DNA of 64,000 nucleotides, taken from NCBI GenBank assembly GCA_018820315.1, contig JAHJOQ010000134.1, positions 1 to 64,000 on the forward strand, read 5' to 3'. The notes under the pieces are model-generated. The model saw only the letters and a program-made list of their open reading frames with translations. It searched no databases and was not told the DNA's origin. Shown here piece after piece: positions 1 through 64,000 of the stretch (its first letter is position 1; the number at the start of each line of letters is the position of its first letter). This stretch comes from Candidatus Zixiibacteriota bacterium (GTDB taxonomy: Bacteria; Zixibacteria; MSB-5A5; JAABVY01; JAHJOQ01). The position numbers and the translations under genes are program-made.

Positions 1-30
1 ACAGCGCAGGGTGCAGCCTTAGTCGACATA

Positions 31-66
31 GAGATCGCCTCGTCGCTTTGCTCCTCGCGATGACGG
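31..66. repeat. Interspersed repeat, copy 1 (family C)
   Basis: A GC-rich unit of the form GAGATCrCC-CGTCGCTTyGCTCCTCG-nATGACGG. A second copy with a few substitutions lies at 55185-55220. From memory, very similar units are abundant between genes in many unrelated bacteria. Function unknown. Confidence 0.6.
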
Positions 67-103
67 CTTTGTTTTACGCGAGACTTTTTCAATAAGCCCT
101 GGC

Positions 104-135
104 AAAAGAAAGACGGCGACCATTTGATGGTCGCC
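104..135 (-). terminator. Rho-independent terminator of the first pilin gene
   Basis: A perfect 8-bp stem, GGCGACCA (115-122) and TGGTCGCC (128-135), with a 5-nt loop. Read on the minus strand it is followed by a T-rich run (104-113). It lies 37 bp after the pilin stop codon. Confidence 0.8.
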
Positions 136-171
136 GCCCTTCCACACGTTCGCAAATTGCGCGGAGTCTGG

Positions 172-573
172 TTATGTGACCACGTCGTTCACCGTATTGG
201 TGAGAGTACCGTCTTCATCCATAGTCCAGGTATCCGCCGCCGCGTCATCATCGATACCCGGATCAGGCGCGTTGGCGGTAGCGACGAATGCAGCACCGGT
301 AACTACGATTGTGTAGGCATAACGGGCCTGCAGCATCACTTCAACACCGAGCTCAGCCAGGTCATCCGTGTAAAAGCCCTTTTCCTGGAAATACGCACGC
401 TCCATCACGTAGATCTGCTTGAGGATCTGCTTGGCTTCTGACTGCTTCGACTTGGTGCTCGCCGTCATGAATCTCGGAATCGCCAGCGCGGCAAGAATAC
501 CGATGATGACCACGACGATCATGAGTTCGATCAGCGTGAAGCCCTTCTGGGATTTGTGGAACTTTGACAACAT
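172..573 (-). CDS. Type IV pilin-like protein (prepilin), 133 aa
   Basis: Subunit of a type IV pilus or type II secretion pseudopilus, made as a prepilin and processed at the inner membrane. The N-terminus is a short basic leader ending MLSKFHKSQKG, then FTLIELMIVVVIIGILAA: the PilD cleavage site, Glu5 of the mature protein and the hydrophobic helix. The globular part has KQSEAKQILKQIYV and no cysteine. A longer start at 681 is possible in frame but rejected: the ATG at 573 has GGAGGG 6 bp upstream, and a sigma-54-type promoter overlaps the longer form. It is a paralogue of the next pilin gene (shared KQSEAKxILKQIYV). Whether it is major pilin or pseudopilin cannot be told, since no assembly genes are in the window. 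Confidence 0.9.
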   Translation of the reverse strand: MLSKFHKSQKGFTLIELMIVVVIIGILAALAIPRFMTASTKSKQSEAKQILKQIYVMERAYFQEKGFYTDDLAELGVEVMLQARYAYTIVVTGAAFVATANAPDPGIDDDAAADTWTMDEDGTLTNTVNDVVT

Positions 574-664
574 TTTTGCCCTCCTACGAGCTTTGAGTTG
601 ATATGGGTTTCTGCTTCTTTCTACTAAGTCCTCGATTTCTCTTTGACTCTCGCTTAACAGTTTC

Positions 665-679
665 GCAAAGATCGCGCCC
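665..679 (-). promoter_or_regulatory. Sigma-54-type -24/-12 promoter for pilin 1
   Basis: On the minus strand the sequence GGGCGCGATCTTTGC fits TGGCACRNNNNTTGC, with GG and GC exactly 12 bp apart. It shares 13 of 16 positions with the element upstream of pilin 2. The predicted start near 653 leaves an 80-nt leader. Confidence 0.6.
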
Positions 680-847
680 ATCGGCGAAAACTCTGCGGGA
701 AACTTTCATTTCTCTGCTTATCCCTTTGCGATGCAATACAATCGATTTTGTGATGTCTCCTTCTCTTGTTCATAATTGCTGTTCAAACCATGTTCAGGAT
801 CATTCAAACTCTCTCACTTTGCCCTTGGCACATCGCAAAACGCAATG

Positions 848-1276
848 CTAACTTGTCACGTCATCCGAAGTGTTTACAAGATTCCCTGCGTCGTCAATAG
901 TCCAGACATCGGGTGCTGGATCATCATCCAACCCCGGATCCGCGCACGTTGCAGTCGCTACAAAGCTGCTGCCATTTACCACCATGCTGTACGCATAGCG
1001 TGCGGTTGACATCAGTTCTACCAGAATATCCTTGTAGGCGTCCGGATTGGCCGGTGTAAGCACGACACCACCCGGATCCCAATAGGTTTCATTCTCTTGA
1101 AAATGCGCCCGCTGGTTGACATAGATTTGTTTCAGGATCTTTTTTGCTTCCGATTGTTTACTCCGAGCTGCCACAGTCATGAACTTCGGGATAGCCATTG
1201 CGGCGAGAATGCCGATGATCACGACTACGATCATCAGTTCTATCAGCGTGAAACCTGTTGTCCTCACCCGTCTCAA
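848..1276 (-). CDS. Type IV pilin-like protein (prepilin), 142 aa
   Basis: Second prepilin, paralogous to the gene at 172-573. The leader MRRVRTTG is followed by FTLIELMIVVVIIGILAA, the class III signal with mature Glu5. The globular domain carries KQSEAKKILKQIYV and a single cysteine (TCADPG), so no pilin disulfide loop. The start codon is TTG at 1276, with GGAG about 6 bp upstream. No alternative ATG precedes the cleavage motif. A sigma-54-type promoter lies at 1316-1330, between this gene and the NtrC-type regulator, which supports control by that regulator. Confidence 0.9.
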   Translation of the reverse strand: MRRVRTTGFTLIELMIVVVIIGILAAMAIPKFMTVAARSKQSEAKKILKQIYVNQRAHFQENETYWDPGGVVLTPANPDAYKDILVELMSTARYAYSMVVNGSSFVATATCADPGLDDDPAPDVWTIDDAGNLVNTSDDVTS

Positions 1277-1315
1277 ATGTTACTCCAATCTTTGAATTCG
1301 ACCAATCCGGATGCC

Positions 1316-1330
1316 GCAAAGAGGGTGCCC
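1316..1330 (-). promoter_or_regulatory. Sigma-54-type -24/-12 promoter for pilin 2
   Basis: The minus strand reads GGGCACCCTCTTTGC, matching TGGCACRNNNNTTGC at 13 of 15 positions, including the invariant GG and GC with correct spacing. The predicted start near 1304 gives a leader of about 28 nt before the TTG start codon. Confidence 0.7.
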
Positions 1331-1461
1331 AACTGCAGGCAATGTTCTTAGTCGATGACACTGTTGCGACTACATCGCTTACTGTAGAGACAAGTCAACG
1401 ACTCACCGCCCCAAGTATTGCTTCCTGCGTTCTCCATACTGCAAAATGCGAGAATCAACAT

Positions 1462-2841
1462 CTACGAGTCGCCCTTCTCCGCATGCCTGAGATCGTATCG
1501 GTCTATCTTCCGATATAGAGTGGATGGGTCTATGCCGAGTATCTTAGCCGCCCTCGATTTCTGCCATCCGGTCTGGTTCAGCGTCCAGAAGATATATGCC
1601 TTCTCGATCGATTCCAGCGTCGGCGTCGTAGCCTTGTCTCTCGGATCGATTGCTGTCTTCGGAACCTGTTCAGTTATATTCTTCGGAAAATCAACTATTA
1701 CAATCTCATCCGACTTCGACAGCAGGAGCGCTCGTTCAACGCTGTTTTCAAGTTCCCTGACATTGCCCGGCCAGTCGTACGCGACCAATGCACTCAGCGC
1801 TTCTCCTGATACCTTTCTGATTGGAAGCTTCATCTTCTCTGAGTATATGCGCACGAAATGGTTCACCAGCAGTTCAATATCCTCGCGCCGTTCCCTCAGC
1901 GATGGGATATAAATCGGCAGGACATTAAGCCTGTAGAACAGATCAGCCCTGAAGCGATTCGCTTCAACTTCCGTTTCCAGATCGGCATTTGTAGCAGCGA
2001 TCAGCCTGACATCCACCTTGATTGGCGTAGTCGAGCCGACCGGAGTTATGATCTTCTCTTCCAGCGCCCTGAGAAGTTTGGCTTGTATGCTATGAGACGT
2101 TGTCCCGATTTCGTCCAGAAAGAAAGTCCCCGTATCCGCAACCTTGAAAAGACCATCCTTATCCTTGAAAGCGCCGGTGAACGAACCCTTGACGTGTCCG
2201 AATAGTTCGCTCTCCAGGAGTGTTTCGGGCAGCGCCGCGCAGTTGATCGTTATGAATGGTTTCCCCGCTCGGTTCGAATGATAGTGCATTGCCTTAGCAA
2301 TAAGATCTTTTCCAGTGCCGCTCTCTCCCCTGACAAGGACGGTACTATCCGAATTGGCAACGGTCAGTGCCATCTCTTTCATCTTCAGGACGCGAGGATT
2401 CTGCCCAATGAAATTGTCGAATGAGAATTCTGTCGATAGCCGCGTTTTTAGGTCCTTATTTTCTTCTGAAATCAGAGCTTCCTTCGACAGCTTGCTCAAC
2501 GCAAGCTTCACCTCATCGATCTTAAATGGCTTAGTGATATAGTCATACGCTCCGCTCTTCATGGCTTCAATCGCCGAATCGACTGAAGCAAAAGCAGTCA
2601 TGACGATGAATGGTATGTCCTCGTCCATCCGCTTCACCTTCGACAGCAATTCAAGCCCTGTCATCTCGGGCATCATCAGATCGGCTATGATCACGTTCGG
2701 AGCCGCTTTGCGAATCTTCGCGATGGCCTCTTCGCCACTCGATGCGCACTCGACCTCGTAACCCTCTTTGAAGAGCATGATTTCCATAAAATTGCGCATG
2801 CTCTCCTCATCATCCACTACCAAGACACGTGTTTTGTCCAT
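1462..2841 (-). CDS. NtrC/PilR-type sigma-54 response regulator, 459 aa
   Basis: Transcription activator that remodels sigma-54 RNA polymerase after phosphorylation. Three domains are visible: a receiver (residues 1-120) with acidic pair D10-D11 and phosphoacceptor D54 (NVIIADLMMPEM); a central AAA+ domain with Walker A GESGTGKD, the sigma-54 contact loop GSFTGA (a usual variant of GAFTGA) and FFLDEIG as Walker B; and a C-terminal Fis-type helix-turn-helix (AKILGIDPSTLYRKIDRY). The length is typical for the family. AAGGAG precedes the ATG. No sensor kinase gene is adjacent. The two downstream pilin genes have sigma-54-type promoters, so they are the likely local targets, by analogy with PilR and pilA. 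AtoC or ZraR-like roles are not excluded. Confidence 0.92.
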   Translation of the reverse strand: MDKTRVLVVDDEESMRNFMEIMLFKEGYEVECASSGEEAIAKIRKAAPNVIIADLMMPEMTGLELLSKVKRMDEDIPFIVMTAFASVDSAIEAMKSGAYDYITKPFKIDEVKLALSKLSKEALISEENKDLKTRLSTEFSFDNFIGQNPRVLKMKEMALTVANSDSTVLVRGESGTGKDLIAKAMHYHSNRAGKPFITINCAALPETLLESELFGHVKGSFTGAFKDKDGLFKVADTGTFFLDEIGTTSHSIQAKLLRALEEKIITPVGSTTPIKVDVRLIAATNADLETEVEANRFRADLFYRLNVLPIYIPSLRERREDIELLVNHFVRIYSEKMKLPIRKVSGEALSALVAYDWPGNVRELENSVERALLLSKSDEIVIVDFPKNITEQVPKTAIDPRDKATTPTLESIEKAYIFWTLNQTGWQKSRAAKILGIDPSTLYRKIDRYDLRHAEKGDS

Positions 2842-3229
2842 TCTGCCAGTCTCCTTTGTCTCGCATACAGATATCGGCGGATTTATGGCAGATTAAACGG
2901 CTTCTTGGGGCGCAGACTCGCATTCTGCAAAGAATGTTCGGGTTGTGAGCAGACATGGCCATTTGACCAGCTCAAAGCCAACATCTGCGCCTCGCCGGAT
3001 AAGATTTTCCAAACTATTCGGAGCTAAACCGAATCAATTTGGAACTTATCAGCTTGCGAGTCTTGTTTAAGGGGTTAGGACTGGTTGAAGGCTACAAGAG
3101 TGAGTTCACGATAAACGATTAAACATTCGACTTTGTGGCCGAAAATAACTATGATAGTCATAGTTACCTAATCAGATTCTAATTGATGAGTTGTATCGTG
3201 TACCCTGTGATTCAGAAAAGGAGTTCAAG
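2842..3229. other. Intergenic region between divergent regulator genes
   Basis: A 388-bp gap between the divergent NtrC-type and winged-helix genes. The only structure seen is the inverted repeat at 3146-3166. No convincing small ORF or RNA was found. Confidence 0.5.
3146..3166. promoter_or_regulatory. Perfect inverted repeat, operator candidate
   Basis: TAACTATGA-tag-TCATAGTTA, a perfect 9-bp inverted repeat with a 3-bp centre, 64 bp upstream of the winged-helix gene. It has no T-run, so it looks like a protein-binding site rather than a terminator. The binding protein is unknown. Confidence 0.45.
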
Positions 3230-3433
3230 ATGCAAGACAGAATAGGGATAGTTGCCGGTAACATCTGGAAGAAGCTCGAAAGAGATGGCGAAATGTCGCC
3301 GCGGAAGCTCTCCACAGCTACCAAGGAAAAGTCAGATGTAGTATATCTGGCTCTTGGTTGGCTAGCGAGAGAGAACAAAGTGGAGTTCAACGCTACAAAG
3401 AGCTCTTTCAAGGTCAAGATTGCCGGGCGCTAA
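3230..3433 (+). CDS. Winged-helix domain protein, DUF2582-like, 67 aa
   Basis: Small, probably DNA-binding protein. The sequence MQDRIGIVAGNIWKKLERDG, then EMSPRKLSTATKEKSDVVYLALGWLARENKVEF, has the helix pattern of the DUF2582 winged-helix family, which is about 65-75 residues long, so the gene is full length. The ATG at 3230 has AAAAGGAG 6 bp upstream. An in-frame TTG at 3191 would add 13 residues but has no ribosome-binding site. It is a single-gene unit with an inverted repeat upstream that could be its own operator (inference). Targets unknown. Confidence 0.75.
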   Translation: MQDRIGIVAGNIWKKLERDGEMSPRKLSTATKEKSDVVYLALGWLARENKVEFNATKSSFKVKIAGR

Positions 3434-3510
3434 TACTGCCCGGTCGATGATCCAAAATATGCGGATGTAGCTCCGCAATTACATCTTCTCAACGGCATCG
3501 GGCAGATGTT

Positions 3511-3528
3511 CACATGTGCCACACATGT
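3511..3528. repeat. Direct repeat CACATGT x2, 11 bp apart
   Basis: CACATGT occurs at 3511-3517 and 3522-3528, one helical turn apart, and each contains the palindrome ACATGT. The pair lies about 100 bp before the lipoprotein gene. Possible regulator-binding site, weakly supported. Confidence 0.25.
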
Positions 3529-3628
3529 ATAACATTTGTGCAACAGTCTCGTTACGCTGTATCAGTGTGTCCAGCATCCGATAATTACACTATACGTCGA
3601 TAACATCGTATGCCGAAGGGAGTAGTGT

Positions 3629-4012
3629 ATGAGGGGATCACTGTTACTGTTGACGATGCTGGCATTCCTGGTCGTTGGCTGCTCTTCGACTCAGCAAAGT
3701 CACGACATAATCATAGTCAAGGACTCCGGCTATGGATACTCTGCAGACAATCCCATAAATTGTGGGGGCGGAATCAATGGCGAGCGGAAGTATATCGCAA
3801 AACTGAGGGGACCTGAAGGCCAGCGGATCAGAGCAGATCGGTTGGCGAATTGCTGCCACTTCAAACTGCCCGGCAAGAGCTTCAAGAAAAGTGGATTTAT
3901 CTCACGCTATGAGGTCCATTATGACGGCATTTCTCAACCAGTTGTGATTTACCTGAATGGGTTTTTGCGCGCTCCGGTGAGAGCTCCCGGAGGATTCGCC
4001 ATCGCTGATTGA
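3629..4012 (+). CDS. Small lipoprotein of unknown function, 127 aa
   Basis: Not recognised. The N-terminus MRGSLLLLTMLAFLVVGCSS is a type II signal peptide with lipobox VVGC, so the mature protein should be lipid-anchored at Cys18. The mature part of about 110 residues has three further cysteines (NCGGG and a CC pair in LANCCHF) and a YEVHYDG segment, which suggests a small disulfide-stabilised beta domain. AGGGAG precedes the ATG. It is transcribed alone and ends in a strong terminator 25 bp later. Confidence 0.7.
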   Translation: MRGSLLLLTMLAFLVVGCSSTQQSHDIIIVKDSGYGYSADNPINCGGGINGERKYIAKLRGPEGQRIRADRLANCCHFKLPGKSFKKSGFISRYEVHYDGISQPVVIYLNGFLRAPVRAPGGFAIAD

Positions 4013-4036
4013 GAATGAGATTCTGGATGAGATTAG

Positions 4037-4065
4037 ACGCACCCGTCTTATGGGTGCGTTTTTCT
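4037..4065 (+). terminator. Rho-independent terminator
   Basis: Stem ACGCACCC (4037-4044) and GGGTGCGT (4052-4059), loop of 7 nt, then TTTTTCTT. It follows the lipoprotein gene. Confidence 0.92.
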
Positions 4066-4119
4066 TATGGTGTCGTCAGAGTTCACATCCTGGCGGGTCT
4101 CTGAAATGATTAGTGCGCG

Positions 4120-4148
4120 AATCGGGCAGAAAGGGATTCCCGCCCGCG
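4120..4148. repeat. REP-like hairpin, family B, copy 1
   Basis: ATCGGGCAGAAAGGGATTCC followed by CGCCCGCG. It is nearly identical in layout to 62394-62418 after nusB, and its ends are complementary (CGGGC and GCCCG). Intergenic, function unknown. Confidence 0.5.
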
Positions 4149-4247
4149 CACGAAATCGCCTCTATTTCAATAATGATTGACATATCAGCCAGCGTGAAGT
4201 ATATGCCATTGGCGATCGCGCGATTTGATTTTCTCAAGGAGAACGGC

Positions 4248-4955
4248 ATGACACCGAGAGCAGATTTCGACGGCTTCCCAAGAGATTGTGTGAAATTCTA
4301 CGAAGGGCTCAAGAAGAACAATTCAAGAGTGTGGTTTGATGATCACAGGACAGACTACGATCAGTTCGTCATGGCACCGGCGAGAGATTTCGTGGTCGCG
4401 CTCGGTACACGGCTGAGAAAGATCGTGCCTCGCATCCATGCCGAGCCGCACGTAAATAAGTCGATATTTCGTATTAATCGCGATGTCAGATTCAGTGCGG
4501 ACAAATTGCCGTACAAGACGCATCTCGGCCTCTGGTTCTGGGAGGGGGATGCCAGACGGATGGAGTGCTCCGGATTCTACTTCCATCTCGATCCGCCGCG
4601 CATGTGGCTCGGTGTCGGCATGTATACGTTTCCGCCGCATCTGCTTGAAGAGTATCGCAATTCCTGTGTGCACGATATCTATGGCAAAGAGCTGACTCGA
4701 ATTGTCGCAAAGGCATCGAAGGTTCCCGGCACGTCGATCGGTCGGGAGAACTACAAGAGAGTTCCGCGCGGATTCGACCCGGATCACAGGAATGCTGATC
4801 TGCTGCGCATGAATGGCTTTCATGCCGGTATTGATATTAGGATTCCAAAAGAGATATTTACGCCGAAGGCAGTTGATTTTTGCTATGACAAGCTAAGACC
4901 ATATTTGCCGGTTCACAAGTGGCTGGTGGCGATGACCGAGCGAGCGGCGAATTAG
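4248..4955 (+). CDS. DUF2461 family protein, 235 aa
   Basis: Member of the DUF2461 / TIGR02453 family, whose biochemical function is not established. Recognisable family segments are FYEGLKKNNSRVWFDDHR, the phrase NKSIFRINRDVRFS, DKLPYKTHLGLWFW, and the C-terminal KEIFTPKAVDFCYDKLRPYL. The length is typical for the family. The ATG at 4248 has AAGGAGA 6 bp upstream. The longer in-frame start at 4113 overlaps a repeat element and lacks a ribosome-binding site. It is a monocistronic gene between a terminator and the restriction-modification locus. Confidence 0.82.
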   Translation: MTPRADFDGFPRDCVKFYEGLKKNNSRVWFDDHRTDYDQFVMAPARDFVVALGTRLRKIVPRIHAEPHVNKSIFRINRDVRFSADKLPYKTHLGLWFWEGDARRMECSGFYFHLDPPRMWLGVGMYTFPPHLLEEYRNSCVHDIYGKELTRIVAKASKVPGTSIGRENYKRVPRGFDPDHRNADLLRMNGFHAGIDIRIPKEIFTPKAVDFCYDKLRPYLPVHKWLVAMTERAAN

Positions 4956-5052
4956 TATGTCTGGTGCGCACCTGGAAAGCCAAATGCGCACAGGTCAGAC
5001 AGAACAGAAGCATGGCCGGGCAGAACTAACGAGGGGACTATGGAGTTTTTAG

Positions 5053-5087
5053 TTGACAGATTATAATCTGTGTTAAGATTGCAATCT
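5053..5087 (+). promoter_or_regulatory. Methylase promoter with two GATNNNNATC palindromes
   Basis: Two palindromes, AGATTATAATCT (5058-5069, extendable to 16 bp) and AGATTGCAATCT (5076-5087), lie 18 bp apart centre to centre. Each holds a GATNNNNATC site (5059-5068 and 5077-5086). TTGACA at 5053-5058 could be a -35 box. A perfect TATAAT sits inside the first palindrome (5062-5067). Either way the sites overlap the core promoter, about 45-70 bp before the methylase ATG. Confidence 0.7.
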
Positions 5088-5128
5088 CATATGGCACTGA
5101 TGTCTACACTACTACGAGGGTATCAAGG

Positions 5129-7156
5129 ATGAAGAACGAGAACACTCTCTTGAAGCAGTTCAATGTAGGACTGCTGGATATGCGGGAACTCTTCCATAAG
5201 TCAGGCAGACTAGATGATTCTAACTCTAAGCTCGACGAGGTCACAAAACTACTCTGCCTAGAGATCGCATCGGTACGAGATCCAGAGTCGAGGGTACCTA
5301 GCTTAAAGGAGATTCTAGAGAAGCACCACTGCGGTCACGGTCTTGTCTCTTCCTTAAACGCTGCACTCTCTTTGGCTGCAAAAAGTGAGACACTCCGAAA
5401 CTACGATGGAGGATCACTCCTCGGACCGAACCCCAAATTCAATATTGCCGAATCAGAAGAAGCTCTGGCGAGGGGACTCGCGCAGATCGTCCTTCAATCT
5501 TTTAATGGGTATTTGAGGGGAAGCAACGGCTCAGAGTCGTTTGAATTTCTTAATGAGGCCTTCTGTCATTTCATAAGAGACAATTTCCGACAGAACATCG
5601 AAGACGCGCAGTATATGACCCCGCCAGAAGTAGTCAATTTCATGGTGGATTTGGGGATAGTCCGACTCAGAGGCAAGAGGTTCACTAATTCGAAGCCTCC
5701 TATCATCTGCGATCCTTCGTGCGGCGTTGGTTCATTCCTTGCTCAATTTTATCGAGCATGGACCGTGAAAGAAAGGATGAGTTCATGTCCTATTTTGGTC
5801 GGACAGGACAAAGTCGATAAGATGGCACGTCTGAGCCTGTTGAATCTATCCCTCTTTGGCATCGAAAATCCGAAGATATATCGAGGCAATTCGCTTGTTG
5901 CTAGTTCGCCGTTGGACGCATATTCGCAGAAGTGCGATCTAATTCTCACCAATCCACCATTTGGTGCTCGCTTTGAAAGTTCCGATCTGGCGTTTCATAG
6001 TCTAGAGTACTTTCCATTCCTCCACAACTATATTCAGAGTCGGGGAGGGTTGATTGACTCTGAACTTCTCTTCCTTGATCGGTACCTGAGTCTTCTTAAA
6101 CCAGGCGGGACAGTTTTGGCCGTCGTTCCTGATTCCGTGATCTCTTCATCGGGACTACCTTCCTATTTGCGCGGGCAATTACACGAGCACTGGACTATTC
6201 GCTCCATTACAGAACTGCCAGCTGTTACATTTGCACAGGCAGGGACGAGAACGAAGACCTGCATCCTTGAGGTTGAGAAGAAAAAGCCAGAAGGCAAGGC
6301 TGCATTGATGGGAAAGGTGCTGAGTCTAGGTTTTGAGGTTTCTTCAAAAAAAGGTGTTCCGTACAAGAAAGCAGAAGGTATGAATGCTTTAGAACCTCTG
6401 TTTGATGCAATGTCCAGCTTCACACAAGAAAGCAACTCGATTTCCTGCTTCAAGATAGTCGCTGATTCCCCCTCCTGCGTTGCGGTTGCCCCCAGTTTCC
6501 TAACCGATGAAAGTTGGACACCATCGCACTATTCGTCGGATCGTCTTAGAACGCTTCAGCAAATTGAAGGCCTGGCAAACGATGAAGAGTTTGAAGTACA
6601 CTCTCTTGAGTCGCTTGTTAACTTAACCTCGAAGTCGAGGAGAGGGATTCGTGAGGCAAAATCTCAGAAATGTATCAGCGTTCTCCACGTCGGAGACTTC
6701 GGATCGCTAAACGTAAGTGAACTGATCGCGTATGAGCCGAAAACCCCGGGCAAGCCATGTGAAGCAGGTGACATTCTGTTCTCGAAGATTAATCCTAGAA
6801 TACCGAGAGTCTTGGTGGTCCCAAACATGCCCTTTGAACTCACATGCTCAACAGAATTTGAAGTGATGAGGCCTAAATCAGGACACAACCCATATGAGAT
6901 TATGTTATTGCTCCTGTCTGACTATGCGCAGAACCAGATTCGCTCTCTGACATGTGGAACCTCTTCCTCTCACAATCGGATTAAGACAAGGGAGCTTCTG
7001 TCAATAAGATTGGCCATTCCTCGAACAGGCACAGTCAAGCGAACAGCGTACGATGATGCTGTGAAGGCGTTTGAAACGGCAAACATCCGTCTAAATGAAT
7101 CGAATACTTCACTACATGAGACTTGGAGTGGGCTCAACGATATGTTGGTAGTCTAG
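5129..7156 (+). CDS. N6-adenine DNA methyltransferase fused to a specificity domain, 675 aa
   Basis: Modification enzyme of a restriction-modification system. The N-terminal third is HsdM-like (helical region, then QYMTPPEVVNFMVDLG). The catalytic domain has SAM motif I DPSCGVGSF (near residue 195) and motif IV LTNPPFG (near 275). The C-terminal 250 residues look like a type I HsdS half: a target-recognition stretch, ILFSKINPRIPRVLVV and the closing GTSSSHNRIKTRELLSIRLAIP-type block (quoted in parts: GTSSSHNRI, LLSIRLAIP). M and S functions are therefore in one chain, as in type IIG-like gamma methylases. One recognition domain per subunit fits a dimer reading an interrupted palindrome. GAGGG lies 8 bp before the ATG. 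The stop codon shares CTAG with that of the convergent endonuclease gene. Confidence 0.9.
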   Translation: MKNENTLLKQFNVGLLDMRELFHKSGRLDDSNSKLDEVTKLLCLEIASVRDPESRVPSLKEILEKHHCGHGLVSSLNAALSLAAKSETLRNYDGGSLLGPNPKFNIAESEEALARGLAQIVLQSFNGYLRGSNGSESFEFLNEAFCHFIRDNFRQNIEDAQYMTPPEVVNFMVDLGIVRLRGKRFTNSKPPIICDPSCGVGSFLAQFYRAWTVKERMSSCPILVGQDKVDKMARLSLLNLSLFGIENPKIYRGNSLVASSPLDAYSQKCDLILTNPPFGARFESSDLAFHSLEYFPFLHNYIQSRGGLIDSELLFLDRYLSLLKPGGTVLAVVPDSVISSSGLPSYLRGQLHEHWTIRSITELPAVTFAQAGTRTKTCILEVEKKKPEGKAALMGKVLSLGFEVSSKKGVPYKKAEGMNALEPLFDAMSSFTQESNSISCFKIVADSPSCVAVAPSFLTDESWTPSHYSSDRLRTLQQIEGLANDEEFEVHSLESLVNLTSKSRRGIREAKSQKCISVLHVGDFGSLNVSELIAYEPKTPGKPCEAGDILFSKINPRIPRVLVVPNMPFELTCSTEFEVMRPKSGHNPYEIMLLLLSDYAQNQIRSLTCGTSSSHNRIKTRELLSIRLAIPRTGTVKRTAYDDAVKAFETANIRLNESNTSLHETWSGLNDMLVV

Positions 7157-7800
7157 CCTTCGGATGTAATGCAGGCACCCCTGGTCATTACCACTTCATT
7201 GTAAGTGGTGCAGGAGAATAGACCATTATCTATGCGCGCCTCGAATAGGAGTGGATACTTGAGATGTCCACAATTGTTTCTGAAAACGTTCCTATCAAGG
7301 TTTCGAGGCGGATGCAGCTGAAAATTGTTACTCTTTATTATCCCTTCTTCACGTTGATGATACCAAGCTCCAGCTATCTTCCGGAACTCTACATCGTGTT
7401 GGGTCCTCACTACCCAGATACGACAGCGCTTATGACCTGTTTTCTCCGTCATGTCCCACATCACAAAGAACAAGTATGGCATGGAATCCAAAGAACTCAG
7501 CGAATCAGCGGTTGATGCATGTGTTCCTGCTTTGATGCAGCCGTTGAAACGGGGTGTGTCAATCGCATCCCAGCAATTCGCCCCCTTCACGTCCGATCCA
7601 TCCTCCAGATCCGGTCCCTTCTTTCTTGAGTATCCCTGTATACCGGTCAATGCGCTGACGATAATTTGCGACCAACCCCGTGTATCTGTGGGATGGGGAT
7701 GGGCGTACTTATCTGCGTACGGCTTTATTTCTGTGTACGCATCGTAATGAAGCTGAAGCAGCTGCAAGGTCTCGACTAGTCTCTCCTCCTGTGGCATCAT
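7153..7800 (-). CDS. MamI-like type II restriction endonuclease
   Basis: Predicted nuclease partner of the convergent methylase. From recall of the family, the block GPDLEDGSDVKGANCWDAID then TPRFNG resembles MamI restriction endonucleases. PD...D-V-K fits a PD-(D/E)xK metal-dependent active site. Later segments are YLFFVMWD and RCRIWVVRT. The longest frame begins at 7878 with TTG, but that TTG is the -35 box of a promoter. The double ATG at 7800/7797 is the better start, preceded by AGGGA, giving 216 or 215 aa. The gene is convergent with the methylase and overlaps it by 4 bp at the shared CTAG. Assignment to MamI is from memory. A PD-(D/E)xK nuclease of another family is the main alternative. 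Confidence 0.7.
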   Translation of the reverse strand: MMPQEERLVETLQLLQLHYDAYTEIKPYADKYAHPHPTDTRGWSQIIVSALTGIQGYSRKKGPDLEDGSDVKGANCWDAIDTPRFNGCIKAGTHASTADSLSSLDSMPYLFFVMWDMTEKTGHKRCRIWVVRTQHDVEFRKIAGAWYHQREEGIIKSNNFQLHPPRNLDRNVFRNNCGHLKYPLLFEARIDNGLFSCTTYNEVVMTRGACITSEG

Positions 7801-7828
7801 TCGTCCCTGTTTACGGCTGATACATTCT

Positions 7829-7878
7829 GATACCGATCTCTCTCCGGAGAATATACACAGCCTGAAAACCGATGTCAA
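7829..7878 (-). promoter_or_regulatory. Endonuclease promoter with GATNNNNATC at the transcript start
   Basis: -35 TTGACA (7873-7878), 17-bp spacer, -10 TATATT (7850-7855), all on the minus strand, with a predicted start near 7843. A GATNNNNATC site (GAT-ACCG-ATC) lies at 7829-7838, about +5 to +14. This matches the two sites in the methylase promoter. Confidence 0.7.
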
Positions 7879-7951
7879 TAGGCGCTGGGGCGATCACCCC
7901 TTTAGTATCAAAGCATCAAGGAGCAAGCGGCTGGGCACCCGGAACATATGT

Positions 7952-7974
7952 GTCAGGATCGTGCTAATCCTGAC
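7952..7974. repeat. REP-like palindrome, family A (divergent copy)
   Basis: GTCAGGAT-cgtgcta-ATCCTGAC, an 8-bp stem related to the palindromes at 52193, 52478 and 53034. It sits just after the symporter stop codon and has no T-run. Confidence 0.5.
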
Positions 7975-7984
7975 ATACATTAGT

Positions 7985-9196
7985 TCATCTAATCTCTTTC
8001 GTCTGTGCAATCACCGCTGCGCCAACCGAATCGCCCCATACGTTCACAGTCGTGCGGAATCTATCGAGAAACCAATCTATACTCAGGATCATTGCTATAC
8101 CCTCCACCGGCAGCCCAACCGACTGCAGCACCATCACCATCGTCACCAGTCCCGCTTGAGGGATGCCCGCTGCGCCGATTGCCGCGAGATTGGCGGTGAA
8201 GAATATCATTATCTGCTGACCGATTGTCAAATCAATGCCATAAAGCTGCGCGATAAAGATTGCAGCGACAGCTTCGTAGAGCGCCGTCCCATCCATGTTG
8301 ATCGTCGCACCGAGCGGCAGCACGAAACTCGATGACTTGTGACTGACGCCGTTCTTCTCCTCGACACATTCCATCGTAACAGGAAGTGTCGCCGATGACG
8401 ATGCGGTCGAAAAGGCCGTCAGCAGCGCCTGCATCATGTTACCTGCATACTTCACCGGATTCTGCTTGCCAAACCACTTGAGGATCAACGGCAGGACTAT
8501 CATCGCGTGAATCGTCAATCCGATTACGACCGTAATAAAATACTTCCCAACCTTCATGAGTTCGGTGACAAACCCTGCACCGCCCGCTTCGGCAAACCTG
8601 GCCGCTATCAGACCAAATACGCCGAATGGCGCGAGGAGCATCACGAGGTGAACGAACTTCATGACGGCTTCGTTGGCGGCCACGAAGAAATCCTTCAGGG
8701 GCTTCCCCCTCTCCCCCATTGTCGTGACAATGCCGCCGAACACGAGAGAGAAGATAATCAGCGGCAAAACTCTGGTTTCTGACATGGCCGCGACGATGTT
8801 CGATGGAATCATCCCGAGGATGACATCAAAAATGCTGTACTCGCCGGGATGACCGACTTCACTGAGACCGGCCGATGCTGCGGAGCCTACCCCGGGCTGG
8901 ATAATGTTGACCAGTACAATTCCGATCGCTACTGCAATGCCGGTGGTTACAAGATAGTAAGCCAGCGTCTTCGCACCTGTTACACCGAGACGCCTTACAT
9001 CGCCGAGTGATATCACACCCGTGATCATGCTCGTAACGATCAATGGCACCACTATCATTTTGAGCGCATTTAGAAACAGCTCGCCTATCATCCCTGCCCA
9101 CATCATGCGCTCGCCAAGGAACCAACCGAGAACCGAGCCGACTATGATCCCGACGACAATACCGATGATGATGTATCTGTTGACAGCGGGTGACAT
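7985..9196 (-). CDS. Sodium:dicarboxylate/glutamate symporter (DAACS family), 403 aa
   Basis: Inner-membrane transporter importing C4-dicarboxylates or acidic amino acids with Na+ or H+. The family signatures are clear: the serine-rich hairpin ASSSATLPVTMEC, the TM7 motif GATINMDGTALYE (NMDGT binds Na+), and the second re-entrant hairpin AAIGAAGIPQAG. The length is normal. Substrate cannot be fixed; GltP, GltT and DctA share these motifs. The ATG at 9196 lacks a strong Shine-Dalgarno sequence. It is divergent from an FAD oxidoreductase, which may act on an imported amine or amino acid (inference). Confidence 0.93.
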   Translation of the reverse strand: MSPAVNRYIIIGIVVGIIVGSVLGWFLGERMMWAGMIGELFLNALKMIVVPLIVTSMITGVISLGDVRRLGVTGAKTLAYYLVTTGIAVAIGIVLVNIIQPGVGSAASAGLSEVGHPGEYSIFDVILGMIPSNIVAAMSETRVLPLIIFSLVFGGIVTTMGERGKPLKDFFVAANEAVMKFVHLVMLLAPFGVFGLIAARFAEAGGAGFVTELMKVGKYFITVVIGLTIHAMIVLPLILKWFGKQNPVKYAGNMMQALLTAFSTASSSATLPVTMECVEEKNGVSHKSSSFVLPLGATINMDGTALYEAVAAIFIAQLYGIDLTIGQQIMIFFTANLAAIGAAGIPQAGLVTMVMVLQSVGLPVEGIAMILSIDWFLDRFRTTVNVWGDSVGAAVIAQTKEIR

Positions 9197-9270
9197 GATA
9201 TCTACATGTAAGTCGCATCAGTCGGATATACAACAACAATTTCGATCCAGAATTGCACATTCAAAATGCC

Positions 9271-9298
9271 TTGACTTTATGTGCCATTTAGATAGATT
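9271..9298 (+). promoter_or_regulatory. Putative promoter of the FAD oxidoreductase gene
   Basis: TTGACT (9271-9276), 16-bp spacer, TAGATT (9293-9298), 31 bp before the start codon. It fits the promoter style of the window. Confidence 0.45.
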
Positions 9299-9328
9299 TA
9301 CCGCGAATTCAACAACGGGGATTGAGTC

Positions 9329-10477
9329 ATGAAGTCTGGTGCAGAAGCGATTATAGTTGGTGGCGGCATCGTGGGAGCAGCGATTGCGTTCTATCTCGAA
9401 AAGCTTGGGATGCGCGATGTTGTCATTATCGAGAAGGACAGATTTATCGGCGCGGGCGCTACTGCCAAATGTGCCGGAGGTATAAGAGCCCAGTTCTCAT
9501 CTGAAATAAACATAAAGATGTCGCTGATGTCGGAGAACCTTCTGGAGGCTTTCCAGGATGAGACCGGCGAGGAGGGCATATTCGATCAATGCGGATATCT
9601 CTTCATGGTTTCCACCGACGAGCATGAGGACATATTCCGCAAGAATATGGATCTGCAACTGGCCAACGGTGTGCCGGTCGAGTGGTTGACTCCTGACGAT
9701 ATTCGCGAATTTGCTCCCAATGTTCGATTAGACGACATACTGGGGGGCACATTTTGTCACAAGGATGGAATCGGCGATCCGCATGTTTTCACACACGGTT
9801 ATGCTAAGGCTGCCAAGAAACTTGGTGCTGTGGTCGAAGTCGAGACTGAAGTCACCGGCATCAAAGTAGACAACGGAAAGATAACAGGTGTTTCTACGAA
9901 TAAAGGCGACATTGCCTGCAAGATAGTCATTAATGCTGCCGGGCCGAGTTCAGCATCAATCGGAAAGATGGTCGGCGTAGACCTCCCGATTGTGCCTGTC
10001 AAGAGACAGATCAGCACAACTTCACCACTTGCTTGGCTTGACCATCGATTTCCTATGGTCGTCGACGTCGCATCGGGACTCTACTGTCATCGTGAATCGG
10101 GAGGATTGCTGCTCGGCTGGGCCGACCCGGATACGGCACCGGGATTCGATGAGTCACTCGATCCTGATTACACTGATGAAATCATTATGAAGGCAATGGA
10201 TCGAATCCCCATTCTTGAAGAGGCTGGAATAGCCACGAGCTGGGCTGGGCTGTATTCTGTGACGCCGGATCACAAGGCCATTCTAGGGGTGGTGCCGGGC
10301 GTTGAAGGTTTCATCGTTGCGGCCGGATTCTCCGGTCACGGCTTCATGCACGCACCGGCAGTCGGCAAGTTGATTGCAGAACTGGTCACGAGTGAAAGTT
10401 GTTCAATTGATCTCACCCCGCTCTCATTCGAGCGTTTCAAGGAATCGACCAAGGAACTTGAAAAAGTGGTAATCTGA
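9329..10477 (+). CDS. FAD-dependent oxidoreductase, DAO family (sarcosine oxidase beta-like), 382 aa
   Basis: Flavoprotein of the D-amino-acid/sarcosine oxidase superfamily, oxidising the C-N bond of a small amine or amino acid. The N-terminal Rossmann motif is AIIVGGGIVGAAIAFYLE with acidic IIEKD after it. KCAGGIRAQFSSEIN is typical of sarcosine oxidase beta and related proteins. The C-terminal FAD loop is GFSGHGFMHAPAVGKLIAEL. The length is full. No alpha, gamma or delta sarcosine-oxidase subunits are nearby, so it may be a single-subunit oxidase or dehydrogenase with unknown substrate. The next gene follows after 18 bp and is probably co-transcribed. Confidence 0.85.
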   Translation: MKSGAEAIIVGGGIVGAAIAFYLEKLGMRDVVIIEKDRFIGAGATAKCAGGIRAQFSSEINIKMSLMSENLLEAFQDETGEEGIFDQCGYLFMVSTDEHEDIFRKNMDLQLANGVPVEWLTPDDIREFAPNVRLDDILGGTFCHKDGIGDPHVFTHGYAKAAKKLGAVVEVETEVTGIKVDNGKITGVSTNKGDIACKIVINAAGPSSASIGKMVGVDLPIVPVKRQISTTSPLAWLDHRFPMVVDVASGLYCHRESGGLLLGWADPDTAPGFDESLDPDYTDEIIMKAMDRIPILEEAGIATSWAGLYSVTPDHKAILGVVPGVEGFIVAAGFSGHGFMHAPAVGKLIAELVTSESCSIDLTPLSFERFKESTKELEKVVI

Positions 10478-10495
10478 TCAAATAATGGAGGAGTG

Positions 10496-11215
10496 ATGCA
10501 AATATCAAGGTTACTTTTCGTGGCAGCTATACTCTTATTTGTGTTTGCTGCCCAGTCGTTCGGCACTGAAGGTGCGGACTGCACTCGCGGCATCGACATC
10601 GCGTGCATCCAAACCTATCATGATGTGATTGCGCCTTCATGTCACAAGTACATGCCGGCAAAGGACTACGCAACAGTCCGTCAGCACGTTCCCAATATGG
10701 TTACGCAGGCGGCGACTATTGCGGACCTAAAGCTCGATTCGACGTTTGCTCCGGTGGCGGAGGCATTTGAAAAGGAGCGACGCCTCTTTCTCGCGGCGGT
10801 AGACCAGCTAATGGTTGCTGCCGAGGGAACGGATGATGAAGTATTTGCCGAAGCTTTCGATAAAATGCATGAGGCTTTTGCACGCATGGCATCATCTCTT
10901 GTCCCTTCACCTGTCGAACTCGATGAATTCCATGCCATCGTTGCTCAAGTATGGCACGAGCTTCTTCCGAATAAGGACTATGCCGGTATCAAGGCTGCGC
11001 TGCCGGCATTGAGGGGCGGCTGCAAAAAGCTCGCATCCGCAAAGCTCAACGAATCGCAGCAGGAGATCAAGGATGAATATCTGGCGGCAGTTGGGAAAGT
11101 TGAGTCATCGATTGACGACATCGAGAAAGTCATCGATTCCAAGTCGGACGAGAAGATTGAAGAATCGGTCGTACAGTTGCATGAGAGCTTTAGAAGCGTC
11201 ATGGCTCTGTTCTAG
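10496..11215 (+). CDS. Secreted protein with duplicated helical domain, 239 aa
   Basis: Not recognised. A signal peptide (about 24 residues, ending AAQSFG) is followed by two related helical repeats of roughly 95 residues. Repeat 1 holds CHKYMPAKDYATVRQHVP and ends DKMHEAFARM. Repeat 2 holds WHELLPNKDYAGIKAALP and ends QLHESFRSVM. No CxxCH haem site is present. Periplasmic location is predicted. GGAGGAG overlaps the codon before the ATG at 10496. The GTG at 10493 is part of that ribosome-binding site, so it was not used. Probably in operon with the FAD oxidoreductase. A terminator follows. Confidence 0.7.
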   Translation: MQISRLLFVAAILLFVFAAQSFGTEGADCTRGIDIACIQTYHDVIAPSCHKYMPAKDYATVRQHVPNMVTQAATIADLKLDSTFAPVAEAFEKERRLFLAAVDQLMVAAEGTDDEVFAEAFDKMHEAFARMASSLVPSPVELDEFHAIVAQVWHELLPNKDYAGIKAALPALRGGCKKLASAKLNESQQEIKDEYLAAVGKVESSIDDIEKVIDSKSDEKIEESVVQLHESFRSVMALF

Positions 11216-11240
11216 CCCGCTGCTTGATCAAACAATTAAG

Positions 11241-11266
11241 GGCGGGTGAGAAATCATCCGCCTTTT
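11241..11266 (+). terminator. Rho-independent terminator
   Basis: Stem GGCGGGTGA (11241-11249) and TCATCCGCC (11254-11262) with one G-T pair, a 4-nt loop, then TTTTC. It ends the oxidoreductase unit, before a convergent gene. Confidence 0.8.
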
Positions 11267-11306
11267 CTATATGTCTAAATCTATATCTGCAGGCAATCGC
11301 CAGAGG

Positions 11307-12131
11307 CTATTGCGAATCATCTTGATTAGATTTACGAGAGGATTTTTCGATGTCCACCATCTTGATTCCGGTAGTATATTCGGTGACTTGCGGTTCGACC
11401 ATGTCCATCAATCGACGGGTGACTTCTCGAATTCTAAGTGCAGCAACTTCGATAGCCTGGAGCATCTTGACGGTCTTCGCATCCATCTTATCTTTGTCAA
11501 CAAGCAGCAATTGAACATTGCCGAGAACGGCCGTGAGAGGGTTGTTGATCTCATGATTTATGGTAACGGCAGTCTCGACGACGGCCTCGACCTTGGCTTT
11601 CTTTATGTCTACGTCACCTGCATCGGCTCCAGTTACTGTGCTTAGAGCAAGTGCCAACTGAGAGGATATCGCTTCGATGAAATCCTCCTCGACGGCCAGT
11701 TTTCTCTTTCCGGATGTCACACCTGAAATGGTTCCGATGTTTTTTCCGCCGATCATCAGTGGATAAGAAAAGAGGCTGTGCGGACCGTTCTTGTCGAATG
11801 TCAGAAATAGATTCTCGACAGAAAAATCATCCCGAAGCATCGAAATCAGTCTTGCCTGAAGGTCCGTCATTACAGCTGCGAATTCGTCGGAGCCGGCAGA
11901 GAATCGGTCAGGGATCAAATTGCCGGGGCGGTCAAGCGTGAGGGATCCAGCTTCCACCTCAACGATAGCAACTGCGTTTTCGAGTGCAGCCTGACAAATG
12001 TCTGAGAGACTACTCCCGCTTGCAGCCTTGACGGCGATCTGTCGCAACGCTTCATACTTCAGTCGTATGCGTTCCAGCGATTCCATGATGTCAGTAGATT
12101 CTTTCACACACACACCTTGCGCAAAGTTCAT
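11307..12131 (-). CDS. GAF plus HisKA protein lacking a histidine-kinase ATPase domain, 274 aa
   Basis: Signalling protein. Residues about 20-165 look like a GAF sensor domain (SLSDICQAALENAVAIVEVE, a beta-rich core, then FIEAISSQLALAL). Next comes a HisKA dimerisation helix pair with the phosphoacceptor motif AVTINHEINNPLTAVLGN. After the second helix (RIREVTRRLMDMV) only about 30 residues remain, so the HATPase_c domain (N, G1, F, G2 boxes) is missing. No continuation of a kinase is seen downstream. It cannot autophosphorylate alone. It may receive phosphate from another kinase or be a decayed kinase. The ATG at 12131 is used; GTG at 12107 with AAGG upstream is an alternative. Confidence 0.75.
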   Translation of the reverse strand: MNFAQGVCVKESTDIMESLERIRLKYEALRQIAVKAASGSSLSDICQAALENAVAIVEVEAGSLTLDRPGNLIPDRFSAGSDEFAAVMTDLQARLISMLRDDFSVENLFLTFDKNGPHSLFSYPLMIGGKNIGTISGVTSGKRKLAVEEDFIEAISSQLALALSTVTGADAGDVDIKKAKVEAVVETAVTINHEINNPLTAVLGNVQLLLVDKDKMDAKTVKMLQAIEVAALRIREVTRRLMDMVEPQVTEYTTGIKMVDIEKSSRKSNQDDSQ

Positions 12132-12431
12132 GCCGTGTAACCAAATCGCCCGATGTTGGCCGCCTTATCTTTCGCAGCCCGAGGAATCGGAAAAGATCGT
12201 CATTTCAGTGTGCGAACCGGCGAAGTAACAAGACGTTAACGTAATATAGATATTGCCCAGCGGAATGCGAGTATTTTCTGTCTGACTGGCTGTATCTTTG
12301 TTCAGGGCAAGAGTGGCATGATGAGTGAAATCGCTTTCACATTTGTTGCAGCCAATCGAGTGACAAATGCCTTGACATTGCAGGATTGAAACGTAGATTT
12401 GTGGTTTCTCTTTAGAGGAGGCAAGTGAAAC
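12132..12431. other. Intergenic region, divergent promoters
   Basis: 300 bp between the GAF/HisKA gene and purF. It holds the purF promoter (12372-12399) and a 10-bp palindrome ACGTTAACGT at 12233-12242 of unknown role. No purine riboswitch pattern was recognised. Confidence 0.5.
12372..12399 (+). promoter_or_regulatory. purF promoter
   Basis: TTGACA (12372-12377), 16-bp spacer, TAGATT (12394-12399), 32 bp before the purF start codon. A GAGGAGG ribosome-binding site lies at 12415-12421. Confidence 0.7.
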
Positions 12432-13820
12432 TTGGCATCGCTTCATGACAATTGCGCCGTCTTTGGAATCTACGGCGCCCGAAAAGCAGCCGAATTGACC
12501 TACCTCGGGCTATATTCCCTCCAGCACAGGGGCCAGGAATCCTCCGGGATTATTACTAACGACAAGGGAGCCATACACATCCACAAAGGCATGGGTGAGG
12601 TTAGTGCGGTCTTTTCGGAAGAGGTCAACCTGAAGAAACTGAAAGGGAGCATGGCTATTGGCCATAACCGGTACTCTACAACAGGCTCCTCGACACTTGC
12701 GAATGTACAGCCCCTCATAACGAGTTTCAGGACGTACCATCTCGGCGTCGGTCACAATGGCAACATCACTAATTCCATCATGTTGAAGAAGAAGCTTGAA
12801 GCTTCCGGCGCCATCTTCCAGACAACATCCGATTCGGAGATGATCCTGCACCTCATCGCGAGATCCAAGCAGCGGCCGATGCGAAAGAAGATCGTCGCCG
12901 CTTTGAAACGTGTCCAGGGTGCATACAGTCTGATTTTTATGACCGACGACAGTATCATCGCCGCTCGCGACCCACTCGGCTTCCGACCACTTGCTCTCGG
13001 CAGACTAAACAAATCGTGGGTGGTGGCATCGGAAACCTGCGCGTTCGACATTATCGGCGCTCGTTATGTCCGTGACATAGACCCCGGTGAAGTACTGGAA
13101 ATCGGCCCGAAGGGGCTCCAGAGTGAGACAATCGAGAGGCGATCGCGGCACGCCTTCTGCATTTTTGAATTCATATATTTCTCACGACCAGACAGCATGA
13201 TCTTCGGCGAAAATGTTGACAAGGTTCGTCGTCGGCTCGGCAGGCAGCTCGCAAGAGAGCATCCGGCCGATGCGGATATAGTGATCAGCGTCCCTGACTC
13301 ATCAAATACGGCGGCGCTCGGTTTCTCCGAACAATCCGGCCTCAGGATGGAAATCGGCTTCATCAGAAACCACTATGTTGGACGCACATTCATTGATCCG
13401 GAACAGAAGATTCGTGATCTCGATGTTAAGATCAAATTCAACCCCGTCAAGGGAGTGCTGAAAGGCAAACGTGTAGTAGTAGTCGATGACTCGATAGTAC
13501 GCGGCACAACATCAAGGAAACTCGTCAAGATGCTTTACGAGGCGGGTGCCAAAGAAGTGCATATGAGAATATCATGTCCGCCGATCATCAGCCCCTGCTT
13601 CTACGGCATAGATATGCCAACGCGAAAAGAGTTGATCGCATCGCAGTTCACAGTTGAGCAGATCAGAAAACATCTTGAAGTAGACACACTTGGCTACCTG
13701 TCTCTTGAAGGGATGCTCTCCATGAATTCATTGCCAGACAACGACTTCTGTGTCGCATGCTTCTCCGGCAAGTATCCCACCCCTATCGAAGCCCAGAATG
13801 GTAAGTTGAAACTCGGTTAA
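12432..13820 (+). CDS. purF: Amidophosphoribosyltransferase (PurF), 462 aa
   Basis: First step of de novo purine synthesis: PRPP plus glutamine to phosphoribosylamine. The N-terminal glutamine amidotransferase domain has the catalytic Cys8 after a short propeptide (HDNCAVFGIYG), then LGLYSLQHRGQESSGI. The C-terminal phosphoribosyltransferase has the PRPP loop VVVVDDSIVRGTTS. Cysteines in HAFCIFEFIY, ISCPPIISPCF and CVACFSG match the four Fe-S ligands of the Bacillus-type enzyme, so this is the oxygen-sensitive [4Fe-4S] form. The start codon is TTG at 12432, 10 bp after GAGGAGG; the nearby GTG is out of frame. It stands apart from other purine genes. Confidence 0.96.
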   Translation: MASLHDNCAVFGIYGARKAAELTYLGLYSLQHRGQESSGIITNDKGAIHIHKGMGEVSAVFSEEVNLKKLKGSMAIGHNRYSTTGSSTLANVQPLITSFRTYHLGVGHNGNITNSIMLKKKLEASGAIFQTTSDSEMILHLIARSKQRPMRKKIVAALKRVQGAYSLIFMTDDSIIAARDPLGFRPLALGRLNKSWVVASETCAFDIIGARYVRDIDPGEVLEIGPKGLQSETIERRSRHAFCIFEFIYFSRPDSMIFGENVDKVRRRLGRQLAREHPADADIVISVPDSSNTAALGFSEQSGLRMEIGFIRNHYVGRTFIDPEQKIRDLDVKIKFNPVKGVLKGKRVVVVDDSIVRGTTSRKLVKMLYEAGAKEVHMRISCPPIISPCFYGIDMPTRKELIASQFTVEQIRKHLEVDTLGYLSLEGMLSMNSLPDNDFCVACFSGKYPTPIEAQNGKLKLG

Positions 13821-13828
13821 ATACCCGG

Positions 13829-13856
13829 TTGACATATACGATAATTGTAATATCAT
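13829..13856 (+). promoter_or_regulatory. Promoter of the subtilisin-like protease gene
   Basis: TTGACA (13829-13834), 16-bp spacer, TATCAT (13851-13856). The predicted start near 13863 excludes the in-frame GTG at 13861 and favours ATG 13903. Confidence 0.65.
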
Positions 13857-13902
13857 AGCCGTGAGAGCGGCTTTTAAGATTCTCACTCAGAATCAGGTAC
13901 GG

Positions 13903-16554
13903 ATGAACATCAGAAGATTTTGCAGCATTGTATCGATTGCTTTGCTGATGTGCTATGGGGGCAGTGCGCGCGGGGCCGCCCTGCCTGCCAGCAGCGAAGC
14001 TGTAACCATTTCACCGCATATGGTAATTGATCGCGTCGTTATCAAATTTGACGATTTCGCGTCAGTGCGGTTGAGGAGTGACAGGCTGGTCAGTCTGTCA
14101 GATGTCGATCTGTCGGCGCTCAATGCGCTCTTGCATGGGAGTACTGTTGAACGGTTGTTTCACAGGAGCGAGGCAGAGATAGATGCCGAGCATAGCAGCC
14201 TTGAGAGTTCGATGGCTCGACCATTAGTTGATAAGAATTCATATTATGAGGTCCTGGTTACCGATCATCGCCAAGCGGAAGATATTGTCAATAGCCTGAA
14301 ACATCTCCCCTACATTGAGTGCGTATATGCTGAGCCAATGCCTGAGCCGGCTCAGGATATACCCCCTCCGACACCCGATTTTGCCGGAGATCAGGGGTAT
14401 CTCTATGACCCGCCGGAGGGGATCGGAGCTGATTTCTGCTGGTCGATTCCTGGAGGCACCGGCACTGGGGTCAGGATAATTGACATTGAAGGGAATCTGA
14501 ACTCTGATCACGAGGATTTCGGCGACAATGTTGGATCGGTCATTGCCGGCAACCCTGTAGCAGCAACAGACTGGATCAATCACGGCACAGCGACTACCGG
14601 TGAGATGTGCGCCGATTCTAATGAGTATGGAATTACAGGTATAGCTTATGGTTCCGACATAGATCTGATCTCGATCGATGGTTTGGGGACTGCCGCCGCG
14701 ATAGATGTCGCTGCATCACTTCTCCAGGCAGGAGACATAATACTCATCGAACTTCACAGTCCCGGTCCGCGATACAATTTCGCCACGCGACCGGATCAGA
14801 TGGGTTATGTACCCGTCGAGTATTTTCAGGCGAATTTTGACGCTATCCAGATGGCCGCAGCTCGGGGTATAGTAGTCGTGGAAGCCGGCGGAAACGGGTA
14901 TGAGAACCTTGATGATCCTCTCTATGAAAGCAGATTCGACAGAGATGTTCGTTATTCGAGGGCGATCATAGTCGGCGCGGGCGCTCCTCCCAACGGGCAA
15001 TTTGGTCCTGACAGATCGCGTCTGTATTTCTCGAATTACGGTTCTCGTATCGATTTGCAGGGTTGGGGGAAAAGTGTGGTGACCACCGGTTACGGCGGTT
15101 TGTTCAGTGGAGACGGCGATGACGATCAATACTATACCGAGACATTCGGCGGCACTTCGGCAGCCTCCCCGATGATCGCCGGTGCTGCGGCATGTCTGCA
15201 GGGTATCTACTTCGCCGAGTACGGGTTTCCCCTCTCCCCTGACGCTGTTGTCGGACTGCTAACGAATACGGGATCTCTGCAGCCTAATCCGACCGAATGG
15301 ATCGGCCCACGCCCCAATCTTATAGCAGCGAATCAGTTTCTGCCTCCGCCCGGCATCACTGCAATGCCGCTCCATATAGACACCTGGGTCGTGGGAGGAC
15401 AAAGCACTATTGTGGGAGTGCTTCTGACCAACAGGGATTATTCGTCTCCTGTTGATTTCACAATCGAGATAGAAGACTCACTCGAAGGACTTGCCTCGCC
15501 AGGATGGATTGAGGTTTCGCCGATGAGTGGTACGATTGCGTCAGGAGGGATGCAGGACCTTCTAATAACTCTGTCATCTGACATTCTCGCTGATACAACC
15601 TACAACTACAAAGGTATGATTACTGTCGACTACGGCACCTGGTCTCCGCTCAGAATTCCCGTATTTTTCGATGTCATGTGTAATGATACCGACTATGCGA
15701 ATGTTGACAGCGATAGCCCACCTCAGCCCGATTTCGAATGGGTCGATATTACATCGATAGGCACTCGGCTGGATCCCGACGATTTTCACAACGCAGCTAT
15801 TCCCACATCCGCACTTGATGACGGCACATCTCGGAAGATTTCAATTGGCTTCCCCTTCAACTTCTATAACGGCGTATTCACCTCTCTGTATGCCGGAGTC
15901 AACGGTGGTCTTTCCTTTGTCTCCGATGAAGTCAACATCGACGGCTACTTTGCCGACATCGGGTTTCCGTCTCCGGGGATAGACGCATTGCTTGCAGCTT
16001 TCTGGGAGGATCTGAGCATCGATTCAATTGGTGCGGGGCATGGAGCGATATATTACTATAACTCTTCCGGCAACGATTCGCTGGTGATAGAATACCATGA
16101 GGTCGGCAACTTCCATCAGATTGCCGACAGCATGATCACTTTTGAGGTCATTCTCACTTCGGACCACACGATAACCTTTCAGTATCTTGAAGTGGGCAGC
16201 TACGGATTAGGATTCTCAGCCCTGGTGGGGATGAGTCGTGACGAGGGTTGCCGATTCACAGAATATCTTTCATCAGGCGCTCCATCGTCGAATGTTTTGC
16301 ATGATTCATTGCGTGTCGACTTCATTCCCACGTACGAGTTTGTCATGCCGTCCGGTGATACCGACGGCTCAGGTGATATTGACATCGATGATGTCGTCTA
16401 TCTGATCGGATATATCTTCAGCGGCGGACCGGCGCCTACTCCGCTTGATGTTGGCGACTGCGAGTGCAGTGGTGAGATTGATATCGATGATATCGTGTAT
16501 CTCGTGGCATATATCTTCCTGGCAGGCCCTGAGCCTTGCAGCTATACCCCTTGA
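13903..16554 (+). CDS. Secreted subtilisin-like (S8) protease with C-terminal dockerin-like repeats, 883 aa
   Basis: Predicted extracellular serine protease. A signal peptide (to about GSARGAA) precedes a propeptide-like region. The S8 domain has the catalytic triad Asp194 (GVRIIDIEG), His227 (INHGTATTGEM) and Ser419 (GGTSAASPMIAG), with oxyanion Asn in EAGGNGYEN. The Asp motif DIEG differs from the usual DTGI. Beta-rich domains follow, including one with SIGFPFNFYNGVFTSLYAGV. The last 60 residues are two EF-hand-like dockerin repeats, GDTDGSGDIDIDDVVYLIGY and GDCECSGEIDIDDIVYLVAY. The dockerin could attach it to cohesin-like partners such as the 31324-32748 product (inference). Start chosen downstream of the promoter. 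Confidence 0.9.
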   Translation: MNIRRFCSIVSIALLMCYGGSARGAALPASSEAVTISPHMVIDRVVIKFDDFASVRLRSDRLVSLSDVDLSALNALLHGSTVERLFHRSEAEIDAEHSSLESSMARPLVDKNSYYEVLVTDHRQAEDIVNSLKHLPYIECVYAEPMPEPAQDIPPPTPDFAGDQGYLYDPPEGIGADFCWSIPGGTGTGVRIIDIEGNLNSDHEDFGDNVGSVIAGNPVAATDWINHGTATTGEMCADSNEYGITGIAYGSDIDLISIDGLGTAAAIDVAASLLQAGDIILIELHSPGPRYNFATRPDQMGYVPVEYFQANFDAIQMAAARGIVVVEAGGNGYENLDDPLYESRFDRDVRYSRAIIVGAGAPPNGQFGPDRSRLYFSNYGSRIDLQGWGKSVVTTGYGGLFSGDGDDDQYYTETFGGTSAASPMIAGAAACLQGIYFAEYGFPLSPDAVVGLLTNTGSLQPNPTEWIGPRPNLIAANQFLPPPGITAMPLHIDTWVVGGQSTIVGVLLTNRDYSSPVDFTIEIEDSLEGLASPGWIEVSPMSGTIASGGMQDLLITLSSDILADTTYNYKGMITVDYGTWSPLRIPVFFDVMCNDTDYANVDSDSPPQPDFEWVDITSIGTRLDPDDFHNAAIPTSALDDGTSRKISIGFPFNFYNGVFTSLYAGVNGGLSFVSDEVNIDGYFADIGFPSPGIDALLAAFWEDLSIDSIGAGHGAIYYYNSSGNDSLVIEYHEVGNFHQIADSMITFEVILTSDHTITFQYLEVGSYGLGFSALVGMSRDEGCRFTEYLSSGAPSSNVLHDSLRVDFIPTYEFVMPSGDTDGSGDIDIDDVVYLIGYIFSGGPAPTPLDVGDCECSGEIDIDDIVYLVAYIFLAGPEPCSYTP

Positions 16555-16669
16555 CCACACTCCCATAGAGAGAACAGCTCCTATCAAGCAGCCATTAGCG
16601 CCATGCTGCCTCGTTGAGAAATCTCCTGCGGAGAGATAGAATTTGAATATATGAAATATTGCTTCGAGG

Positions 16670-18124
16670 CTAGTGGAATGTAGCAAGCAGCGGCTGGTCA
16701 AGTGGGAACAATGTACCCGGGAACATGCCTAACGCGAACACCCCCATAACTGCAATGACAAGCGCGACGAAAAGGAAAGCTGGATAGGTCACCGGCCGGT
16801 ATTCGGTTTCCGTATCGATCATGAACATTACAACAACCACTCTGAGATAGTAATACACTGAGATGAGTGTGTTGATCACTGCTATGACTACAAGAGGAAT
16901 GTGTCCTTTTAGGATGGCAGCCTTGAAAATCATGAACTTCGCCGTAAAGCCCGCCGTCGGGGGGATGCCGGCCAACGAGATCAGAAATAGCGCCATCGTT
17001 GCAGCAAGAATGGGATGCCTTCTGCCAAGACCCGTGAAGCTGGTCAGGTCATTGTCCCCATCAGATTTGGACTCAACTATGACAAGCACCATGAAGGCGC
17101 CGATGTTCATAACTGTATAGCAGAGCATATAGAATGCGACCGCAGATACCGCATCGCTGCTGGCGGTTGCGAAGGCAATCAGCATATATCCGGCATGAGC
17201 AATCGATGAGTAAGCGAGCATCCGTTTCACGTTGGTCTGTGAGAGAGCGATCAGATTGCCCGTGAACATCGTCATCACTGAAAGCGACCAGAAAATCGAG
17301 GATATCTCGGTAGCATGCTCGCCAAACGCGAATATGAACACTCTCGCCATGACTGCGATTGCGGCAGCCTTCGGCCCTGCGGACATGAAGGCTGTGATCG
17401 TCGTGGGAGAACCCTCGTAGACGTCCGGCACCCACATATGAAACGGGAATGACGCCAATTTGAACGCCAGTCCGATCAACAGCAAGCCTCCACCGATCAT
17501 CAGGAAGAGTCCTGAGTTTTCGAATGCATAGCTGCCGGAACTGAATGCCTGCGCAATCGATGTGGTTCCGAGCGCCCCATATATGAATGCGATGCCGAAC
17601 ACCAGGAAGCCGGTGGCGAATGCTCCAAGCAGGAAGTACTTGAGAGAGGCTTCATTCGACTTAAGATCATTGCGACGGAATCCGGCAAGGACATACAAAG
17701 CGACAGACATGATCTCAAGCCCGACAAAGAACACTATCAGATCAGCCGCGGACGCCATCATCATCATGCCGAGCGTCGCAAAGAGTATGAGCGCATAATA
17801 TTCGCCTGCTGGGAGATTTCGCAATCTGACGTAATTATCCGACATGAATATTACGAGCAGCGATCCGAGCAGAAAGATCATCTTGAAAAGCGATGAAAAC
17901 AGGTCAATAGTATAGAGCCCGGCGAAAGTGGAAACGTCGCTTCCCCAATTGAACCACACCGCAAGGCATGCCGCCATAATGCCTATCCATGAGATGTGAC
18001 CGGTCAGCCAGCGCTTCTCCCGGGGCATAAATGGCGCAACGAGCATCACCAGCAGGGCAAACCCTCCTATGATCAATTCTGGAGCTATTGCCGCGTAGTC
18101 AATTCGTGGAAAGTCAAGTTCCAT
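16670..18124 (-). CDS. nuoN: NADH-quinone oxidoreductase subunit N, 484 aa
   Basis: Antiporter-like proton-pumping subunit of the complex I membrane arm. About 14 transmembrane segments are seen. The family pattern includes LLIGLAFKLASFPFHMWVPD with the key lysine, and RMLAYSSIAHAGYMLI. It is the last gene of the nuo operon. It is separated from nuoM by a glutaredoxin gene. The length is normal. Confidence 0.96.
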   Translation of the reverse strand: MELDFPRIDYAAIAPELIIGGFALLVMLVAPFMPREKRWLTGHISWIGIMAACLAVWFNWGSDVSTFAGLYTIDLFSSLFKMIFLLGSLLVIFMSDNYVRLRNLPAGEYYALILFATLGMMMMASAADLIVFFVGLEIMSVALYVLAGFRRNDLKSNEASLKYFLLGAFATGFLVFGIAFIYGALGTTSIAQAFSSGSYAFENSGLFLMIGGGLLLIGLAFKLASFPFHMWVPDVYEGSPTTITAFMSAGPKAAAIAVMARVFIFAFGEHATEISSIFWSLSVMTMFTGNLIALSQTNVKRMLAYSSIAHAGYMLIAFATASSDAVSAVAFYMLCYTVMNIGAFMVLVIVESKSDGDNDLTSFTGLGRRHPILAATMALFLISLAGIPPTAGFTAKFMIFKAAILKGHIPLVVIAVINTLISVYYYLRVVVVMFMIDTETEYRPVTYPAFLFVALVIAVMGVFALGMFPGTLFPLDQPLLATFH

Positions 18125-18167
18125 ATTCGCGCCTCAATTCGAGCACACTGCCCGATATTTAGAATCC

Positions 18168-18380
18168 TCAGCCGCCATTAAAGCCGACCTTAACTTCGCC
18201 TGCGGTTACAATTATCGGAACAGTGCGTTGACCATTGGAATGCTTGAGTGCATCGTCAGCATACTTCTTACTGGCCGTAACATCGAACTCGATGTAAGAA
18301 ACACCACGCTTCTTCAAATCTTCCATCGCCGCCGCACAGTAAGGGCATCCCGGTTTTGTATAGATCGTTACTTCTGACAT
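18168..18380 (-). CDS. Glutaredoxin-like protein inside the nuo operon, 70 aa
   Basis: Small thiol-disulfide oxidoreductase of the thioredoxin fold. The active site is CPYC (YTKPGCPYCAAAM), with the cis-proline motif TVP (QRTVPIIV) and the C-terminal GFNGG typical of glutaredoxins and Uxx-star proteins. The start codon directly follows the nuoM stop codon and the gene precedes nuoN by 43 bp, so it is translated from the nuo transcript. A role in redox protection or thiol repair of the complex is inference from position only. Confidence 0.88.
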   Translation of the reverse strand: MSEVTIYTKPGCPYCAAAMEDLKKRGVSYIEFDVTASKKYADDALKHSNGQRTVPIIVTAGEVKVGFNGG

Positions 18381-19946
18381 CTAATCCACCTCTTTCTCAT
18401 TATCCGCCGCATTTCCATCCGAATACTCGACTCCATCCAACAATTGCGGGACCTCTTCGTTTTGCACGTATGAGACCTTCAGAAGCAAAGACCCGATCGA
18501 CTTTTCCATCGGCTTGAAGAATGTGTTCGGATAAATGCCGATCCAGAAGATCAGCACGGTCAACGGCAGAAGGATCAGCTTCTCCCTGAGATTTATGTCT
18601 GTCAGATTACGGTTCTCTTCTCTCGTAATTTCACCGAAAACGACCCGCTGGAGCATCCAGAGCATGTATCCTGCGGCAAGAACGATCCCGATTGCAGCGA
18701 TAACCGCGTAAGCAACATTTGCCTTGAAAGTCCCGAGGAGAATCAGGAATTCGCCGACGAATCCATTTGTGAATGGTAGTCCGATCGAAGACAGCGTCAC
18801 GATGATGAAGAACGTAGTCCACACCGGCATTGAGGTGAAGAGACCGCCAAGATCGGCAATGAGTCTCGTATGCCTCCGCTCATAGATCATGCCTACTATC
18901 AGGAAGAGGGCACCGGTCGAGATGCCGTGATTGATCATCTGTATGATCGAACCTTCCATGCCCTGCATATTCAGGGCAGCCATTCCGAGCATCACGAATC
19001 CGAGATGTGACACGGATGAAAATGCGACAAGCGATTTCACATCCTTCTGTACCATGGCAACGAGAGCGCCGTAAATGATGCCAATGATTGCAAGCACTGA
19101 TATCAGAGGTACGAACTGAACAAACGCCGCCGGGAAAAGCGGTATGCAGAACCTCAGGAAACCGTAGGTTCCCATCTTCAGCAGCACGCCTGCAAGAATA
19201 ACACTTCCCGCCGTCGGCGCTTGCACATGGGCATCCGGAAGCCACGTGTGGAACGGGAACATCGGTACTTTGATCACAAATGCCAGAGCGAAGGCGGCGA
19301 AGAGCCACATTTGTATTGAACTCCCGATTACAAGGTCGCCCATCCGCGTGAGATCGAACGAATAGAATCCGTTTGCATAATAGTGCATCACGAACAGCGC
19401 CACGATTGCAACCAGCATGAGTAACGAGCCGACCAGCGTAAAGAGAACAAACTTAATTGTCGCATATACTTTATTTGCGCCACCCCAGATCCCTATCAGG
19501 AAATACATCGGAATCAGCATCAACTCCCAGAAGACGTAGAACAGAAAGAGATCAAGGGACATGAATACGCCGACCATTCCGACTTCAAGCAGCAGCATAG
19601 ATATCAGGAAGCCTTTGAGCCTGTCCTTGATTGCGTTCCATGATGACCAGATCGAGAGCCACGACAGAAATGTAGTCAGGATGAACAGCCAGATGCTCAG
19701 GCCGTCGATACCGACGTGATAGCTTATGCCCAGAGAACTGATCCAGGGGATATTGACAACGAATTGCATTGCATCTGTCGATGAATCGAATCTGAAATAA
19801 ATATAGAGTGAAACAATAAACGTGATCAGGCTGACTGCAAAGGCGATTCCCTTAAGGGTCGATTCGGCTTTGCGATTCACCAGCAAGAGCAGAAATATGC
19901 CGACAAGTGGCAGCGCAGCAACGATTGTCAAAATATATTGATCCAT
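18381..19946 (-). CDS. nuoM: NADH-quinone oxidoreductase subunit M, 521 aa
   Basis: Antiporter-like proton channel subunit of complex I. Conserved segments are YVFWELMLIPMYFLIGIWGG with the glutamate of TM5, VPMFPFHTWLPDAHVQAPT with its lysine just before, and VAFSSVSHLGFVMLG. The C-terminal tail is hydrophilic and acidic. It starts one base after the end of nuoL. The length is normal. Confidence 0.97.
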   Translation of the reverse strand: MDQYILTIVAALPLVGIFLLLLVNRKAESTLKGIAFAVSLITFIVSLYIYFRFDSSTDAMQFVVNIPWISSLGISYHVGIDGLSIWLFILTTFLSWLSIWSSWNAIKDRLKGFLISMLLLEVGMVGVFMSLDLFLFYVFWELMLIPMYFLIGIWGGANKVYATIKFVLFTLVGSLLMLVAIVALFVMHYYANGFYSFDLTRMGDLVIGSSIQMWLFAAFALAFVIKVPMFPFHTWLPDAHVQAPTAGSVILAGVLLKMGTYGFLRFCIPLFPAAFVQFVPLISVLAIIGIIYGALVAMVQKDVKSLVAFSSVSHLGFVMLGMAALNMQGMEGSIIQMINHGISTGALFLIVGMIYERRHTRLIADLGGLFTSMPVWTTFFIIVTLSSIGLPFTNGFVGEFLILLGTFKANVAYAVIAAIGIVLAAGYMLWMLQRVVFGEITREENRNLTDINLREKLILLPLTVLIFWIGIYPNTFFKPMEKSIGSLLLKVSYVQNEEVPQLLDGVEYSDGNAADNEKEVD

Positions 19947-19947
19947 C

Positions 19948-21879
19948 CTACCTCAACGATATAAAGAACGCCAGCACGATAACCGCTCCACCCAGGAATA
20001 TCAGTGCGTAGTTTCGCAGATAGCCGGTTTGAATAGTCCGGGTAGTGCTCGAGAATGACTTCACCATCGATGCAAGTCCGTTGACGAAGCCGTCGATGAG
20101 CACGATGTCGACTACCTTCCAGAGAAACAGAGAGAGATTCACAATGGGACGGATTACTATGGCGCTGTATATCTCATCAACATAATACTTGTTATATATC
20201 AGCTTGTGCAATCCGGAGAACTTCTTCTGCAGAGACGTTGCCATTTGCGGTTTCTTCAAGTACAACAGATACGCGAAATAGATGGAGACAAGCACAAGCG
20301 CAACGGAGATGGCCATCAATAAGTACTCCGTCGAATGCGCATGATGGGCCGACTCATGAATGAGCTGTTCGCCGCGAGCAAAAACAGGATGCAGGAAGTG
20401 TTCGAAACGATTCCCGCCTCCCAGCGCCGCCGGAATACCTACCCAGCCACCGGCCACAGAGAGCACAGCCAGAGACACCAGTGTGAAGAGCATATTCTTC
20501 GGTGATTCATGAAGATGTTCTGCGGTGCGCTTGTCATACCTCGGTTTGCCATAGAAAGTCAGGAATATCAACCTGAACATGTAGAACGCAGTCAGTCCGG
20601 CCGTGATCACACCCAGTACCCAGAAAAGAACATTTCCATGCCCTGATGAGAACGACTTCCAGAGTATCTCGTCTTTCGAGAAGAATCCCGATAGCCCCGG
20701 TATCCCCGATATCGCAAGGGTGGCAACCAACATGGTCCAGTAAGTAACCTTGATCTTCGACTTCAGTCCACCCATCTTTCTCATGTCCTGCTCATCTGAC
20801 ATAGCGTGTATCACCGATCCGGCTCCGAGGAAGAGCAGCGCCTTGAAGAACGCATGCGTCATAAGATGGAAGATACCGGCAGTGAATGCGGCAACGCCGC
20901 AGGCAAGAAACATATAGCCAAGCTGTGAGATTGTCGAATAGGCCAGCACTCTCTTGATGTCATTCTGTGCAAGTCCCATCGTCGCAGCGAAGAACGCTGT
21001 CACAGCGCCGACCACTGCAACTACCATCAGTGTTGTAGGCGCCAACACGAACAGCACATTGCACCTTGCGACCATATAGACTCCTGCAGTTACCATCGTC
21101 GCCGCGTGAATAAGTGCCGAAACCGGCGTGGGGCCTTCCATGGCGTCCGGCAGCCAGACATGAAGTGGTATCTGAGCTGATTTGCCGGTTGCTCCTACAA
21201 AAAGGAGAAGAGTTATCGTTGTCATGACGGAACTGCCGACCCGATATGAATCTGCAGCTCCCTGGAAAACATCAGTAAAATTCAGTGAGCTAAACGTCCA
21301 GAATATCAGCATAATCCCAATAGCGAAGCCGAAATCACCGATACGATTGACTATGAATGCCTTCTTGCCGGCATCCGCAGCCGACTTTTTCTTGTACCAG
21401 AATCCTATCAGCAGGTACGAGCAGAGTCCCACCGCTTCCCAACCAACATACAGCAGCAGGAAGTTATTCGCCAACACCAGAATCAGCATCGATCCGGTAA
21501 ACAGATTCATGTACGTAAAGAAACGCGAGTATTCCGGATCGTGAGACATGTACCCTATTGAGTACACGTGAATAAGAAACCCGACGCCGGAAACGACGAG
21601 TATCATCACCGCAGACAGCGGATCAAGGAGAAATGCCATATCGACATTGAACGAGCCCGACGGTATCCATGAGAAGAGCGATAGCTCGAATGCCCTGTTT
21701 GCGGGATCGAGTGCAAGCAACTTGGTAAACGCAATTACCGACACGAGAAGAGATATGAATACCGATCCACAGGCAATCAGACTTACCATCTGCCGGGGAA
21801 GTCTCTTGCCAATAAGGCCGTTGATGATGAACCCGATCAGCGGCGCCAGTGGTATTAGCCAGATGTAGTTCAGCATCAA
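19948..21879 (-). CDS. nuoL: NADH-quinone oxidoreductase subunit L, 643 aa
   Basis: Largest antiporter-like subunit of complex I, carrying the long lateral helix at its C-terminus. Visible family motifs are YVGWEAVGLCSYLLIGFWY, QIPLHVWLPDAMEGPTPVSA and VLAYSTISQLGYMFLACG. The C-terminal 150 residues contain the lateral helix and final anchor. Transcribed between nuoK and nuoM. Confidence 0.97.
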   Translation of the reverse strand: MMLNYIWLIPLAPLIGFIINGLIGKRLPRQMVSLIACGSVFISLLVSVIAFTKLLALDPANRAFELSLFSWIPSGSFNVDMAFLLDPLSAVMILVVSGVGFLIHVYSIGYMSHDPEYSRFFTYMNLFTGSMLILVLANNFLLLYVGWEAVGLCSYLLIGFWYKKKSAADAGKKAFIVNRIGDFGFAIGIMLIFWTFSSLNFTDVFQGAADSYRVGSSVMTTITLLLFVGATGKSAQIPLHVWLPDAMEGPTPVSALIHAATMVTAGVYMVARCNVLFVLAPTTLMVVAVVGAVTAFFAATMGLAQNDIKRVLAYSTISQLGYMFLACGVAAFTAGIFHLMTHAFFKALLFLGAGSVIHAMSDEQDMRKMGGLKSKIKVTYWTMLVATLAISGIPGLSGFFSKDEILWKSFSSGHGNVLFWVLGVITAGLTAFYMFRLIFLTFYGKPRYDKRTAEHLHESPKNMLFTLVSLAVLSVAGGWVGIPAALGGGNRFEHFLHPVFARGEQLIHESAHHAHSTEYLLMAISVALVLVSIYFAYLLYLKKPQMATSLQKKFSGLHKLIYNKYYVDEIYSAIVIRPIVNLSLFLWKVVDIVLIDGFVNGLASMVKSFSSTTRTIQTGYLRNYALIFLGGAVIVLAFFISLR

Positions 21880-21888
21880 GCCTCTCCC

Positions 21889-22191
21889 CTACCAGCGCAT
21901 AATATTGAAATCGTCAATGTTAACACTCTCTCTGTTTCTATATACTGCTAAAATGACGGCAAGGCCCACCGCCGCTTCTGCTGCTGCGACAGCGAACACG
22001 ATAAACACAAAGACATGGCCCGATACATCCGCAAGCGATCTCGAGAAGGCGATCAATGCCAGATTCCCGGCATTGAGCATAATCTCGACCGACATGAAGA
22101 TGACTATCAAATTCCTGGAAGTCAGCACGCCGGCAATTCCGATTATGAAGATCACAGCCGACAACAAAAGATAATATTCCAAAGGTACCAT
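21889..22191 (-). CDS. nuoK: NADH-quinone oxidoreductase subunit K, 100 aa
   Basis: Small three-helix membrane subunit of complex I. The helix-2 glutamate is in SVEIMLNAGNLAL, and the helix-3 glutamate is in AAAEAAVGLAVIL. ATG at 22191 (MVPLEYYLLLS) gives 100 residues, the size of the E. coli protein, and starts one base after the nuoJ stop. ATG at 22200 is an alternative, overlapping nuoJ by 8 bp. No strong ribosome-binding site is seen, so coupling to nuoJ is likely. Confidence 0.94.
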   Translation of the reverse strand: MVPLEYYLLLSAVIFIIGIAGVLTSRNLIVIFMSVEIMLNAGNLALIAFSRSLADVSGHVFVFIVFAVAAAEAAVGLAVILAVYRNRESVNIDDFNIMRW

Positions 22192-22192
22192 A

Positions 22193-22699
22193 TCAGTCAT
22201 CCAGTTTTCTTTTTGCCAGCACGACGGCACCGATAATAGCAGCCATCAATAGTATCGATGTCGCTTCAAATGGAAGCAAATACTTGGTGAAGAGCAGTTC
22301 GCCGATGGATTCTACCGATCCAAAGTCTGCGGGGACCGTTGCGGCCTTATCACCCAACCCCGCGCCCTTTGCAGCGGTCAGTATTATCTCTACGCCCAAC
22401 AACCCGGCAAACGTAAATGCGACCCAGCGCTGGGACGAATGCTCATCCGGTCCGAACTCATCCTTGCGCAAATTCAAAAGCATAATGATGAAGAGGAAGA
22501 GAACCAGAATGGCGCCGGCATAGACGATTATCTGCAGAGCCGCCACGAACAGCCCCCCCAATTGCACAAACAATATCGCCTGTGCGACAAAGGCCATCAT
22601 CAGGAATATAACCGCCCTGACCGGGCTCTTCTGTGTGATCACAGCGAGACAGCAGCCCACGGATGTTACACCGGCGATGACAAATATCAACAGTTCCAC
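22193..22699 (-). CDS. nuoJ: NADH-quinone oxidoreductase subunit J, 168 aa
   Basis: Membrane subunit of complex I with five predicted helices. The characteristic TM3 pi-bulge region is QIIVYAGAILVLFLFIIMLL. Ends in KRKLDD. Lies between nuoI and nuoK, almost touching nuoK. Confidence 0.95.
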   Translation of the reverse strand: MELLIFVIAGVTSVGCCLAVITQKSPVRAVIFLMMAFVAQAILFVQLGGLFVAALQIIVYAGAILVLFLFIIMLLNLRKDEFGPDEHSSQRWVAFTFAGLLGVEIILTAAKGAGLGDKAATVPADFGSVESIGELLFTKYLLPFEATSILLMAAIIGAVVLAKRKLDD

Positions 22700-22720
22700 T
22701 CGAGCGGTCCTCTATTATCC

Positions 22721-23203
22721 TTACTTCATGTACTGTCTGCGATTCCTGCGAATGAACTTGACCGGCGATGGTTTCTCACGCGGCCATTTTACAAGCAAAT
22801 AGTCTTTAGTATAAACAAACTTGTCTCTGTCGTCATCCGATATCTCATACTCCTTGCCAAGGAATATGGCTTCTTCCGGACAAGCTTCCTCGCAGAATCC
22901 GCAGAAAATGCAGCGCAGCAGGTTTATCTCGTAGATCTTCGCTCTGCGTTCGCCTTTGTCTGATTCCTCAGGCTCCATGTAAATTGCATCCGCCGGACAT
23001 GCCGCAGCACAGAGGCCACAACAAACACATCGTTCAGTGCCGTCCTCGTACCGCTCAAGGAAGTGCAGGCCGCGATATCGCGGATACATCGGCACTTTCT
23101 GTTTTGGATACTGGAAACTGACCGGCTTCCTAATTGCGTTCTTCAGTGTTGTGAAGAAGCCTATCGGAATCGAAACGAAAACTCTTTTGAGCGCTGCAAA
23201 CAT
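22721..23203 (-). CDS. nuoI: NADH-quinone oxidoreductase subunit I, 160 aa
   Basis: Electron-transfer subunit linking the peripheral arm to the quinone site. It has two complete [4Fe-4S] motifs, CVCCGLCAAACPADAI and CIFCGFCEEACPEEAI (clusters N6a and N6b). The N-terminal amphipathic region sits on the membrane. Position between nuoH and nuoJ is canonical. Confidence 0.97.
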   Translation of the reverse strand: MFAALKRVFVSIPIGFFTTLKNAIRKPVSFQYPKQKVPMYPRYRGLHFLERYEDGTERCVCCGLCAAACPADAIYMEPEESDKGERRAKIYEINLLRCIFCGFCEEACPEEAIFLGKEYEISDDDRDKFVYTKDYLLVKWPREKPSPVKFIRRNRRQYMK

Positions 23204-23214
23204 ATTCTATAGAC

Positions 23215-24198
23215 CTAAAGTTTGAAAAACGCCGTCACTAACACATTGATAACTGCAATCGGTAACAGATACTTCCATCCGAAATTCATGAGTTGATCAT
23301 ATCTGAACCTGGGAAGTGTTCCTCTTGTCCAGATGTAGAATATCATAAACGCCGCGACTTTGAGCATAAACCAGACAATCGGCGGTAGTAACGGTCCCTG
23401 CCATCCTCCAAAGAACAGTGTAGCCGCGATAGCGCCAACTGTAATCATGTTGGCATATTCCCCGACAAAGTACATCCCAAATTTCATAGACGAGTATTCA
23501 GTGTGGTATCCGGCTACCAGTTCACTCTCAGCCTCCGGCAGATCAAACGGTGACCGGTTGGTTTCGGCGACCGCACAGACAAAATAGATCAGGAATGCCG
23601 CGGGATTCTTGAATACGTACCAATCAAGCACTGAACTCTGGCTGTTGACGATATCAACGAGATTCAGCGATCCTGACAAAAGCACCACGACAACTATGGC
23701 GAGTCCCATTCCAATCTCGTAGGAGATCATCTGTGCAGTCGATCTCAGTCCACCCAGAAGTGAGTACTTCGAGTTCGAGGACCAGCCTGCAAGAACAACC
23801 GCGTACACTCCGAGAGAAGTCACTCCAAGTACATATAGAATGCCGATGTTAAGATTGGAGATCACGAGATCGATCTGTCTGCCGAAAAGCGTGATCGAGT
23901 CGCCGAAGGGTACGACCGCGATGCTCAGCGTCGCCGGAATAAATGCCGCCAATGGTGCAATGGCATAGATGAACTTGTCTACATGTTTCGGAGAAATGTC
24001 GTCCTTGAACAGCAGCTTGATCAAATCGGCAACAGGCTGCAACAACCCATGATACCCGGCATTCATGGGACCAAGTCTCGACTGAATGCGCGCCACGACC
24101 TTGCGTTCAAGCCAGGTCATATATGCGCATCCCGTCAGAAGGACCGCAAAGACCACGACCACTTTCACGAACATTATGAGGACGGGCGTCAAATCCAT
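23215..24198 (-). CDS. nuoH: NADH-quinone oxidoreductase subunit H, 327 aa
   Basis: Membrane subunit forming part of the quinone chamber. Typical segments are LERKVVARIQSRLGPMNAGY, the acidic loop AETNRSPFDLPEAESELVAG with VEYS-like YHTEYSS, and RGTLPRFRYDQLM near the C-terminus. The length is normal. It begins one base after the end of nuoG. Confidence 0.97.
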   Translation of the reverse strand: MDLTPVLIMFVKVVVVFAVLLTGCAYMTWLERKVVARIQSRLGPMNAGYHGLLQPVADLIKLLFKDDISPKHVDKFIYAIAPLAAFIPATLSIAVVPFGDSITLFGRQIDLVISNLNIGILYVLGVTSLGVYAVVLAGWSSNSKYSLLGGLRSTAQMISYEIGMGLAIVVVVLLSGSLNLVDIVNSQSSVLDWYVFKNPAAFLIYFVCAVAETNRSPFDLPEAESELVAGYHTEYSSMKFGMYFVGEYANMITVGAIAATLFFGGWQGPLLPPIVWFMLKVAAFMIFYIWTRGTLPRFRYDQLMNFGWKYLLPIAVINVLVTAFFKL

Positions 24199-24199
24199 T

Positions 24200-26815
24200 C
24201 TACACCTTGACCAAACTGACTTTGTCTATGTCAAGCTCACGGTTCATGAGCGTGTTAGCGACCATCTCGGGGAAATTGTCCGGTATCCAAACGCAATCAT
24301 CCCTGAGATTCTCAATGTACTTCACCGGTCCTATCACCTTGCCAGACTCATTCTCGACTTTGACCAGATCCCCCTCAGACAATATCAAATCATTTGCTGT
24401 TTTCTCGGAAAGTCCGATGAATGGTCCACCGAGAAATCGGCAAAGGCTCTCCGACCTTGTGGTTCGGTTGCGGCCGATATGATGATCTCCGTTGCCGGTA
24501 AGAAGCACAAACTTGTGTATGTCACTCTCAACAGGCTTCTTCTTCTCTATAGTCTGCAGCCTTGCATTCCTGCTCGGTGATCGACTCGACGGCAGTCGAA
24601 GCCCTTCTTCCGGGAAATTGTCAAAAGAGATATCTCCGTTTTCAGTAAACATGGGAGCGAATTCATCAAATATCTTCTGACTACTCTCGTATTCAAAATC
24701 GACACCAATCTTGGCTGCAAGATCGGCGAATATTCGCCATGCAGGCTTTGAAGGTGCAATCGGTTTGATGACCTGCTCAAAGGTCTGAATGCGGCCCTCC
24801 CAATTGCAGAAGCTTCCGGATGACTCCATGTGGCTCGATTTAGGAAGAATTACGTCAGCCAATTTAGCTGTCTCTGTTAGATACAGGTCAGTGACAACAA
24901 GAAAATCGAGTTTAGACAATGTGGAGCAAATATGCTTGTGATCCGGATAGTTGGTGATAGGGTCGGCACCGACTACAAAAGTAAGTTCGACCTTGCTCTC
25001 CTCAATCTGCCTCAGAATGTCGATTGTATCCGCACCCTGGCGGTCTGGGACCCCAGTCGGCATTGCAGAAGATACTATCTCCTTCTCGTCAATCCCTTTG
25101 CGGAATGGCAGCCGGTCGGGTCGCATGCCAAAGAAGTAGCAACCCTTACTGTTGGAGCCATTGCGGTGTATCAGAATGCTGTTTTGGTCACCGGTTACAT
25201 TGCCGCTTACAAGCGCCAGATTGAACAGGGCAGTGAGTATCATATCACGTTGATAATGGAGGGCTACATGCGAGCCAGTAATGAACACCGCCCGTTTCGC
25301 GATAGCGATCTGTCGCGCAAATGTAGTAAGGTCATTTGCAGAAATCCCTGACGAGGCGCTGACTTCATCGGTGGAGCAAAAGTCTGTTTCGTTTAAGAAA
25401 GCCTCTATCTGTTTATCCTGTAGGCCCGTCTCACTTGGATCGACCAGCTTCTCCTGGAGAATGATCCTTGCGAGACATGTAAGAACCTCTATTTCGGAAT
25501 TAGCAGCGTGGAGGTACTCAGCTCCGGAGCGCGACAGTCTGCTTGGAGCAGGATTGATCATTGCTATTCGAGCTCCATTCAATCGTTTCGCCTTGAGGAG
25601 CCTCAGCGCTGTAATCGGATTCTCCGTGTGCAGGTCTGATCCGACAATCAGGAATTGATCTACCTTCTCGAGGTCATCGAAAGACAGATTGGTGCCGATG
25701 ATGCCGAGCTTTCGTAGCTCTGGTGTATGCGTGAGCTTTCTCTTTCGATGCAATCTATGATCGATCGAATTCGAGCCGATGACCGATCTGATGAATTTGC
25801 TTATCACATAATAATCTTCGTTTGACTCTTCGGAGCCTATGAGAGCTGCAATACCCTGGGGGCCGAGTTTCTCGGAGATAGACTTGATCTTTGTTACGAT
25901 AGCGTTGTAAGCCTCATCCCACGAGCACTCAACCAGCGCTCCTCCACGCTTAATCATGGGCGATTTAAGCCGATCCGGGTGCTGTACGAACTGATAGCCA
26001 TATCTGCCGACATCGCATAGGAATGCGTCGTCAACACGATCATTCCGTCTGACCGTCGCTCGGTATATCTTATCACGGAAAGTCCACATCGTGAGGTTAC
26101 AATTGTCAGGGCACAAATTGCAGATCGTTTTCTTCTGCTTTGTCAGCCACACTCTGACTCTGTATCGCCAATCGAGATTGGTCAGTGCACCAACCGGGCA
26201 GTACTCCACAATATTGCCGGAATAGAGATTTCGGACCTCTCTGCCGGGAGGAGGAAGTATCTCGGTTCCGTGGCCTCGATTGAATGCACCGAGGTCATCC
26301 TCTTCACATATTTCATCGACGATTCGCGTGCATCGATAGCAGTGTATGCAGCGATTCTGGTTTCGGATTATTTCCGGACCGATCTGAAGATCATCGAAGG
26401 TCGAATTAGAATCTGTAATGAACCTCTGCCGCTCCTCAATAGTGCGAGCGCTGTCGACGCCATACTGATAAGTGATATTTTGCAGCGGGCACTCTCCGCC
26501 TTTGTCGCAGGTCGGACAGTCAAGCGGATGATTCAGCAATATGAATTCGATGACACCACGTCTGGCTTTAACAACTCTTTCGTTGTTCGTAAAGACAACC
26601 ATTCCATCCGCAGCCGGCGTAGAACAGGATATTTGCAGCTTGGGCCACTTCTCGACCTCGACCAGACAAACCCTGCAGGCACCAATCGATTTCAACTTAG
26701 GATGCCAACAGAAGACAGGAATGTCTATCCCGTTTTCGAGCGCAGCTTCGAGTATGGTCTTACCAGCCGTTGTGGTAATCTCTTTGCCGTCTATAGTAAG
26801 TCTTATCTCACTCAT
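24200..26815 (-). CDS. nuoG: NADH-quinone oxidoreductase subunit G, 871 aa
   Basis: Large Fe-S subunit of the peripheral arm. The N-terminal ferredoxin domain has the [2Fe-2S] cysteines (FCWHP, GACRVCLVEVE), then the His/Cys cluster region CPTCDKGGECPLQ and CIHCYRCTRIVDE. A molybdopterin-oxidoreductase-like domain follows. It keeps the extra cluster motif C-x2-C-x3-C-x27-C (CNLCPDNC to FLCDVGRYG), which binds the off-path N7 cluster in some bacteria and is lost in others. C-terminal part is a molydopterin dinucleotide-binding-like fold (VLLTGNGDHHIGRNRTT). Start abuts nuoF stop. Confidence 0.95.
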   Translation of the reverse strand: MSEIRLTIDGKEITTTAGKTILEAALENGIDIPVFCWHPKLKSIGACRVCLVEVEKWPKLQISCSTPAADGMVVFTNNERVVKARRGVIEFILLNHPLDCPTCDKGGECPLQNITYQYGVDSARTIEERQRFITDSNSTFDDLQIGPEIIRNQNRCIHCYRCTRIVDEICEEDDLGAFNRGHGTEILPPPGREVRNLYSGNIVEYCPVGALTNLDWRYRVRVWLTKQKKTICNLCPDNCNLTMWTFRDKIYRATVRRNDRVDDAFLCDVGRYGYQFVQHPDRLKSPMIKRGGALVECSWDEAYNAIVTKIKSISEKLGPQGIAALIGSEESNEDYYVISKFIRSVIGSNSIDHRLHRKRKLTHTPELRKLGIIGTNLSFDDLEKVDQFLIVGSDLHTENPITALRLLKAKRLNGARIAMINPAPSRLSRSGAEYLHAANSEIEVLTCLARIILQEKLVDPSETGLQDKQIEAFLNETDFCSTDEVSASSGISANDLTTFARQIAIAKRAVFITGSHVALHYQRDMILTALFNLALVSGNVTGDQNSILIHRNGSNSKGCYFFGMRPDRLPFRKGIDEKEIVSSAMPTGVPDRQGADTIDILRQIEESKVELTFVVGADPITNYPDHKHICSTLSKLDFLVVTDLYLTETAKLADVILPKSSHMESSGSFCNWEGRIQTFEQVIKPIAPSKPAWRIFADLAAKIGVDFEYESSQKIFDEFAPMFTENGDISFDNFPEEGLRLPSSRSPSRNARLQTIEKKKPVESDIHKFVLLTGNGDHHIGRNRTTRSESLCRFLGGPFIGLSEKTANDLILSEGDLVKVENESGKVIGPVKYIENLRDDCVWIPDNFPEMVANTLMNRELDIDKVSLVKV

Positions 26816-28102
26816 TTAAATGAAACTCGGGAATTTGTTCTCGACCATACACTTCTTGTGCTTGATGTGATACTCAAACTCATCTCTGAATGTCTTCGCA
26901 AACGCTCGCACGGGCATAGCAGCAGCGTCACCGAGCGGGCAAATTGTCTGTCCTTCGATATTGTCGCACACGTCGAGCAGCAGATCAATGTCCGTTTCCG
27001 TGCCTTCCCCCTTCTCGATTCTGTCGAGCATCTGGTACATCCACTGAGTGCCCGTACGACAGGGAGTGCACTTTCCGCAGGACTCATGCATATAGAAATA
27101 TGCCAGCTTCCTCGCGGCATATACCATACACGTGTCTTCATGCATCACAATCACACCACCAGAGCCAAGCATGGACCCTGCTTGAGCAAGAGATTCAAAG
27201 TCGAGCAGAACATCTATCTGGTCAGGTTTCAAAACCGGCGTGGACGATCCACCCGGTATCACTGCCTTCAGCTTCTTGTCATCCAGAATGCCGCCCCCGA
27301 TATCATATATCAAGTGCTTGAGAGGCATGCCGAGTTCGAGCTCGTAATTGCCGGGATTCTTGACATGACCCGACAGGCAGAATATCCTCGTGCCTTTTGA
27401 TTTTTCGGTACCCATCGCGGAGTACCATTCGGCGCCGTTGTTGATTACCAGCGGAACGTTAGCAAGCGTCTCTACATTGTTGACGACTGTCGGGCATGCA
27501 TAGAGACCCTCAAGGGCCGGGAACGGCGGTCTGATGCGCGACAATCCGCGTTTGCCTTCGAGAGATTCAAGCAACGCCGTCTCTTCACCGCATATATAGG
27601 CTCCACCACCAGTGTGTACGGTAATCTCCAAATCATAGCCGCTACCAAGAATGTTCTTGCCAAGCATGCCCTTGCCGTATGCTTCCTCGACAGCTTTGCG
27701 CATCCTCGATGCCGGGAAAACAAATTCGCCGCGAATGTAGATGAATGCATGGTGCGCGCCTATCGCATATGACGCTATGGCCATACCTTCGACGACTGCG
27801 TGTGGATCGTTTTCCAGCAGAACGCGGTCTTTACATGTGCCCGGTTCAGATTCATCACCATTGCATACGAGATACTTCGGCTTGGGAGAGTCTTTCGGGA
27901 CAAATCCCCACTTCACGCCGGCAGGAAATCCTGCCCCGCCACGTCCACGGAGACCGGAGCGCTTAACAACATCTGCGACCTCTTCCGGCTTCATCCCCTT
28001 CAAGACCTTATCCCACGCCGTGTACCCGCCGCCAGAAATATATGTTTCTATTCTGTGCTGATCGAGATTATCAACATTCTTCAATAGAACTTTCAGTTCC
28101 AT
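26816..28102 (-). CDS. nuoF: NADH-quinone oxidoreductase subunit F, 428 aa
   Basis: NADH- and FMN-binding subunit. NADH site GLRGRGGAGFPAGVKW, FMN-region YLVCNGDESEPGTCKDR and AYICGEETALLESLEG, and cluster N3 ligands ESCGKCTPCRTGTQWM with a later Cys (CPLGDAA). The length is normal. Between nuoE and nuoG in canonical order. Confidence 0.97.
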   Translation of the reverse strand: MELKVLLKNVDNLDQHRIETYISGGGYTAWDKVLKGMKPEEVADVVKRSGLRGRGGAGFPAGVKWGFVPKDSPKPKYLVCNGDESEPGTCKDRVLLENDPHAVVEGMAIASYAIGAHHAFIYIRGEFVFPASRMRKAVEEAYGKGMLGKNILGSGYDLEITVHTGGGAYICGEETALLESLEGKRGLSRIRPPFPALEGLYACPTVVNNVETLANVPLVINNGAEWYSAMGTEKSKGTRIFCLSGHVKNPGNYELELGMPLKHLIYDIGGGILDDKKLKAVIPGGSSTPVLKPDQIDVLLDFESLAQAGSMLGSGGVIVMHEDTCMVYAARKLAYFYMHESCGKCTPCRTGTQWMYQMLDRIEKGEGTETDIDLLLDVCDNIEGQTICPLGDAAAMPVRAFAKTFRDEFEYHIKHKKCMVENKFPSFI

Positions 28103-28107
28103 TCAGT

Positions 28108-28584
28108 CTATCCCTTACTTCTCAACTCTTCGATGATAGAATCAACCTTGATGCGAGTCAGCTTCTCGTAATATTTGTCGTTAACTTGCATCATTGGTGC
28201 GGTAGTGCATGATCCGAGACACTCTACCGTCACAACCGTGAACAATCCGTCCTTTGTGATATCGCCCAGTTTGACGTTCAGTTTCTCCAACAGATACTCG
28301 ATAAGTGAATCTGCACCGAGCAATGAGCACGATATGTTCTGGCAGACCTGAATGAAATACCTGCCGACCGGCCTCTTCGGAAACATCGTATAGAATGATG
28401 CGGCCTCGGCGACATCTACCAATTGCAGTTCGAGAATATCCGAGATTTCGCGATACAGATCATCATTAAGATGGCCAACCTGCCAATATGCAATCGTTAG
28501 CGCGGGCAAAATGCACGAGCGGCGCTGAGGATAGTGCGGTATCGTCAACCTAATCTGCTTCACGCTCTCGTCGGTCAAAATCAT
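28108..28584 (-). CDS. nuoE: NADH-quinone oxidoreductase subunit E, 158 aa
   Basis: Thioredoxin-like [2Fe-2S] subunit (cluster N1a). The ligands are in VCQNISCSLLG (C-x4-C) and ECLGSCTTAP (C-x3-C). It overlaps the end of nuoD by 4 bp, indicating coupled translation. Confidence 0.96.
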   Translation of the reverse strand: MILTDESVKQIRLTIPHYPQRRSCILPALTIAYWQVGHLNDDLYREISDILELQLVDVAEAASFYTMFPKRPVGRYFIQVCQNISCSLLGADSLIEYLLEKLNVKLGDITKDGLFTVVTVECLGSCTTAPMMQVNDKYYEKLTRIKVDSIIEELRSKG

Positions 28585-29750
28585 CGGTCAACCTCGCCCA
28601 GTACAATATCAATCGATCCAATAGCCGCAATTACATCCGCGACAAGACCGCCCTGACACAGCTTCTTGAGTGCCGCGGTATGCACAAAACATGGTGGCCT
28701 GACCCGCATGCGATATGGATACGGTCCGCCATCCGACACTATATAGAAGCCAAGCTCCCCCTTAGGACCTTCGATGCCTTGATACACTTCTCCGACGGGA
28801 GGATGGATTCCTTCCGTGATAATCTTGAAATGGAATATGAGCGATTCCATTTCGGTTAGTACTTTCTCCTTCGGGGGAAGCACTATTCCGGGGGCATGAG
28901 CGCGGTACAGCCCTTCCGGCATTCCATCGAGAGTCTGTCGGATGATCCTAAGGCTCTGACGCATCTCTTCGAGTCTCACGAGATACCGTGCGTAGACATC
29001 GCAGCCGTCATTAGTCGGAATATCGAAATCGAATTTTTCGTATGATGAGTACGGATTTGCCTTCCTTAGATCATGCTTCATACCGCAAGCTCTCAGAAGA
29101 GGTCCGGTAAACCCGCAACTGATAGCATCCTCCGGTGAAATCTTAGCAACGCCGATTGTGCGATTACGCCAGATGGGATTGTTTGTCAGCAAGTCTTCAT
29201 ACTCGTTAAATTTCGACGGGAAGTCCTCGAGTATATCTCGCATCTTCTCCTCAAAATCGACCGGGAGATCCTCAGCAAGTCCACCGAGACGGAAATAAGT
29301 CGACATCATGCGCTGACCAGAGACAAGCTCATATATTCCCAGGATCTTCTCTCGCTCGCGGAAAGCATACAGCAACATGCTCATGGCACCGATATCAAGG
29401 GCGTGTGTTCCGATCCAGACTAGATGCGAATTGAGTCGTGTTAGTTCAGTGAGGCATACTCTCGCCCACTGCGCCTTAGCGGGGATCTCTATACCCAGCA
29501 ACTTCTCGACTGCCAGGCAGAAACCGAGATTGTTCGACATCGGAGCGAGATAATCCATCCGATCAGTGAGGGGGATTGCTTTGTAGTAGTGCTTCGATTC
29601 GGCGGTCTTCTCAATCCCGGTATGCAAATAGCCGATGATGGGATCAGCCTTGACGACAGTCTCGCCGTCGAGTTCGAGTTGAATCCGCAGAACGCCGTGT
29701 GTCGCCGGATGCTGCGGCCCCATGTTGATGGTCATCGTTCTGGTTTCCAT
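28581..29750 (-). CDS. nuoD: NADH-quinone oxidoreductase subunit D, 389 aa
   Basis: Quinone-site subunit, 49-kDa homologue. Characteristic segments are MGPQHPATHGVLRI with the quinone-site histidine, LHTGIEKTAE, YLAPMSNNLGFCLAVEKLLG and VYQGIEGPKGELGFYIVSDG. The length is normal. NuoC is a separate gene, so this is not a nuoCD fusion. The start codon overlaps the nuoC end by one base. Confidence 0.97.
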   Translation of the reverse strand: METRTMTINMGPQHPATHGVLRIQLELDGETVVKADPIIGYLHTGIEKTAESKHYYKAIPLTDRMDYLAPMSNNLGFCLAVEKLLGIEIPAKAQWARVCLTELTRLNSHLVWIGTHALDIGAMSMLLYAFREREKILGIYELVSGQRMMSTYFRLGGLAEDLPVDFEEKMRDILEDFPSKFNEYEDLLTNNPIWRNRTIGVAKISPEDAISCGFTGPLLRACGMKHDLRKANPYSSYEKFDFDIPTNDGCDVYARYLVRLEEMRQSLRIIRQTLDGMPEGLYRAHAPGIVLPPKEKVLTEMESLIFHFKIITEGIHPPVGEVYQGIEGPKGELGFYIVSDGGPYPYRMRVRPPCFVHTAALKKLCQGGLVADVIAAIGSIDIVLGEVDR

Positions 29751-30259
29751 CAGTCGATGACCTCCGGTGGGTCGTCAATATTGTATGTGAATTGAGGGAC
29801 TTCGTATGTCAATGGGAAATCTTTCCTCAGCGGATGACCTTCAAAGCCATCAGGCGTCAGAATCCTGGTCAGGTCAGGATGCCCTTCGAATTCGACACCG
29901 AAGAGATCGTACACCTCTCGCTCGAACCAGTTTGCGATATCCCAGATTCCACAAAGGCTCGATATCTTCTCCCCTTCCTTCAATCGTACCTTAAGTCTTA
30001 CATAAGTGTGCGAATCAAAGGAATAGAGAAGGTAGACGACCTCATGTCGCTGCTCACGATCAGGCCAGTCGGTGGCGGTCAGGTCGGTGAGGAAAGTATA
30101 TGCGAATTCCGGTTCATCTCTGAGGAATTCCACTATGCCAATGAGGAACTCTTTCGAAATTATGAACGTCAACTCATCCCTGAAATGGAGCACTTCAAGG
30201 ATAGAATCTCCGAAGGCTTCCCTCAGCTTTGTCTCTATATTGTCGTGCGTCACTGTCAC
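29750..30259 (-). CDS. nuoC: NADH-quinone oxidoreductase subunit C, 169 aa
   Basis: 30-kDa subunit homologue of the peripheral arm. The signature is FEREVYDLFGVEFEGHPDLT then RILTPDGFEGHPLRKDFPL. The length is normal. A 67-bp gap separates it from nuoB, the largest internal gap in the nuoA-M part of the operon. Confidence 0.96.
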   Translation of the reverse strand: MTVTHDNIETKLREAFGDSILEVLHFRDELTFIISKEFLIGIVEFLRDEPEFAYTFLTDLTATDWPDREQRHEVVYLLYSFDSHTYVRLKVRLKEGEKISSLCGIWDIANWFEREVYDLFGVEFEGHPDLTRILTPDGFEGHPLRKDFPLTYEVPQFTYNIDDPPEVID

Positions 30260-30326
30260 AAGCTAGCTATTCTTTTCACAATCGTTGATCTGCTTTGCTC
30301 ATCTACCGCTCTAATCGAAGCCGAAT

Positions 30327-30806
30327 TCACGCAGGCTTCTTCACCGATTCTGTCTTAATTTTCTCCTGGAGCTTCACTATTCCATCTATCAACTGTTCAG
30401 GCCTGGGAGGGCAACCGGGAACATAGACATCCACCGGCAAGATTTTGTCAACGCCTTGCAGAATTGCATAGTTGTTGAAGACGCCTCCGCTCGACGCACA
30501 AGCTCCCATAGCGATAACCCATTTTGGTGATGGCATCTGATCGTAGAGGCGCTTGAGTACCGGCGCCATCTTGTTCGAGACCCTGCCCGAGACAATCATC
30601 AGGTCGGCTTGCCGGGGGGATGCACGCATTACTTCCATTCCGAAGCGTGCCAGATCGAATCTCGGCCCAAACGTTGACATCATCTCAATTGCGCAGCAGG
30701 CGAGTCCAAATCCAAGCGGCCACAGGGACGATTTCCTGGCCCAGTTAACCATTTTGTCAACGCTTGTCAGGAGTATCCCATCCGGAATCTTTTCCTCTAA
30801 TCCCAT
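30327..30806 (-). CDS. nuoB: NADH-quinone oxidoreductase subunit B, 159 aa
   Basis: Carries the terminal cluster N2. Its four cysteines are visible: the tandem pair in [12 protein letters not shown], one in [11 protein letters not shown] and one in [11 protein letters not shown]. The length is normal. It overlaps the 3' end of nuoA by 10 bp. Confidence 0.97.
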
Positions 30807-31156
30807 TTCAGGGCACCTCTGCGGAGAATGTATACGTATCCAATCAAGAGAATTCCAATGAAAACGAGCATTTCAATGAATCCGAATAACGCGAGTCTTT
30901 TGTAGACAACTGCCCACGGATACATGAAAACCACTTCTATATCAAAGACTATGAACAGAATCGCTATGAGGTAAAACTTCACCGGGAATCGTTCCTTTGT
31001 CGAGCCGACTGGTTCCACTCCGCACTCGTAAGGCGTATCCATGAAAACGGAATCGGGAGTTTTCCTGCCGAGAAACTTTGAAGCGAGATAGAGCCCCCCA
31101 CCTGCGGCTATCGAAACGAAAAGTAGCAGTGCAATCGGAAAAAATGTCTCAAACAC
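30797..31156 (-). CDS. nuoA: NADH-quinone oxidoreductase subunit A, 119 aa
   Basis: Small membrane subunit with three helices. The loop carries the family motif [21 protein letters not shown]. The start codon chosen is GTG at 31156, with AGGAG 6 bp upstream, giving the usual NuoA length. The longer in-frame form to 31222 begins with the TTG of the promoter -35 box. First gene of the nuo operon. Confidence 0.95.
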
Positions 31157-31193
31157 AAGTCGCTCCTGTATACGCCGCGAATGATTAGCGGCA

Positions 31194-31222
31194 AATCTAA
31201 ATAATATATGCTGGCATGTCAA
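31194..31222 (-). promoter_or_regulatory. nuo operon promoter
   Basis: On the minus strand TTGACA (31217-31222), 17-bp spacer, TAGATT (31194-31199). The predicted start near 31187 gives a leader of about 30 nt to the nuoA GTG. Confidence 0.75.
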
Positions 31223-31323
31223 CAGTTATTTGGTGAACGCTGTGAGGCTCAATGACTTCAAGGTCTTGCGGTGCCATGCTGCGCGAGCCTCTTTAGATTA
31301 GCGGATGAGAGGCGTACTTCGTT

Positions 31324-32748
31324 TTATCCGAATATGTACTCCAGCAAAGCGATGGCATCATCAATATCAATCACTGAATCCCCGTTGAAGTCGCCCGTCT
31401 CAAAGACCTGAGGGGCTGGGCCACCCTGATATATGTAATCAATGAGGTAGACAACATCATCGATGTCAATGGCTCCTGAACCGTCAGCATCGCCCTGCAC
31501 AAACGTCAGGAATATGTCAGTATCTATCTGCTGAAATGATGCGAAGCTCCACGAAAAGTCGTACGGTGTAGAGTACCCGTTCGCCTGACCCAGATCCTGT
31601 AGTCTCTCGAAATGGAATCTGATTCTGTCTTCAGGAGGATTTCTTACCTCGAATGTGAGCGTGACTGCCAGACCACTGCCGGGTGGTAGCGAATTGCCCT
31701 GTGTTGAGTCGGGGTTGTCCGGCATGCCATAGAACATGGTGCCGGAACTGCGCTCAATCGCCGAAACTCTGTCCCATTCGGAAGGCAGGCGACTGCCTGA
31801 CAGCGAGTATGAAACGAGCCCCAGTTCATCAGCATCGTAGTTGATCTTGAATGATATTCCATTTGCCGTAAGGCTATTGGAGAAGTAAACTGGAATATCG
31901 AACTCGGATGTCGGAGCGCCGGTGTAACCATCGAACCATATTGAATCACCAGACATATGCAGCACCTCCCGGCTACTAAGCAAAGGCTTTGTATGCTCAA
32001 AGACTATGGCACGCATCAGAACGACATCAGATATTGTCCAGGGAAATCCGTCGGCATTGATGTCAGCATTCTCGGTCTGTGCTTCTGCATCCACGTAGGA
32101 AGCTATCCCCGTTTCAAGCTGCTCGAACATCAGGTTCAAATCCGCAATCTCGTAGCTTTTCCCGTTGAGGTCCACGTCGCCACGTTCAAGAGCGCCAGCC
32201 GGGTCGACTTTGAACAGAATTGAACCGTGGTTGAAATCAGGCACATAGTAGATACCGAGCGGATCGGAGATTCCATTCTCCGCCGGAAATTCGTTGTCAC
32301 AACAGAAGCTCAGCGGAAGCAGCGACCCCTTCGGAATGGAAGCATCTGAAGTCAACATGAGATTGGCCACAGGTCCATCACCGGCAGGAATATACGCGTC
32401 TGGCGGAACGAAGATAACGAATCCCCGAATCGCATCGAGACCGAGGTTTGTGAACCAGGTTAGGTGGAGTTCAATTCCCTCGCTTCGGGTGTTATCCAGA
32501 GACAAATATTCCGCGTCGAGCGACCCTTGTTCAAACTCGAAGAGGAATTCGAATGCTCCGATCTTATGCACTGTGCTGATCGAGAGCGGAAGTGATACCA
32601 ACTGGCCCGGCTCGGCGGAGATGTGCGGCAATATGAAAATCGTGGAGTCTGCCGGATCCGCCGATGCAACTCCGACGGTGCAGAAGACAATCAACGCCAC
32701 TGTGATAATGATCATTGCGGGAATCGGTGGGTGCTTTGCCCTGAACAT
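31324..32748 (-). CDS. Secreted cohesin-like/dockerin-like protein, 474 aa
   Basis: Signal peptide (TVALIVFCTVGVASA), then two beta-rich cohesin-like domains alternating with two dockerin-like EF-hand pairs. The first cohesin-like domain starts around SAEPGQLVSLPLSIS. The first dockerin-like pair is GDVDLNGKSYEIADLNLMF plus ADINADGFPWTISDVVLM. The second cohesin-like domain runs from SIWFDGYTGAPTSEFDIPVY to FHFERLQDLGQANGY. The C-terminus is a classic dockerin pair, GDADGSGAIDIDDVVYLIDY and GDFNGDSVIDIDDAIALLEY. AAGGAG precedes the ATG at 32748. Extracellular assembly or surface display is inferred. Partner and ligand are unknown. A truncated copy of its second half lies immediately upstream. 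Confidence 0.82.
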   Translation of the reverse strand: MFRAKHPPIPAMIIITVALIVFCTVGVASADPADSTIFILPHISAEPGQLVSLPLSISTVHKIGAFEFLFEFEQGSLDAEYLSLDNTRSEGIELHLTWFTNLGLDAIRGFVIFVPPDAYIPAGDGPVANLMLTSDASIPKGSLLPLSFCCDNEFPAENGISDPLGIYYVPDFNHGSILFKVDPAGALERGDVDLNGKSYEIADLNLMFEQLETGIASYVDAEAQTENADINADGFPWTISDVVLMRAIVFEHTKPLLSSREVLHMSGDSIWFDGYTGAPTSEFDIPVYFSNSLTANGISFKINYDADELGLVSYSLSGSRLPSEWDRVSAIERSSGTMFYGMPDNPDSTQGNSLPPGSGLAVTLTFEVRNPPEDRIRFHFERLQDLGQANGYSTPYDFSWSFASFQQIDTDIFLTFVQGDADGSGAIDIDDVVYLIDYIYQGGPAPQVFETGDFNGDSVIDIDDAIALLEYIFG

Positions 32749-32902
32749 AATGCTCCTTCTGTCAAAGGTTCTCGGCCCAAAGTGCGCCAAATAGGCGAAG
32801 CGGGAGCGTTTCGGTCAGTACCAAATGAACTATGATCGATCCGGTAATTCTGTCAAGCCGGAATCTCGTGGCGTAGCTACGCACTGGGGCGAAAGACAGA
32901 CA

Positions 32903-33535
32903 CTACCCAAATATGTATTCCAGCAAAGCAACTGCGTCATCGATATCAATCGCGAAGTCTCCGTTGAAGTCACCTATCTCGAATACCTCAGGGGCTGGAC
33001 CACCTTGAAACATGTAGGCAATCAGGAAGACGACGTCATCTATGTCAATGGCTCCGGAACCGTCAGCATCGCCTTGCACGAACGTCAGGAATATGTCAGT
33101 ATCGATTTGCTGAAATGACGCGAAATTCCACCAGGGATATTCGAAAGTCGCATAGCCATTAGCTTGGCCCAATAACTGCATTCTTTCAAAATGGAACCTG
33201 ATCCTATTCTCTGGCGGATTTAGGACCTGGAATCTGAGTGTCACAGCTAGCCCGCTACCGGGTGCCAACGTATGGTCTTGCGCCGTGCCAGACGTGTCCG
33301 GCATCGCATAGAACATAGTTCCGGAGCTGCGCTCAACAGCTGAGACTCTGTCCCACTCGGGAGGGATGCGGCTGCCAAGAAGCGAATATGACACCAAGCT
33401 GATCTCGGAGGCATGGTAGTTTATCTTAAATGACATCCCGCCCGCTGGGAGACTGTTAGAGAAATAGACCGGGATGTAGAAGTCAGTAGTGGGAGTGCCC
33501 ACATAGCCATCAAGCCAAATGGAGTCCCCCGGCAA
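32903..33535 (-). pseudogene. Truncated duplicate of the cohesin/dockerin-like gene
   Basis: 210 codons closely matching the second half of the 31324-32748 product, from GDSIWLDGYVGTPTTDFYIPVY to the final dockerin pair ending LLEYIFG. Homology begins abruptly near 33541. A stop codon in the same frame lies 33 bp farther upstream, so there is no room for a signal peptide. The only possible start is a TTG without a ribosome-binding site. Best read as a 5'-truncated tandem duplicate. The reading frame is still open, so the event is recent or the piece serves as donor for gene conversion. Confidence 0.8.
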
Positions 33536-33654
33536 ATGTATAATATTGCGCTTGACAGGACACGGCGGCGCTCATTTATTGTAGAATCAATAGGGTTGGA
33601 GAGTATTAGGTCCATTGAATTTGATCCAGATAGTTGATCACCTCTGGAGGAGAA

Positions 33655-35196
33655 ATGCACGCACGTAATTTTGTGCAGATTGAAGTCTGCCTCGTTGCAC
33701 TGCTGTCAATCCTTGCTTCAACATCGTTTGCTATTGAAAATGTGACCCTGACAACCAAAGCTGGCGTGACATACGAGACTGTCACGCTAACAGTCGATCA
33801 CGATCTTCAGGTGGTCAATATGATCAGTGGCACTGTGGAGCTTATGATCGGTTTTGGCGCTATCGAATCGATCATTGATGCGACCGGCAGGGATGTAACA
33901 TCCGATCTGCTAGGAAAAACAGAGCGGGGATATGATAAGATCCCCGGCGCTGTATATGGGACGGTCGTGACCAAAGCGGGCGTGAGATATGACGACATCG
34001 CAATAAAAGTGGATGCTGCGGTGCAGATCATAAGTCTGATTAGGGATTCAGAAGAAGTAAAAATCGGTTATGGAGCCGTTGAGTCGATCACAGATCACAC
34101 TGGCAGAGACATAACGAATGAGCTGCTGGGAAGAAAAGTGAAAAGCGTCATTCCTGCCGAGTATGGAACGGTGGTAACGAAGTCGGGCGATGTGTACAGG
34201 GATGTTCATATCAGGGCCGACAAGAGTGTGGGGATTATAACAATTATCAGGGGTGACACCGAAACACAGCTCGGCTTCAGTGCTATCGAGTCAATCACGA
34301 GTGAGTCTGGCAGAGACATAACGGGTGATATGCTGGGTGAGGCGTCACGCGAGAAACATACGAAGCCAAGTGCAAGCCTGTACGGGATGCTCGAAACCAA
34401 ATCAGGGCACGTATTCGAAATGGCGACTCTGTTAATCGATCGCGACCGTGAAATCGTCACGGTGAAGAAGGGTGACGATGAAACTATGGTCCGGTTCGGT
34501 GAAATCGAGTCCATCACTGACCTGTCCGGTAACGACGTTACCGCAATCTATCTCTATTCGTCGATGGTTATGGATGAAGACGGTATGATAGTTCCGGTTG
34601 GGCCGGGGCTGCGAAGATATAAAGCAAAACCGTGGCACATCGGCCTTTCGATGCTGGGTGCCGTTTCCAAGCCTGCCGGCAAGTACTACGAGGGAGTGGG
34701 TGGTGGTGGAGGTTATGAATTGAACCTCTTCATGGCGACCAAGGGTGGTATGGCACTGAAGTTCATGGTAGCCAAGGCAGGCATGCATTTCAAAGAGACT
34801 CCCACCCTTCCGCCCGGAATCCATGCAGAGATTGCCACAATGAAATTCATGTTCGGGTCGCAATACATGCTGCCATATCCGTGCGATATGAAGCCCTGGA
34901 AATTCCTTTTCAGATCAACTGGAGGGCTGGGACTCGTAAGCACGGAGGTGTCGGTTAAGGGGGAATTCTTCGATCCCGAAATAGGATACTCTACGTATAT
35001 TGATGAATCTGAGTCTTTGGTTAATTTTGCTCTTCATTTTGATTTCGGAACGGTCTTTCTACTTCGGTCTTTTGTCGGGCTGGATCTCAGTTTTGCGTTT
35101 AACTGGATCTACGGAAGAGACGGCCCTTATGGTGTTTATGTGTCAAACGACGGGTTCCTTTTTGATTTCCGCGGCGGAATTGTGTTCCTGCTATAG
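33655..35196 (+). CDS. Secreted protein with four tandem beta repeats and a barrel-like C-terminus, 513 aa
   Basis: Not recognised as a named family. A signal peptide ends at about STSFA. Four repeats of roughly 65-75 residues follow, each with T-KxG--Y--V-L--D----I--I-G--E---GFxAIESITD--GRD(I/V)T--LG. Examples are YGTVVTKAGVRYDDIAIKVD and YGTVVTKSGDVYRDVHIRAD. The C-terminal 190 residues (from YKAKPWHIGLSMLGAV) alternate short amphipathic strands with glycines and end in the aromatic strand FDFRGGIVFLL, so an outer-membrane beta-barrel or barrel-like anchor is likely. GGAGGAG precedes the ATG at 33655. It is convergent with the next gene. Confidence 0.7.
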   Translation: MHARNFVQIEVCLVALLSILASTSFAIENVTLTTKAGVTYETVTLTVDHDLQVVNMISGTVELMIGFGAIESIIDATGRDVTSDLLGKTERGYDKIPGAVYGTVVTKAGVRYDDIAIKVDAAVQIISLIRDSEEVKIGYGAVESITDHTGRDITNELLGRKVKSVIPAEYGTVVTKSGDVYRDVHIRADKSVGIITIIRGDTETQLGFSAIESITSESGRDITGDMLGEASREKHTKPSASLYGMLETKSGHVFEMATLLIDRDREIVTVKKGDDETMVRFGEIESITDLSGNDVTAIYLYSSMVMDEDGMIVPVGPGLRRYKAKPWHIGLSMLGAVSKPAGKYYEGVGGGGGYELNLFMATKGGMALKFMVAKAGMHFKETPTLPPGIHAEIATMKFMFGSQYMLPYPCDMKPWKFLFRSTGGLGLVSTEVSVKGEFFDPEIGYSTYIDESESLVNFALHFDFGTVFLLRSFVGLDLSFAFNWIYGRDGPYGVYVSNDGFLFDFRGGIVFLL

Positions 35197-35217
35197 TAGG
35201 TGCCGCGCGAGAAACCA

Positions 35218-37089
35218 TTAGGGATTGATCAGCCTATTGAAATAGATTCTGATAAGCCGGGGGTTTACTGTTGCAATATCAATGTCACCGTCGTTGTCGA
35301 AATCGGCTGGGCAAATGCTGGTGAGTCCCCCAGTTGTATAATCCTCTGGAACAACATAGTAGTCTGCAGGTTGGAAAGAACCGTCGCCTAACCCCGGGAG
35401 AAAACTGAATCCGGAATATCCGGGGCCGACCAAGTCAGTCTTCAGGTCATTGTCCAGGTCAATAGCTTCTATTCTATCGGTGTTAATGTCTGCTGCCACG
35501 AGGCTACGGTTGTCAAATATTAGACTACCGGCACCGTCATTTAAGTATACAGACAGATAAGCCTGATAGTCCATAGTTTCAGTCGCTAACAGATCGATAG
35601 AATTGTCACCATTCAAAAGAGTTGCCGTAATGGTGTACGCTTGAATCCCGGGAAAGTGCTCAACGTCGTCGCTAAAGGTGCCATTGCCGTTGTTCGTCAA
35701 CTTTACAAGACTCCATCCCGTAGCGATCAAAAGGTCGTTTATACCTCTATTGTCAATGTCCGCGGCTTCGATATCATATGCTGGTGTGCCAGTAACGTAT
35801 GATTGGGGACCGGAAAACGCGCCGTATCCATTATTCAGCAGGACCAATACATTGTTGGTATCAACGTGGTGGACGCACGCGATATCATCTATAGCATCGC
35901 CGTTCAGGTCTGCAGCGACAAATGAATAGGACGTATAGCCGATTGGGTAATCAACATGTGCTGCAAATGTGCCGTTGCCACTATTCAACAAAATCGAGAT
36001 GGAATTGGAGAACTCATTCATAGTCACAATATCGTCATACTGATCAGCATTAAGTCGAGCGGACAGTATGAGTATCGGCCATGAAGCGGTACGCATATCC
36101 AGTGAGTGAGTTAGATTGCCCTGCCCATCGTTTTCAATCAGCGCCACCATCGACTCGCCCTCCCGGATAACCGCGAGATCGACATCGCCGTCATGATCAA
36201 AATCTGCGGCGGTCGCATAGGATCCCCAGAACTCGACCTCCAGCGTGCTGGGTGAGATTACATCAAACATATCTTCTTCGGCCAGGTATGTAGTTGCGCT
36301 ATCTGAGTTGGATAAAGATGACCATTGGTTGGGGTGTTCATCACGGGAACGTATCGCGAAGTAGTATGTCTGGCCGGGCCACAGGTCGCCAATGAGCAGG
36401 CTCTCGTGGGTCCCTGCCGGGCTTGGTACGAGGTCGTACCACCACTCCAGATGATTCGTATATTCCCAGTTCTGGATGTTGATAGGTTCATGGTAGTAGC
36501 GGATATCATACTGGAATGCTCCCTCGGTGGGGCCATCGTCGGCGGGAGCAGTCCACTCCAATAATACCGAATATCGTGAAGCTCGAGTGACTATCAGATC
36601 GGTGATTGCCGCAGGCGCTGAATTGTCAGTGTCAGGAGACCCGGTTTTCTGTATGACGATATTGGAAAGTGCCGTGACTTTGTCGTAACCCTCCAGCCTC
36701 GTTGCAAAATAGTACTGCGTACCAGAATACAGATTACTAACTTTGAAAGTCTCTGTTTCTCCGGTATCCTTCGGATCTATCATCTGGTGAACTATCCGCA
36801 TCGCCGAGGTAAGATTGCTTGTGGATAACGGGAAGTCCGCGTAATAAATTATATAGCCGAATCCCCAATGGTAGTTGTTATCGGTGTCAAAGGTTGATGT
36901 CCAGCTAAGGGTGATAGAGCTATCCGTGACAGCCGTAGCTGCTAAATCAGTGACTGCTGCAGGTGGAGTCTCATCCTGCGGATCATGCTGATTGTTGTTA
37001 TCAAAAGGATTATTGCTCTTGTTCGAGCAACCTGCAATAAGCAGACTGAGGAGCAGAAACAACATTGCAAGGCGTGTGCGTTCTAACAT
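35218..37089 (-). CDS. Lipoprotein with fibronectin type III and FG-GAP/VCBS repeats, 623 aa
   Basis: Surface or secreted adhesion-type protein. A type II signal peptide has lipobox LLIAGC with Cys21. Two fibronectin III domains start at TPPAAVTDLAATAVTDSSIT and SAPAAITDLIVTRASRYSVL. The second half has FG-GAP/VCBS-type repeats of a predicted beta-propeller: DFDHDGDVDLAV, DLNGDAIDDIACV, DIDNRGINDLLIA, DLDNDLKTDLVGPG, DFDNDGDIDIATV. It ends without a dockerin or sorting domain. A good promoter lies upstream (37216-37244). Ligand unknown. Confidence 0.85.
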   Translation of the reverse strand: MLERTRLAMLFLLLSLLIAGCSNKSNNPFDNNNQHDPQDETPPAAVTDLAATAVTDSSITLSWTSTFDTDNNYHWGFGYIIYYADFPLSTSNLTSAMRIVHQMIDPKDTGETETFKVSNLYSGTQYYFATRLEGYDKVTALSNIVIQKTGSPDTDNSAPAAITDLIVTRASRYSVLLEWTAPADDGPTEGAFQYDIRYYHEPINIQNWEYTNHLEWWYDLVPSPAGTHESLLIGDLWPGQTYYFAIRSRDEHPNQWSSLSNSDSATTYLAEEDMFDVISPSTLEVEFWGSYATAADFDHDGDVDLAVIREGESMVALIENDGQGNLTHSLDMRTASWPILILSARLNADQYDDIVTMNEFSNSISILLNSGNGTFAAHVDYPIGYTSYSFVAADLNGDAIDDIACVHHVDTNNVLVLLNNGYGAFSGPQSYVTGTPAYDIEAADIDNRGINDLLIATGWSLVKLTNNGNGTFSDDVEHFPGIQAYTITATLLNGDNSIDLLATETMDYQAYLSVYLNDGAGSLIFDNRSLVAADINTDRIEAIDLDNDLKTDLVGPGYSGFSFLPGLGDGSFQPADYYVVPEDYTTGGLTSICPADFDNDGDIDIATVNPRLIRIYFNRLINP

Positions 37090-37215
37090 GGCACCTCCCG
37101 CGCTAATCTCTTAAAATTGGACGGCTACAGAGATGGTTTTATCCGAAGTATCACACGTATTTGGTCGGCTTCTCCGACTGTTTGTCATGATACATTAAAG
37201 ACTCTTCACATCAGA

Positions 37216-37244
37216 ATATAATGCACAGATTGTATAATGTCAAT
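37216..37244 (-). promoter_or_regulatory. Promoter of the FN3/FG-GAP lipoprotein gene
   Basis: On the minus strand TTGACA (37239-37244), 17-bp spacer, TATATT (37216-37221). It leaves a leader of about 120 nt. Confidence 0.7.
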
Positions 37245-37311
37245 CGCCAGTTTACGATTCTGTTTTCGCATGCGCCGAGGGGATGGCAGCAGATATTGAC
37301 CGACTAACCCC

Positions 37312-38658
37312 TTATGATGGAGAGGCTTGCTCATCAGGAAACTGGGGCACACGTAAATATATGATGAGACCTGCGAGCATTATGATGGCCAGAGAGAAAA
37401 CGGCGAAGCGGTATTCGATTGACTGGCTGACCGACTGGGAGACCTGAACACCAATCCAACCGAGAAGTGATAGCATCCATTTGGCGGGCGGACTACCCTC
37501 TTTGCAAAGCAATACGACCGCGCCCCACGCCACCGGGCCAATCACAGCTGCTGCCTTTCCGGATAAACTGTATAGTCCATAGAACAGGCCCAGCTTCTGC
37601 TCCGGAACGAGGCTGTTCAGTATCGGTCTCGAAATTGTCCAGGTCGATCCGAGCAGGATGCCGACCACTGATCCAAGAATCCAGAAGAGGGTCTCATCCG
37701 TCGTGAAACTGACGAAAACCAGAAGCATCACCCAACCGATAACGACACATTTCAGTGTAGCGTAATGACCAAAACGATCGGAGGTTCTGCCCGACATAAC
37801 TGAGCCAACTACAGCGCTTAGTGTCGACACGATGAAAAGCGTAATCTTGGCCTTGTCAGGCAACCCCATCACTTTCTCTGTATAGACAGCCATAAATATT
37901 ATCAGCGTGGCGATTGCATCCTCGAAGAGAAAATCAGCAATCAAGAACCTGAATGCACCTCGATACTCTTTCGCCTCCTTCAGGCTTTTCACCAATCCGC
38001 GAATCGGCCCATCTCGCTCGACAGCGATCTTACGAACAGTCGGTTTCTCTTTTAGAAGAATCCAAGTTGGCAGGAAGAAGAGAAAAAACAGGATTGCCGT
38101 CGGCAAGAATGCAGCATGACGCCCCGCTGGCCAGAAAGGCACTGCTCCATCGACAAAAGGCTGCACGAGCAGCAGTCCGCAGATCGCCCCGACATATCCC
38201 AGTCCCACACCCAATCCAGAGATTGTTCCCACATTCTGCTTAGTTGACACAGAAGTCAACATCGCATTGTAGAATACGAGACCACCCTCGTAGAAGTAGT
38301 TGGCGACACCGACACAGATGAGACCAAATATCATAAGGGAAGCGACATCACTGATTACCAACGCCATAGTACCGAGAAAGGCTGTCGCGAATATGCAACC
38401 GATTGTAAACAGGACAAGAAGGCCCTTCTTGTTGCCTCTACTGTCTGATCTGTGTCCGAGTATTGGCAATGTGAGGGCGACAGCGACCATCGAGCTCGAA
38501 TATGCGACACTGTAGTAGATGTCGGGATATCCGAGATCTACAACAATCCACTGCGCGAAGTACATAGTCAGGATGTTCATCGAGAAGATCGTGTTGGCAA
38601 AATCATAGATCAGCCATCCAAAGAGAGAAGATCTCTTATGAAATCCTGGAAAGTCCAT
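37312..38658 (-). CDS. MFS transporter, UMF1 (Atg22-like) family, 448 aa
   Basis: Inner-membrane permease with about 12 helices. The N-terminal GWLIYDFANTIFSMNILTMY and DSRGNKKGLLV loop, and the middle SGRTSDRFGHYATLK motif, are typical of the UMF1 family related to yeast Atg22 effluxers. Substrate unknown; amino-acid export is the precedent in yeast. Last gene of the seven-gene operon beginning with ftcD, 6 bp after the HD gene. Confidence 0.85.
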   Translation of the reverse strand: MDFPGFHKRSSLFGWLIYDFANTIFSMNILTMYFAQWIVVDLGYPDIYYSVAYSSSMVAVALTLPILGHRSDSRGNKKGLLVLFTIGCIFATAFLGTMALVISDVASLMIFGLICVGVANYFYEGGLVFYNAMLTSVSTKQNVGTISGLGVGLGYVGAICGLLLVQPFVDGAVPFWPAGRHAAFLPTAILFFLFFLPTWILLKEKPTVRKIAVERDGPIRGLVKSLKEAKEYRGAFRFLIADFLFEDAIATLIIFMAVYTEKVMGLPDKAKITLFIVSTLSAVVGSVMSGRTSDRFGHYATLKCVVIGWVMLLVFVSFTTDETLFWILGSVVGILLGSTWTISRPILNSLVPEQKLGLFYGLYSLSGKAAAVIGPVAWGAVVLLCKEGSPPAKWMLSLLGWIGVQVSQSVSQSIEYRFAVFSLAIIMLAGLIIYLRVPQFPDEQASPS

Positions 38659-38664
38659 TGTGGA

Positions 38665-39219
38665 TCAGAAACCCAATTCGGGTGAGATTCTTGTCATGCC
38701 TTCGAGCGCGAGAGTCATAAATTCATCGAGAGTCAGTTCGATCTTCTCGCAGGCAGCAATTTCGTCACGTCCTGCCCCGGCTGCGAAGCGTTTTTCTTTG
38801 AATCGTCTCAGCATATATTCCGACGTAACGCTCGCAAGTTTCTTGTCCGGATGCATCAAAACACCAGCCACGATAAGGCCAGTGACGGGATCTGAGCAAT
38901 AGAGTGCCCAATCCATCCGGCTCTCACATGGAATGTGTCCCGGATGGGCACGGATGGCATGCAGCATTTCCGGAGTAAGCTCCGCGCCTGCCTCAGTCAG
39001 CCATTGCTCCGTTATGAAAGTATGATCAGATGGCTTGTCGGCGGTAACGCTGTAGTCCAGATCATGCAGAAGTCCGACCAGCCCCCACTTCTGCTCATCT
39101 TCGCCGAAATACTCCGCCAGTCGAATCATCACAGCTTCGACCGCGAGGATATGTTTGACGAGGTTTTTCTGGGTGACGTTTTTCTTAACAAGATCATATG
39201 CATCCTGACGCGATATCAA
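38665..39219 (-). CDS. HD-domain hydrolase, 184 aa
   Basis: Metal-dependent phosphohydrolase of the HD superfamily. The N-terminal pattern is H-x-LAVEAVMIRLAEYFG with KHILAVE, then WGLVGLLHDLDYS (HD doublet), HTFITEQWL, and ALYCSDPVTGLIVA with the downstream Asp. The length is typical of the HDIG subgroup. Substrate unknown. Within the ftcD operon, 10 bp after the receptor gene. Confidence 0.85.
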   Translation of the reverse strand: MISRQDAYDLVKKNVTQKNLVKHILAVEAVMIRLAEYFGEDEQKWGLVGLLHDLDYSVTADKPSDHTFITEQWLTEAGAELTPEMLHAIRAHPGHIPCESRMDWALYCSDPVTGLIVAGVLMHPDKKLASVTSEYMLRRFKEKRFAAGAGRDEIAACEKIELTLDEFMTLALEGMTRISPELGF

Positions 39220-39229
39220 GCTCCCCTCC

Positions 39230-41200
39230 TCAATCGATAAATAACCATCTAAGACCCCACCAGACTCGTCTGCTCGATGGGTACCCGAACACAGTCTGGT
39301 ACTTCTTGTTTGCTATGTTTTCCATTGTATAATAGAAATTGAAGCTCTTAATCCTTAGGGAGATTCTGGCGTGTAACAAGATGTAGTCTCCCAGATCTCC
39401 TGTATTCAGGTAGTTACCAAAATTGGTCGAGTGGTACTCCGCATCAATGCTGGGGAATGCATCCAGCTTGAGCTTCCTGACATGCTGTTTCCAGGATACT
39501 GAAGCGTGAATATTATGTCGTGGCATCAGAGAGAGATTTCCATCCGAATTCTTGTCATCGATTCGAGTATATGTATAAGATGATTTCAACTTTGCCGACC
39601 CGAGGAATCTGATCCCACAGGTTCCCGTCAATGCATAGAGGTTCGCCTCGTGTGCCTCAGGCTGATACAAGCCGCCGCTCTCACCCTCGTAGGCTTGCCA
39701 GATCACCATGTTATCGATTCTGCAAGCTCGACCGGTTGCCGTCAGATCGTACCTGCCAAGACTGTACCTGATCTCAGCAGACGCTTTGGCGACGAGGGTT
39801 GGCTTCAAACTGCGATCTCCATTGTGATAATACAAAGAAGGACCATCACCAGCGATTTCCAATCCCCATGGCTTGAGAAACCGTGCCATGTCTGTTGGTG
39901 GGATGTGAGATACGCCTACAGAGGTTCGCAGAGTCAGGCTGTCGATTGAGCGCAGAATCATTTCTGCTGTGCCGCCCACTCTCGATGCGTCTCCCCAGTC
40001 GTAGAGGTAATTCCCGGATAGAACCCAGGAAAGCCTCTCTTCGGGAAATAGACGAGCTCCTCCCAACACGTTAATTCGTGTATAATAGTCGTGCCCCGGC
40101 TCAATGGTGACTCTGTTGAAGACCAGTTGAGACTCAAAGAATGCGGTGTGCTGTCGGACTGGCCGCACAAGTTCACAGCCGAATTTGTAATTGTCGATCT
40201 TCTGACGCAGGAAGAGATATCTCGATCTGACTTTCTCTTCGAATGTCTGATAGTGAGCGTAGGCCCTTACATAATTCCCGGAAGAATCTTCATTCAGAGC
40301 ATCGACCGTCAGACTACGATATGCATCATCTCGTTCAGCCGTTATCGATTCCCAACGTCCGAGGTGTGCGAGATTGTCGTCAACATTTAGATATCTTACG
40401 TCTGCATTGAGTTGCCATGCCGGGGTCAGTTTGTAGTGCAGATCAACGGCATAATTCTCGCGGTCTTTTCTTGAGTTGCTTCGATAGCCATTGTTCCCCT
40501 CTACACCCGCATTGAACCCCCATCCGAATCGACTGCCCGGCCGTTGTTTGAAGATCACATCAGTGTTGGAATAAGAGTAGTTTCCCTTATGGATCGAGAG
40601 ATCAGCGTAAGCCTCATTAGCGTTGTGTGGTCGTCGGTATGCTATGAGAGATGCCGTGCCGGAGCGAGGATCATCGGTATCGACAATAAGGACATCCCCT
40701 TGCTCGAGGCTGAACAAGCGAAGGTCATTCATCCCGGCAATCGGGAACTCATACAGCTGGTATGAGCCGGCAAGATCGGGAGACAATCGCAGCAGATACG
40801 GAGGAAGCCCAAGAAAAGTCATCCCATAACTCTGTCCCATCGGTCCAGAGGTGAGACGATAGAACTGTGTGTCATCCCTGAGAGCATCACACAGCGAGAA
40901 GTACATCTGCGGGTGGTTCCCTGCAAGTTCTACAATGTCACCGTAACCAGTGGAGAGTGTCGTAGTCATCGGATTGCGATCGTAGAACTCCGGATAGATT
41001 GTGGGCAGTTCCGCCGGCAGCCCGAGCGAGTCTTCTATCAAAACCGAGTCGAAAGGCGATTCGAATCTTCGAGTTACGCTGAGGCTGTCATCATCGATGA
41101 TCTGGCAATATGAACAGGGCGTGAACAGTGAGATGGCCAGTAATGCTACCAGCACTCCCAATACGACATTCGATGAAAGTGAATTCCGTGGCAGTCTCAA
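39230..41200 (-). CDS. TonB-dependent receptor-like outer-membrane protein, 656 aa
   Basis: Outer-membrane beta-barrel. A signal peptide ends near CSYCQ. A short plug-like region (residues about 70-190: MTFLGLPPYLLRLSP, RLFSLEQGDVLIVDTD) is followed by about 450 residues of alternating strands with aromatic girdles. The C-terminus NIANKKYQTVFGYPSSRRVW ending in F-I-D is typical for TonB-dependent receptors and relatives. No obvious TonB box was found, so a putative porin is possible. The adjacent upstream ECF S component suggests a shared vitamin-like substrate (inference). Confidence 0.7.
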   Translation of the reverse strand: MRLPRNSLSSNVVLGVLVALLAISLFTPCSYCQIIDDDSLSVTRRFESPFDSVLIEDSLGLPAELPTIYPEFYDRNPMTTTLSTGYGDIVELAGNHPQMYFSLCDALRDDTQFYRLTSGPMGQSYGMTFLGLPPYLLRLSPDLAGSYQLYEFPIAGMNDLRLFSLEQGDVLIVDTDDPRSGTASLIAYRRPHNANEAYADLSIHKGNYSYSNTDVIFKQRPGSRFGWGFNAGVEGNNGYRSNSRKDRENYAVDLHYKLTPAWQLNADVRYLNVDDNLAHLGRWESITAERDDAYRSLTVDALNEDSSGNYVRAYAHYQTFEEKVRSRYLFLRQKIDNYKFGCELVRPVRQHTAFFESQLVFNRVTIEPGHDYYTRINVLGGARLFPEERLSWVLSGNYLYDWGDASRVGGTAEMILRSIDSLTLRTSVGVSHIPPTDMARFLKPWGLEIAGDGPSLYYHNGDRSLKPTLVAKASAEIRYSLGRYDLTATGRACRIDNMVIWQAYEGESGGLYQPEAHEANLYALTGTCGIRFLGSAKLKSSYTYTRIDDKNSDGNLSLMPRHNIHASVSWKQHVRKLKLDAFPSIDAEYHSTNFGNYLNTGDLGDYILLHARISLRIKSFNFYYTMENIANKKYQTVFGYPSSRRVWWGLRWLFID

Positions 41201-41234
41201 GGCTAAACCTCTGGATCATCACACGAATCGCATT

Positions 41235-41825
41235 TCACAAATCGTAGTCGCTCGTGTGATGCGCGTTCAGGAAACTACTGCGATCTTGTGTTGCCGATAC
41301 TCTCCGACTCTTCACAAGACTCTCCAATGTGTCAAGAGCCGGATACAGAACAATAAATATAACAACGTTGGATGCGATTGTCACCAGAGAATATGTGAGA
41401 CCTATCTGAAGCCTCACCCAGAAGGGTCCCCATAACCACGCATCAGTAATATCCACAAGCAGATGGTATGCGAGCGCAGTGATCAGCCCGAAGAGCCCCA
41501 TCAGGATATAACGCACATACTTCGGGTGACCGGAGATTACCACTCTCCGGACCGCACCGCCCAACCAACCGGCGATTCCGGCACCAAGCATCTGGGCAAT
41601 CATTATCGGCAGTAGCGCAGAGCCGAGAGGGTTGAAAAAAGAGCAGAGAAACATCCCGACTATACCCGTGAGAAATCCCCATCCCTTTCCGAGAGCTACT
41701 CCAGCTGCGAAGCAGATGAACAGCGTGAGAAAAAGGCCGGGGATCAGCATCATCGGCAGCATCACCACATAGCACAATGCTGCCATGACCGACGAGAGCG
41801 TCAACCTGAACAAATATGAGTTCAT
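41235..41825 (-). CDS. ECF transporter substrate-binding (S) component, 196 aa
   Basis: Integral membrane protein of about six helices, fitting an energy-coupling-factor S component: RLTLSSVMAALCYVVMLP near the N-terminus, then CFAAGVALGKGWGFLTGIVG and repeated small-residue helices. Such proteins bind vitamins or metals and work with EcfA/EcfA'/EcfT, which are not in this window, so a shared group II module is expected elsewhere. It overlaps the preceding gene by 4 bp and precedes the outer-membrane receptor by 34 bp. Substrate unknown. Confidence 0.75.
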   Translation of the reverse strand: MNSYLFRLTLSSVMAALCYVVMLPMMLIPGLFLTLFICFAAGVALGKGWGFLTGIVGMFLCSFFNPLGSALLPIMIAQMLGAGIAGWLGGAVRRVVISGHPKYVRYILMGLFGLITALAYHLLVDITDAWLWGPFWVRLQIGLTYSLVTIASNVVIFIVLYPALDTLESLVKSRRVSATQDRSSFLNAHHTSDYDL

Positions 41826-43798
41826 TCGATCACGGCGACTTTGAAGATTTCAGTTTGGTCTCCCACCTTGACGTAGACAATATAGAGTCCTGATGCAACC
41901 AATTCACCAGATTCGTTCCTGCCGTTCCATGTGATCAAGTTACCAAATTGCGCCTTTTCGATGACCTTCTCACCTGCTACAGTGAATACGTCCATCTTGA
42001 TCAGCGACTCCAAAGGTTGCTCGACGTTAAACCTGACTTGATCAACCTCAGACAGGACAAGTGGATTAGGAAATGGCTCAGAGACCGCCGTCGCCAATAT
42101 TGCCTCAGTAGTGTCTGGAATGGTGAACTTGTATGCAACATCATTATGAATCCGAGCGTATTTCGTTTGTGCATATGGAACAAGTACAACAAGGGTTTCC
42201 GTTGACAGATGCAGGTCTCTCGCTATGAGCTCCTCAACATTGCTGTAGATGACCGGGTCGAGATTGACCGTGCCACCATCAACCTCGAAATTCACCGTTG
42301 CAACTCTCACTTTCCAGTCGAAATCGACAGTGTCCCGGTCGTGAGATCCTTCTACACGCTGGACTTCACCATCGAGAATAAATCTGATAGAATCGAGTCC
42401 TGCTGGTTTTAGCCTAATGTAGTTGGCTCCCAGATAATCGGGCCAGGACTTGAATCCGGTGCCATCCGGAGGATCTGCGGCTGGGTAGTATTCAATCAGC
42501 GGGAAATTTCTGAATTCCTGAATGAACGGGGTCTCGCCCAGATGATCCTCAAACACCTCCGGTATCATCGACGGGTACCACTGACCTGCCCAGGAAAATC
42601 CGAAGTCGGCTGCCTCTTCGTAGCCGAATCCGTCAATGGCGCGACTTGCGGTGAAATAATTCCATACGTAGAACTCCGACAGTGCGGTCGAGAAGTCCTG
42701 TTCATCAGAGGAAACCTCCCGGATGACATCATCGAAGGCATTCTGGAACACATTCGGACCGGAGATTGCAGCGCATTCCTCCCAAATTCTCCTTATTGTA
42801 TTCGAGCCAAAGGTCTGCGACAAGTAAAGCGGCCACACCACAGCAGCATACTGATAGGTCCCCTGGATGCTGCCATCTTTACGACCCGTTCTCAACGACC
42901 AATTGCAGTTATAATGGAATGTGGGCAGATAGAAGTAGTAGTCGTTGACATAGTCGAATGCCTGCTCTTCCATCCAGACCGCCGACATCTCCATCCATTG
43001 AGTTCTATCATCATTCGGATCACTTTCGACCAGACCGAGTTCGAACTCGAACGGATCATATCCAAACTGCACTGCGTGAAAGAACTCATGAGCTGCCGTG
43101 ACCCGGAGTGCATCAAGCGGGCGGCCCTGATACTCCCCGAAGCTCGCTCCTGCGTAATCATTTTCAATGATTATAAAACTGGTCGACTTCGGTCTCCCCG
43201 CAGACACAACTGTCGTGTCAGGAAACGTCGCACCATAAACGCCGGGAAAATTGGCCCCGGTTGACAGATCAAATACATATACGTCGTATCGGTCATCAAT
43301 TCCCGCTGGATAGAAGCCATCTGAGAGCGGCGGTTCGAAGCCCAGTTCTCCCATCTGAAACGTCCACACCGAATCGAAGATCATCGCCGTCTGATCGATG
43401 TAGTCCGGGATTCCGTTACCATTGTTGTCGACCGTTGGGTTGGCTGGAGCATGGGTCCCGCTTGAGGCATAGTGAATGAGAAAATGATCGTCAAGTGAGC
43501 CGACTGTATCCGGGCATATCTGATTATACCTCTTCTCAAGCAGCAGGCTCAACTCCTCTTGTACCTTTGGTGAGGCCTGCCGAACAATATTTTGGACAGA
43601 CAGGATTGCCGGGGTACCGCATTTGACAGGCTGGTAGCCGATCAAATCGATCATTGAGGATGTTGATATCATCTGTTCGCCGGACCAGCCCCGAATGATG
43701 TCGGTTACCTGGCTTTCAACCGTCGAACTTAGCGGCGCCGCGTGCGCTGCTGAGAAAATCACCAGAACGATCTGGACCGCAAATGATACTGTTCTCAC
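41822..43798 (-). CDS. Secreted metalloprotease-like protein with FlgD-like C-terminal domain, 658 aa
   Basis: Resembles the MXAN_6640 family of putative metalloproteases. A signal peptide ends near AAHAAP. The family segment HFLIHYASSGTHAP then NGNGIPDYID is followed by a zinc site, AAHEFFHAVQFGYD (HExxH). About 90 residues of beta structure follow. The last 85 residues are a FlgD-like sorting domain, with DVFTVAGEKVIEKAQFGN then WNGRNESGELVASGLYIVYV, of the kind that directs type IX-like secretion in FCB bacteria. It overlaps the ECF gene and follows the PHP gene by 9 bp. Proteolytic activity is predicted, not shown. Confidence 0.8.
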   Translation of the reverse strand: MRTVSFAVQIVLVIFSAAHAAPLSSTVESQVTDIIRGWSGEQMISTSSMIDLIGYQPVKCGTPAILSVQNIVRQASPKVQEELSLLLEKRYNQICPDTVGSLDDHFLIHYASSGTHAPANPTVDNNGNGIPDYIDQTAMIFDSVWTFQMGELGFEPPLSDGFYPAGIDDRYDVYVFDLSTGANFPGVYGATFPDTTVVSAGRPKSTSFIIIENDYAGASFGEYQGRPLDALRVTAAHEFFHAVQFGYDPFEFELGLVESDPNDDRTQWMEMSAVWMEEQAFDYVNDYYFYLPTFHYNCNWSLRTGRKDGSIQGTYQYAAVVWPLYLSQTFGSNTIRRIWEECAAISGPNVFQNAFDDVIREVSSDEQDFSTALSEFYVWNYFTASRAIDGFGYEEAADFGFSWAGQWYPSMIPEVFEDHLGETPFIQEFRNFPLIEYYPAADPPDGTGFKSWPDYLGANYIRLKPAGLDSIRFILDGEVQRVEGSHDRDTVDFDWKVRVATVNFEVDGGTVNLDPVIYSNVEELIARDLHLSTETLVVLVPYAQTKYARIHNDVAYKFTIPDTTEAILATAVSEPFPNPLVLSEVDQVRFNVEQPLESLIKMDVFTVAGEKVIEKAQFGNLITWNGRNESGELVASGLYIVYVKVGDQTEIFKVAVIE

Positions 43799-43807
43799 CT
43801 TGACTCC

Positions 43808-44638
43808 TTAACTGATATATCTCTCTTTAACCCGAAGCAAGCTCTCATAACACTCCTTTGGTACATTAATAGAACCCAAAGCGGCCCTGTCGGATTTTCG
43901 ACCGTGGCTGTCCGATCCGCCGGTAAATATCATACCGTGATCAGCGGCCATCTTCTTGTATCTCTGTACAGTTCTGTGGTCATGCAGCGGGTATACAGCC
44001 TCGACTCCGTCCAGCCCCTTCTTGGCAAGCGATGGAATGAGGTCGTCTCGACCCAATGTTCCCGGATGCGCCAGTATCGCAACACCGTGAGCTGCATGAA
44101 TCAGTTCTACAGCCTCAACAGGAGTCATGTGGAACTTGGGGACATAAGCCGGGGCGTGGTAGCCGAGATACCGCGCGAATGCTTCATCAAAAGTACGCAC
44201 ATACTCCTCGCTAATCAGTGCATCAGCAACATGTGGCCTGCCGAGAGCGGAATTACCGGCTACTCGCATGACTGTATCCATTGAGAGATCCACTCCGAGC
44301 TCATTCAGGCGCTCGACTATCTTCTGGCCACGAACCAGCCTCTCCTGCTGGAACTCCTCAATTCTTGCGGCCAGCTGGGAACTCTCGCAATCAATCAAGT
44401 ATCCGAGTATGTGCAGCTCTGAGTCATCCACCGCGGTCGACAATTCTACAGCTGGCAGCAGTATAAGTTCCTCATCCGACACGTGCTGCTTCGCCTCTCG
44501 GTACCCCGACAGGGTATCATGATCCGATATTGCAAGGACTCTCAGGCCAGCCTTGATTGCGAGCCGCACCACTTCCTCCGGCGACAGAACGCCGTCGGAA
44601 TGACTCGTATGGACATGTAAATCGGCGAAATTACTCAT
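43808..44638 (-). CDS. PHP-domain phosphoesterase (YciV/RnmB-like), 276 aa
   Basis: Metal-dependent phosphatase of the PHP superfamily. Motif 1 DLHVHTSHSDG, motif 2 ISDHDTLSG, internal LPAVELSTAVDDSELHILGY, motif 3 AILAHPGTLG and motif 4 GGSDSHGRKS are intact. The size fits the 5'-3' exonuclease / 3',5'-nucleoside bisphosphate phosphatase group. It overlaps ftcD by 4 bp, so translation is probably coupled. Exact substrate not certain. Confidence 0.9.
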   Translation of the reverse strand: MSNFADLHVHTSHSDGVLSPEEVVRLAIKAGLRVLAISDHDTLSGYREAKQHVSDEELILLPAVELSTAVDDSELHILGYLIDCESSQLAARIEEFQQERLVRGQKIVERLNELGVDLSMDTVMRVAGNSALGRPHVADALISEEYVRTFDEAFARYLGYHAPAYVPKFHMTPVEAVELIHAAHGVAILAHPGTLGRDDLIPSLAKKGLDGVEAVYPLHDHRTVQRYKKMAADHGMIFTGGSDSHGRKSDRAALGSINVPKECYESLLRVKERYIS

Positions 44639-46167
44639 ATTTTGCTTAGAACAAGATCATAGACAGATTGTGCCGTCCGCTCGGCTTCATTCCTGATCCT
44701 ATCCGCCTCGGTTTCGAGCCGCTTTCTCACAGCCTCATCGTCAATTCCGGGAAGGTTGATTTTCACGTTTAGGAAAGCGCCGAGCACCGCGGAGCGGGCA
44801 TTCAGTGCAGCGCAACCAGCATCCGAAACTGAATTAACATTGCCCTTTTCTGCGGCAACCTGCGCGACCGCCATAACTTCGAGTGACGTCTTCATGACTT
44901 TCAGGGGAACTTCAGCGGCTATGATCGTCGCTTTCTGAATCGCTTCGAGACGCGCTTCTTTCTGCTTATCCGTGTCCTTGGGCAGCTTGCGAGCCGCCAT
45001 AACGGCATCGAAAGCATCAGCGTCTTCCTGAATCAGTTTGTATAGCTCCATCTTCAGATCATCGGCCCTCTTGAGTGTCTCTGACATCTCATCCTGCACA
45101 TCCTGATACTTCTTCTTGCCGAGCGTCAGCCTGCAGACCATGCCGCTGAGCGCTGCTGCAAGAGTACCTGCGCATGCCGACACAGAACCACCGCCCGGTG
45201 CAGGCGATGACGATGCAACCGATTCGACGAAATCGAGAAGCCCTCGCCCCTTGGACTGTGCTTCCATGCTCTTGTTTAGCTTCTCTTCGAGGATTTGATC
45301 TTTCGAAAAGTTCTCCAGTTTCAGGTAGAAGTCGGACACATCGACCAGTGCATCGTTCGGTACAAGACCGATGATTTCAGACGATGTGACGTTGACTCCC
45401 CATCTGTTAGCCTCGGATTTTATCGCCTCGAACACTCGAAATATGGGTGTCTTCTTGTAATGCACAAGATTCATCGAAACCTGTGCTTGATGACGTTCCT
45501 TTATCTCGAATCCGAGCGCTTTGCAGTACATGAAACCGCCTGATTGCGATCTGATAGCCTTCGCTATGCGCTTCGCAACGCTGACATGAGGCGTGTCGAG
45601 ATAGACATTGTATGCAACAAGGGGAAGTCTGACGCCGACTGCTGTAGCGCCTGCTTTGATGTTCATCTTCGCAGGTCCAAAATCGGGTACGCGATCAGGA
45701 TTAGTCTCGATTTCGTCTCTGATACCTTCGTACTGCCCTCTCCTCACGTCAGCGAGATTGACTCTCTCAGGTCTCGAAGCAGCAAGTTCGTAGAGGTAGA
45801 CGGGTATATTCAGCTCCGTTCCGACGCGCTCCCCAACCTGCTTGGCTAATTCGATGCACTCCTCGGTGGTTACCTCCGAAATTGGCACAAAGGGGCACAC
45901 ATCGGTGGCGCCCATACGTGGATGCTCGCCTGTATGGGTCGACAAATCAAGCACTTCGGAGGCTTTCTTTATCCCCCTGAAGGCCGCCTCGGCTGCTGCC
46001 TGAGGCTCGCCGACATAAGTCACGACAGCGCGATTGTGGTCAGAATCCATCTCCTTGTCGAGAAGGACCACACCTTCGACCGAGAGTATTGCATCGATTA
46101 TTTCATCGAGCACTTCGGGGCGACGCCCCTCCGAGAAATTGGGAATCACCTCTACAAGTTTCGCCAT
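44635..46167 (-). CDS. ftcD: Glutamate formimidoyltransferase / formimidoyl-THF cyclodeaminase fusion, 510 aa
   Basis: Bifunctional enzyme of histidine degradation feeding one-carbon units into tetrahydrofolate. Residues 1-300 are the transferase: VEVIPNFSEGRRPEVLDEII, DHNRAVVTYVG and HTGEHPRMGATDVCPFVPI. Residues from about 310 are the cyclodeaminase: LLDFVESVASSSPAPGGGSV then SACAGTLAAALSGMVCRLT. The two activities are fused as in mammalian FTCD and some bacteria. No other hut genes are in the window. First gene of a seven-gene unit. Promoter at 46324-46352. Confidence 0.94.
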   Translation of the reverse strand: MAKLVEVIPNFSEGRRPEVLDEIIDAILSVEGVVLLDKEMDSDHNRAVVTYVGEPQAAAEAAFRGIKKASEVLDLSTHTGEHPRMGATDVCPFVPISEVTTEECIELAKQVGERVGTELNIPVYLYELAASRPERVNLADVRRGQYEGIRDEIETNPDRVPDFGPAKMNIKAGATAVGVRLPLVAYNVYLDTPHVSVAKRIAKAIRSQSGGFMYCKALGFEIKERHQAQVSMNLVHYKKTPIFRVFEAIKSEANRWGVNVTSSEIIGLVPNDALVDVSDFYLKLENFSKDQILEEKLNKSMEAQSKGRGLLDFVESVASSSPAPGGGSVSACAGTLAAALSGMVCRLTLGKKKYQDVQDEMSETLKRADDLKMELYKLIQEDADAFDAVMAARKLPKDTDKQKEARLEAIQKATIIAAEVPLKVMKTSLEVMAVAQVAAEKGNVNSVSDAGCAALNARSAVLGAFLNVKINLPGIDDEAVRKRLETEADRIRNEAERTAQSVYDLVLSKI

Positions 46168-46323
46168 TGTGATTATCCTATTCTGCTAAGTTGCGTCTCA
46201 AGAGCAAAGACATTAATATCCATATATCTATTCTCAAGGTTTCCGCGAGAGGGGTGAACGCCGAACGCTCCGCCCCAATCCAAGGCTTCCTCATCCTTTA
46301 CAGGTATGGAAGCCAAGTTAGCG

Positions 46324-46352
46324 AATATAGCAATTAGCAGCAAGACTGTCAA
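46324..46352 (-). promoter_or_regulatory. Promoter of the ftcD operon
   Basis: On the minus strand TTGACA (46347-46352), 17-bp spacer, TATATT (46324-46329). The leader to ftcD is about 150 nt. The downstream genes are contiguous to 37312. Confidence 0.65.
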
Positions 46353-46423
46353 AGTCTTTAGGAGGAAATTCAGAACAGAACCGGGCTTATTCCTTGCGGA
46401 ATCTGACCGGCACCAATCGCATT

Positions 46424-46819
46424 TCAGTTGCACTTACTCTTCGTTACTTTCTCGACCAGCTCAGCCCCTTTGGATATCTTCATCCATGTTCTTTCCGATG
46501 TCAGAACCAGCATCAATGCGCCAAATATCAGGAAATAGGCTCCCCCGAGGCAAACTGTGATGATGCCGACAGTCTGCAGGCTCCATCCAGCCAGGATGAA
46601 AACACCGACATGCAGCGCAACAAATCCGACTATAAGCATCATCAACGCGGCCATCAGCAGTATCAGCCTCAGTACCGACTTCCGTGCCGCATCGATGGCC
46701 TTCAGGTAGACCGAGACGCCCTTGATCAATAGCAGATCGAAGGACCCCGTCTGGAAGCTCCGCTTCAAGAAGGACTCCCACAGAACTGATCTGATGAGCG
46801 ATTTTACGAATTCAAGCAC
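46424..46819 (-). CDS. Small membrane protein, YqjE/phage-holin-3-like, 131 aa
   Basis: Two central hydrophobic helices (SVLRLILLMAALMMLIVGFV and VGIITVCLGGAYFLIFGALM) flanked by charged ends fit the YqjE-type family often found beside ElaB/YqjD (DUF883) proteins. Here it follows such a gene without any gap, and that pairing is the main support. Inner membrane. Function unknown. Confidence 0.6.
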   Translation of the reverse strand: MLEFVKSLIRSVLWESFLKRSFQTGSFDLLLIKGVSVYLKAIDAARKSVLRLILLMAALMMLIVGFVALHVGVFILAGWSLQTVGIITVCLGGAYFLIFGALMLVLTSERTWMKISKGAELVEKVTKSKCN

Positions 46820-47137
46820 TTAGGAGCTCTTTTTCCCCATAATGTATCCGAGCAGAAGCGCACCTACTGCCGCGCCACCGATATACGGCCATGGATTGCG
46901 ATGAACCTCCTGATCGACAGCGCCCGAGACTTCCTTGATCTTCTCCGCGCTGGCATCCTTAGCCTTTTTCAGCGCCTCGGCAACCTGCTCTTCGCTGGAA
47001 AAAAAGACATCCCTCACATTCTTGTACTTGTTAGCAACCAGGCCTTTGAGTTCGGCTTTCTTGTCCTTGGCGGCCTCTTCGAGAAGTTGCAGTGCTTCAC
47101 TGATCTTCTCGGAGCTTGGTTTTGTTTGGTCCGTCAC
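46820..47137 (-). CDS. ElaB/YqjD (DUF883)-like membrane-anchored protein, 105 aa
   Basis: A long amphipathic, coiled-coil-prone helix rich in Lys, Glu and Ala (residues 5-75) is followed by HRNPWPYIGGAAVGALLLGY and a basic tail KKSS. The single C-terminal helix plus the NPW motif is typical of ElaB/YqjD, which in E. coli bind ribosomes at the membrane in stationary phase. It pairs with the next gene in a yqjDE-like arrangement. Confidence 0.75.
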   Translation of the reverse strand: MTDQTKPSSEKISEALQLLEEAAKDKKAELKGLVANKYKNVRDVFFSSEEQVAEALKKAKDASAEKIKEVSGAVDQEVHRNPWPYIGGAAVGALLLGYIMGKKSS

Positions 47138-47298
47138 AGCGTATCTCCTTTTGTGTCGAATGTTTACTTACATTCAGCTCACCTATAGGTGCAGGGGCGC
47201 TATTTCGGAACAACCCCCTCCCCTACAAGTGTATTCGTCATTTACTGACGGATTGTTAGCGATAATCTGTTGCGGCAGTAGAATTCAGCGCTGCCGCT

Positions 47299-48255
47299 CT
47301 ATGTCTTTGAAGCTCCCTCCTTTATAGCTCCCAACAGGAGTGGAATCATGATTTCGTGATGACCTGCAAAATCGTACCCGACAGCTCCAAGTTTCTGCGG
47401 CCTGCTAACAACATTCACTGCGGGACGGTATTGATGAATCATATCGAAATTGGCAGTCGTGAACCCGCTGAGGGATTGATCGAGGTTTTTGGCGACCGAA
47501 AGAGCTTTGAGGAAGACTTCCGGCATGGTAACAGCCGATCCGATGTTCAGCACAACCCCTCCACCCCCAATATCAGCTACTGAGCTGCACAATACCCGAA
47601 AATCGAGCTGCGAGCCTCTCCCTGCCTTTGCGCCGTCATATTCGGGATGTTGACAGACAATGTCGGTTCCTACAGATATGTGCAGTGTATATGGCGCGTC
47701 ATTAGCGTACCAATTGTAGGCAATCGAGTATTCCGCGAAAGGGGGCTTTTCGTCCGCAATCATAACACCCGCAGCCTCTCCGAGACCCATCTGGCGCTCG
47801 TCTGCAATCGAGAGGACCTTCGCAAAGAGCTGGGCAGTCTCCCTGACCATTCCGAATGACCCATCCTGCAAGTTCTCTTCTACATCTTCCGATGTTGACC
47901 CGAAGAATGCGATTTCCAAATCATGGATCAAGCCTGCGCCGTTGGTCGCAAAATGAATGTTCGGATAGAACTTAAGAAAATCTATGAAAATCGGTGAAAG
48001 TCCTACTTTGAGCGTATGTGCTCCCGACATTAAGATAATCGGCCTATTTGCACCTATGGCGATGACGCAGCGCTCCACCAGGCTCCTCAAATCGTTCGCC
48101 TTCAGGAATTGCGGCAGAGAGTCGAGGTAGGCAAGCAGACCTCCCCCTGCTGGATCGGAAGGCTTGCCGAATCGATCAGTCGCCACCTTGCTTCGGCGTT
48201 CCTGTATGGAGTATCGATTGACCTTGCCTAAGTCTATCTTCTGGAACTTGGACAC
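47299..48255 (-). CDS. Conserved protein of uncertain function, possibly deoxyhypusine-synthase-like, 318 aa
   Basis: Not firmly recognised. The sequence holds a glycine-rich NAD-type region (FATNGAGLIHDLEIAFFGST then SEDVEENLQDGSFGM), PIILMSGAHTLKVGLSP, YTLHISVGTDIVCQHPEYDG, and VADIGGGGVVLNIGSAVTMP. NGAG-x2-HD and the GGGGV motif recall deoxyhypusine-synthase relatives, but the catalytic-lysine motif of true synthases was not found. Cytosolic, no signal peptide. Monocistronic. The assignment is a memory-based guess. Confidence 0.45.
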   Translation of the reverse strand: MSKFQKIDLGKVNRYSIQERRSKVATDRFGKPSDPAGGGLLAYLDSLPQFLKANDLRSLVERCVIAIGANRPIILMSGAHTLKVGLSPIFIDFLKFYPNIHFATNGAGLIHDLEIAFFGSTSEDVEENLQDGSFGMVRETAQLFAKVLSIADERQMGLGEAAGVMIADEKPPFAEYSIAYNWYANDAPYTLHISVGTDIVCQHPEYDGAKAGRGSQLDFRVLCSSVADIGGGGVVLNIGSAVTMPEVFLKALSVAKNLDQSLSGFTTANFDMIHQYRPAVNVVSRPQKLGAVGYDFAGHHEIMIPLLLGAIKEGASKT

Positions 48256-48324
48256 GCGAGGATATTACGAAATCGCGTCGCATAATGCAAGCTAAACCGA
48301 CAGCCGGATGCTCATTCAAACGAC

Positions 48325-48353
48325 TTGCGCAACACACATCAATTTCGTAAATT
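48325..48353 (+). promoter_or_regulatory. Possible promoter of the acyl-CoA dehydrogenase gene
   Basis: TTGCGC (48325-48330), 17-bp spacer, TAAATT (48348-48353), 41 bp before the ATG. The -35 box is only a partial match. Confidence 0.35.
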
Positions 48354-48394
48354 TTCGCCTAATAGGAAAGTAACAGCGAATTTAAGGAGAAGTA

Positions 48395-49540
48395 ATGCCC
48401 TTTAACGTTAAACCGGATGATCAACAGCCCATCAGAGATCTTGTCGGAGAGATCGGTCCGGAAATCCAGAAGCTCGGATATGAATGGGATCGCAAACCTG
48501 ACGGTTTTGCGTTCGACATATTCAAGATACTGGCGGCCAAGGGACTGGTCGGATTCAATATGCCGAAGGAATACGGCGGCGGCGGACACGGCGCCTTGGA
48601 ATACGCGACTATGATCGAAACAGTCGCCTACTACGACGCCCCCTCTTCCCTGCTGGCAGCAGTTTCGCAGCTCGCGGTTGACCCGATATCGAGAGTCGGT
48701 ACAGATAAGCAGAAGAGGGCTATTATACCGAAGTCCGCAACCGGTGAACTGATCCCCGCATTCGCTCTCACGGAACCGAATGCCGGCTCAGACGCAGCTA
48801 ATCAGAGTACTATAGCCGAATCTGATGGTGACAACTACGTGATTAACGGCGAGAAGATATTCATCATGCACGGCGACGTCGCGGATGTAGGTGTCGTCTT
48901 TGCCAAAATTCAGGAAGAAGGCGTGCGCGACAAAGTATCGGCGATGCTCGTCGATCTCAAGCAGAGTGGCGTGCGGGCCGAGACCCTCAAGCAAAAGATA
49001 GGCATGAAATATGCCACTACCGGGCGGCTCTGGTTCAAGGATGTCAAGGTTCCCAAGGAGAACCTTCTCGGTGAGCCGGGCGAAGGCTTCAAGTATGCCA
49101 AGATGGCACTCGACGGCGCTCGCATTGGCATCGCCGCGCAGTCGACAGGCATTGCCCAGAGAGCGCTCGATGAAGCTGTGAAGTATGCCAGGGGGCGAAT
49201 CGCATTCGGTTCTCCGATTGCGAAGCTCCAGGCCATCCAGTGGATGATCGCTGATATGTCAACTAAGACCGAGGCAGCCAGATTGCTAACCTATAAGGCT
49301 GCTGAATTGCAGGATGCTGGTGCTCGATTCAGCCTCGAAGCCGCGCAGGCGAAGCTTTTCGCCGCTGAAGCTGCGAATTTCTGTGTCGACAGAGCGATGC
49401 AGATACATTCCGGCTACGGCTATATTGGTGAATTCTCACCGATCGAGAAGCTTTACCGCGATCAGCGCGTGGCTGAGATATTTGAAGGAACTTCGGAAGT
49501 CCAGCGACTCGTTATTGCAGGCAATGTCCTTAGAGGATAA
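48395..49540 (+). CDS. Acyl-CoA dehydrogenase, 381 aa
   Basis: FAD enzyme introducing the alpha-beta double bond in an acyl-CoA. Family signatures are FALTEPNAGSDAANQSTIAE, GRLWFKDVKVPKENLLGEPG, and the C-terminal QIHSGYGYIGEFSPIEKLYR then DQRVAEIFEGTSEVQRLVIA, with the catalytic Glu in the EGTSE region. The length is typical for short-chain or general acyl-CoA dehydrogenases. AAGGAG lies 5 bp upstream. With the downstream carboxyltransferase it suggests short- or odd-chain acyl-CoA oxidation. A terminator hairpin follows at once. Confidence 0.93.
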   Translation: MPFNVKPDDQQPIRDLVGEIGPEIQKLGYEWDRKPDGFAFDIFKILAAKGLVGFNMPKEYGGGGHGALEYATMIETVAYYDAPSSLLAAVSQLAVDPISRVGTDKQKRAIIPKSATGELIPAFALTEPNAGSDAANQSTIAESDGDNYVINGEKIFIMHGDVADVGVVFAKIQEEGVRDKVSAMLVDLKQSGVRAETLKQKIGMKYATTGRLWFKDVKVPKENLLGEPGEGFKYAKMALDGARIGIAAQSTGIAQRALDEAVKYARGRIAFGSPIAKLQAIQWMIADMSTKTEAARLLTYKAAELQDAGARFSLEAAQAKLFAAEAANFCVDRAMQIHSGYGYIGEFSPIEKLYRDQRVAEIFEGTSEVQRLVIAGNVLRG

Positions 49541-49553
49541 AAGCTGACTCAAG

Positions 49554-49589
49554 ACGCTGCCGGCTCGATTGAATCGGCAGCGTTTTCTT
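49554..49589 (+). terminator. Rho-independent terminator
   Basis: Perfect 9-bp stem ACGCTGCCG (49554-49562) and CGGCAGCGT (49575-49583), then TTTCTT. It separates acyl-CoA dehydrogenase from the MBL hydrolase gene. Confidence 0.85.
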
Positions 49590-49640
49590 ATGTCCACAAT
49601 TTCAGGATTTTTGCGCGTGAATGCAGAGAAACCGCATCTC

Positions 49641-50552
49641 ATGACCAAACTTGCGCTCGGCGACCTGGAGCTATTTTCGTTCGTCGAGAACAGATCATAT
49701 ATCGATGGTGGTTCGATATACGGCGTCATTCCCAAGAAGCTATGGTCGAAACTGACCCCGTGCGATGAGAACAATCTTGTGCCGCTTGACATGAACATCA
49801 TTCTAATCAAGGCTCATGGCAAATGCATCATGGTCGATTGCGGGCTCGGGGATGTGCTTACTGATCGGGAACGAAAGCTATACGGTTGCACTGCCCCATC
49901 CCGTCTTGACGAATCACTAACGAGGCTTGGTCTCTCTTCTGACAGGATCGACATCGTAATTCCGACCCATCTGCATCTCGATCACGTGGGCGGCACATTT
50001 GCTCTTGACGACAACGGCGATGTTACTCCGAAATTTCCCAATGCACGGCATCTCATCAGAAAACAAGAATGGGATGTCGCCATGAATCCGGATGATCGCT
50101 CGAGAGCAGCATATCCGTCTGATAATCTGCGCTGCCTCCAAGATGCAGGATTGATCGAATTCGTCGATTCTGATACTGAAGTTCTCGGCGGCATAAAGCT
50201 CGTGCTGACAGGCGGTCACACAGCCGGACATCAGGCAACCGTCATCACATCCGGCGATCAGAATGTCGTCTGCTGCGCTGATATGATCCCTACGACCGGC
50301 CATCTGCGCCCGGAATATATTGCATCATCAGACCTCTTTCCACTTGACACGCTGGCTTACAAAAAGAAATTATTAGATAAGATCGTTGACAGAAATTGGA
50401 TCGTGGCATTTGACCATGACCTTGAATACAAATTTGCGAAGCTCAAGCGCGATGGCAGGAATGTAATCCCCGAAAAAGTTGGGGAGCCGTTCCTGGCTGT
50501 TCTCAAGACTTGTGAGGAAAACAGAACCGATTCACATAACGCGACAGGATAA
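49641..50552 (+). CDS. MBL-fold metallo-hydrolase, 303 aa
   Basis: Zinc hydrolase of the metallo-beta-lactamase superfamily. Ligand motif [13 protein letters not shown], then [12 protein letters not shown] and FDHDLE supply the remaining metal ligands. The N-terminus [20 protein letters not shown] is typical for the start of this subgroup, so ATG 49641 was chosen. Upstream in-frame starts (49569, 49590) fall within or against the terminator. The next gene follows after 5 bp. Substrate unknown, possibly a CoA thioester or lactone given the neighbours (inference). Confidence 0.85.
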
Positions 50553-50557
50553 TATCG

Positions 50558-52108
50558 ATGTCAATAGAGGAAAAACTCGAGAGGCTGCGGCAGAAGCAGG
50601 AACAGGCGCGACTCGGCGGTGGCGAGAAGCGAATCGAGGCACAACATGAAAAAGGCAAGCTGACCGCCCGCGAACGTCTCGACCTGCTGCTCGACAAAGG
50701 AACATTCGAAGAATTCGATATGTTCGTCACGCACCGCTCACGTGCGTTCGGCCTCGACAAGCAGGAATATCTCGGTGACGGCGTCGTCACTGGCTGCGGC
50801 CTTATCAACGGCAGAATGACATTCGTATTCTCGCAGGATTTCACCGTGTTCGGCGGCTCTCTCGCAGAGGCTCACGCCGAAAAAATATGCAAGATCATGG
50901 ATATGGCTATGAAAGTCGGCGCACCCGTTGTCGGTCTCAACGATTCCGGGGGCGCGAGGATTCAGGAGGGCGTAGTATCGCTCGGCGGTTATGCCGACAT
51001 CTTTTTGCGTAACACGCTCGCGTCCGGAGTCGTGCCGCAGATTTCGGTCGTGCTTGGACCATGCGCGGGTGGCGCGGTCTACTCTCCCGCCATCACCGAT
51101 TTCATTCTGATGACGCGTGGGACGTCGTATATGTTCGTGACGGGACCGAACGTCGTCAAGACGGTAACTCACGAAGAAGTTACGTACGAAGAACTCGGAG
51201 GAGCGACGACTCATGCCTCCAAATCCGGCATTGCGCATTTCGTCGGCAATAATGAAGCGGAAACTCTGCTGCTGACACGCAAGCTTCTCTCATTTATGCC
51301 GCAAAACAATGTGGATGATCCGCCATTCAAAGAAACGACCGATCCGCACGATCGAGAAGACCCTGAGCTGAATCATATTGTGCCGGATGATCCGAACAAG
51401 CCGTATGACATCAAAGAAGTCATCACGCGTGTGGTCGACGAGGGGGAATTCCTTGAGGTGATGCCGGAATGGGCGGAGAATATCGTGATCGGATTTTCGC
51501 GTCTCGGCGGGCGTTCGATTGGCATTATTGCGAATCAGCCCGCGGCGCTTGCGGGTGTGCTCGATATCAATTCATCCGATAAGGCGGCGCGGTTCATACG
51601 ATTCTGCGATGCGTTCAATATTCCGATTGTCACGTTCGAGGATGTCCCCGGATTCCTTCCCGGAACCACGCAGGAGTTCGGCGGGATTATCAGGCATGGC
51701 GCGAAGCTTCTCTATGCATACTGCGAGGCGACTGTGCCGAAAGTGACGGTTATCACGCGCAAGGCGTACGGCGGCGCGTACGATGTCATGAATTCGAAAC
51801 ATGTGCGTGGCGACATGAACTATGGCTGGCCGACTGCGGAGATCGCTGTGATGGGTCCCAAAGGTGCGGTTGAGATCATATTCAAGAAAGAGATCGCGAA
51901 AGCGAAAGACCCTGAGAAGGCACTGCAGGAGAAGATCGAGGAGTTCAGGGAGAAGTTCGCGAATCCATACACGGCGGCCGAGCGCGGCTATCTCGATGAT
52001 GTGATCGAACCGAAGACAACGCGCCCGCGTCTGATCCGCGCACTCAACATGCTCGACACCAAACGCGACACCAACCCACCGAAGAAGCACGGGAATATAC
52101 CATTGTAG
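50558..52108 (+). CDS. Acyl-CoA carboxyltransferase (methylmalonyl-CoA decarboxylase alpha / propionyl-CoA carboxylase beta), 516 aa
   Basis: Carboxyltransferase subunit of a biotin-dependent acyl-CoA carboxylase or decarboxylase. Crotonase-type halves are clear: [60 protein letters not shown], then [20 protein letters not shown] and [19 protein letters not shown]. The length matches PccB/MmdA. The biotin carboxyl carrier and carboxylase or pump subunits are not in the window, so the direction is undecided. Together with the B12 subunit at 56963 it points to propionate/methylmalonyl-CoA metabolism. Confidence 0.93.
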
Positions 52109-52192
52109 TTAATCCTGTAGGGCAGCGATCCGAAGTCACGCACGGCGTGACGGAGTGATCCTGCCTATTGCTTTTGGATGATCGTAATGATA

Positions 52193-52219
52193 GTCAGGAT
52201 CGCAGGGATCCTGACCTAC
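52193..52219. repeat. REP-like palindrome, family A, copy 1
   Basis: GTCAGGATC (52193-52201), a 5-nt loop, GATCCTGAC (52207-52215), then CTAC. The same 27-nt unit recurs at 53034-53060 and, inverted, at 52478-52504. An imperfect relative is at 52118-52168. Confidence 0.85.
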
Positions 52220-52257
52220 GGAACTGGTAAGACATTTCAAAATGGGAGGAAGACGAA

Positions 52258-52464
52258 GTGGAGAACATTGTGCCTAATCTGATATACGTGGCTGCCGGAG
52301 CGATCGTGGGTTTCATTGCCACCTACCTTCAAGAGCGGAGGAAAGAGAAGAATGCCACGAAGCAGCAGGAGAAACTCGATCATGCTTGGCTTGAACTCAT
52401 CAGATCGGACATCCAGCAGACCTCAGAGCTGCTAGGAGTCTGTCGGAATACCTCTGCTTTTTGA
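52258..52464 (+). CDS. Short membrane-anchored protein fragment, 68 aa
   Basis: Not recognised. It starts with GTG after GGGAGG. One N-terminal transmembrane helix (NLIYVAAGAIVGFIATYL) is followed by a charged stretch, QERRKEKNATKQQEK, and a short helical tail. The frame ends just before an REP-like palindrome (52478) and after another (52193), so it may be the remaining 5' part of a longer gene cut by repeat or transposase activity. Confidence 0.35.
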   Translation: MENIVPNLIYVAAGAIVGFIATYLQERRKEKNATKQQEKLDHAWLELIRSDIQQTSELLGVCRNTSAF

Positions 52465-52477
52465 TTTTATCAGCTCC

Positions 52478-52504
52478 GTAGGTCAGGATCCCTGCGATCC
52501 TGAC
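52478..52504. repeat. REP-like palindrome, family A, copy 2 (inverted)
   Basis: Reverse complement of the unit at 52193 and 53034. It lies 8 bp beyond the stop codon of the transposase gene and forms its left bracket. Confidence 0.88.
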
Positions 52505-52512
52505 TATTGATA

Positions 52513-53016
52513 TCATTCTCCAAACTCACCGACATATCTCAACTTCTTTAATTGTCCCCAATCTGTGGCGTACACGCCCTCGCGAGCATACTTATGAATT
52601 GACGACTGCTTCCAATTGAACGGACTCGTCGCCAATCCGTGCTTGACCGGATTGTAATGAATATAATCAATATGCCTGTTTAAATCCACCTGATCTCTTA
52701 TGACATGATCCCAAAACCTGTGCTGCCACACGCGGCCTCCGCGCATGTGTTCCTGCTTGCGATATGTCGATGCAAACGAGAGCTTGATGCGATGCATAAT
52801 ATCCGAGATATTCTCCGACCCTGTCTCCACGATCATGTGGAAATGGTCAGGCATGATGACCCAAGCGATAAGCTCGCTATTTGAGAGACCAAGCATTCTC
52901 TGTATTGCCGACACGAGAATCTCGGCGTTATCGGTCAGAATCGGTTTTCTCTCGTATGTGACATTAGTGACAAAGAAAACATTCCCATCATTATAGAATC
53001 GTCGCAGTTTCGACAT
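52513..53016 (-). CDS. REP-associated tyrosine transposase (RAYT, IS200-like), 167 aa
   Basis: Y1 HUH-family single-strand transposase linked to REP elements. The start FYNDGNVFFVTNVTYERKPI is typical. The HUH motif is in IMPDHFHMIVE. The tyrosine region is VWQHRFWDHVIRDQ, then DYIHYNPVKHGL. The length is normal and the frame intact. Identical palindromes in opposite orientation flank it within 20 bp on both sides, as expected for RAYT loci. It may move or copy the family A palindromes. Confidence 0.92.
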   Translation of the reverse strand: MSKLRRFYNDGNVFFVTNVTYERKPILTDNAEILVSAIQRMLGLSNSELIAWVIMPDHFHMIVETGSENISDIMHRIKLSFASTYRKQEHMRGGRVWQHRFWDHVIRDQVDLNRHIDYIHYNPVKHGLATSPFNWKQSSIHKYAREGVYATDWGQLKKLRYVGEFGE

Positions 53017-53033
53017 GCCGCCTCTTTTGATAT

Positions 53034-53060
53034 GTCAGGATCGCAGGGATCCTGACCTAC
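53034..53060. repeat. REP-like palindrome, family A, copy 3
   Basis: GTCAGGATC, 5-nt loop, GATCCTGAC, then CTAC, identical to copy 1 and inverted relative to copy 2. It lies 17 bp upstream of the transposase start codon. Confidence 0.88.
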
Positions 53061-53269
53061 AACTTCGAATTCAAAATCAGAATATCACGATCATATCATC
53101 GTGTCAAGTCAAAAACAGGGTCTTCCCGCGGTAAGAGATCGCGGCCACCCAGCCTATGCAAGTGACAGCCTTGCGCCGCCTTCACGATGTTCTTGTTGAC
53201 TTGAGACGCGAGATTTCCCAAATTAATTATGTAATCACCTGATTTGAAAGCTGTTATTGGAGGTTAGGA

Positions 53270-53416
53270 ATGCCAGTCCGTAAGTCAAAGAAGAACGCTG
53301 CAAAGAAGAAGGTCAAACATGGCCGCTGTACAGCGAAAACGAAGGAAGGTAAGAGATGCAAACGGATGGCAAGTCCACCTTCCTGGTTTTGCCATGCGCA
53401 CAAGAGAAAGAGATAG
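53270..53416 (+). CDS. Small Cys/His (DUF5763-like) protein, 48 aa
   Basis: Very basic small protein starting MPVRKSKKNAAKKK. A compact Cys/His motif follows: C20-x9-C30-x10-C41-x2-H44, in GRCTAKTKEGKRCKR and SWFCHAHK. This C-x-(A)-x-T-K-x-G-x-R-C...FC-x2-H pattern is that of the small zinc-finger-like DUF5763 domain. GGAGG lies 6-10 bp before the ATG. No other coding frame fits here; the opposite-strand frame is a shadow. A nucleic-acid-binding role is inferred from basicity and the metal site. Confidence 0.7.
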   Translation: MPVRKSKKNAAKKKVKHGRCTAKTKEGKRCKRMASPPSWFCHAHKRKR

Positions 53417-53724
53417 AGTATCCACTGAGCGCGGTGCGTGACTTCATTGCTTCTCACCGGACTTTGCTTTGTGCCCGCATTGTGTCCACCGACCGTCGAA
53501 ATAGACGAATCTAAACATAACCAGACAAGACCAAACAAATAATACCTAAATTAGTCCCAGATAACAGCTTATGGTGTAGGCTACTGCATGTGTATAGGTT
53601 ATGAATTCAGGGTCCGGATATCTCAGGGATCCTGATCTACAAAGCTCTTGGACGAAAGAGAGCGTGATTCCGAATAATTTCGCCACGTGCAAGGCAGCCA
53701 TGATTCGCGAAGCAGCATGGAGGT
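53417..53724. other. Intergenic region
   Basis: 308 bp between the 48-residue protein and the acetyltransferase. It holds a degraded family A palindrome at 53615-53640. No other gene is convincing. Confidence 0.5.
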
Positions 53725-54255
53725 TCAAAATAAGCTCTTTAGAAATCGGGACAAATCTCGCCACCCATAACACACCCCCTTCACCGGTGCGCCGCCCAGT
53801 GTGATGGTTTTCTCTCCCACCAGAATGCCTCCGAGGTGTTCGTAGAAGCCGCACGCGGGATTATCTCGAAGGACCCACAGCATCATCGAATCGCATCCGC
53901 GGTCAATCAGGAGCCTTACGGATTCAAGAAAGAGCGCCCTACCGATTCCGGTACCGTGATGTTCTCTCAGGACATACAGAGCGTAAATTTCGGATGAATA
54001 TTCGACCGGTTCATCACGGTTGGGCCCGAACGAACCAAATCCGACCGGTTCGCCGGAGTCAGCTTCAGCCAATAGATGGATAGTATCTGATGCCTCTTCA
54101 GAAAGGAGCCCGATCAGGTGTGCGGCACGTCTTGCGATGCTCAGATTGTCAAGATATTCTTGCGGGACCATTCCAGGGTATGTTGTTCTCCAACTTTCTA
54201 TGTGGATGTGTGCGATCGCTACCGCATCGTCGACCGCTGCTTGACGGATATTCAT
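53725..54255 (-). CDS. GNAT family N-acetyltransferase, 176 aa
   Basis: Acetyl-CoA-dependent acetyltransferase. The N-terminus MNIRQAAVDDAVAIAHIHIE then SWRTTYPGMVPQEYLDNLS is the usual start for this subgroup. Motif A is IYALYVLREHHGTGIGRALF, and FYEHLGGI lies near the C-terminus. ATG 54255 was chosen by homology of the start; a longer frame reaches 54336. Substrate unknown. It shares strand with the upstream methyltransferase, 93 bp away. Confidence 0.85.
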   Translation of the reverse strand: MNIRQAAVDDAVAIAHIHIESWRTTYPGMVPQEYLDNLSIARRAAHLIGLLSEEASDTIHLLAEADSGEPVGFGSFGPNRDEPVEYSSEIYALYVLREHHGTGIGRALFLESVRLLIDRGCDSMMLWVLRDNPACGFYEHLGGILVGEKTITLGGAPVKGVCYGWRDLSRFLKSLF

Positions 54256-54348
54256 CCTGCGCTCTCGCTGATAAGCTGGTTCGTTGTTGTCTCTTTCCAG
54301 CCGAAGTAGCGCATACGGAATAGTGGTGCAAGACACATCTTGCGATGC

Positions 54349-55116
54349 TCATATCCGCCGTACCAGCACTATTGGGCGGTCAATTTTGTTGGTGCGTTCT
54401 AATGGTTGCGAGAGGTCCCAGCTGTTCCACCAGCCGACAAATTCAAAATGCTCGTGGCATTCGATGAAGCGCAAAAACTCCTGCGGGAATATCGCACGCC
54501 GAACAGTCTTGTCGACAAGCGAGAGCCTCTCGCCGTTGTCATTGACGTCAAGCCGAAGCGTCTCGTAGAATGTCTGCTCCACAAGGCTGATCAACTCGCA
54601 GCTATGCGTTGTGCGGACGACTATTCCGTCACGCTCCATTTCCCAGGTGTGCTTTGTTTGCAATTCCCACGGCGGATCGAATTGCACGCACCAGTCCAGA
54701 AGATACAGTCCGCCGATATAGAGTTCACCCGCGATTGATTTGAAGTGATTGACGATGTCCTGCGTGTTCTTCACGGCGAGTGATCCGAGCATGACATAGA
54801 TGAAGTCGTGTCTTCGGTCTGTCGAGAACTCGATCATGTCTGCATTGATCATGCTCGCGCTGATGCGTGCATCTGAAGCTTTCTGACGACTATACGCTAG
54901 CATGTTTTCGTTGGAATCAATCCCGTTGTATTGATAGCCCCGCTTCGCGAACTCGACCATGTGTGGAGAGTTCCCGCATCCGAGCTCCAGCACCGATTTT
55001 ACCGGGATTTTGGAATAACGTCGGAAGCATCGCTCGAATAGGTCGACTTCGGCAGCAATATCGCGGAAACCGAACGCGATTTCGTAGTATTTCGGATTGT
55101 CATAGACATCCGACAT
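54349..55116 (-). CDS. Class I SAM-dependent methyltransferase, 255 aa
   Basis: Rossmann-fold methyltransferase. SAM motif I is VLELGCGNSPHMVEFAKRGY; the acidic residue of motif II is in NGIDSNENML; the motif III/IV region is INADMIEFSTDRRHDFIYVM. The C-terminal half is beta-rich. ATG 55116 has GGAGGA 7 bp upstream and gives the usual start YDNPKYYEIAF; a longer frame to 55170 was rejected. Substrate unknown. Confidence 0.88.
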   Translation of the reverse strand: MSDVYDNPKYYEIAFGFRDIAAEVDLFERCFRRYSKIPVKSVLELGCGNSPHMVEFAKRGYQYNGIDSNENMLAYSRQKASDARISASMINADMIEFSTDRRHDFIYVMLGSLAVKNTQDIVNHFKSIAGELYIGGLYLLDWCVQFDPPWELQTKHTWEMERDGIVVRTTHSCELISLVEQTFYETLRLDVNDNGERLSLVDKTVRRAIFPQEFLRFIECHEHFEFVGWWNSWDLSQPLERTNKIDRPIVLVRRI

Positions 55117-55462
55117 GCGAGAATCCTCCACAATCCACCACAGGAGCACAGCTCCCGTGAGCACCTGCATAATCAGTTTACGTCGAGATCACCACGTCGC
55201 TTCGCTCCTCGTCATGACGGTATCTGGCGGAGCGTGATGACGGAATTTGGCGAAGCGCGATCCCGCAATATGCTCCGCAGTCAGAACACGTCCCAGTTCT
55301 GTCAAGCTGCGTCTCTCCGTAAGTGACTGTTATATATAATTTATGTCGTCAGAATTTAAACCGCAACAGTTTAATGGACATAAGCCTGCCGGATTGTCAA
55401 AATGTGCATTTCTGACTTGACCGGATAGGGATATCCTGTTTTATTGCAGCGAAGGGTCGGTC
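55117..55462. other. Intergenic region with repeat remnants
   Basis: 346 bp between divergent genes. It holds family C copy 2 and, directly after it (55221-55275), shorter GGCGGAGCGTGATGACGG-like fragments of the same repeat. No further gene was seen. Confidence 0.5.
55185..55220. repeat. Interspersed repeat, copy 2 (family C)
   Basis: Matches the unit at 31-66 (GAGATCnCC--CGTCGCTT-GCTCCTCG--ATGACGG) with a few changes. Confidence 0.6.
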
Positions 55463-56509
55463 ATGAAAAACTCACTGACTAAAATCGCGTGTGCGATGCT
55501 GTGGCTTCTTGTGATGTCGTCACCTGCTCTATGTGATATCGCCATCACAAACATCGTCCTCACTCCTGCCTCACCGGCCTGGTTAGCTGTCGATCAGGGA
55601 GTGAGCATCGCATTCGACTACGAATCGGACCAGCCCGCAGGCATATATATTTACACAACGCCGTTTACCGATGGTGTGCCGACCCCTGGCAACATCGCTG
55701 CCGGGTCACCACTCTATCGCGACACGACCGGATCGGGAGCATCGAGCTTCAGGATCATTGAAGGTGAAGTGACGGTCGACTCTGTGAGGTTCCAGATTTA
55801 CAACAGCAATCATAGTCAGTTGCTCTACCAATCATTTCTGCCGGTTCTGTACTTCTACGTGCAGCACATGGTTACGGATATAGCATGCTACCCACCGTCA
55901 CCTGCCACAATCGGATTCACTCAACCGATAGATGTGACGTTCACGTATTCGACTGACGAGCCATCCGGGGTCAGAATTTTTGTCAGGCCGTTCACAAATG
56001 GGCAATTGACTCCGTGGTACGAGGCGCACAACTCACCCGTATATCCCACAGGCACGGGTGTGGCTACAGGCAGCTTCACGATCCTGCACGGCGAAGTTAC
56101 AGTCGATTCGCTTAGATTCCAGATGCGAACGGCTGATATGAGCACATTGCTGTTGCAGACATTCTGTCCGGTGGAGTATCTGTTTACCTCACCCGTGGAT
56201 GCAGACGATCCGGCAGACATCAATGATTTCCCCGCGAGCATGCTATTGCAGAATCACGGCAATCCATTTGGCACAACCACGACGATAGAATACTCACTGA
56301 AAAGAGCAGGGACTGTTACCATCACCGTCTACAACATCCTCGGTCAGAAAGTGCGCACTCTCGTAGATGACTCCAAGGCTGCCGGACTGCATGAGGTTTC
56401 ATGGAACGGAAGGGATGACAGCGGCGAGCGCGTGTCTAATGGGATTTATCTCTACAGGATAGTCTCCGGAGATTTCTCCGACAGTAAGAAGATGATCCTC
56501 TTCAGATAA
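55463..56509 (+). CDS. Secreted protein with two Ig-like repeats and a C-terminal sorting domain, 348 aa
   Basis: A signal peptide ends at SPALC. Two tandem beta domains of about 110 residues follow. Each has a Y(E/S)(S/T)D(Q/E)P(A/S)G core (FDYESDQPAGIYIYTTPF; FTYSTDEPSGVRIFVRPF) and an E-GEVTVDSVRFQ / HGEVTVDSLRFQ closing strand. The last 80 residues are a FlgD-like sorting domain (YNILGQKVRTLVDDSKAAGL then WNGRDDSGERVSNGIYLYRI). Extracellular or surface location is predicted. Function unknown. GAAGGG precedes the ATG. Monocistronic, convergent with the next gene. Confidence 0.8.
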   Translation: MKNSLTKIACAMLWLLVMSSPALCDIAITNIVLTPASPAWLAVDQGVSIAFDYESDQPAGIYIYTTPFTDGVPTPGNIAAGSPLYRDTTGSGASSFRIIEGEVTVDSVRFQIYNSNHSQLLYQSFLPVLYFYVQHMVTDIACYPPSPATIGFTQPIDVTFTYSTDEPSGVRIFVRPFTNGQLTPWYEAHNSPVYPTGTGVATGSFTILHGEVTVDSLRFQMRTADMSTLLLQTFCPVEYLFTSPVDADDPADINDFPASMLLQNHGNPFGTTTTIEYSLKRAGTVTITVYNILGQKVRTLVDDSKAAGLHEVSWNGRDDSGERVSNGIYLYRIVSGDFSDSKKMILFR

Positions 56510-56528
56510 CTTACATCTCTGCTTGAAT

Positions 56529-56936
56529 TCACCGGCCGGATTGATTCTCGAAATTCCTGCGCATCATGGCATTGCCCGCTCTGAGGCCAAACTTCTCGTA
56601 GAACGCTACCTTGTCTGTGTTGCACACAAGATCAACCATATAGAAATCACGAAACTTGTCGAGCATCCGTCTCACGAGTTCACTGCCGATCCCCTGTTTC
56701 TGATATTCCGGCAGGACTTCGAGAAGCGGAATGTAACAGGCGAGTACATTATCTGTAATCGCTGTGATGAATCCGACAACTCGATCAGACCGCTCATCGG
56801 TTGCAACCACTATTTCATCGCTTTTGCTCAGTAATCTGAGATGTGTCTCTTCAGAGGGTGGATTCGGCCAGCCGACAAAAAAGCCGGATAGCATCTCTGA
56901 TGTAATGTTGTCTGCAGAATCCGTGTATGAGATCAT
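56529..56936 (-). CDS. GNAT family N-acetyltransferase, 135 aa
   Basis: Acetyltransferase with acetyl-CoA motif A IPLLEVLPEYQKQGIGSELV and the motif B end VAFYEKFGLRAGNAMMRR. FFVGWPNPPSEETHLRLL near the N-terminus is common in a small bacterial subgroup. Substrate unknown. It lies 26 bp downstream of the B12-binding subunit gene, on the same strand. Confidence 0.88.
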   Translation of the reverse strand: MISYTDSADNITSEMLSGFFVGWPNPPSEETHLRLLSKSDEIVVATDERSDRVVGFITAITDNVLACYIPLLEVLPEYQKQGIGSELVRRMLDKFRDFYMVDLVCNTDKVAFYEKFGLRAGNAMMRRNFENQSGR

Positions 56937-56962
56937 GGTTGGGTCCGGTAGCTCAGTTCAAT

Positions 56963-57382
56963 TTATAGAATCGGCTCCTCTTCAGTCTTTCCGCCGATGG
57001 ACATCTTGATATAACTGACTATCTCATCGGTAGAAGTGCCGGGACCGAAGAGCTTACTAATTCCCTTTGCTTCCAGAGATTCGATATCATCATCCGGAAT
57101 GATCCCGCCGCCAAACAGGATCATATCTTTGGCGCCTTTTTCATCCAGAATCTTCCGAATTGCGGGAAACAGTGTCATGTGGGCACCGGACAGGATTGAC
57201 ACACCGACAGCATCGACATCCTCCTGAACCGCGGCCTCGGCGATCATATCAGGTGTTTGCCTGAGTCCGGTGTATATGACCTCCATTCCGGCATCACGCA
57301 ATGCCGCAGCGATGACTTTTATGCCACGATCGTGTCCGTCAAGACCCGGTTTTGCCAGAAGTACTCTGATTCTCTTTTCCAT
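56963..57382 (-). CDS. Methylmalonyl-CoA mutase B12-binding (C-terminal) subunit, 139 aa
   Basis: Cobalamin-binding half of a split methylmalonyl-CoA-type mutase. [20 protein letters not shown] contains the base-off B12 ligand motif DxHxx[14 protein letters not shown] and [14 protein letters not shown] complete the family signature. The large catalytic subunit is not in the window, so it is encoded elsewhere. It fits with the carboxyltransferase at 50558 in propionate/methylmalonyl-CoA metabolism. Other B12 mutases (isobutyryl-CoA, ethylmalonyl-CoA) share this form. Confidence 0.92.
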
Positions 57383-57418
57383 AGAATGATCTCGTGCTGT
57401 TGTGCCTCAGAGAGGCTA

Positions 57419-58084
57419 TTACTCGCTCTCGCTGGATTCCCCGGACTTAAGCCACCGGCGGGCAAATCGTACAACGATTCCCTTCGCGCCGCTGACCTCG
57501 GTTCCAGCCCTATCGTATCGAATGAAGATCACGGCATGACCATTGTTCTTCTTAGCAACATCAATCAGTTGGCCATCCACAGTCCTCATCGTGCTGGCAT
57601 CACCGTCACCTACTATGACATCGGCAATCCACTTGATTTTGTACGGACAGTTGATATCGCCTTGCACAAGGATTATCTCCTTGTTGTCGACCTGCTCTTT
57701 GACTTCATCCGGTGATATGTAATTCTTCTCGCGCTCGGCGGCTTCCGTGGAATCGAGAGTCTGCACCAGTATGGCATTTGTGTAAAGCTCGGTTGGATCT
57801 CTCTCGGTGTAGTGATCTACGAAAATGACGGCGTCACAACCTTTGTCGGCGGCGGTCTTTCTCAGCCGATCCTGTGCTTCCAAAGCCAGCTCCTCAGCGA
57901 GTCTCCTCTTGATCTTAAGGGAAACCACCTCTTTTATCTCGTACGGACGGTCAATATCTGCCCCGGTCAGTTCGACCGAGTCAGCCTTAATATCCCATTT
58001 CTTCGCACAAACCTCAACCGGCAGCGCAGTCAGAAGAAATGAAGCAGTGAGGATAATTGTCAGAATTGTAATTAGTCTATGCAT
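57419..58084 (-). CDS. Secreted protein with duplicated domain, 221 aa
   Basis: Not recognised. A signal peptide (MHRLITILTIILTASF to about VEVCA) is followed by two related alpha/beta halves. The first has GADIDRPYEIKEVVSLKIKR then AADKGCDAVIFVDHY. The second has GDINCPYKIKWIADVIVGDG then AKKNNGHAVIFIRYDRAG. The pattern (D-PY-IK---V, a helix, then K--G-AVIF) recalls YbjQ-type domains, but the match is loose. GGAGG lies 7 bp before ATG 58084. Periplasmic, monocistronic. Confidence 0.65.
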   Translation of the reverse strand: MHRLITILTIILTASFLLTALPVEVCAKKWDIKADSVELTGADIDRPYEIKEVVSLKIKRRLAEELALEAQDRLRKTAADKGCDAVIFVDHYTERDPTELYTNAILVQTLDSTEAAEREKNYISPDEVKEQVDNKEIILVQGDINCPYKIKWIADVIVGDGDASTMRTVDGQLIDVAKKNNGHAVIFIRYDRAGTEVSGAKGIVVRFARRWLKSGESSESE

Positions 58085-58212
58085 CACGCACCTCCTCCGG
58101 ATTCCAATATCAATCAACGCACACAGGAAACTGCTTTGCTTGTCAAAATATTATACAACAAGTTGTGTCGCAAGACTATTCTTGATTTTGAATTCAAAAC
58201 AGACGAAAAGCC

Positions 58213-58240
58213 TTGACTTTTGTGAGAATTCTGTTACAAT
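58213..58240 (+). promoter_or_regulatory. Riboflavin operon promoter
   Basis: TTGACT (58213-58218), 16-bp spacer, TACAAT (58235-58240). The predicted start near 58247 is just before the FMN aptamer. Confidence 0.7.
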
Positions 58241-58254
58241 GGCGATTGACATAG

Positions 58255-58378
58255 TCTTCGGGGTGAGGTGGAAATCCTCGACCGGCGGTTACAGCCCGCG
58301 AGCGGAAGTTCCCACGCGGATCTTCTGCAGAGCCTGTGGAATCCAGGCGCCGACGGTAAAGTCCGGATGAGAGAAGAC
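58255..58378 (+). ncRNA. FMN riboswitch (RFN element)
   Basis: Conserved RFN blocks in order: TCTTCGGGGTGAGGTGGAAA, the ACCGGCGGT stretch with CCCGCGAGC, the variable arm, then CCAGGCGCCGACGGTAAAGT and GGATGAGAGAAGA. The closing stem TCTTC pairs with GAAGA. It precedes ribD in the riboflavin operon and is expected to lower expression when FMN is bound. Confidence 0.96.
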
Positions 58379-58417
58379 GTGCGATAGAACCTGTTAATGG
58401 GTTCGGTTATTTACATT

Positions 58418-58447
58418 CCCCGAAGGCTTGTGCCTTTGGGTTTTTTT
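58418..58447 (+). terminator. Riboswitch-controlled terminator (attenuator)
   Basis: Hairpin CCCCGAAGGC (58418-58427) and GCCTTTGGG (58432-58440) followed by seven T. It lies 39 bp after the aptamer and ends at the base before the ribD ATG, so ribosome entry and termination share the same sequence. Confidence 0.85.
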
Positions 58448-59530
58448 ATGACTGATGCGGACTACATGAAGATAGCTCTCGAACTTGCCAGACAGGGTGC
58501 GGGGAAAGTGGCTCCTGATCCGATGGTCGGAGCGGTCATAGTCAAAGATGGCGACATTGTCGGCAAGGGGTGGTATGATCGATTCGGCGCCCGTCATGCC
58601 GAGCCGGTTGCAATCGATCAAGCGGGTGAGCGCTGCAAAGGCGCTGCTATCTATACCAATCTCGAGCCCTGCTGTCATTTTGGCAAGAACCCACCGTGTT
58701 CAGATGCGGTAATAAAGGCGGGGATCAGCCGCGTTGTTTCCGCAATGACTGACCCAAACCCGAAAGTCAACTCAGGCGGATTTGCGAAGCTCAAACAAGC
58801 AGGCATCGAGGTCGAATCGGGCATACTCGAGGAAGAAGCCCGGCAACTCAATGAAGTATTTATTAAGTATGTGACGACAAAGATGCCGTTCGTGGTGTTG
58901 AAAATAGCTCAGACAATCGACGGCAGGATCGCTCAGACTGATGGAAAATCACAATGGATCAGTGGCGACGAATCTCGTATGGAAGTACACAGACTGCGCG
59001 CAGAATATGATGCTGTTGTAGTCGGATCGAATACCGCGCGCATCGACAACCCGGAACTCACCGTGAGGCTGGTCGAGGGTCGCAATCCCAAGCGGATCAT
59101 CGTCGCAGGATCATCTCCCCTTTCAACTGATCTCCGTGTATTCTCTGACGATTTCAAGAAGAGCACGATAGTGGCATGCAGGAGCGATCAACTTGCACAC
59201 TACTCGCAAATCGACGGAATCACAACCTGGGAAATCGGAGGCACAGATGACGGCCACATCAGTTTAATGCACCTGTTGATCAAAGCTGGTGAAGAGAGAT
59301 TGTCGTCGCTACTTGTTGAAGGTGGCAGTAGATTGGCCAGTTCGCTACTGAGGCACAAACTCGTCGACAAACTTTGCGTCGTGACTGCGCCGCGCATCCT
59401 CGGCAGCGGCCTCGCTGCCTTCGAGAACATCGGAGTCCAACGCTTGGATCGCTCAGTCACTCTGCGAGACGTGGTGTATAAGCAATTTGGAAATGACACA
59501 TGGACATCGGGATACCCGGAATGGAGATAG
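58448..59530 (+). CDS. ribD: Bifunctional riboflavin deaminase/reductase RibD, 360 aa
   Basis: Second and third steps of riboflavin synthesis. The N-terminal deaminase has zinc motif RHAEPVAID and NLEPCCHFGKNPPCSDAVIK. DPMVGAVIVKDG marks the start. The C-terminal reductase has LKIAQTIDGRIAQTDGKSQW and LLVEGGSRLASSLL. ATG 58448 gives the normal N-terminus. The sequence just before it is the T-run of the attenuator, so no usual Shine-Dalgarno sequence exists; a GTG inside the hairpin loop (in frame) is an alternative. First gene of the rib operon. Confidence 0.94.
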   Translation: MTDADYMKIALELARQGAGKVAPDPMVGAVIVKDGDIVGKGWYDRFGARHAEPVAIDQAGERCKGAAIYTNLEPCCHFGKNPPCSDAVIKAGISRVVSAMTDPNPKVNSGGFAKLKQAGIEVESGILEEEARQLNEVFIKYVTTKMPFVVLKIAQTIDGRIAQTDGKSQWISGDESRMEVHRLRAEYDAVVVGSNTARIDNPELTVRLVEGRNPKRIIVAGSSPLSTDLRVFSDDFKKSTIVACRSDQLAHYSQIDGITTWEIGGTDDGHISLMHLLIKAGEERLSSLLVEGGSRLASSLLRHKLVDKLCVVTAPRILGSGLAAFENIGVQRLDRSVTLRDVVYKQFGNDTWTSGYPEWR

Positions 59531-59533
59531 ATT

Positions 59534-60172
59534 TTGTTCACCGGATTAGTCACTGAAATTGGTACTATTCAGTCTACACACCGCACATCCAGCGGCTTGC
59601 GTCTGGTTGTTCGGGCGCCCAAGACTGTATCCGAGGCAGCTCTTGGCGACAGCATTGATATCAACGGCGCGTGTCAGACTGCAATGAACATCTCCGGTGA
59701 CGCTTTCAGCGTCGACACAGTTCCGGAGACACTCAAAAAAACTACACTGGGTGAGCTAAGAATAGGCAGTCGAGTCAATCTCGAACAGGCGGTGAAAGCG
59801 TCTGATCGACTCGGCGGGCACATCGTCTCCGGTCACATAGACTGCGTCGGTACCGTCGTTCGTGCACGCAAGCTGCCAACCGCGATCGAATTAGCGGTGT
59901 CATTCCCCGAAGAATTCGCGGATCTGGTCGTACCGCAGGGTTCGATTGCGATCGACGGAGTCAGCCTGACAGTAGCTGCTCTGAAGAAGACTGAATGCAC
60001 AGTTGCGATCATACCGACGACCTGGGAGATGACCACGCTGTCGGACTTGAAGTCCGGAAGCAGAATTAACCTGGAATTCGATGTCATGGGGAAATATATC
60101 GTAAACTACCTGAGACGCAGGAATGCGACTTCGGGCATAGATGAGAATAAACTCCGAGAATTGGGATACTAA
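59534..60172 (+). CDS. ribE: Riboflavin synthase alpha chain, 212 aa
   Basis: Last step: two dimethylribityllumazine to riboflavin. Two lumazine-binding repeats are seen: FTGLVTEIGTIQST and NGACQTAMNISGDAF, then GHIVSGHIDCVGTVV and IDGVSLTVAAL. The first repeat has Gln in NGACQT where cysteine-leucine forms (NGVCLT) are commoner. The start codon is TTG, 3 bp after ribD; a GGAG lies about 9 bp upstream. Confidence 0.93.
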   Translation: MFTGLVTEIGTIQSTHRTSSGLRLVVRAPKTVSEAALGDSIDINGACQTAMNISGDAFSVDTVPETLKKTTLGELRIGSRVNLEQAVKASDRLGGHIVSGHIDCVGTVVRARKLPTAIELAVSFPEEFADLVVPQGSIAIDGVSLTVAALKKTECTVAIIPTTWEMTTLSDLKSGSRINLEFDVMGKYIVNYLRRRNATSGIDENKLRELGY

Positions 60173-60185
60173 TTGAGAGGTACCG

Positions 60186-61430
60186 ATGAATGACAAGCTC
60201 ACAGTGAAAAACGAAGGCGAAAACGGCTTTCACTTCTCAAGCATTGAAGATGCCATAGAGGACATCAGGCAGGGCAGGATTGTCATTGTGGTTGATGATC
60301 CTGATCGTGAAAACGAAGGTGATTTCATAGTTGCGGCTGATAAGATCACGCCAGAATCTGTGAACTTCCTTGCGAAACATGGTAGAGGCCTCATTTGCGT
60401 GTCGCTTCCTGAAGACGCAATAGCTCGACTACAGCTACATCCGCAAACGGAATTCAATACCGCAAAACTGAGCACAGCATTTACTGTTTCGGTCGACGCG
60501 GCCGAAGACACAACCACCGGTATATCCGCAGCGGACCGCGCAAGGACAATCGCTGTTCTTGCCGACCCGAACTCCAAAGCTGAGGATCTCGCGAGACCGG
60601 GACACATCTTCCCTATCCAGGCTCGGAAAGGTGGAGTACTCAAGCGCGCTGGACACACAGAGGCATCGAGCGATCTTTGCAGACTCGGAGGTCTCAATCC
60701 GGTCGGCGTAATGTGCGAAATCATGGATGATGACGGCACCATGGCGCGTGTGCCGCGTCTCATGGAGATTGGTCAACAGTTCGGCCTGAAGATCATTACC
60801 ATTCAGGACCTCATCGCACACCGCAGAGAGACCGAGAAGCTCGTCCACAAGGTCACCGAAGTCGACTTCCCGACTCGCTATGGTCATTTCAGGCTTCACA
60901 TGTACGAGTCCGAAATCGACCACCAGCATCATGTGGCAGTCGTCAAAGGAGACGTTGCCGGAAAGCCTAACGTCCTCGTGCGCGTGCATTCAGAGTGTCT
61001 GACCGGCGATGTCTTCGGTTCTGAGAGATGCGACTGTGGAGTACAGATATCCGACGCGCTGAGCATGATCGAGCAGGAAGGCGAAGGCGTTCTGCTGTAC
61101 ATGCGTCAGGAAGGGCGCGGTATAGGTCTGCCTGCGAAGCTAAAGGCATATCATCTGCAGGATGAAGGGTTCGATACGGTCGAAGCGAATCAGAAGCTTG
61201 GTTTCAAGGCGGATTTGCGCGAATACGGAATCGGCGCTCAGATTCTCGCGCATCTGGGACTATCAACCATCCGTCTTATTACTAACAATCCAAAGAAAGT
61301 CATCGGACTTAACGGCCATGGACTTCGAATAGCCGAGAGGGTACCGACCATTCTGGCCGAGACAAAGCATAATACAAAGTATCTGAAGACAAAGCGCGAT
61401 AAAATGGGACATCTGTTCGGATCATTATAA
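60186..61430 (+). CDS. ribBA: RibBA: DHBP synthase / GTP cyclohydrolase II, 414 aa
   Basis: Bifunctional entry enzyme of riboflavin synthesis. DHBP synthase half: [42 protein letters not shown] cyclohydrolase II half: [20 protein letters not shown] with its zinc cysteines, and [20 protein letters not shown], then ITNNPKK. The length is full. GAGAGG precedes the ATG. Confidence 0.96.
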
Positions 61431-61444
61431 ACGGGGAGAGATTC

Positions 61445-61915
61445 ATGTCAAAAGTGATAGAAGGCACACTCGATGCGGCAGGATTGAAGATCGGAATTGT
61501 CGTAAGCCGCTTCAACGATCTTCTGACAAACAAGCTGACTGAAGGTGCGATTGACTGTCTCGTCAGGCACAAAGCCAATGAAGAAGACATTACGGTTGTG
61601 AAAGTGCCCGGCGCATTCGAGCTGCCGTATGTGGCGGCGAGGCTTGTCGAAGCTGGCAATGTCGATGCCGTGATCTGTCTCGGCGCAGTCATTCGCGGGC
61701 AGACACCGCATTTCGATTACATTGCAGCTGAAGTGTCGAAAGGTATTGCAAACCTATCGATACAGCACAAGACGCCGGTTATATATGGTCTCATAACCGC
61801 TGACACTCTAGAGCAGGCAATCGAACGGGCTGGCACGAAGGCTGGTAATAGAGGTTTCAACGCCGCTCTGACTGCGATTGAGATGTGCAATCTCTACAAG
61901 CAGATGAACATATGA
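61445..61915 (+). CDS. ribH: 6,7-dimethyl-8-ribityllumazine synthase, 156 aa
   Basis: Penultimate step of riboflavin synthesis. [39 protein letters not shown], and [20 protein letters not shown] with the catalytic His are intact, and [20 protein letters not shown] ends the family core. The stop codon overlaps the nusB start (ATGA). Confidence 0.97.
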
Positions 61916-62343
61916 GCAAGCGTACACATGCCAGAGAACTTGTTCTGAAATGTCTCTACGCTTTCGAGAGTCTTGATGGCGACGCTGAGTCGGTGTTCAA
62001 ACAGACCTGCGCCGACTCACACCTCGATGGCACAGCTTTCGAGTTTGTGTCAAATCTATTCTTCAAGATTGTGGGGGAGATCACAGAGATCGACAAGAAA
62101 ATCAGCGCGAGCGCGCAGAATTGGGATATCAAACGGCTTGCCATAGTCGACAAAAACATAATCCGGATAGCTGTCTGCGAGTTGTTCTTCTTCCCCGATA
62201 TCCCGGCGAAAGTATCGATAAACGAGGCGATTGAGCTTGCCAAGAAGTATTCGACTCTGGATTCAGCGTCGTTCGTCAACGGCATTCTGGATCATATATA
62301 CAAAGAGAATGCCGTCGAACTGGAGAACGGCGCGAGCGCGTAG
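61912..62343 (+). CDS. nusB: Transcription antitermination factor NusB, 143 aa
   Basis: RNA-binding helical protein needed for rRNA antitermination. The N-terminus [20 protein letters not shown] and the C-terminal [20 protein letters not shown] then [14 protein letters not shown] are typical. ATG 61912 overlaps the ribH stop by 4 bp; a longer frame to 61885 lies within ribH. The ribH-nusB pairing is common in bacteria. Confidence 0.95.
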
Positions 62344-62360
62344 CGATCTCCGACCATGCG

Positions 62361-62417
62361 CTGTCAGGAATCCTTTCCTGACAGCTGGAGAGATCGGGCA
62401 GGAAAGGATTCTGCCCG
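62361..62417. repeat. Two adjacent perfect hairpins after nusB (families A/B-like)
   Basis: Hairpin 1: CTGTCAGGAA (62361-62370) and TTCCTGACAG (62375-62384). Hairpin 2: CGGGCAG (62395-62401) and CTGCCCG (62411-62417). The second matches the family B unit at 4120-4148. No T-run, so intrinsic termination is doubtful. Confidence 0.6.
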
Positions 62418-62480
62418 CGACCCCACTTGAAGTTTGCCCGTGACCTTGGTCCCGGAAGTCCAGTCCGTGGCTAATTTATA

Positions 62481-62509
62481 TTGACTTTTGCTGCTCGGAA
62501 TGATAAGCT
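62481..62509 (+). promoter_or_regulatory. Putative tRNA-Arg promoter
   Basis: TTGACT (62481-62486), 17-bp spacer, TAAGCT (62504-62509), with the predicted start 5 bp before the tRNA. Confidence 0.55.
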
Positions 62510-62520
62510 TGAGAATCGAT

Positions 62521-62592
62521 GCCCCCGTAGTGTAATGGATAACGCACCAGCCTCCGGAGCTGGGAATCCAGGTTCGATCCCTGGCGGGGGTA
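62521..62592 (+). tRNA. tRNA-Arg (anticodon CCG)
   Basis: Cloverleaf by eye: acceptor GCCCCCG with CGGGGGT (first pair G-U), D-stem GTGT with ACGC, anticodon stem CCAGC with GCTGG around loop CTCCGGA (anticodon CCG), T-arm CCAGG-TTCGATC-CCTGG. Discriminator A, no encoded CCA. It reads the codon CGG. Confidence 0.95.
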
Positions 62593-62708
62593 TTTGAAAG
62601 GGCGCGCTAAGTCCTGAATTGAGTGCTATTGTTTTCATAGAGAGATTGACGGATGACGCATCCAGCTATCTCATTGACGGGTGAACCGTATCCAAAGTGG
62701 AGGAAGCC

Positions 62709-63023
62709 ATGATACTGAAAAGAATTGGTCCTTTTTCATGTGCAAAGGTTAGTGCTGTACTCTACGCCATATTGGGGTTGATTATAGGATTAGTCTTTTC
62801 TCTGATCGCGCTGGCGGGTGCATTTGCGAGCGATTCACCGGCAGCTGCGCTCTTCGGTGTCGGCGCGGTGATAATGTTCCCGATTCTTTATGGCTGTATC
62901 GGATTTATCAGCGGAGCGCTCTCGGCTTGGCTGTACAATCGTGTAGTTGGGTGGATCGGGGGAATTGAGGTGGAGTTCGACCAAGGTTCCATCGCTCCGC
63001 AAGATCCTTCGACTGCGGCTTAA
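62709..63023 (+). CDS. Small membrane protein of unknown function, 104 aa
   Basis: Three hydrophobic segments (VSAVLYAILGLIIGLVFSLI, an Ala/Gly-rich one around AALFGVGAVIMFPILYGCIG, and ISGALSAWLYNRVVGWIGG) are followed by a short soluble tail, IEVEFDQ. ISGALSAWLYNRVVGWIGGI is a common ending in a family of small bacterial and archaeal membrane proteins without known function. ATG 62709 follows GGAGGA; the GTG at 62697 overlaps that ribosome-binding site. Confidence 0.7.
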   Translation: MILKRIGPFSCAKVSAVLYAILGLIIGLVFSLIALAGAFASDSPAAALFGVGAVIMFPILYGCIGFISGALSAWLYNRVVGWIGGIEVEFDQGSIAPQDPSTAA

Positions 63024-63407
63024 CGAGTTGATCAGACTGCCTGCTGGGTTATCAGGGCAGGTTCGATGGAGTCCTCAGGATTAGTTTGTCGGTCCTGCTG
63101 TGACAGCAATTTAGCCGCGGCAGTGAGATGACCGGAGCATAGTTGGTTGGGGCAATCCAATGTTCCGCAATAGAAGATGTCTCAATATCTGTCACCATTC
63201 CCTCCAGTCTTCTCCGAAGGGTGGTAATGCTCTGCGGCCAAGCGCGGAGTTTGCGGAAATCAGTCAGAACAATTCGACTTCTCCTCTGTTAAACATGGTG
63301 TAAACACGTATATCTTATCTTCTTGATATTGACGTGGTTACTCTACGAGGGCGCAGGGGTATCACCCCTGCGCTTTAAATCTTGGAGCTGAATCGATTGG
63401 AGATTAT
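63024..63407. other. Intergenic region
   Basis: 384 bp with no convincing gene. The one clear structure is a hairpin at 63351-63373. Confidence 0.5.
63351..63373 (+). terminator. Strong hairpin upstream of phhB, terminator-like
   Basis: Perfect 10-bp stem GCGCAGGGGT (63351-63360) and ACCCCTGCGC (63364-63373), 3-nt loop, then TTTAAAT. It lies 34 bp before phhB. It may end an upstream transcript or be a repeat unit. Confidence 0.4.
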
Positions 63408-63764
63408 ATGTCAGAGTCGTTGAGAATTAAGAAATGTGTCCCCTGCGAGGGCGGAATTGAGCCGATGAGCGATGTTGCGATCGGTAACCTGATATCGCGT
63501 GTCCCGACCTGGAAGTGTGCAGAAATTGAACACTCCGGCAAGAAGATCAAAACTCTACAGAAAACGTTCTCGTTCAAGAACTTCCGCGAGGCCATGGCTT
63601 TCCTGAGGAAAGTTGAGGATATTGCGGAATCGGAGGGGCATCATCCCGACTTCTGTGTGCACTATAGCAGAGTCGATTTCACCATCTGGACGCATGCGAT
63701 ATCGGGGCTACACCAGAATGACTTTATTCTGGCGTCTAAAACTGATGAGCTTGTGGAAGGCTGA
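63408..63764 (+). CDS. phhB: Pterin-4a-carbinolamine dehydratase, 118 aa
   Basis: Dehydrates 4a-hydroxytetrahydropterin to recycle tetrahydropterin cofactor. The core motif EGHHPDFCVHYSRVDFTIWT then HAISGLHQNDFILASKTDEL has the active-site histidines. LQKTFSFKNFREAMAFL is typical. The length is normal with a short N-terminal extension (KKCVPCEGG). No phenylalanine hydroxylase gene is nearby. Confidence 0.93.
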   Translation: MSESLRIKKCVPCEGGIEPMSDVAIGNLISRVPTWKCAEIEHSGKKIKTLQKTFSFKNFREAMAFLRKVEDIAESEGHHPDFCVHYSRVDFTIWTHAISGLHQNDFILASKTDELVEG

Positions 63765-63806
63765 AGGTTGTATGGTGATCGCGCACGGCGAGCCTTATTT
63801 GACCGA

Positions 63807-63881
63807 TCAGCCACCTCCGCCGCCCCTGAATAGAAGCATTATTACAAACGCGATGATTCCAACAATAATAGCAATTTCCAA
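63807..63881 (-). CDS. Possible 24-residue membrane peptide
   Basis: From TTG 63881 the frame encodes EIAIIVGIIAFVIMLLF followed by RGGGGG and a stop. That is one membrane helix with a glycine tail. GAGGAG lies 11 bp upstream. Too short to be certain. Confidence 0.25.
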   Translation of the reverse strand: MEIAIIVGIIAFVIMLLFRGGGGG

Positions 63882-64000
63882 TGCTGCAACAGCTCCTCTT
63901 ATGGTTACCTACTGAAAGGAATGCGTTGCGGCAGAAAATGTTCCCGTCTGATACATAGGAACTCCGATACTACCTGTCGACTATTCCTTAATCAGCGAGT

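Follow-up and report, generated by a model that had tools for sequence, protein, structure and literature searches.

The window, which is the whole 64-kb stretch of DNA analysed here, carries a restriction-modification pair that we assign, with a probability of about 0.74, to the MamI/BsaBI kind of Type II systems reading GAT-N4-ATC, and in which the methylase (M) would keep its own production in check by means of its cognate sites in the core promoter of its gene. All three copies of GATNNNNATC (GATN4ATC) are found at the positions assigned to them in the sequence-only reading of this DNA, two in the M promoter (5059–5068 and 5077–5086) and one downstream of the promoter of the restriction endonuclease gene, R (7829–7838). 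The elements of the locus are as follows.

5053–5058, forward strand: putative −35 element TTGACA of the M promoter, read from the sequence
5059–5068, forward strand: own site 1, GATTATAATC, in the spacer and abutting the −35 element; conserved in homologues
5074–5079, forward strand: putative −10 element TAAGAT, read from the sequence, with a TG one base upstream (predicted extended −10)
5077–5086, forward strand: own site 2, GATTGCAATC, which overlaps the −10 element and the presumed transcription start; spacing to site 1, 18 bp
5129–7156, forward strand: methylase gene M~S, 675 aa (Pfam N6_Mtase, PF02384, E 7.6e-25)
7153–7800, reverse strand: restriction endonuclease gene R, RE_MamI family (Pfam PF09567, E 7.6e-41)
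7829–7838, reverse strand: third GATN4ATC copy, roughly at positions +5 to +14 of the R transcript
7878–7850, reverse strand: R promoter, TTGACA-17-TATATT, with 11 of 12 consensus matches

The M and R genes and their promoters

The two sites in front of M, which are cognate according to the specificity predicted for the enzyme, overlap the M core promoter. This promoter is absent from the output of the promoter scan, its spacer being 15 bp, and with a spacer of that length its call in the window is tentative. The placement of the third site relative to the start of the R transcript, as originally proposed, agrees with the confirmed R promoter. An Rfam search of the region 4000–9500 returned nothing.

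The M and R genes are convergent, and their ends overlap at 7153–7156. A controller (C) gene is absent from the locus, as had been claimed, because the gaps preceding M (173 bp) and R (187 bp) are too small for one. Antisense ORFs at the locus have no Pfam match, and a small XRE/HTH_3 gene, as found in C-protein systems, was not found there; with no room and no helix-turn-helix match, a controller in the window was rejected.

The M protein starts with a helical domain, followed by the N6-adenine methylase domain (residues ~140–430), the target-recognition domain (~485–635), and a C-terminal helix (636–673). Its AlphaFold model (pLDDT 83.8, pTM 0.86), with one target-recognition domain and a long C-terminal helix, bears out the description of M as carrying a single fused recognition domain, and the Foldseek matches of the model are gamma-type adenine methylases, such as 7eew, M.BseCI, and StySJI M (Type I M subunits and their relatives). 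With N6_Mtase, a single C-terminal recognition domain, and a predicted dimerization helix in one chain, M is modelled as a fused gamma-type M~S protein. A Pfam search up to E 1 found no helix-turn-helix domain at its N terminus, which sets it apart from methylases of the SsoII type.

The description of the nuclease as MamI-like is confirmed by the match of R to the RE_MamI profile, which scores 140.2 bits (cut-off 25) and spans positions 2–183 of 183. The gene probably starts with the ATG at 7797–7800 (~215 aa) rather than with the TTG at 7878. The protein includes a candidate PD-(D/E)xK-like motif, DLEDGSDVK, with residues D64, D67, S69, and K72 invariant in the alignment. The model of R is confident (pLDDT 91), yet a fold search of the PDB gave no match at E ≤ 0.001, and a solved structure seems to be missing for the RE_MamI family. 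No relative of R was found in the viral contigs, plasmids, and phages searched.

Recurrence of the site in homologous loci

The site is common in this genome, with 2192 copies in 3.777 Mb, or one per 1723 bp, and the previously assumed frequency of about one per 4 kb is too low. The 39 sites counted in the window compare with 38.9 expected after shuffling, and no avoidance of the site is seen in the window. Two sites in the 120 bp upstream of M have a probability of ~0.002 at the genome density and 0.0008 in a Markov model, and at least two sites are present in 0.33% of 120-bp windows across the 64 kb. Of the extended palindrome AGATTNNAATCT, the genome has only four copies, and the M-promoter pair accounts for two of them. 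A single site near the R promoter, in turn, is expected by chance in ~5–9% of cases in 75–150 bp. Of the site density that had been called striking, the pair in the M promoter remains uncommon, whereas the single copy at the R promoter is nothing out of the ordinary.

Another two GATN4ATC sites, exactly 18 bp apart, form a pair at 36177–36204 (36177/36195). This pair lies inside a coding sequence (35218–37089, reverse strand) with FG-GAP-like repeats, and is probably the product of codon-driven chance.

Homologous loci were collected by scanning genome contigs with the alignment of R, which yielded 13 loci picked regardless of sites (L026 is the same locus as L012/L013). GATN4ATC lies just upstream of M in L014–L023. 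The hosts belong to Pseudomonadota, Bacteroidota, Actinomycetota, Acidobacteriota, Bacillota, Latescibacterota, and the phylum of the window itself, at least seven phyla in all; no other member was found in the latter phylum among 133 genomes. An unbiased scan of 832 interrupted palindromes (3 + N0–12 + 3) puts GATN4ATC in first place. The scan covered the 120 bp in front of M at 15 separate loci, among them L013, L024, L025, and L044, which have no site; GATN4ATC is present in 11 of the 15 loci, and the runner-up in 5. When only the 11 site-bearing loci are considered, it likewise leads a list of 21,328 bipartite 3 + 3 words. Conservation of the M-promoter sites in homologous loci, which had been named as a check on the original proposal, is thus observed, and within the main clade the sites are present in 11/13 separate loci.

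The number of sites found upstream of M, 15, compares with 0.49 expected from the densities in the host genomes (14 loci, with densities computed from rounded genome sizes), and Markov models of the 11 site-bearing promoters give an expectation of 0.34 sites; these sums treat the loci as independent, and the tree has long branches between most of them. Once the sites are masked, no two promoters are similar by blastn, except for the near-identical L023 and L031, and because of this lack of similarity only GAT and ATC can be said to be kept. Among the 16 sites, GAT and ATC are constant (by the definition of the search), and N4 and the flanks vary. Even in site 1 of the pair L023/L031, GAT and ATC are retained and two N4 bases differ, as do some flanking bases. 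L031, an out-of-sample locus, also retains the two sites, although it is nearly identical to L023.

That the sites are merely frequent in the genome and have no meaning fits the R-promoter copy and the 36177/36195 pair well, and agrees with both the genomic frequency and the shuffled total for the window. For the M-promoter pair, such an explanation is hardly credible: with ~0.5 sites expected, the site is carried by 11/15 separate M promoters, and this conservation refutes chance.

The motif derived from the M promoters is the same as the published specificity of BsaBI, GAT N4 ATC (PMC3874165), and the original assignment of the site was correct in this respect. The window system itself would, judging from the M promoters, read GATN4ATC, and its nuclease, as a member of RE_MamI, would be expected to cleave GATNN^NNATC.

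The sites cluster 11–96 bp from the start of M. Pairs spaced by 18 or 19 bp are found in the window, L017, L022, L023, and L031, as well as in L015 if its degenerate second copy is counted; six loci have a single exact site, with no conserved partner in any of them except for the degenerate copy in L015. A Bacteroidota-like promoter element, TAATTTTG, is positioned exactly between both sites of L017. The pairs of L022, L023, and L031 directly adjoin the −35 element on its upstream side, and for the sites of L022 and L023, located just upstream of −35, activation is conceivable as well. In L016 and L018–L021, the M and C-R genes are divergent, the controller belongs to HTH_3, and one site lies 11–25 bp before the start of M. 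Five of the 11 site-bearing loci have a C gene, and because these five retain the site, it persists whether a C protein is present or not.

Some of these loci have features of their own. L022, L023, and L031 include two different RE_MamI genes in tandem beside one methylase, one of them window-like (~50% identity to R of the window) and the other of a second type (~30%), which scores 233 bits against the Pfam model, far above the window-like one; two nucleases may share a single protecting methylase. L014 has, before the start of M (~2525–2580), a near-perfect inverted repeat with ~26-bp arms. The repeat has the one GATTACAATC site of this locus at its centre and takes in the ribosome-binding site, and read-through RNA from R could hide the start of M.

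The exceptions are of several kinds. L013 has no site, and because the start of its M overlaps the end of an upstream gene, this methylase may have no promoter of its own. The gene in question, located directly upstream (L013:2694–3422) in this Eisenbacteria system, is integrase-like, which suggests mobility and a shared promoter. L024 and L025 also lack the site; their methylases are diverged (24–26%), and because their recognition domains differ at residues invariant in the site-bearing ones (H520D, E578L, Q603A, T608A, and H615R), they may read another sequence. The out-of-sample loci L044 and L045, which represent one lineage with a C-like gene identified by tblastn similarity, have the same enzyme type but no exact site upstream of M, contrary to the prediction. 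All invariant residues of the recognition domain are present in their M, and L044 retains a one-mismatch version of the site at −27. The RE_MamI proteins encoded in L037 (6359–7300) and L046 (6542–7207) are divergent, and one of them has a zinc-ribbon-like stretch; they lie next to a different N6-adenine methylase of 628–662 aa and possibly form a further RE_MamI subfamily. With both nuclease and M divergent, these two out-of-sample loci do not bear on the site prediction.

Possible modes of control

In an unmodified new cell, the M promoter would be open and M would be made fast. As it accumulates, M would bind and methylate both sites, one between the −35 and −10 elements and the other over −10 and +1, and RNA polymerase would be kept off the promoter, so that M would settle at a low level. 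Repression as the effect of the sites is suggested by their positions and by analogy with known systems. The proposal that sites in both promoters set expression holds in part: those of the M promoter are conserved across distant homologues, whereas the idea that the third site gates the nuclease is unsupported. No site is present upstream of R in any of the C-less relatives (L014, L015, L017, L022, L023, and L031), and one copy is within chance; gating of R was therefore rejected. The copy at 7829–7838 is probably a product of chance, or at most a local feature, and R would be transcribed from a strong, apparently constitutive promoter.

Autorepression of M could be achieved either by the methyl mark itself, blocking RNA polymerase, or by the bound methylase, with an M~S dimer occupying the paired sites like an ordinary repressor on its operator, perhaps cooperatively. 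The latter is a variant of the preferred explanation and not a competitor of it, and we regard it as a tentative option that is less likely than not. The 18–19 bp spacing of the pairs in the window, L017, L022, L023, L031, and the degenerate L015 would suit proteins lying side by side better than marks acting independently, and the single recognition domain with a long C-terminal helix in the model would suit a dimer. However, six loci with one exact site have no conserved partner except for that of L015, fully methylated sites are usually poor ligands, and the mark is held responsible in AhdI and CfrBI. The fixed spacing thus leans slightly towards a bound protein, and precedent towards the methyl mark.

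Two other explanations assign the sites no role in the control of M by its product. According to one of them, which we consider unlikely, the sites are sentinels without a role in transcription, at which the nuclease would cut the M promoter if methylation fails. Provided that R recognises this sequence, it would cleave any unmodified copy at that point, and conservation near M would be accounted for. Cleavage at any other point of the locus would serve equally well, however, and the sites are located on or beside core promoter elements, 11–96 bp from the start of M, with pairs at a fixed spacing. The other, to which we give still less weight, invokes a separate regulator of the host or the locus with a GATN4ATC-like palindromic operator, its likeness to the enzyme site being coincidental. 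The longer palindromes formed by the sites of the window and L022 (AGATTNNAATCT), as well as the A/T flanks in most loci, would agree with such an operator. Nevertheless, the window locus has no regulator gene, the sites recur across many host phyla, whether or not a C gene is present, and the variation of N4 and the flanks around an unchanging GAT and ATC is just the pattern that the enzyme would demand.

Relation to known systems

Judged by analogy, AhdI is the closest known system by enzyme type and LlaDII is the closest by layout. LlaDII, with the specificity GCNGC, has two sites, both of which are needed, and no C gene. It differs from the window system in its enzymes and specificity. The likeness lies in its M promoter, which contains recognition sites of the system itself and the methylation of which affects the M gene only (PMC12707154). 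AhdI, LlaDII, and CfrBI are the systems reported to control M through their own sites (PMC12707154, PMC5333194, PMC3874152). The view that such control is known only for a few unrelated systems is correct as to their number (PMC12707154) and only partly true as to their being unrelated, since the methylase of AhdI is of a related type.

AhdI (GACN5GTC) shares with the window system a bipartite site and a gamma-type N6-adenine methylase related to Type I (PMC12707154), but it encodes a C protein and keeps M and S on separate chains (Type 1 1/2), whereas the window has no C gene, a fused M~S, and a nuclease of the RE_MamI family. CfrBI has its own site in the M promoter, where methylation lowers M transcription (PMC12707154, PMC3978073). 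It differs in having one site over −35 and divergent, overlapping promoters, with R going up when M goes down; M and R of the window are convergent. BsaBI and MamI are close in another sense, since the nuclease family is shared, by Pfam, with MamI and BsaBI reads GAT N4 ATC, although M.BsaBI consists of separate M and S chains (PMC3874165), unlike the single-chain M~S of the window. In SsoII, EcoRII, and MspI, the methylase also represses its own gene (PMC3874152), but through an N-terminal helix-turn-helix and a separate operator, and M of the window has no such domain.

No report of own-site control in the BsaBI/MamI family was found in the literature searched. The principle of control is already known. 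What appears to be new within that literature is that a nuclease family has kept it in many phyla, independently of the C gene. Whether own-site control of M is ancestral and nearly family-wide among the MamI-type fused methylases, in at least seven phyla, with the C protein gained or lost regardless and the recognition sequence consequently readable from the promoters of homologues, is a question on which we consider the odds to be even.

How a new host escapes killing by C-less restriction-modification systems is only partly understood. Own-site control has so far been described system by system, and here it would be shared across a nuclease family in at least seven phyla, in an arrangement that, occurring both with and without C genes, points to a conserved strategy. 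It would then be possible to read the recognition sequence of an enzyme from its own promoters, an aid in predicting the specificities of uncharacterised systems.
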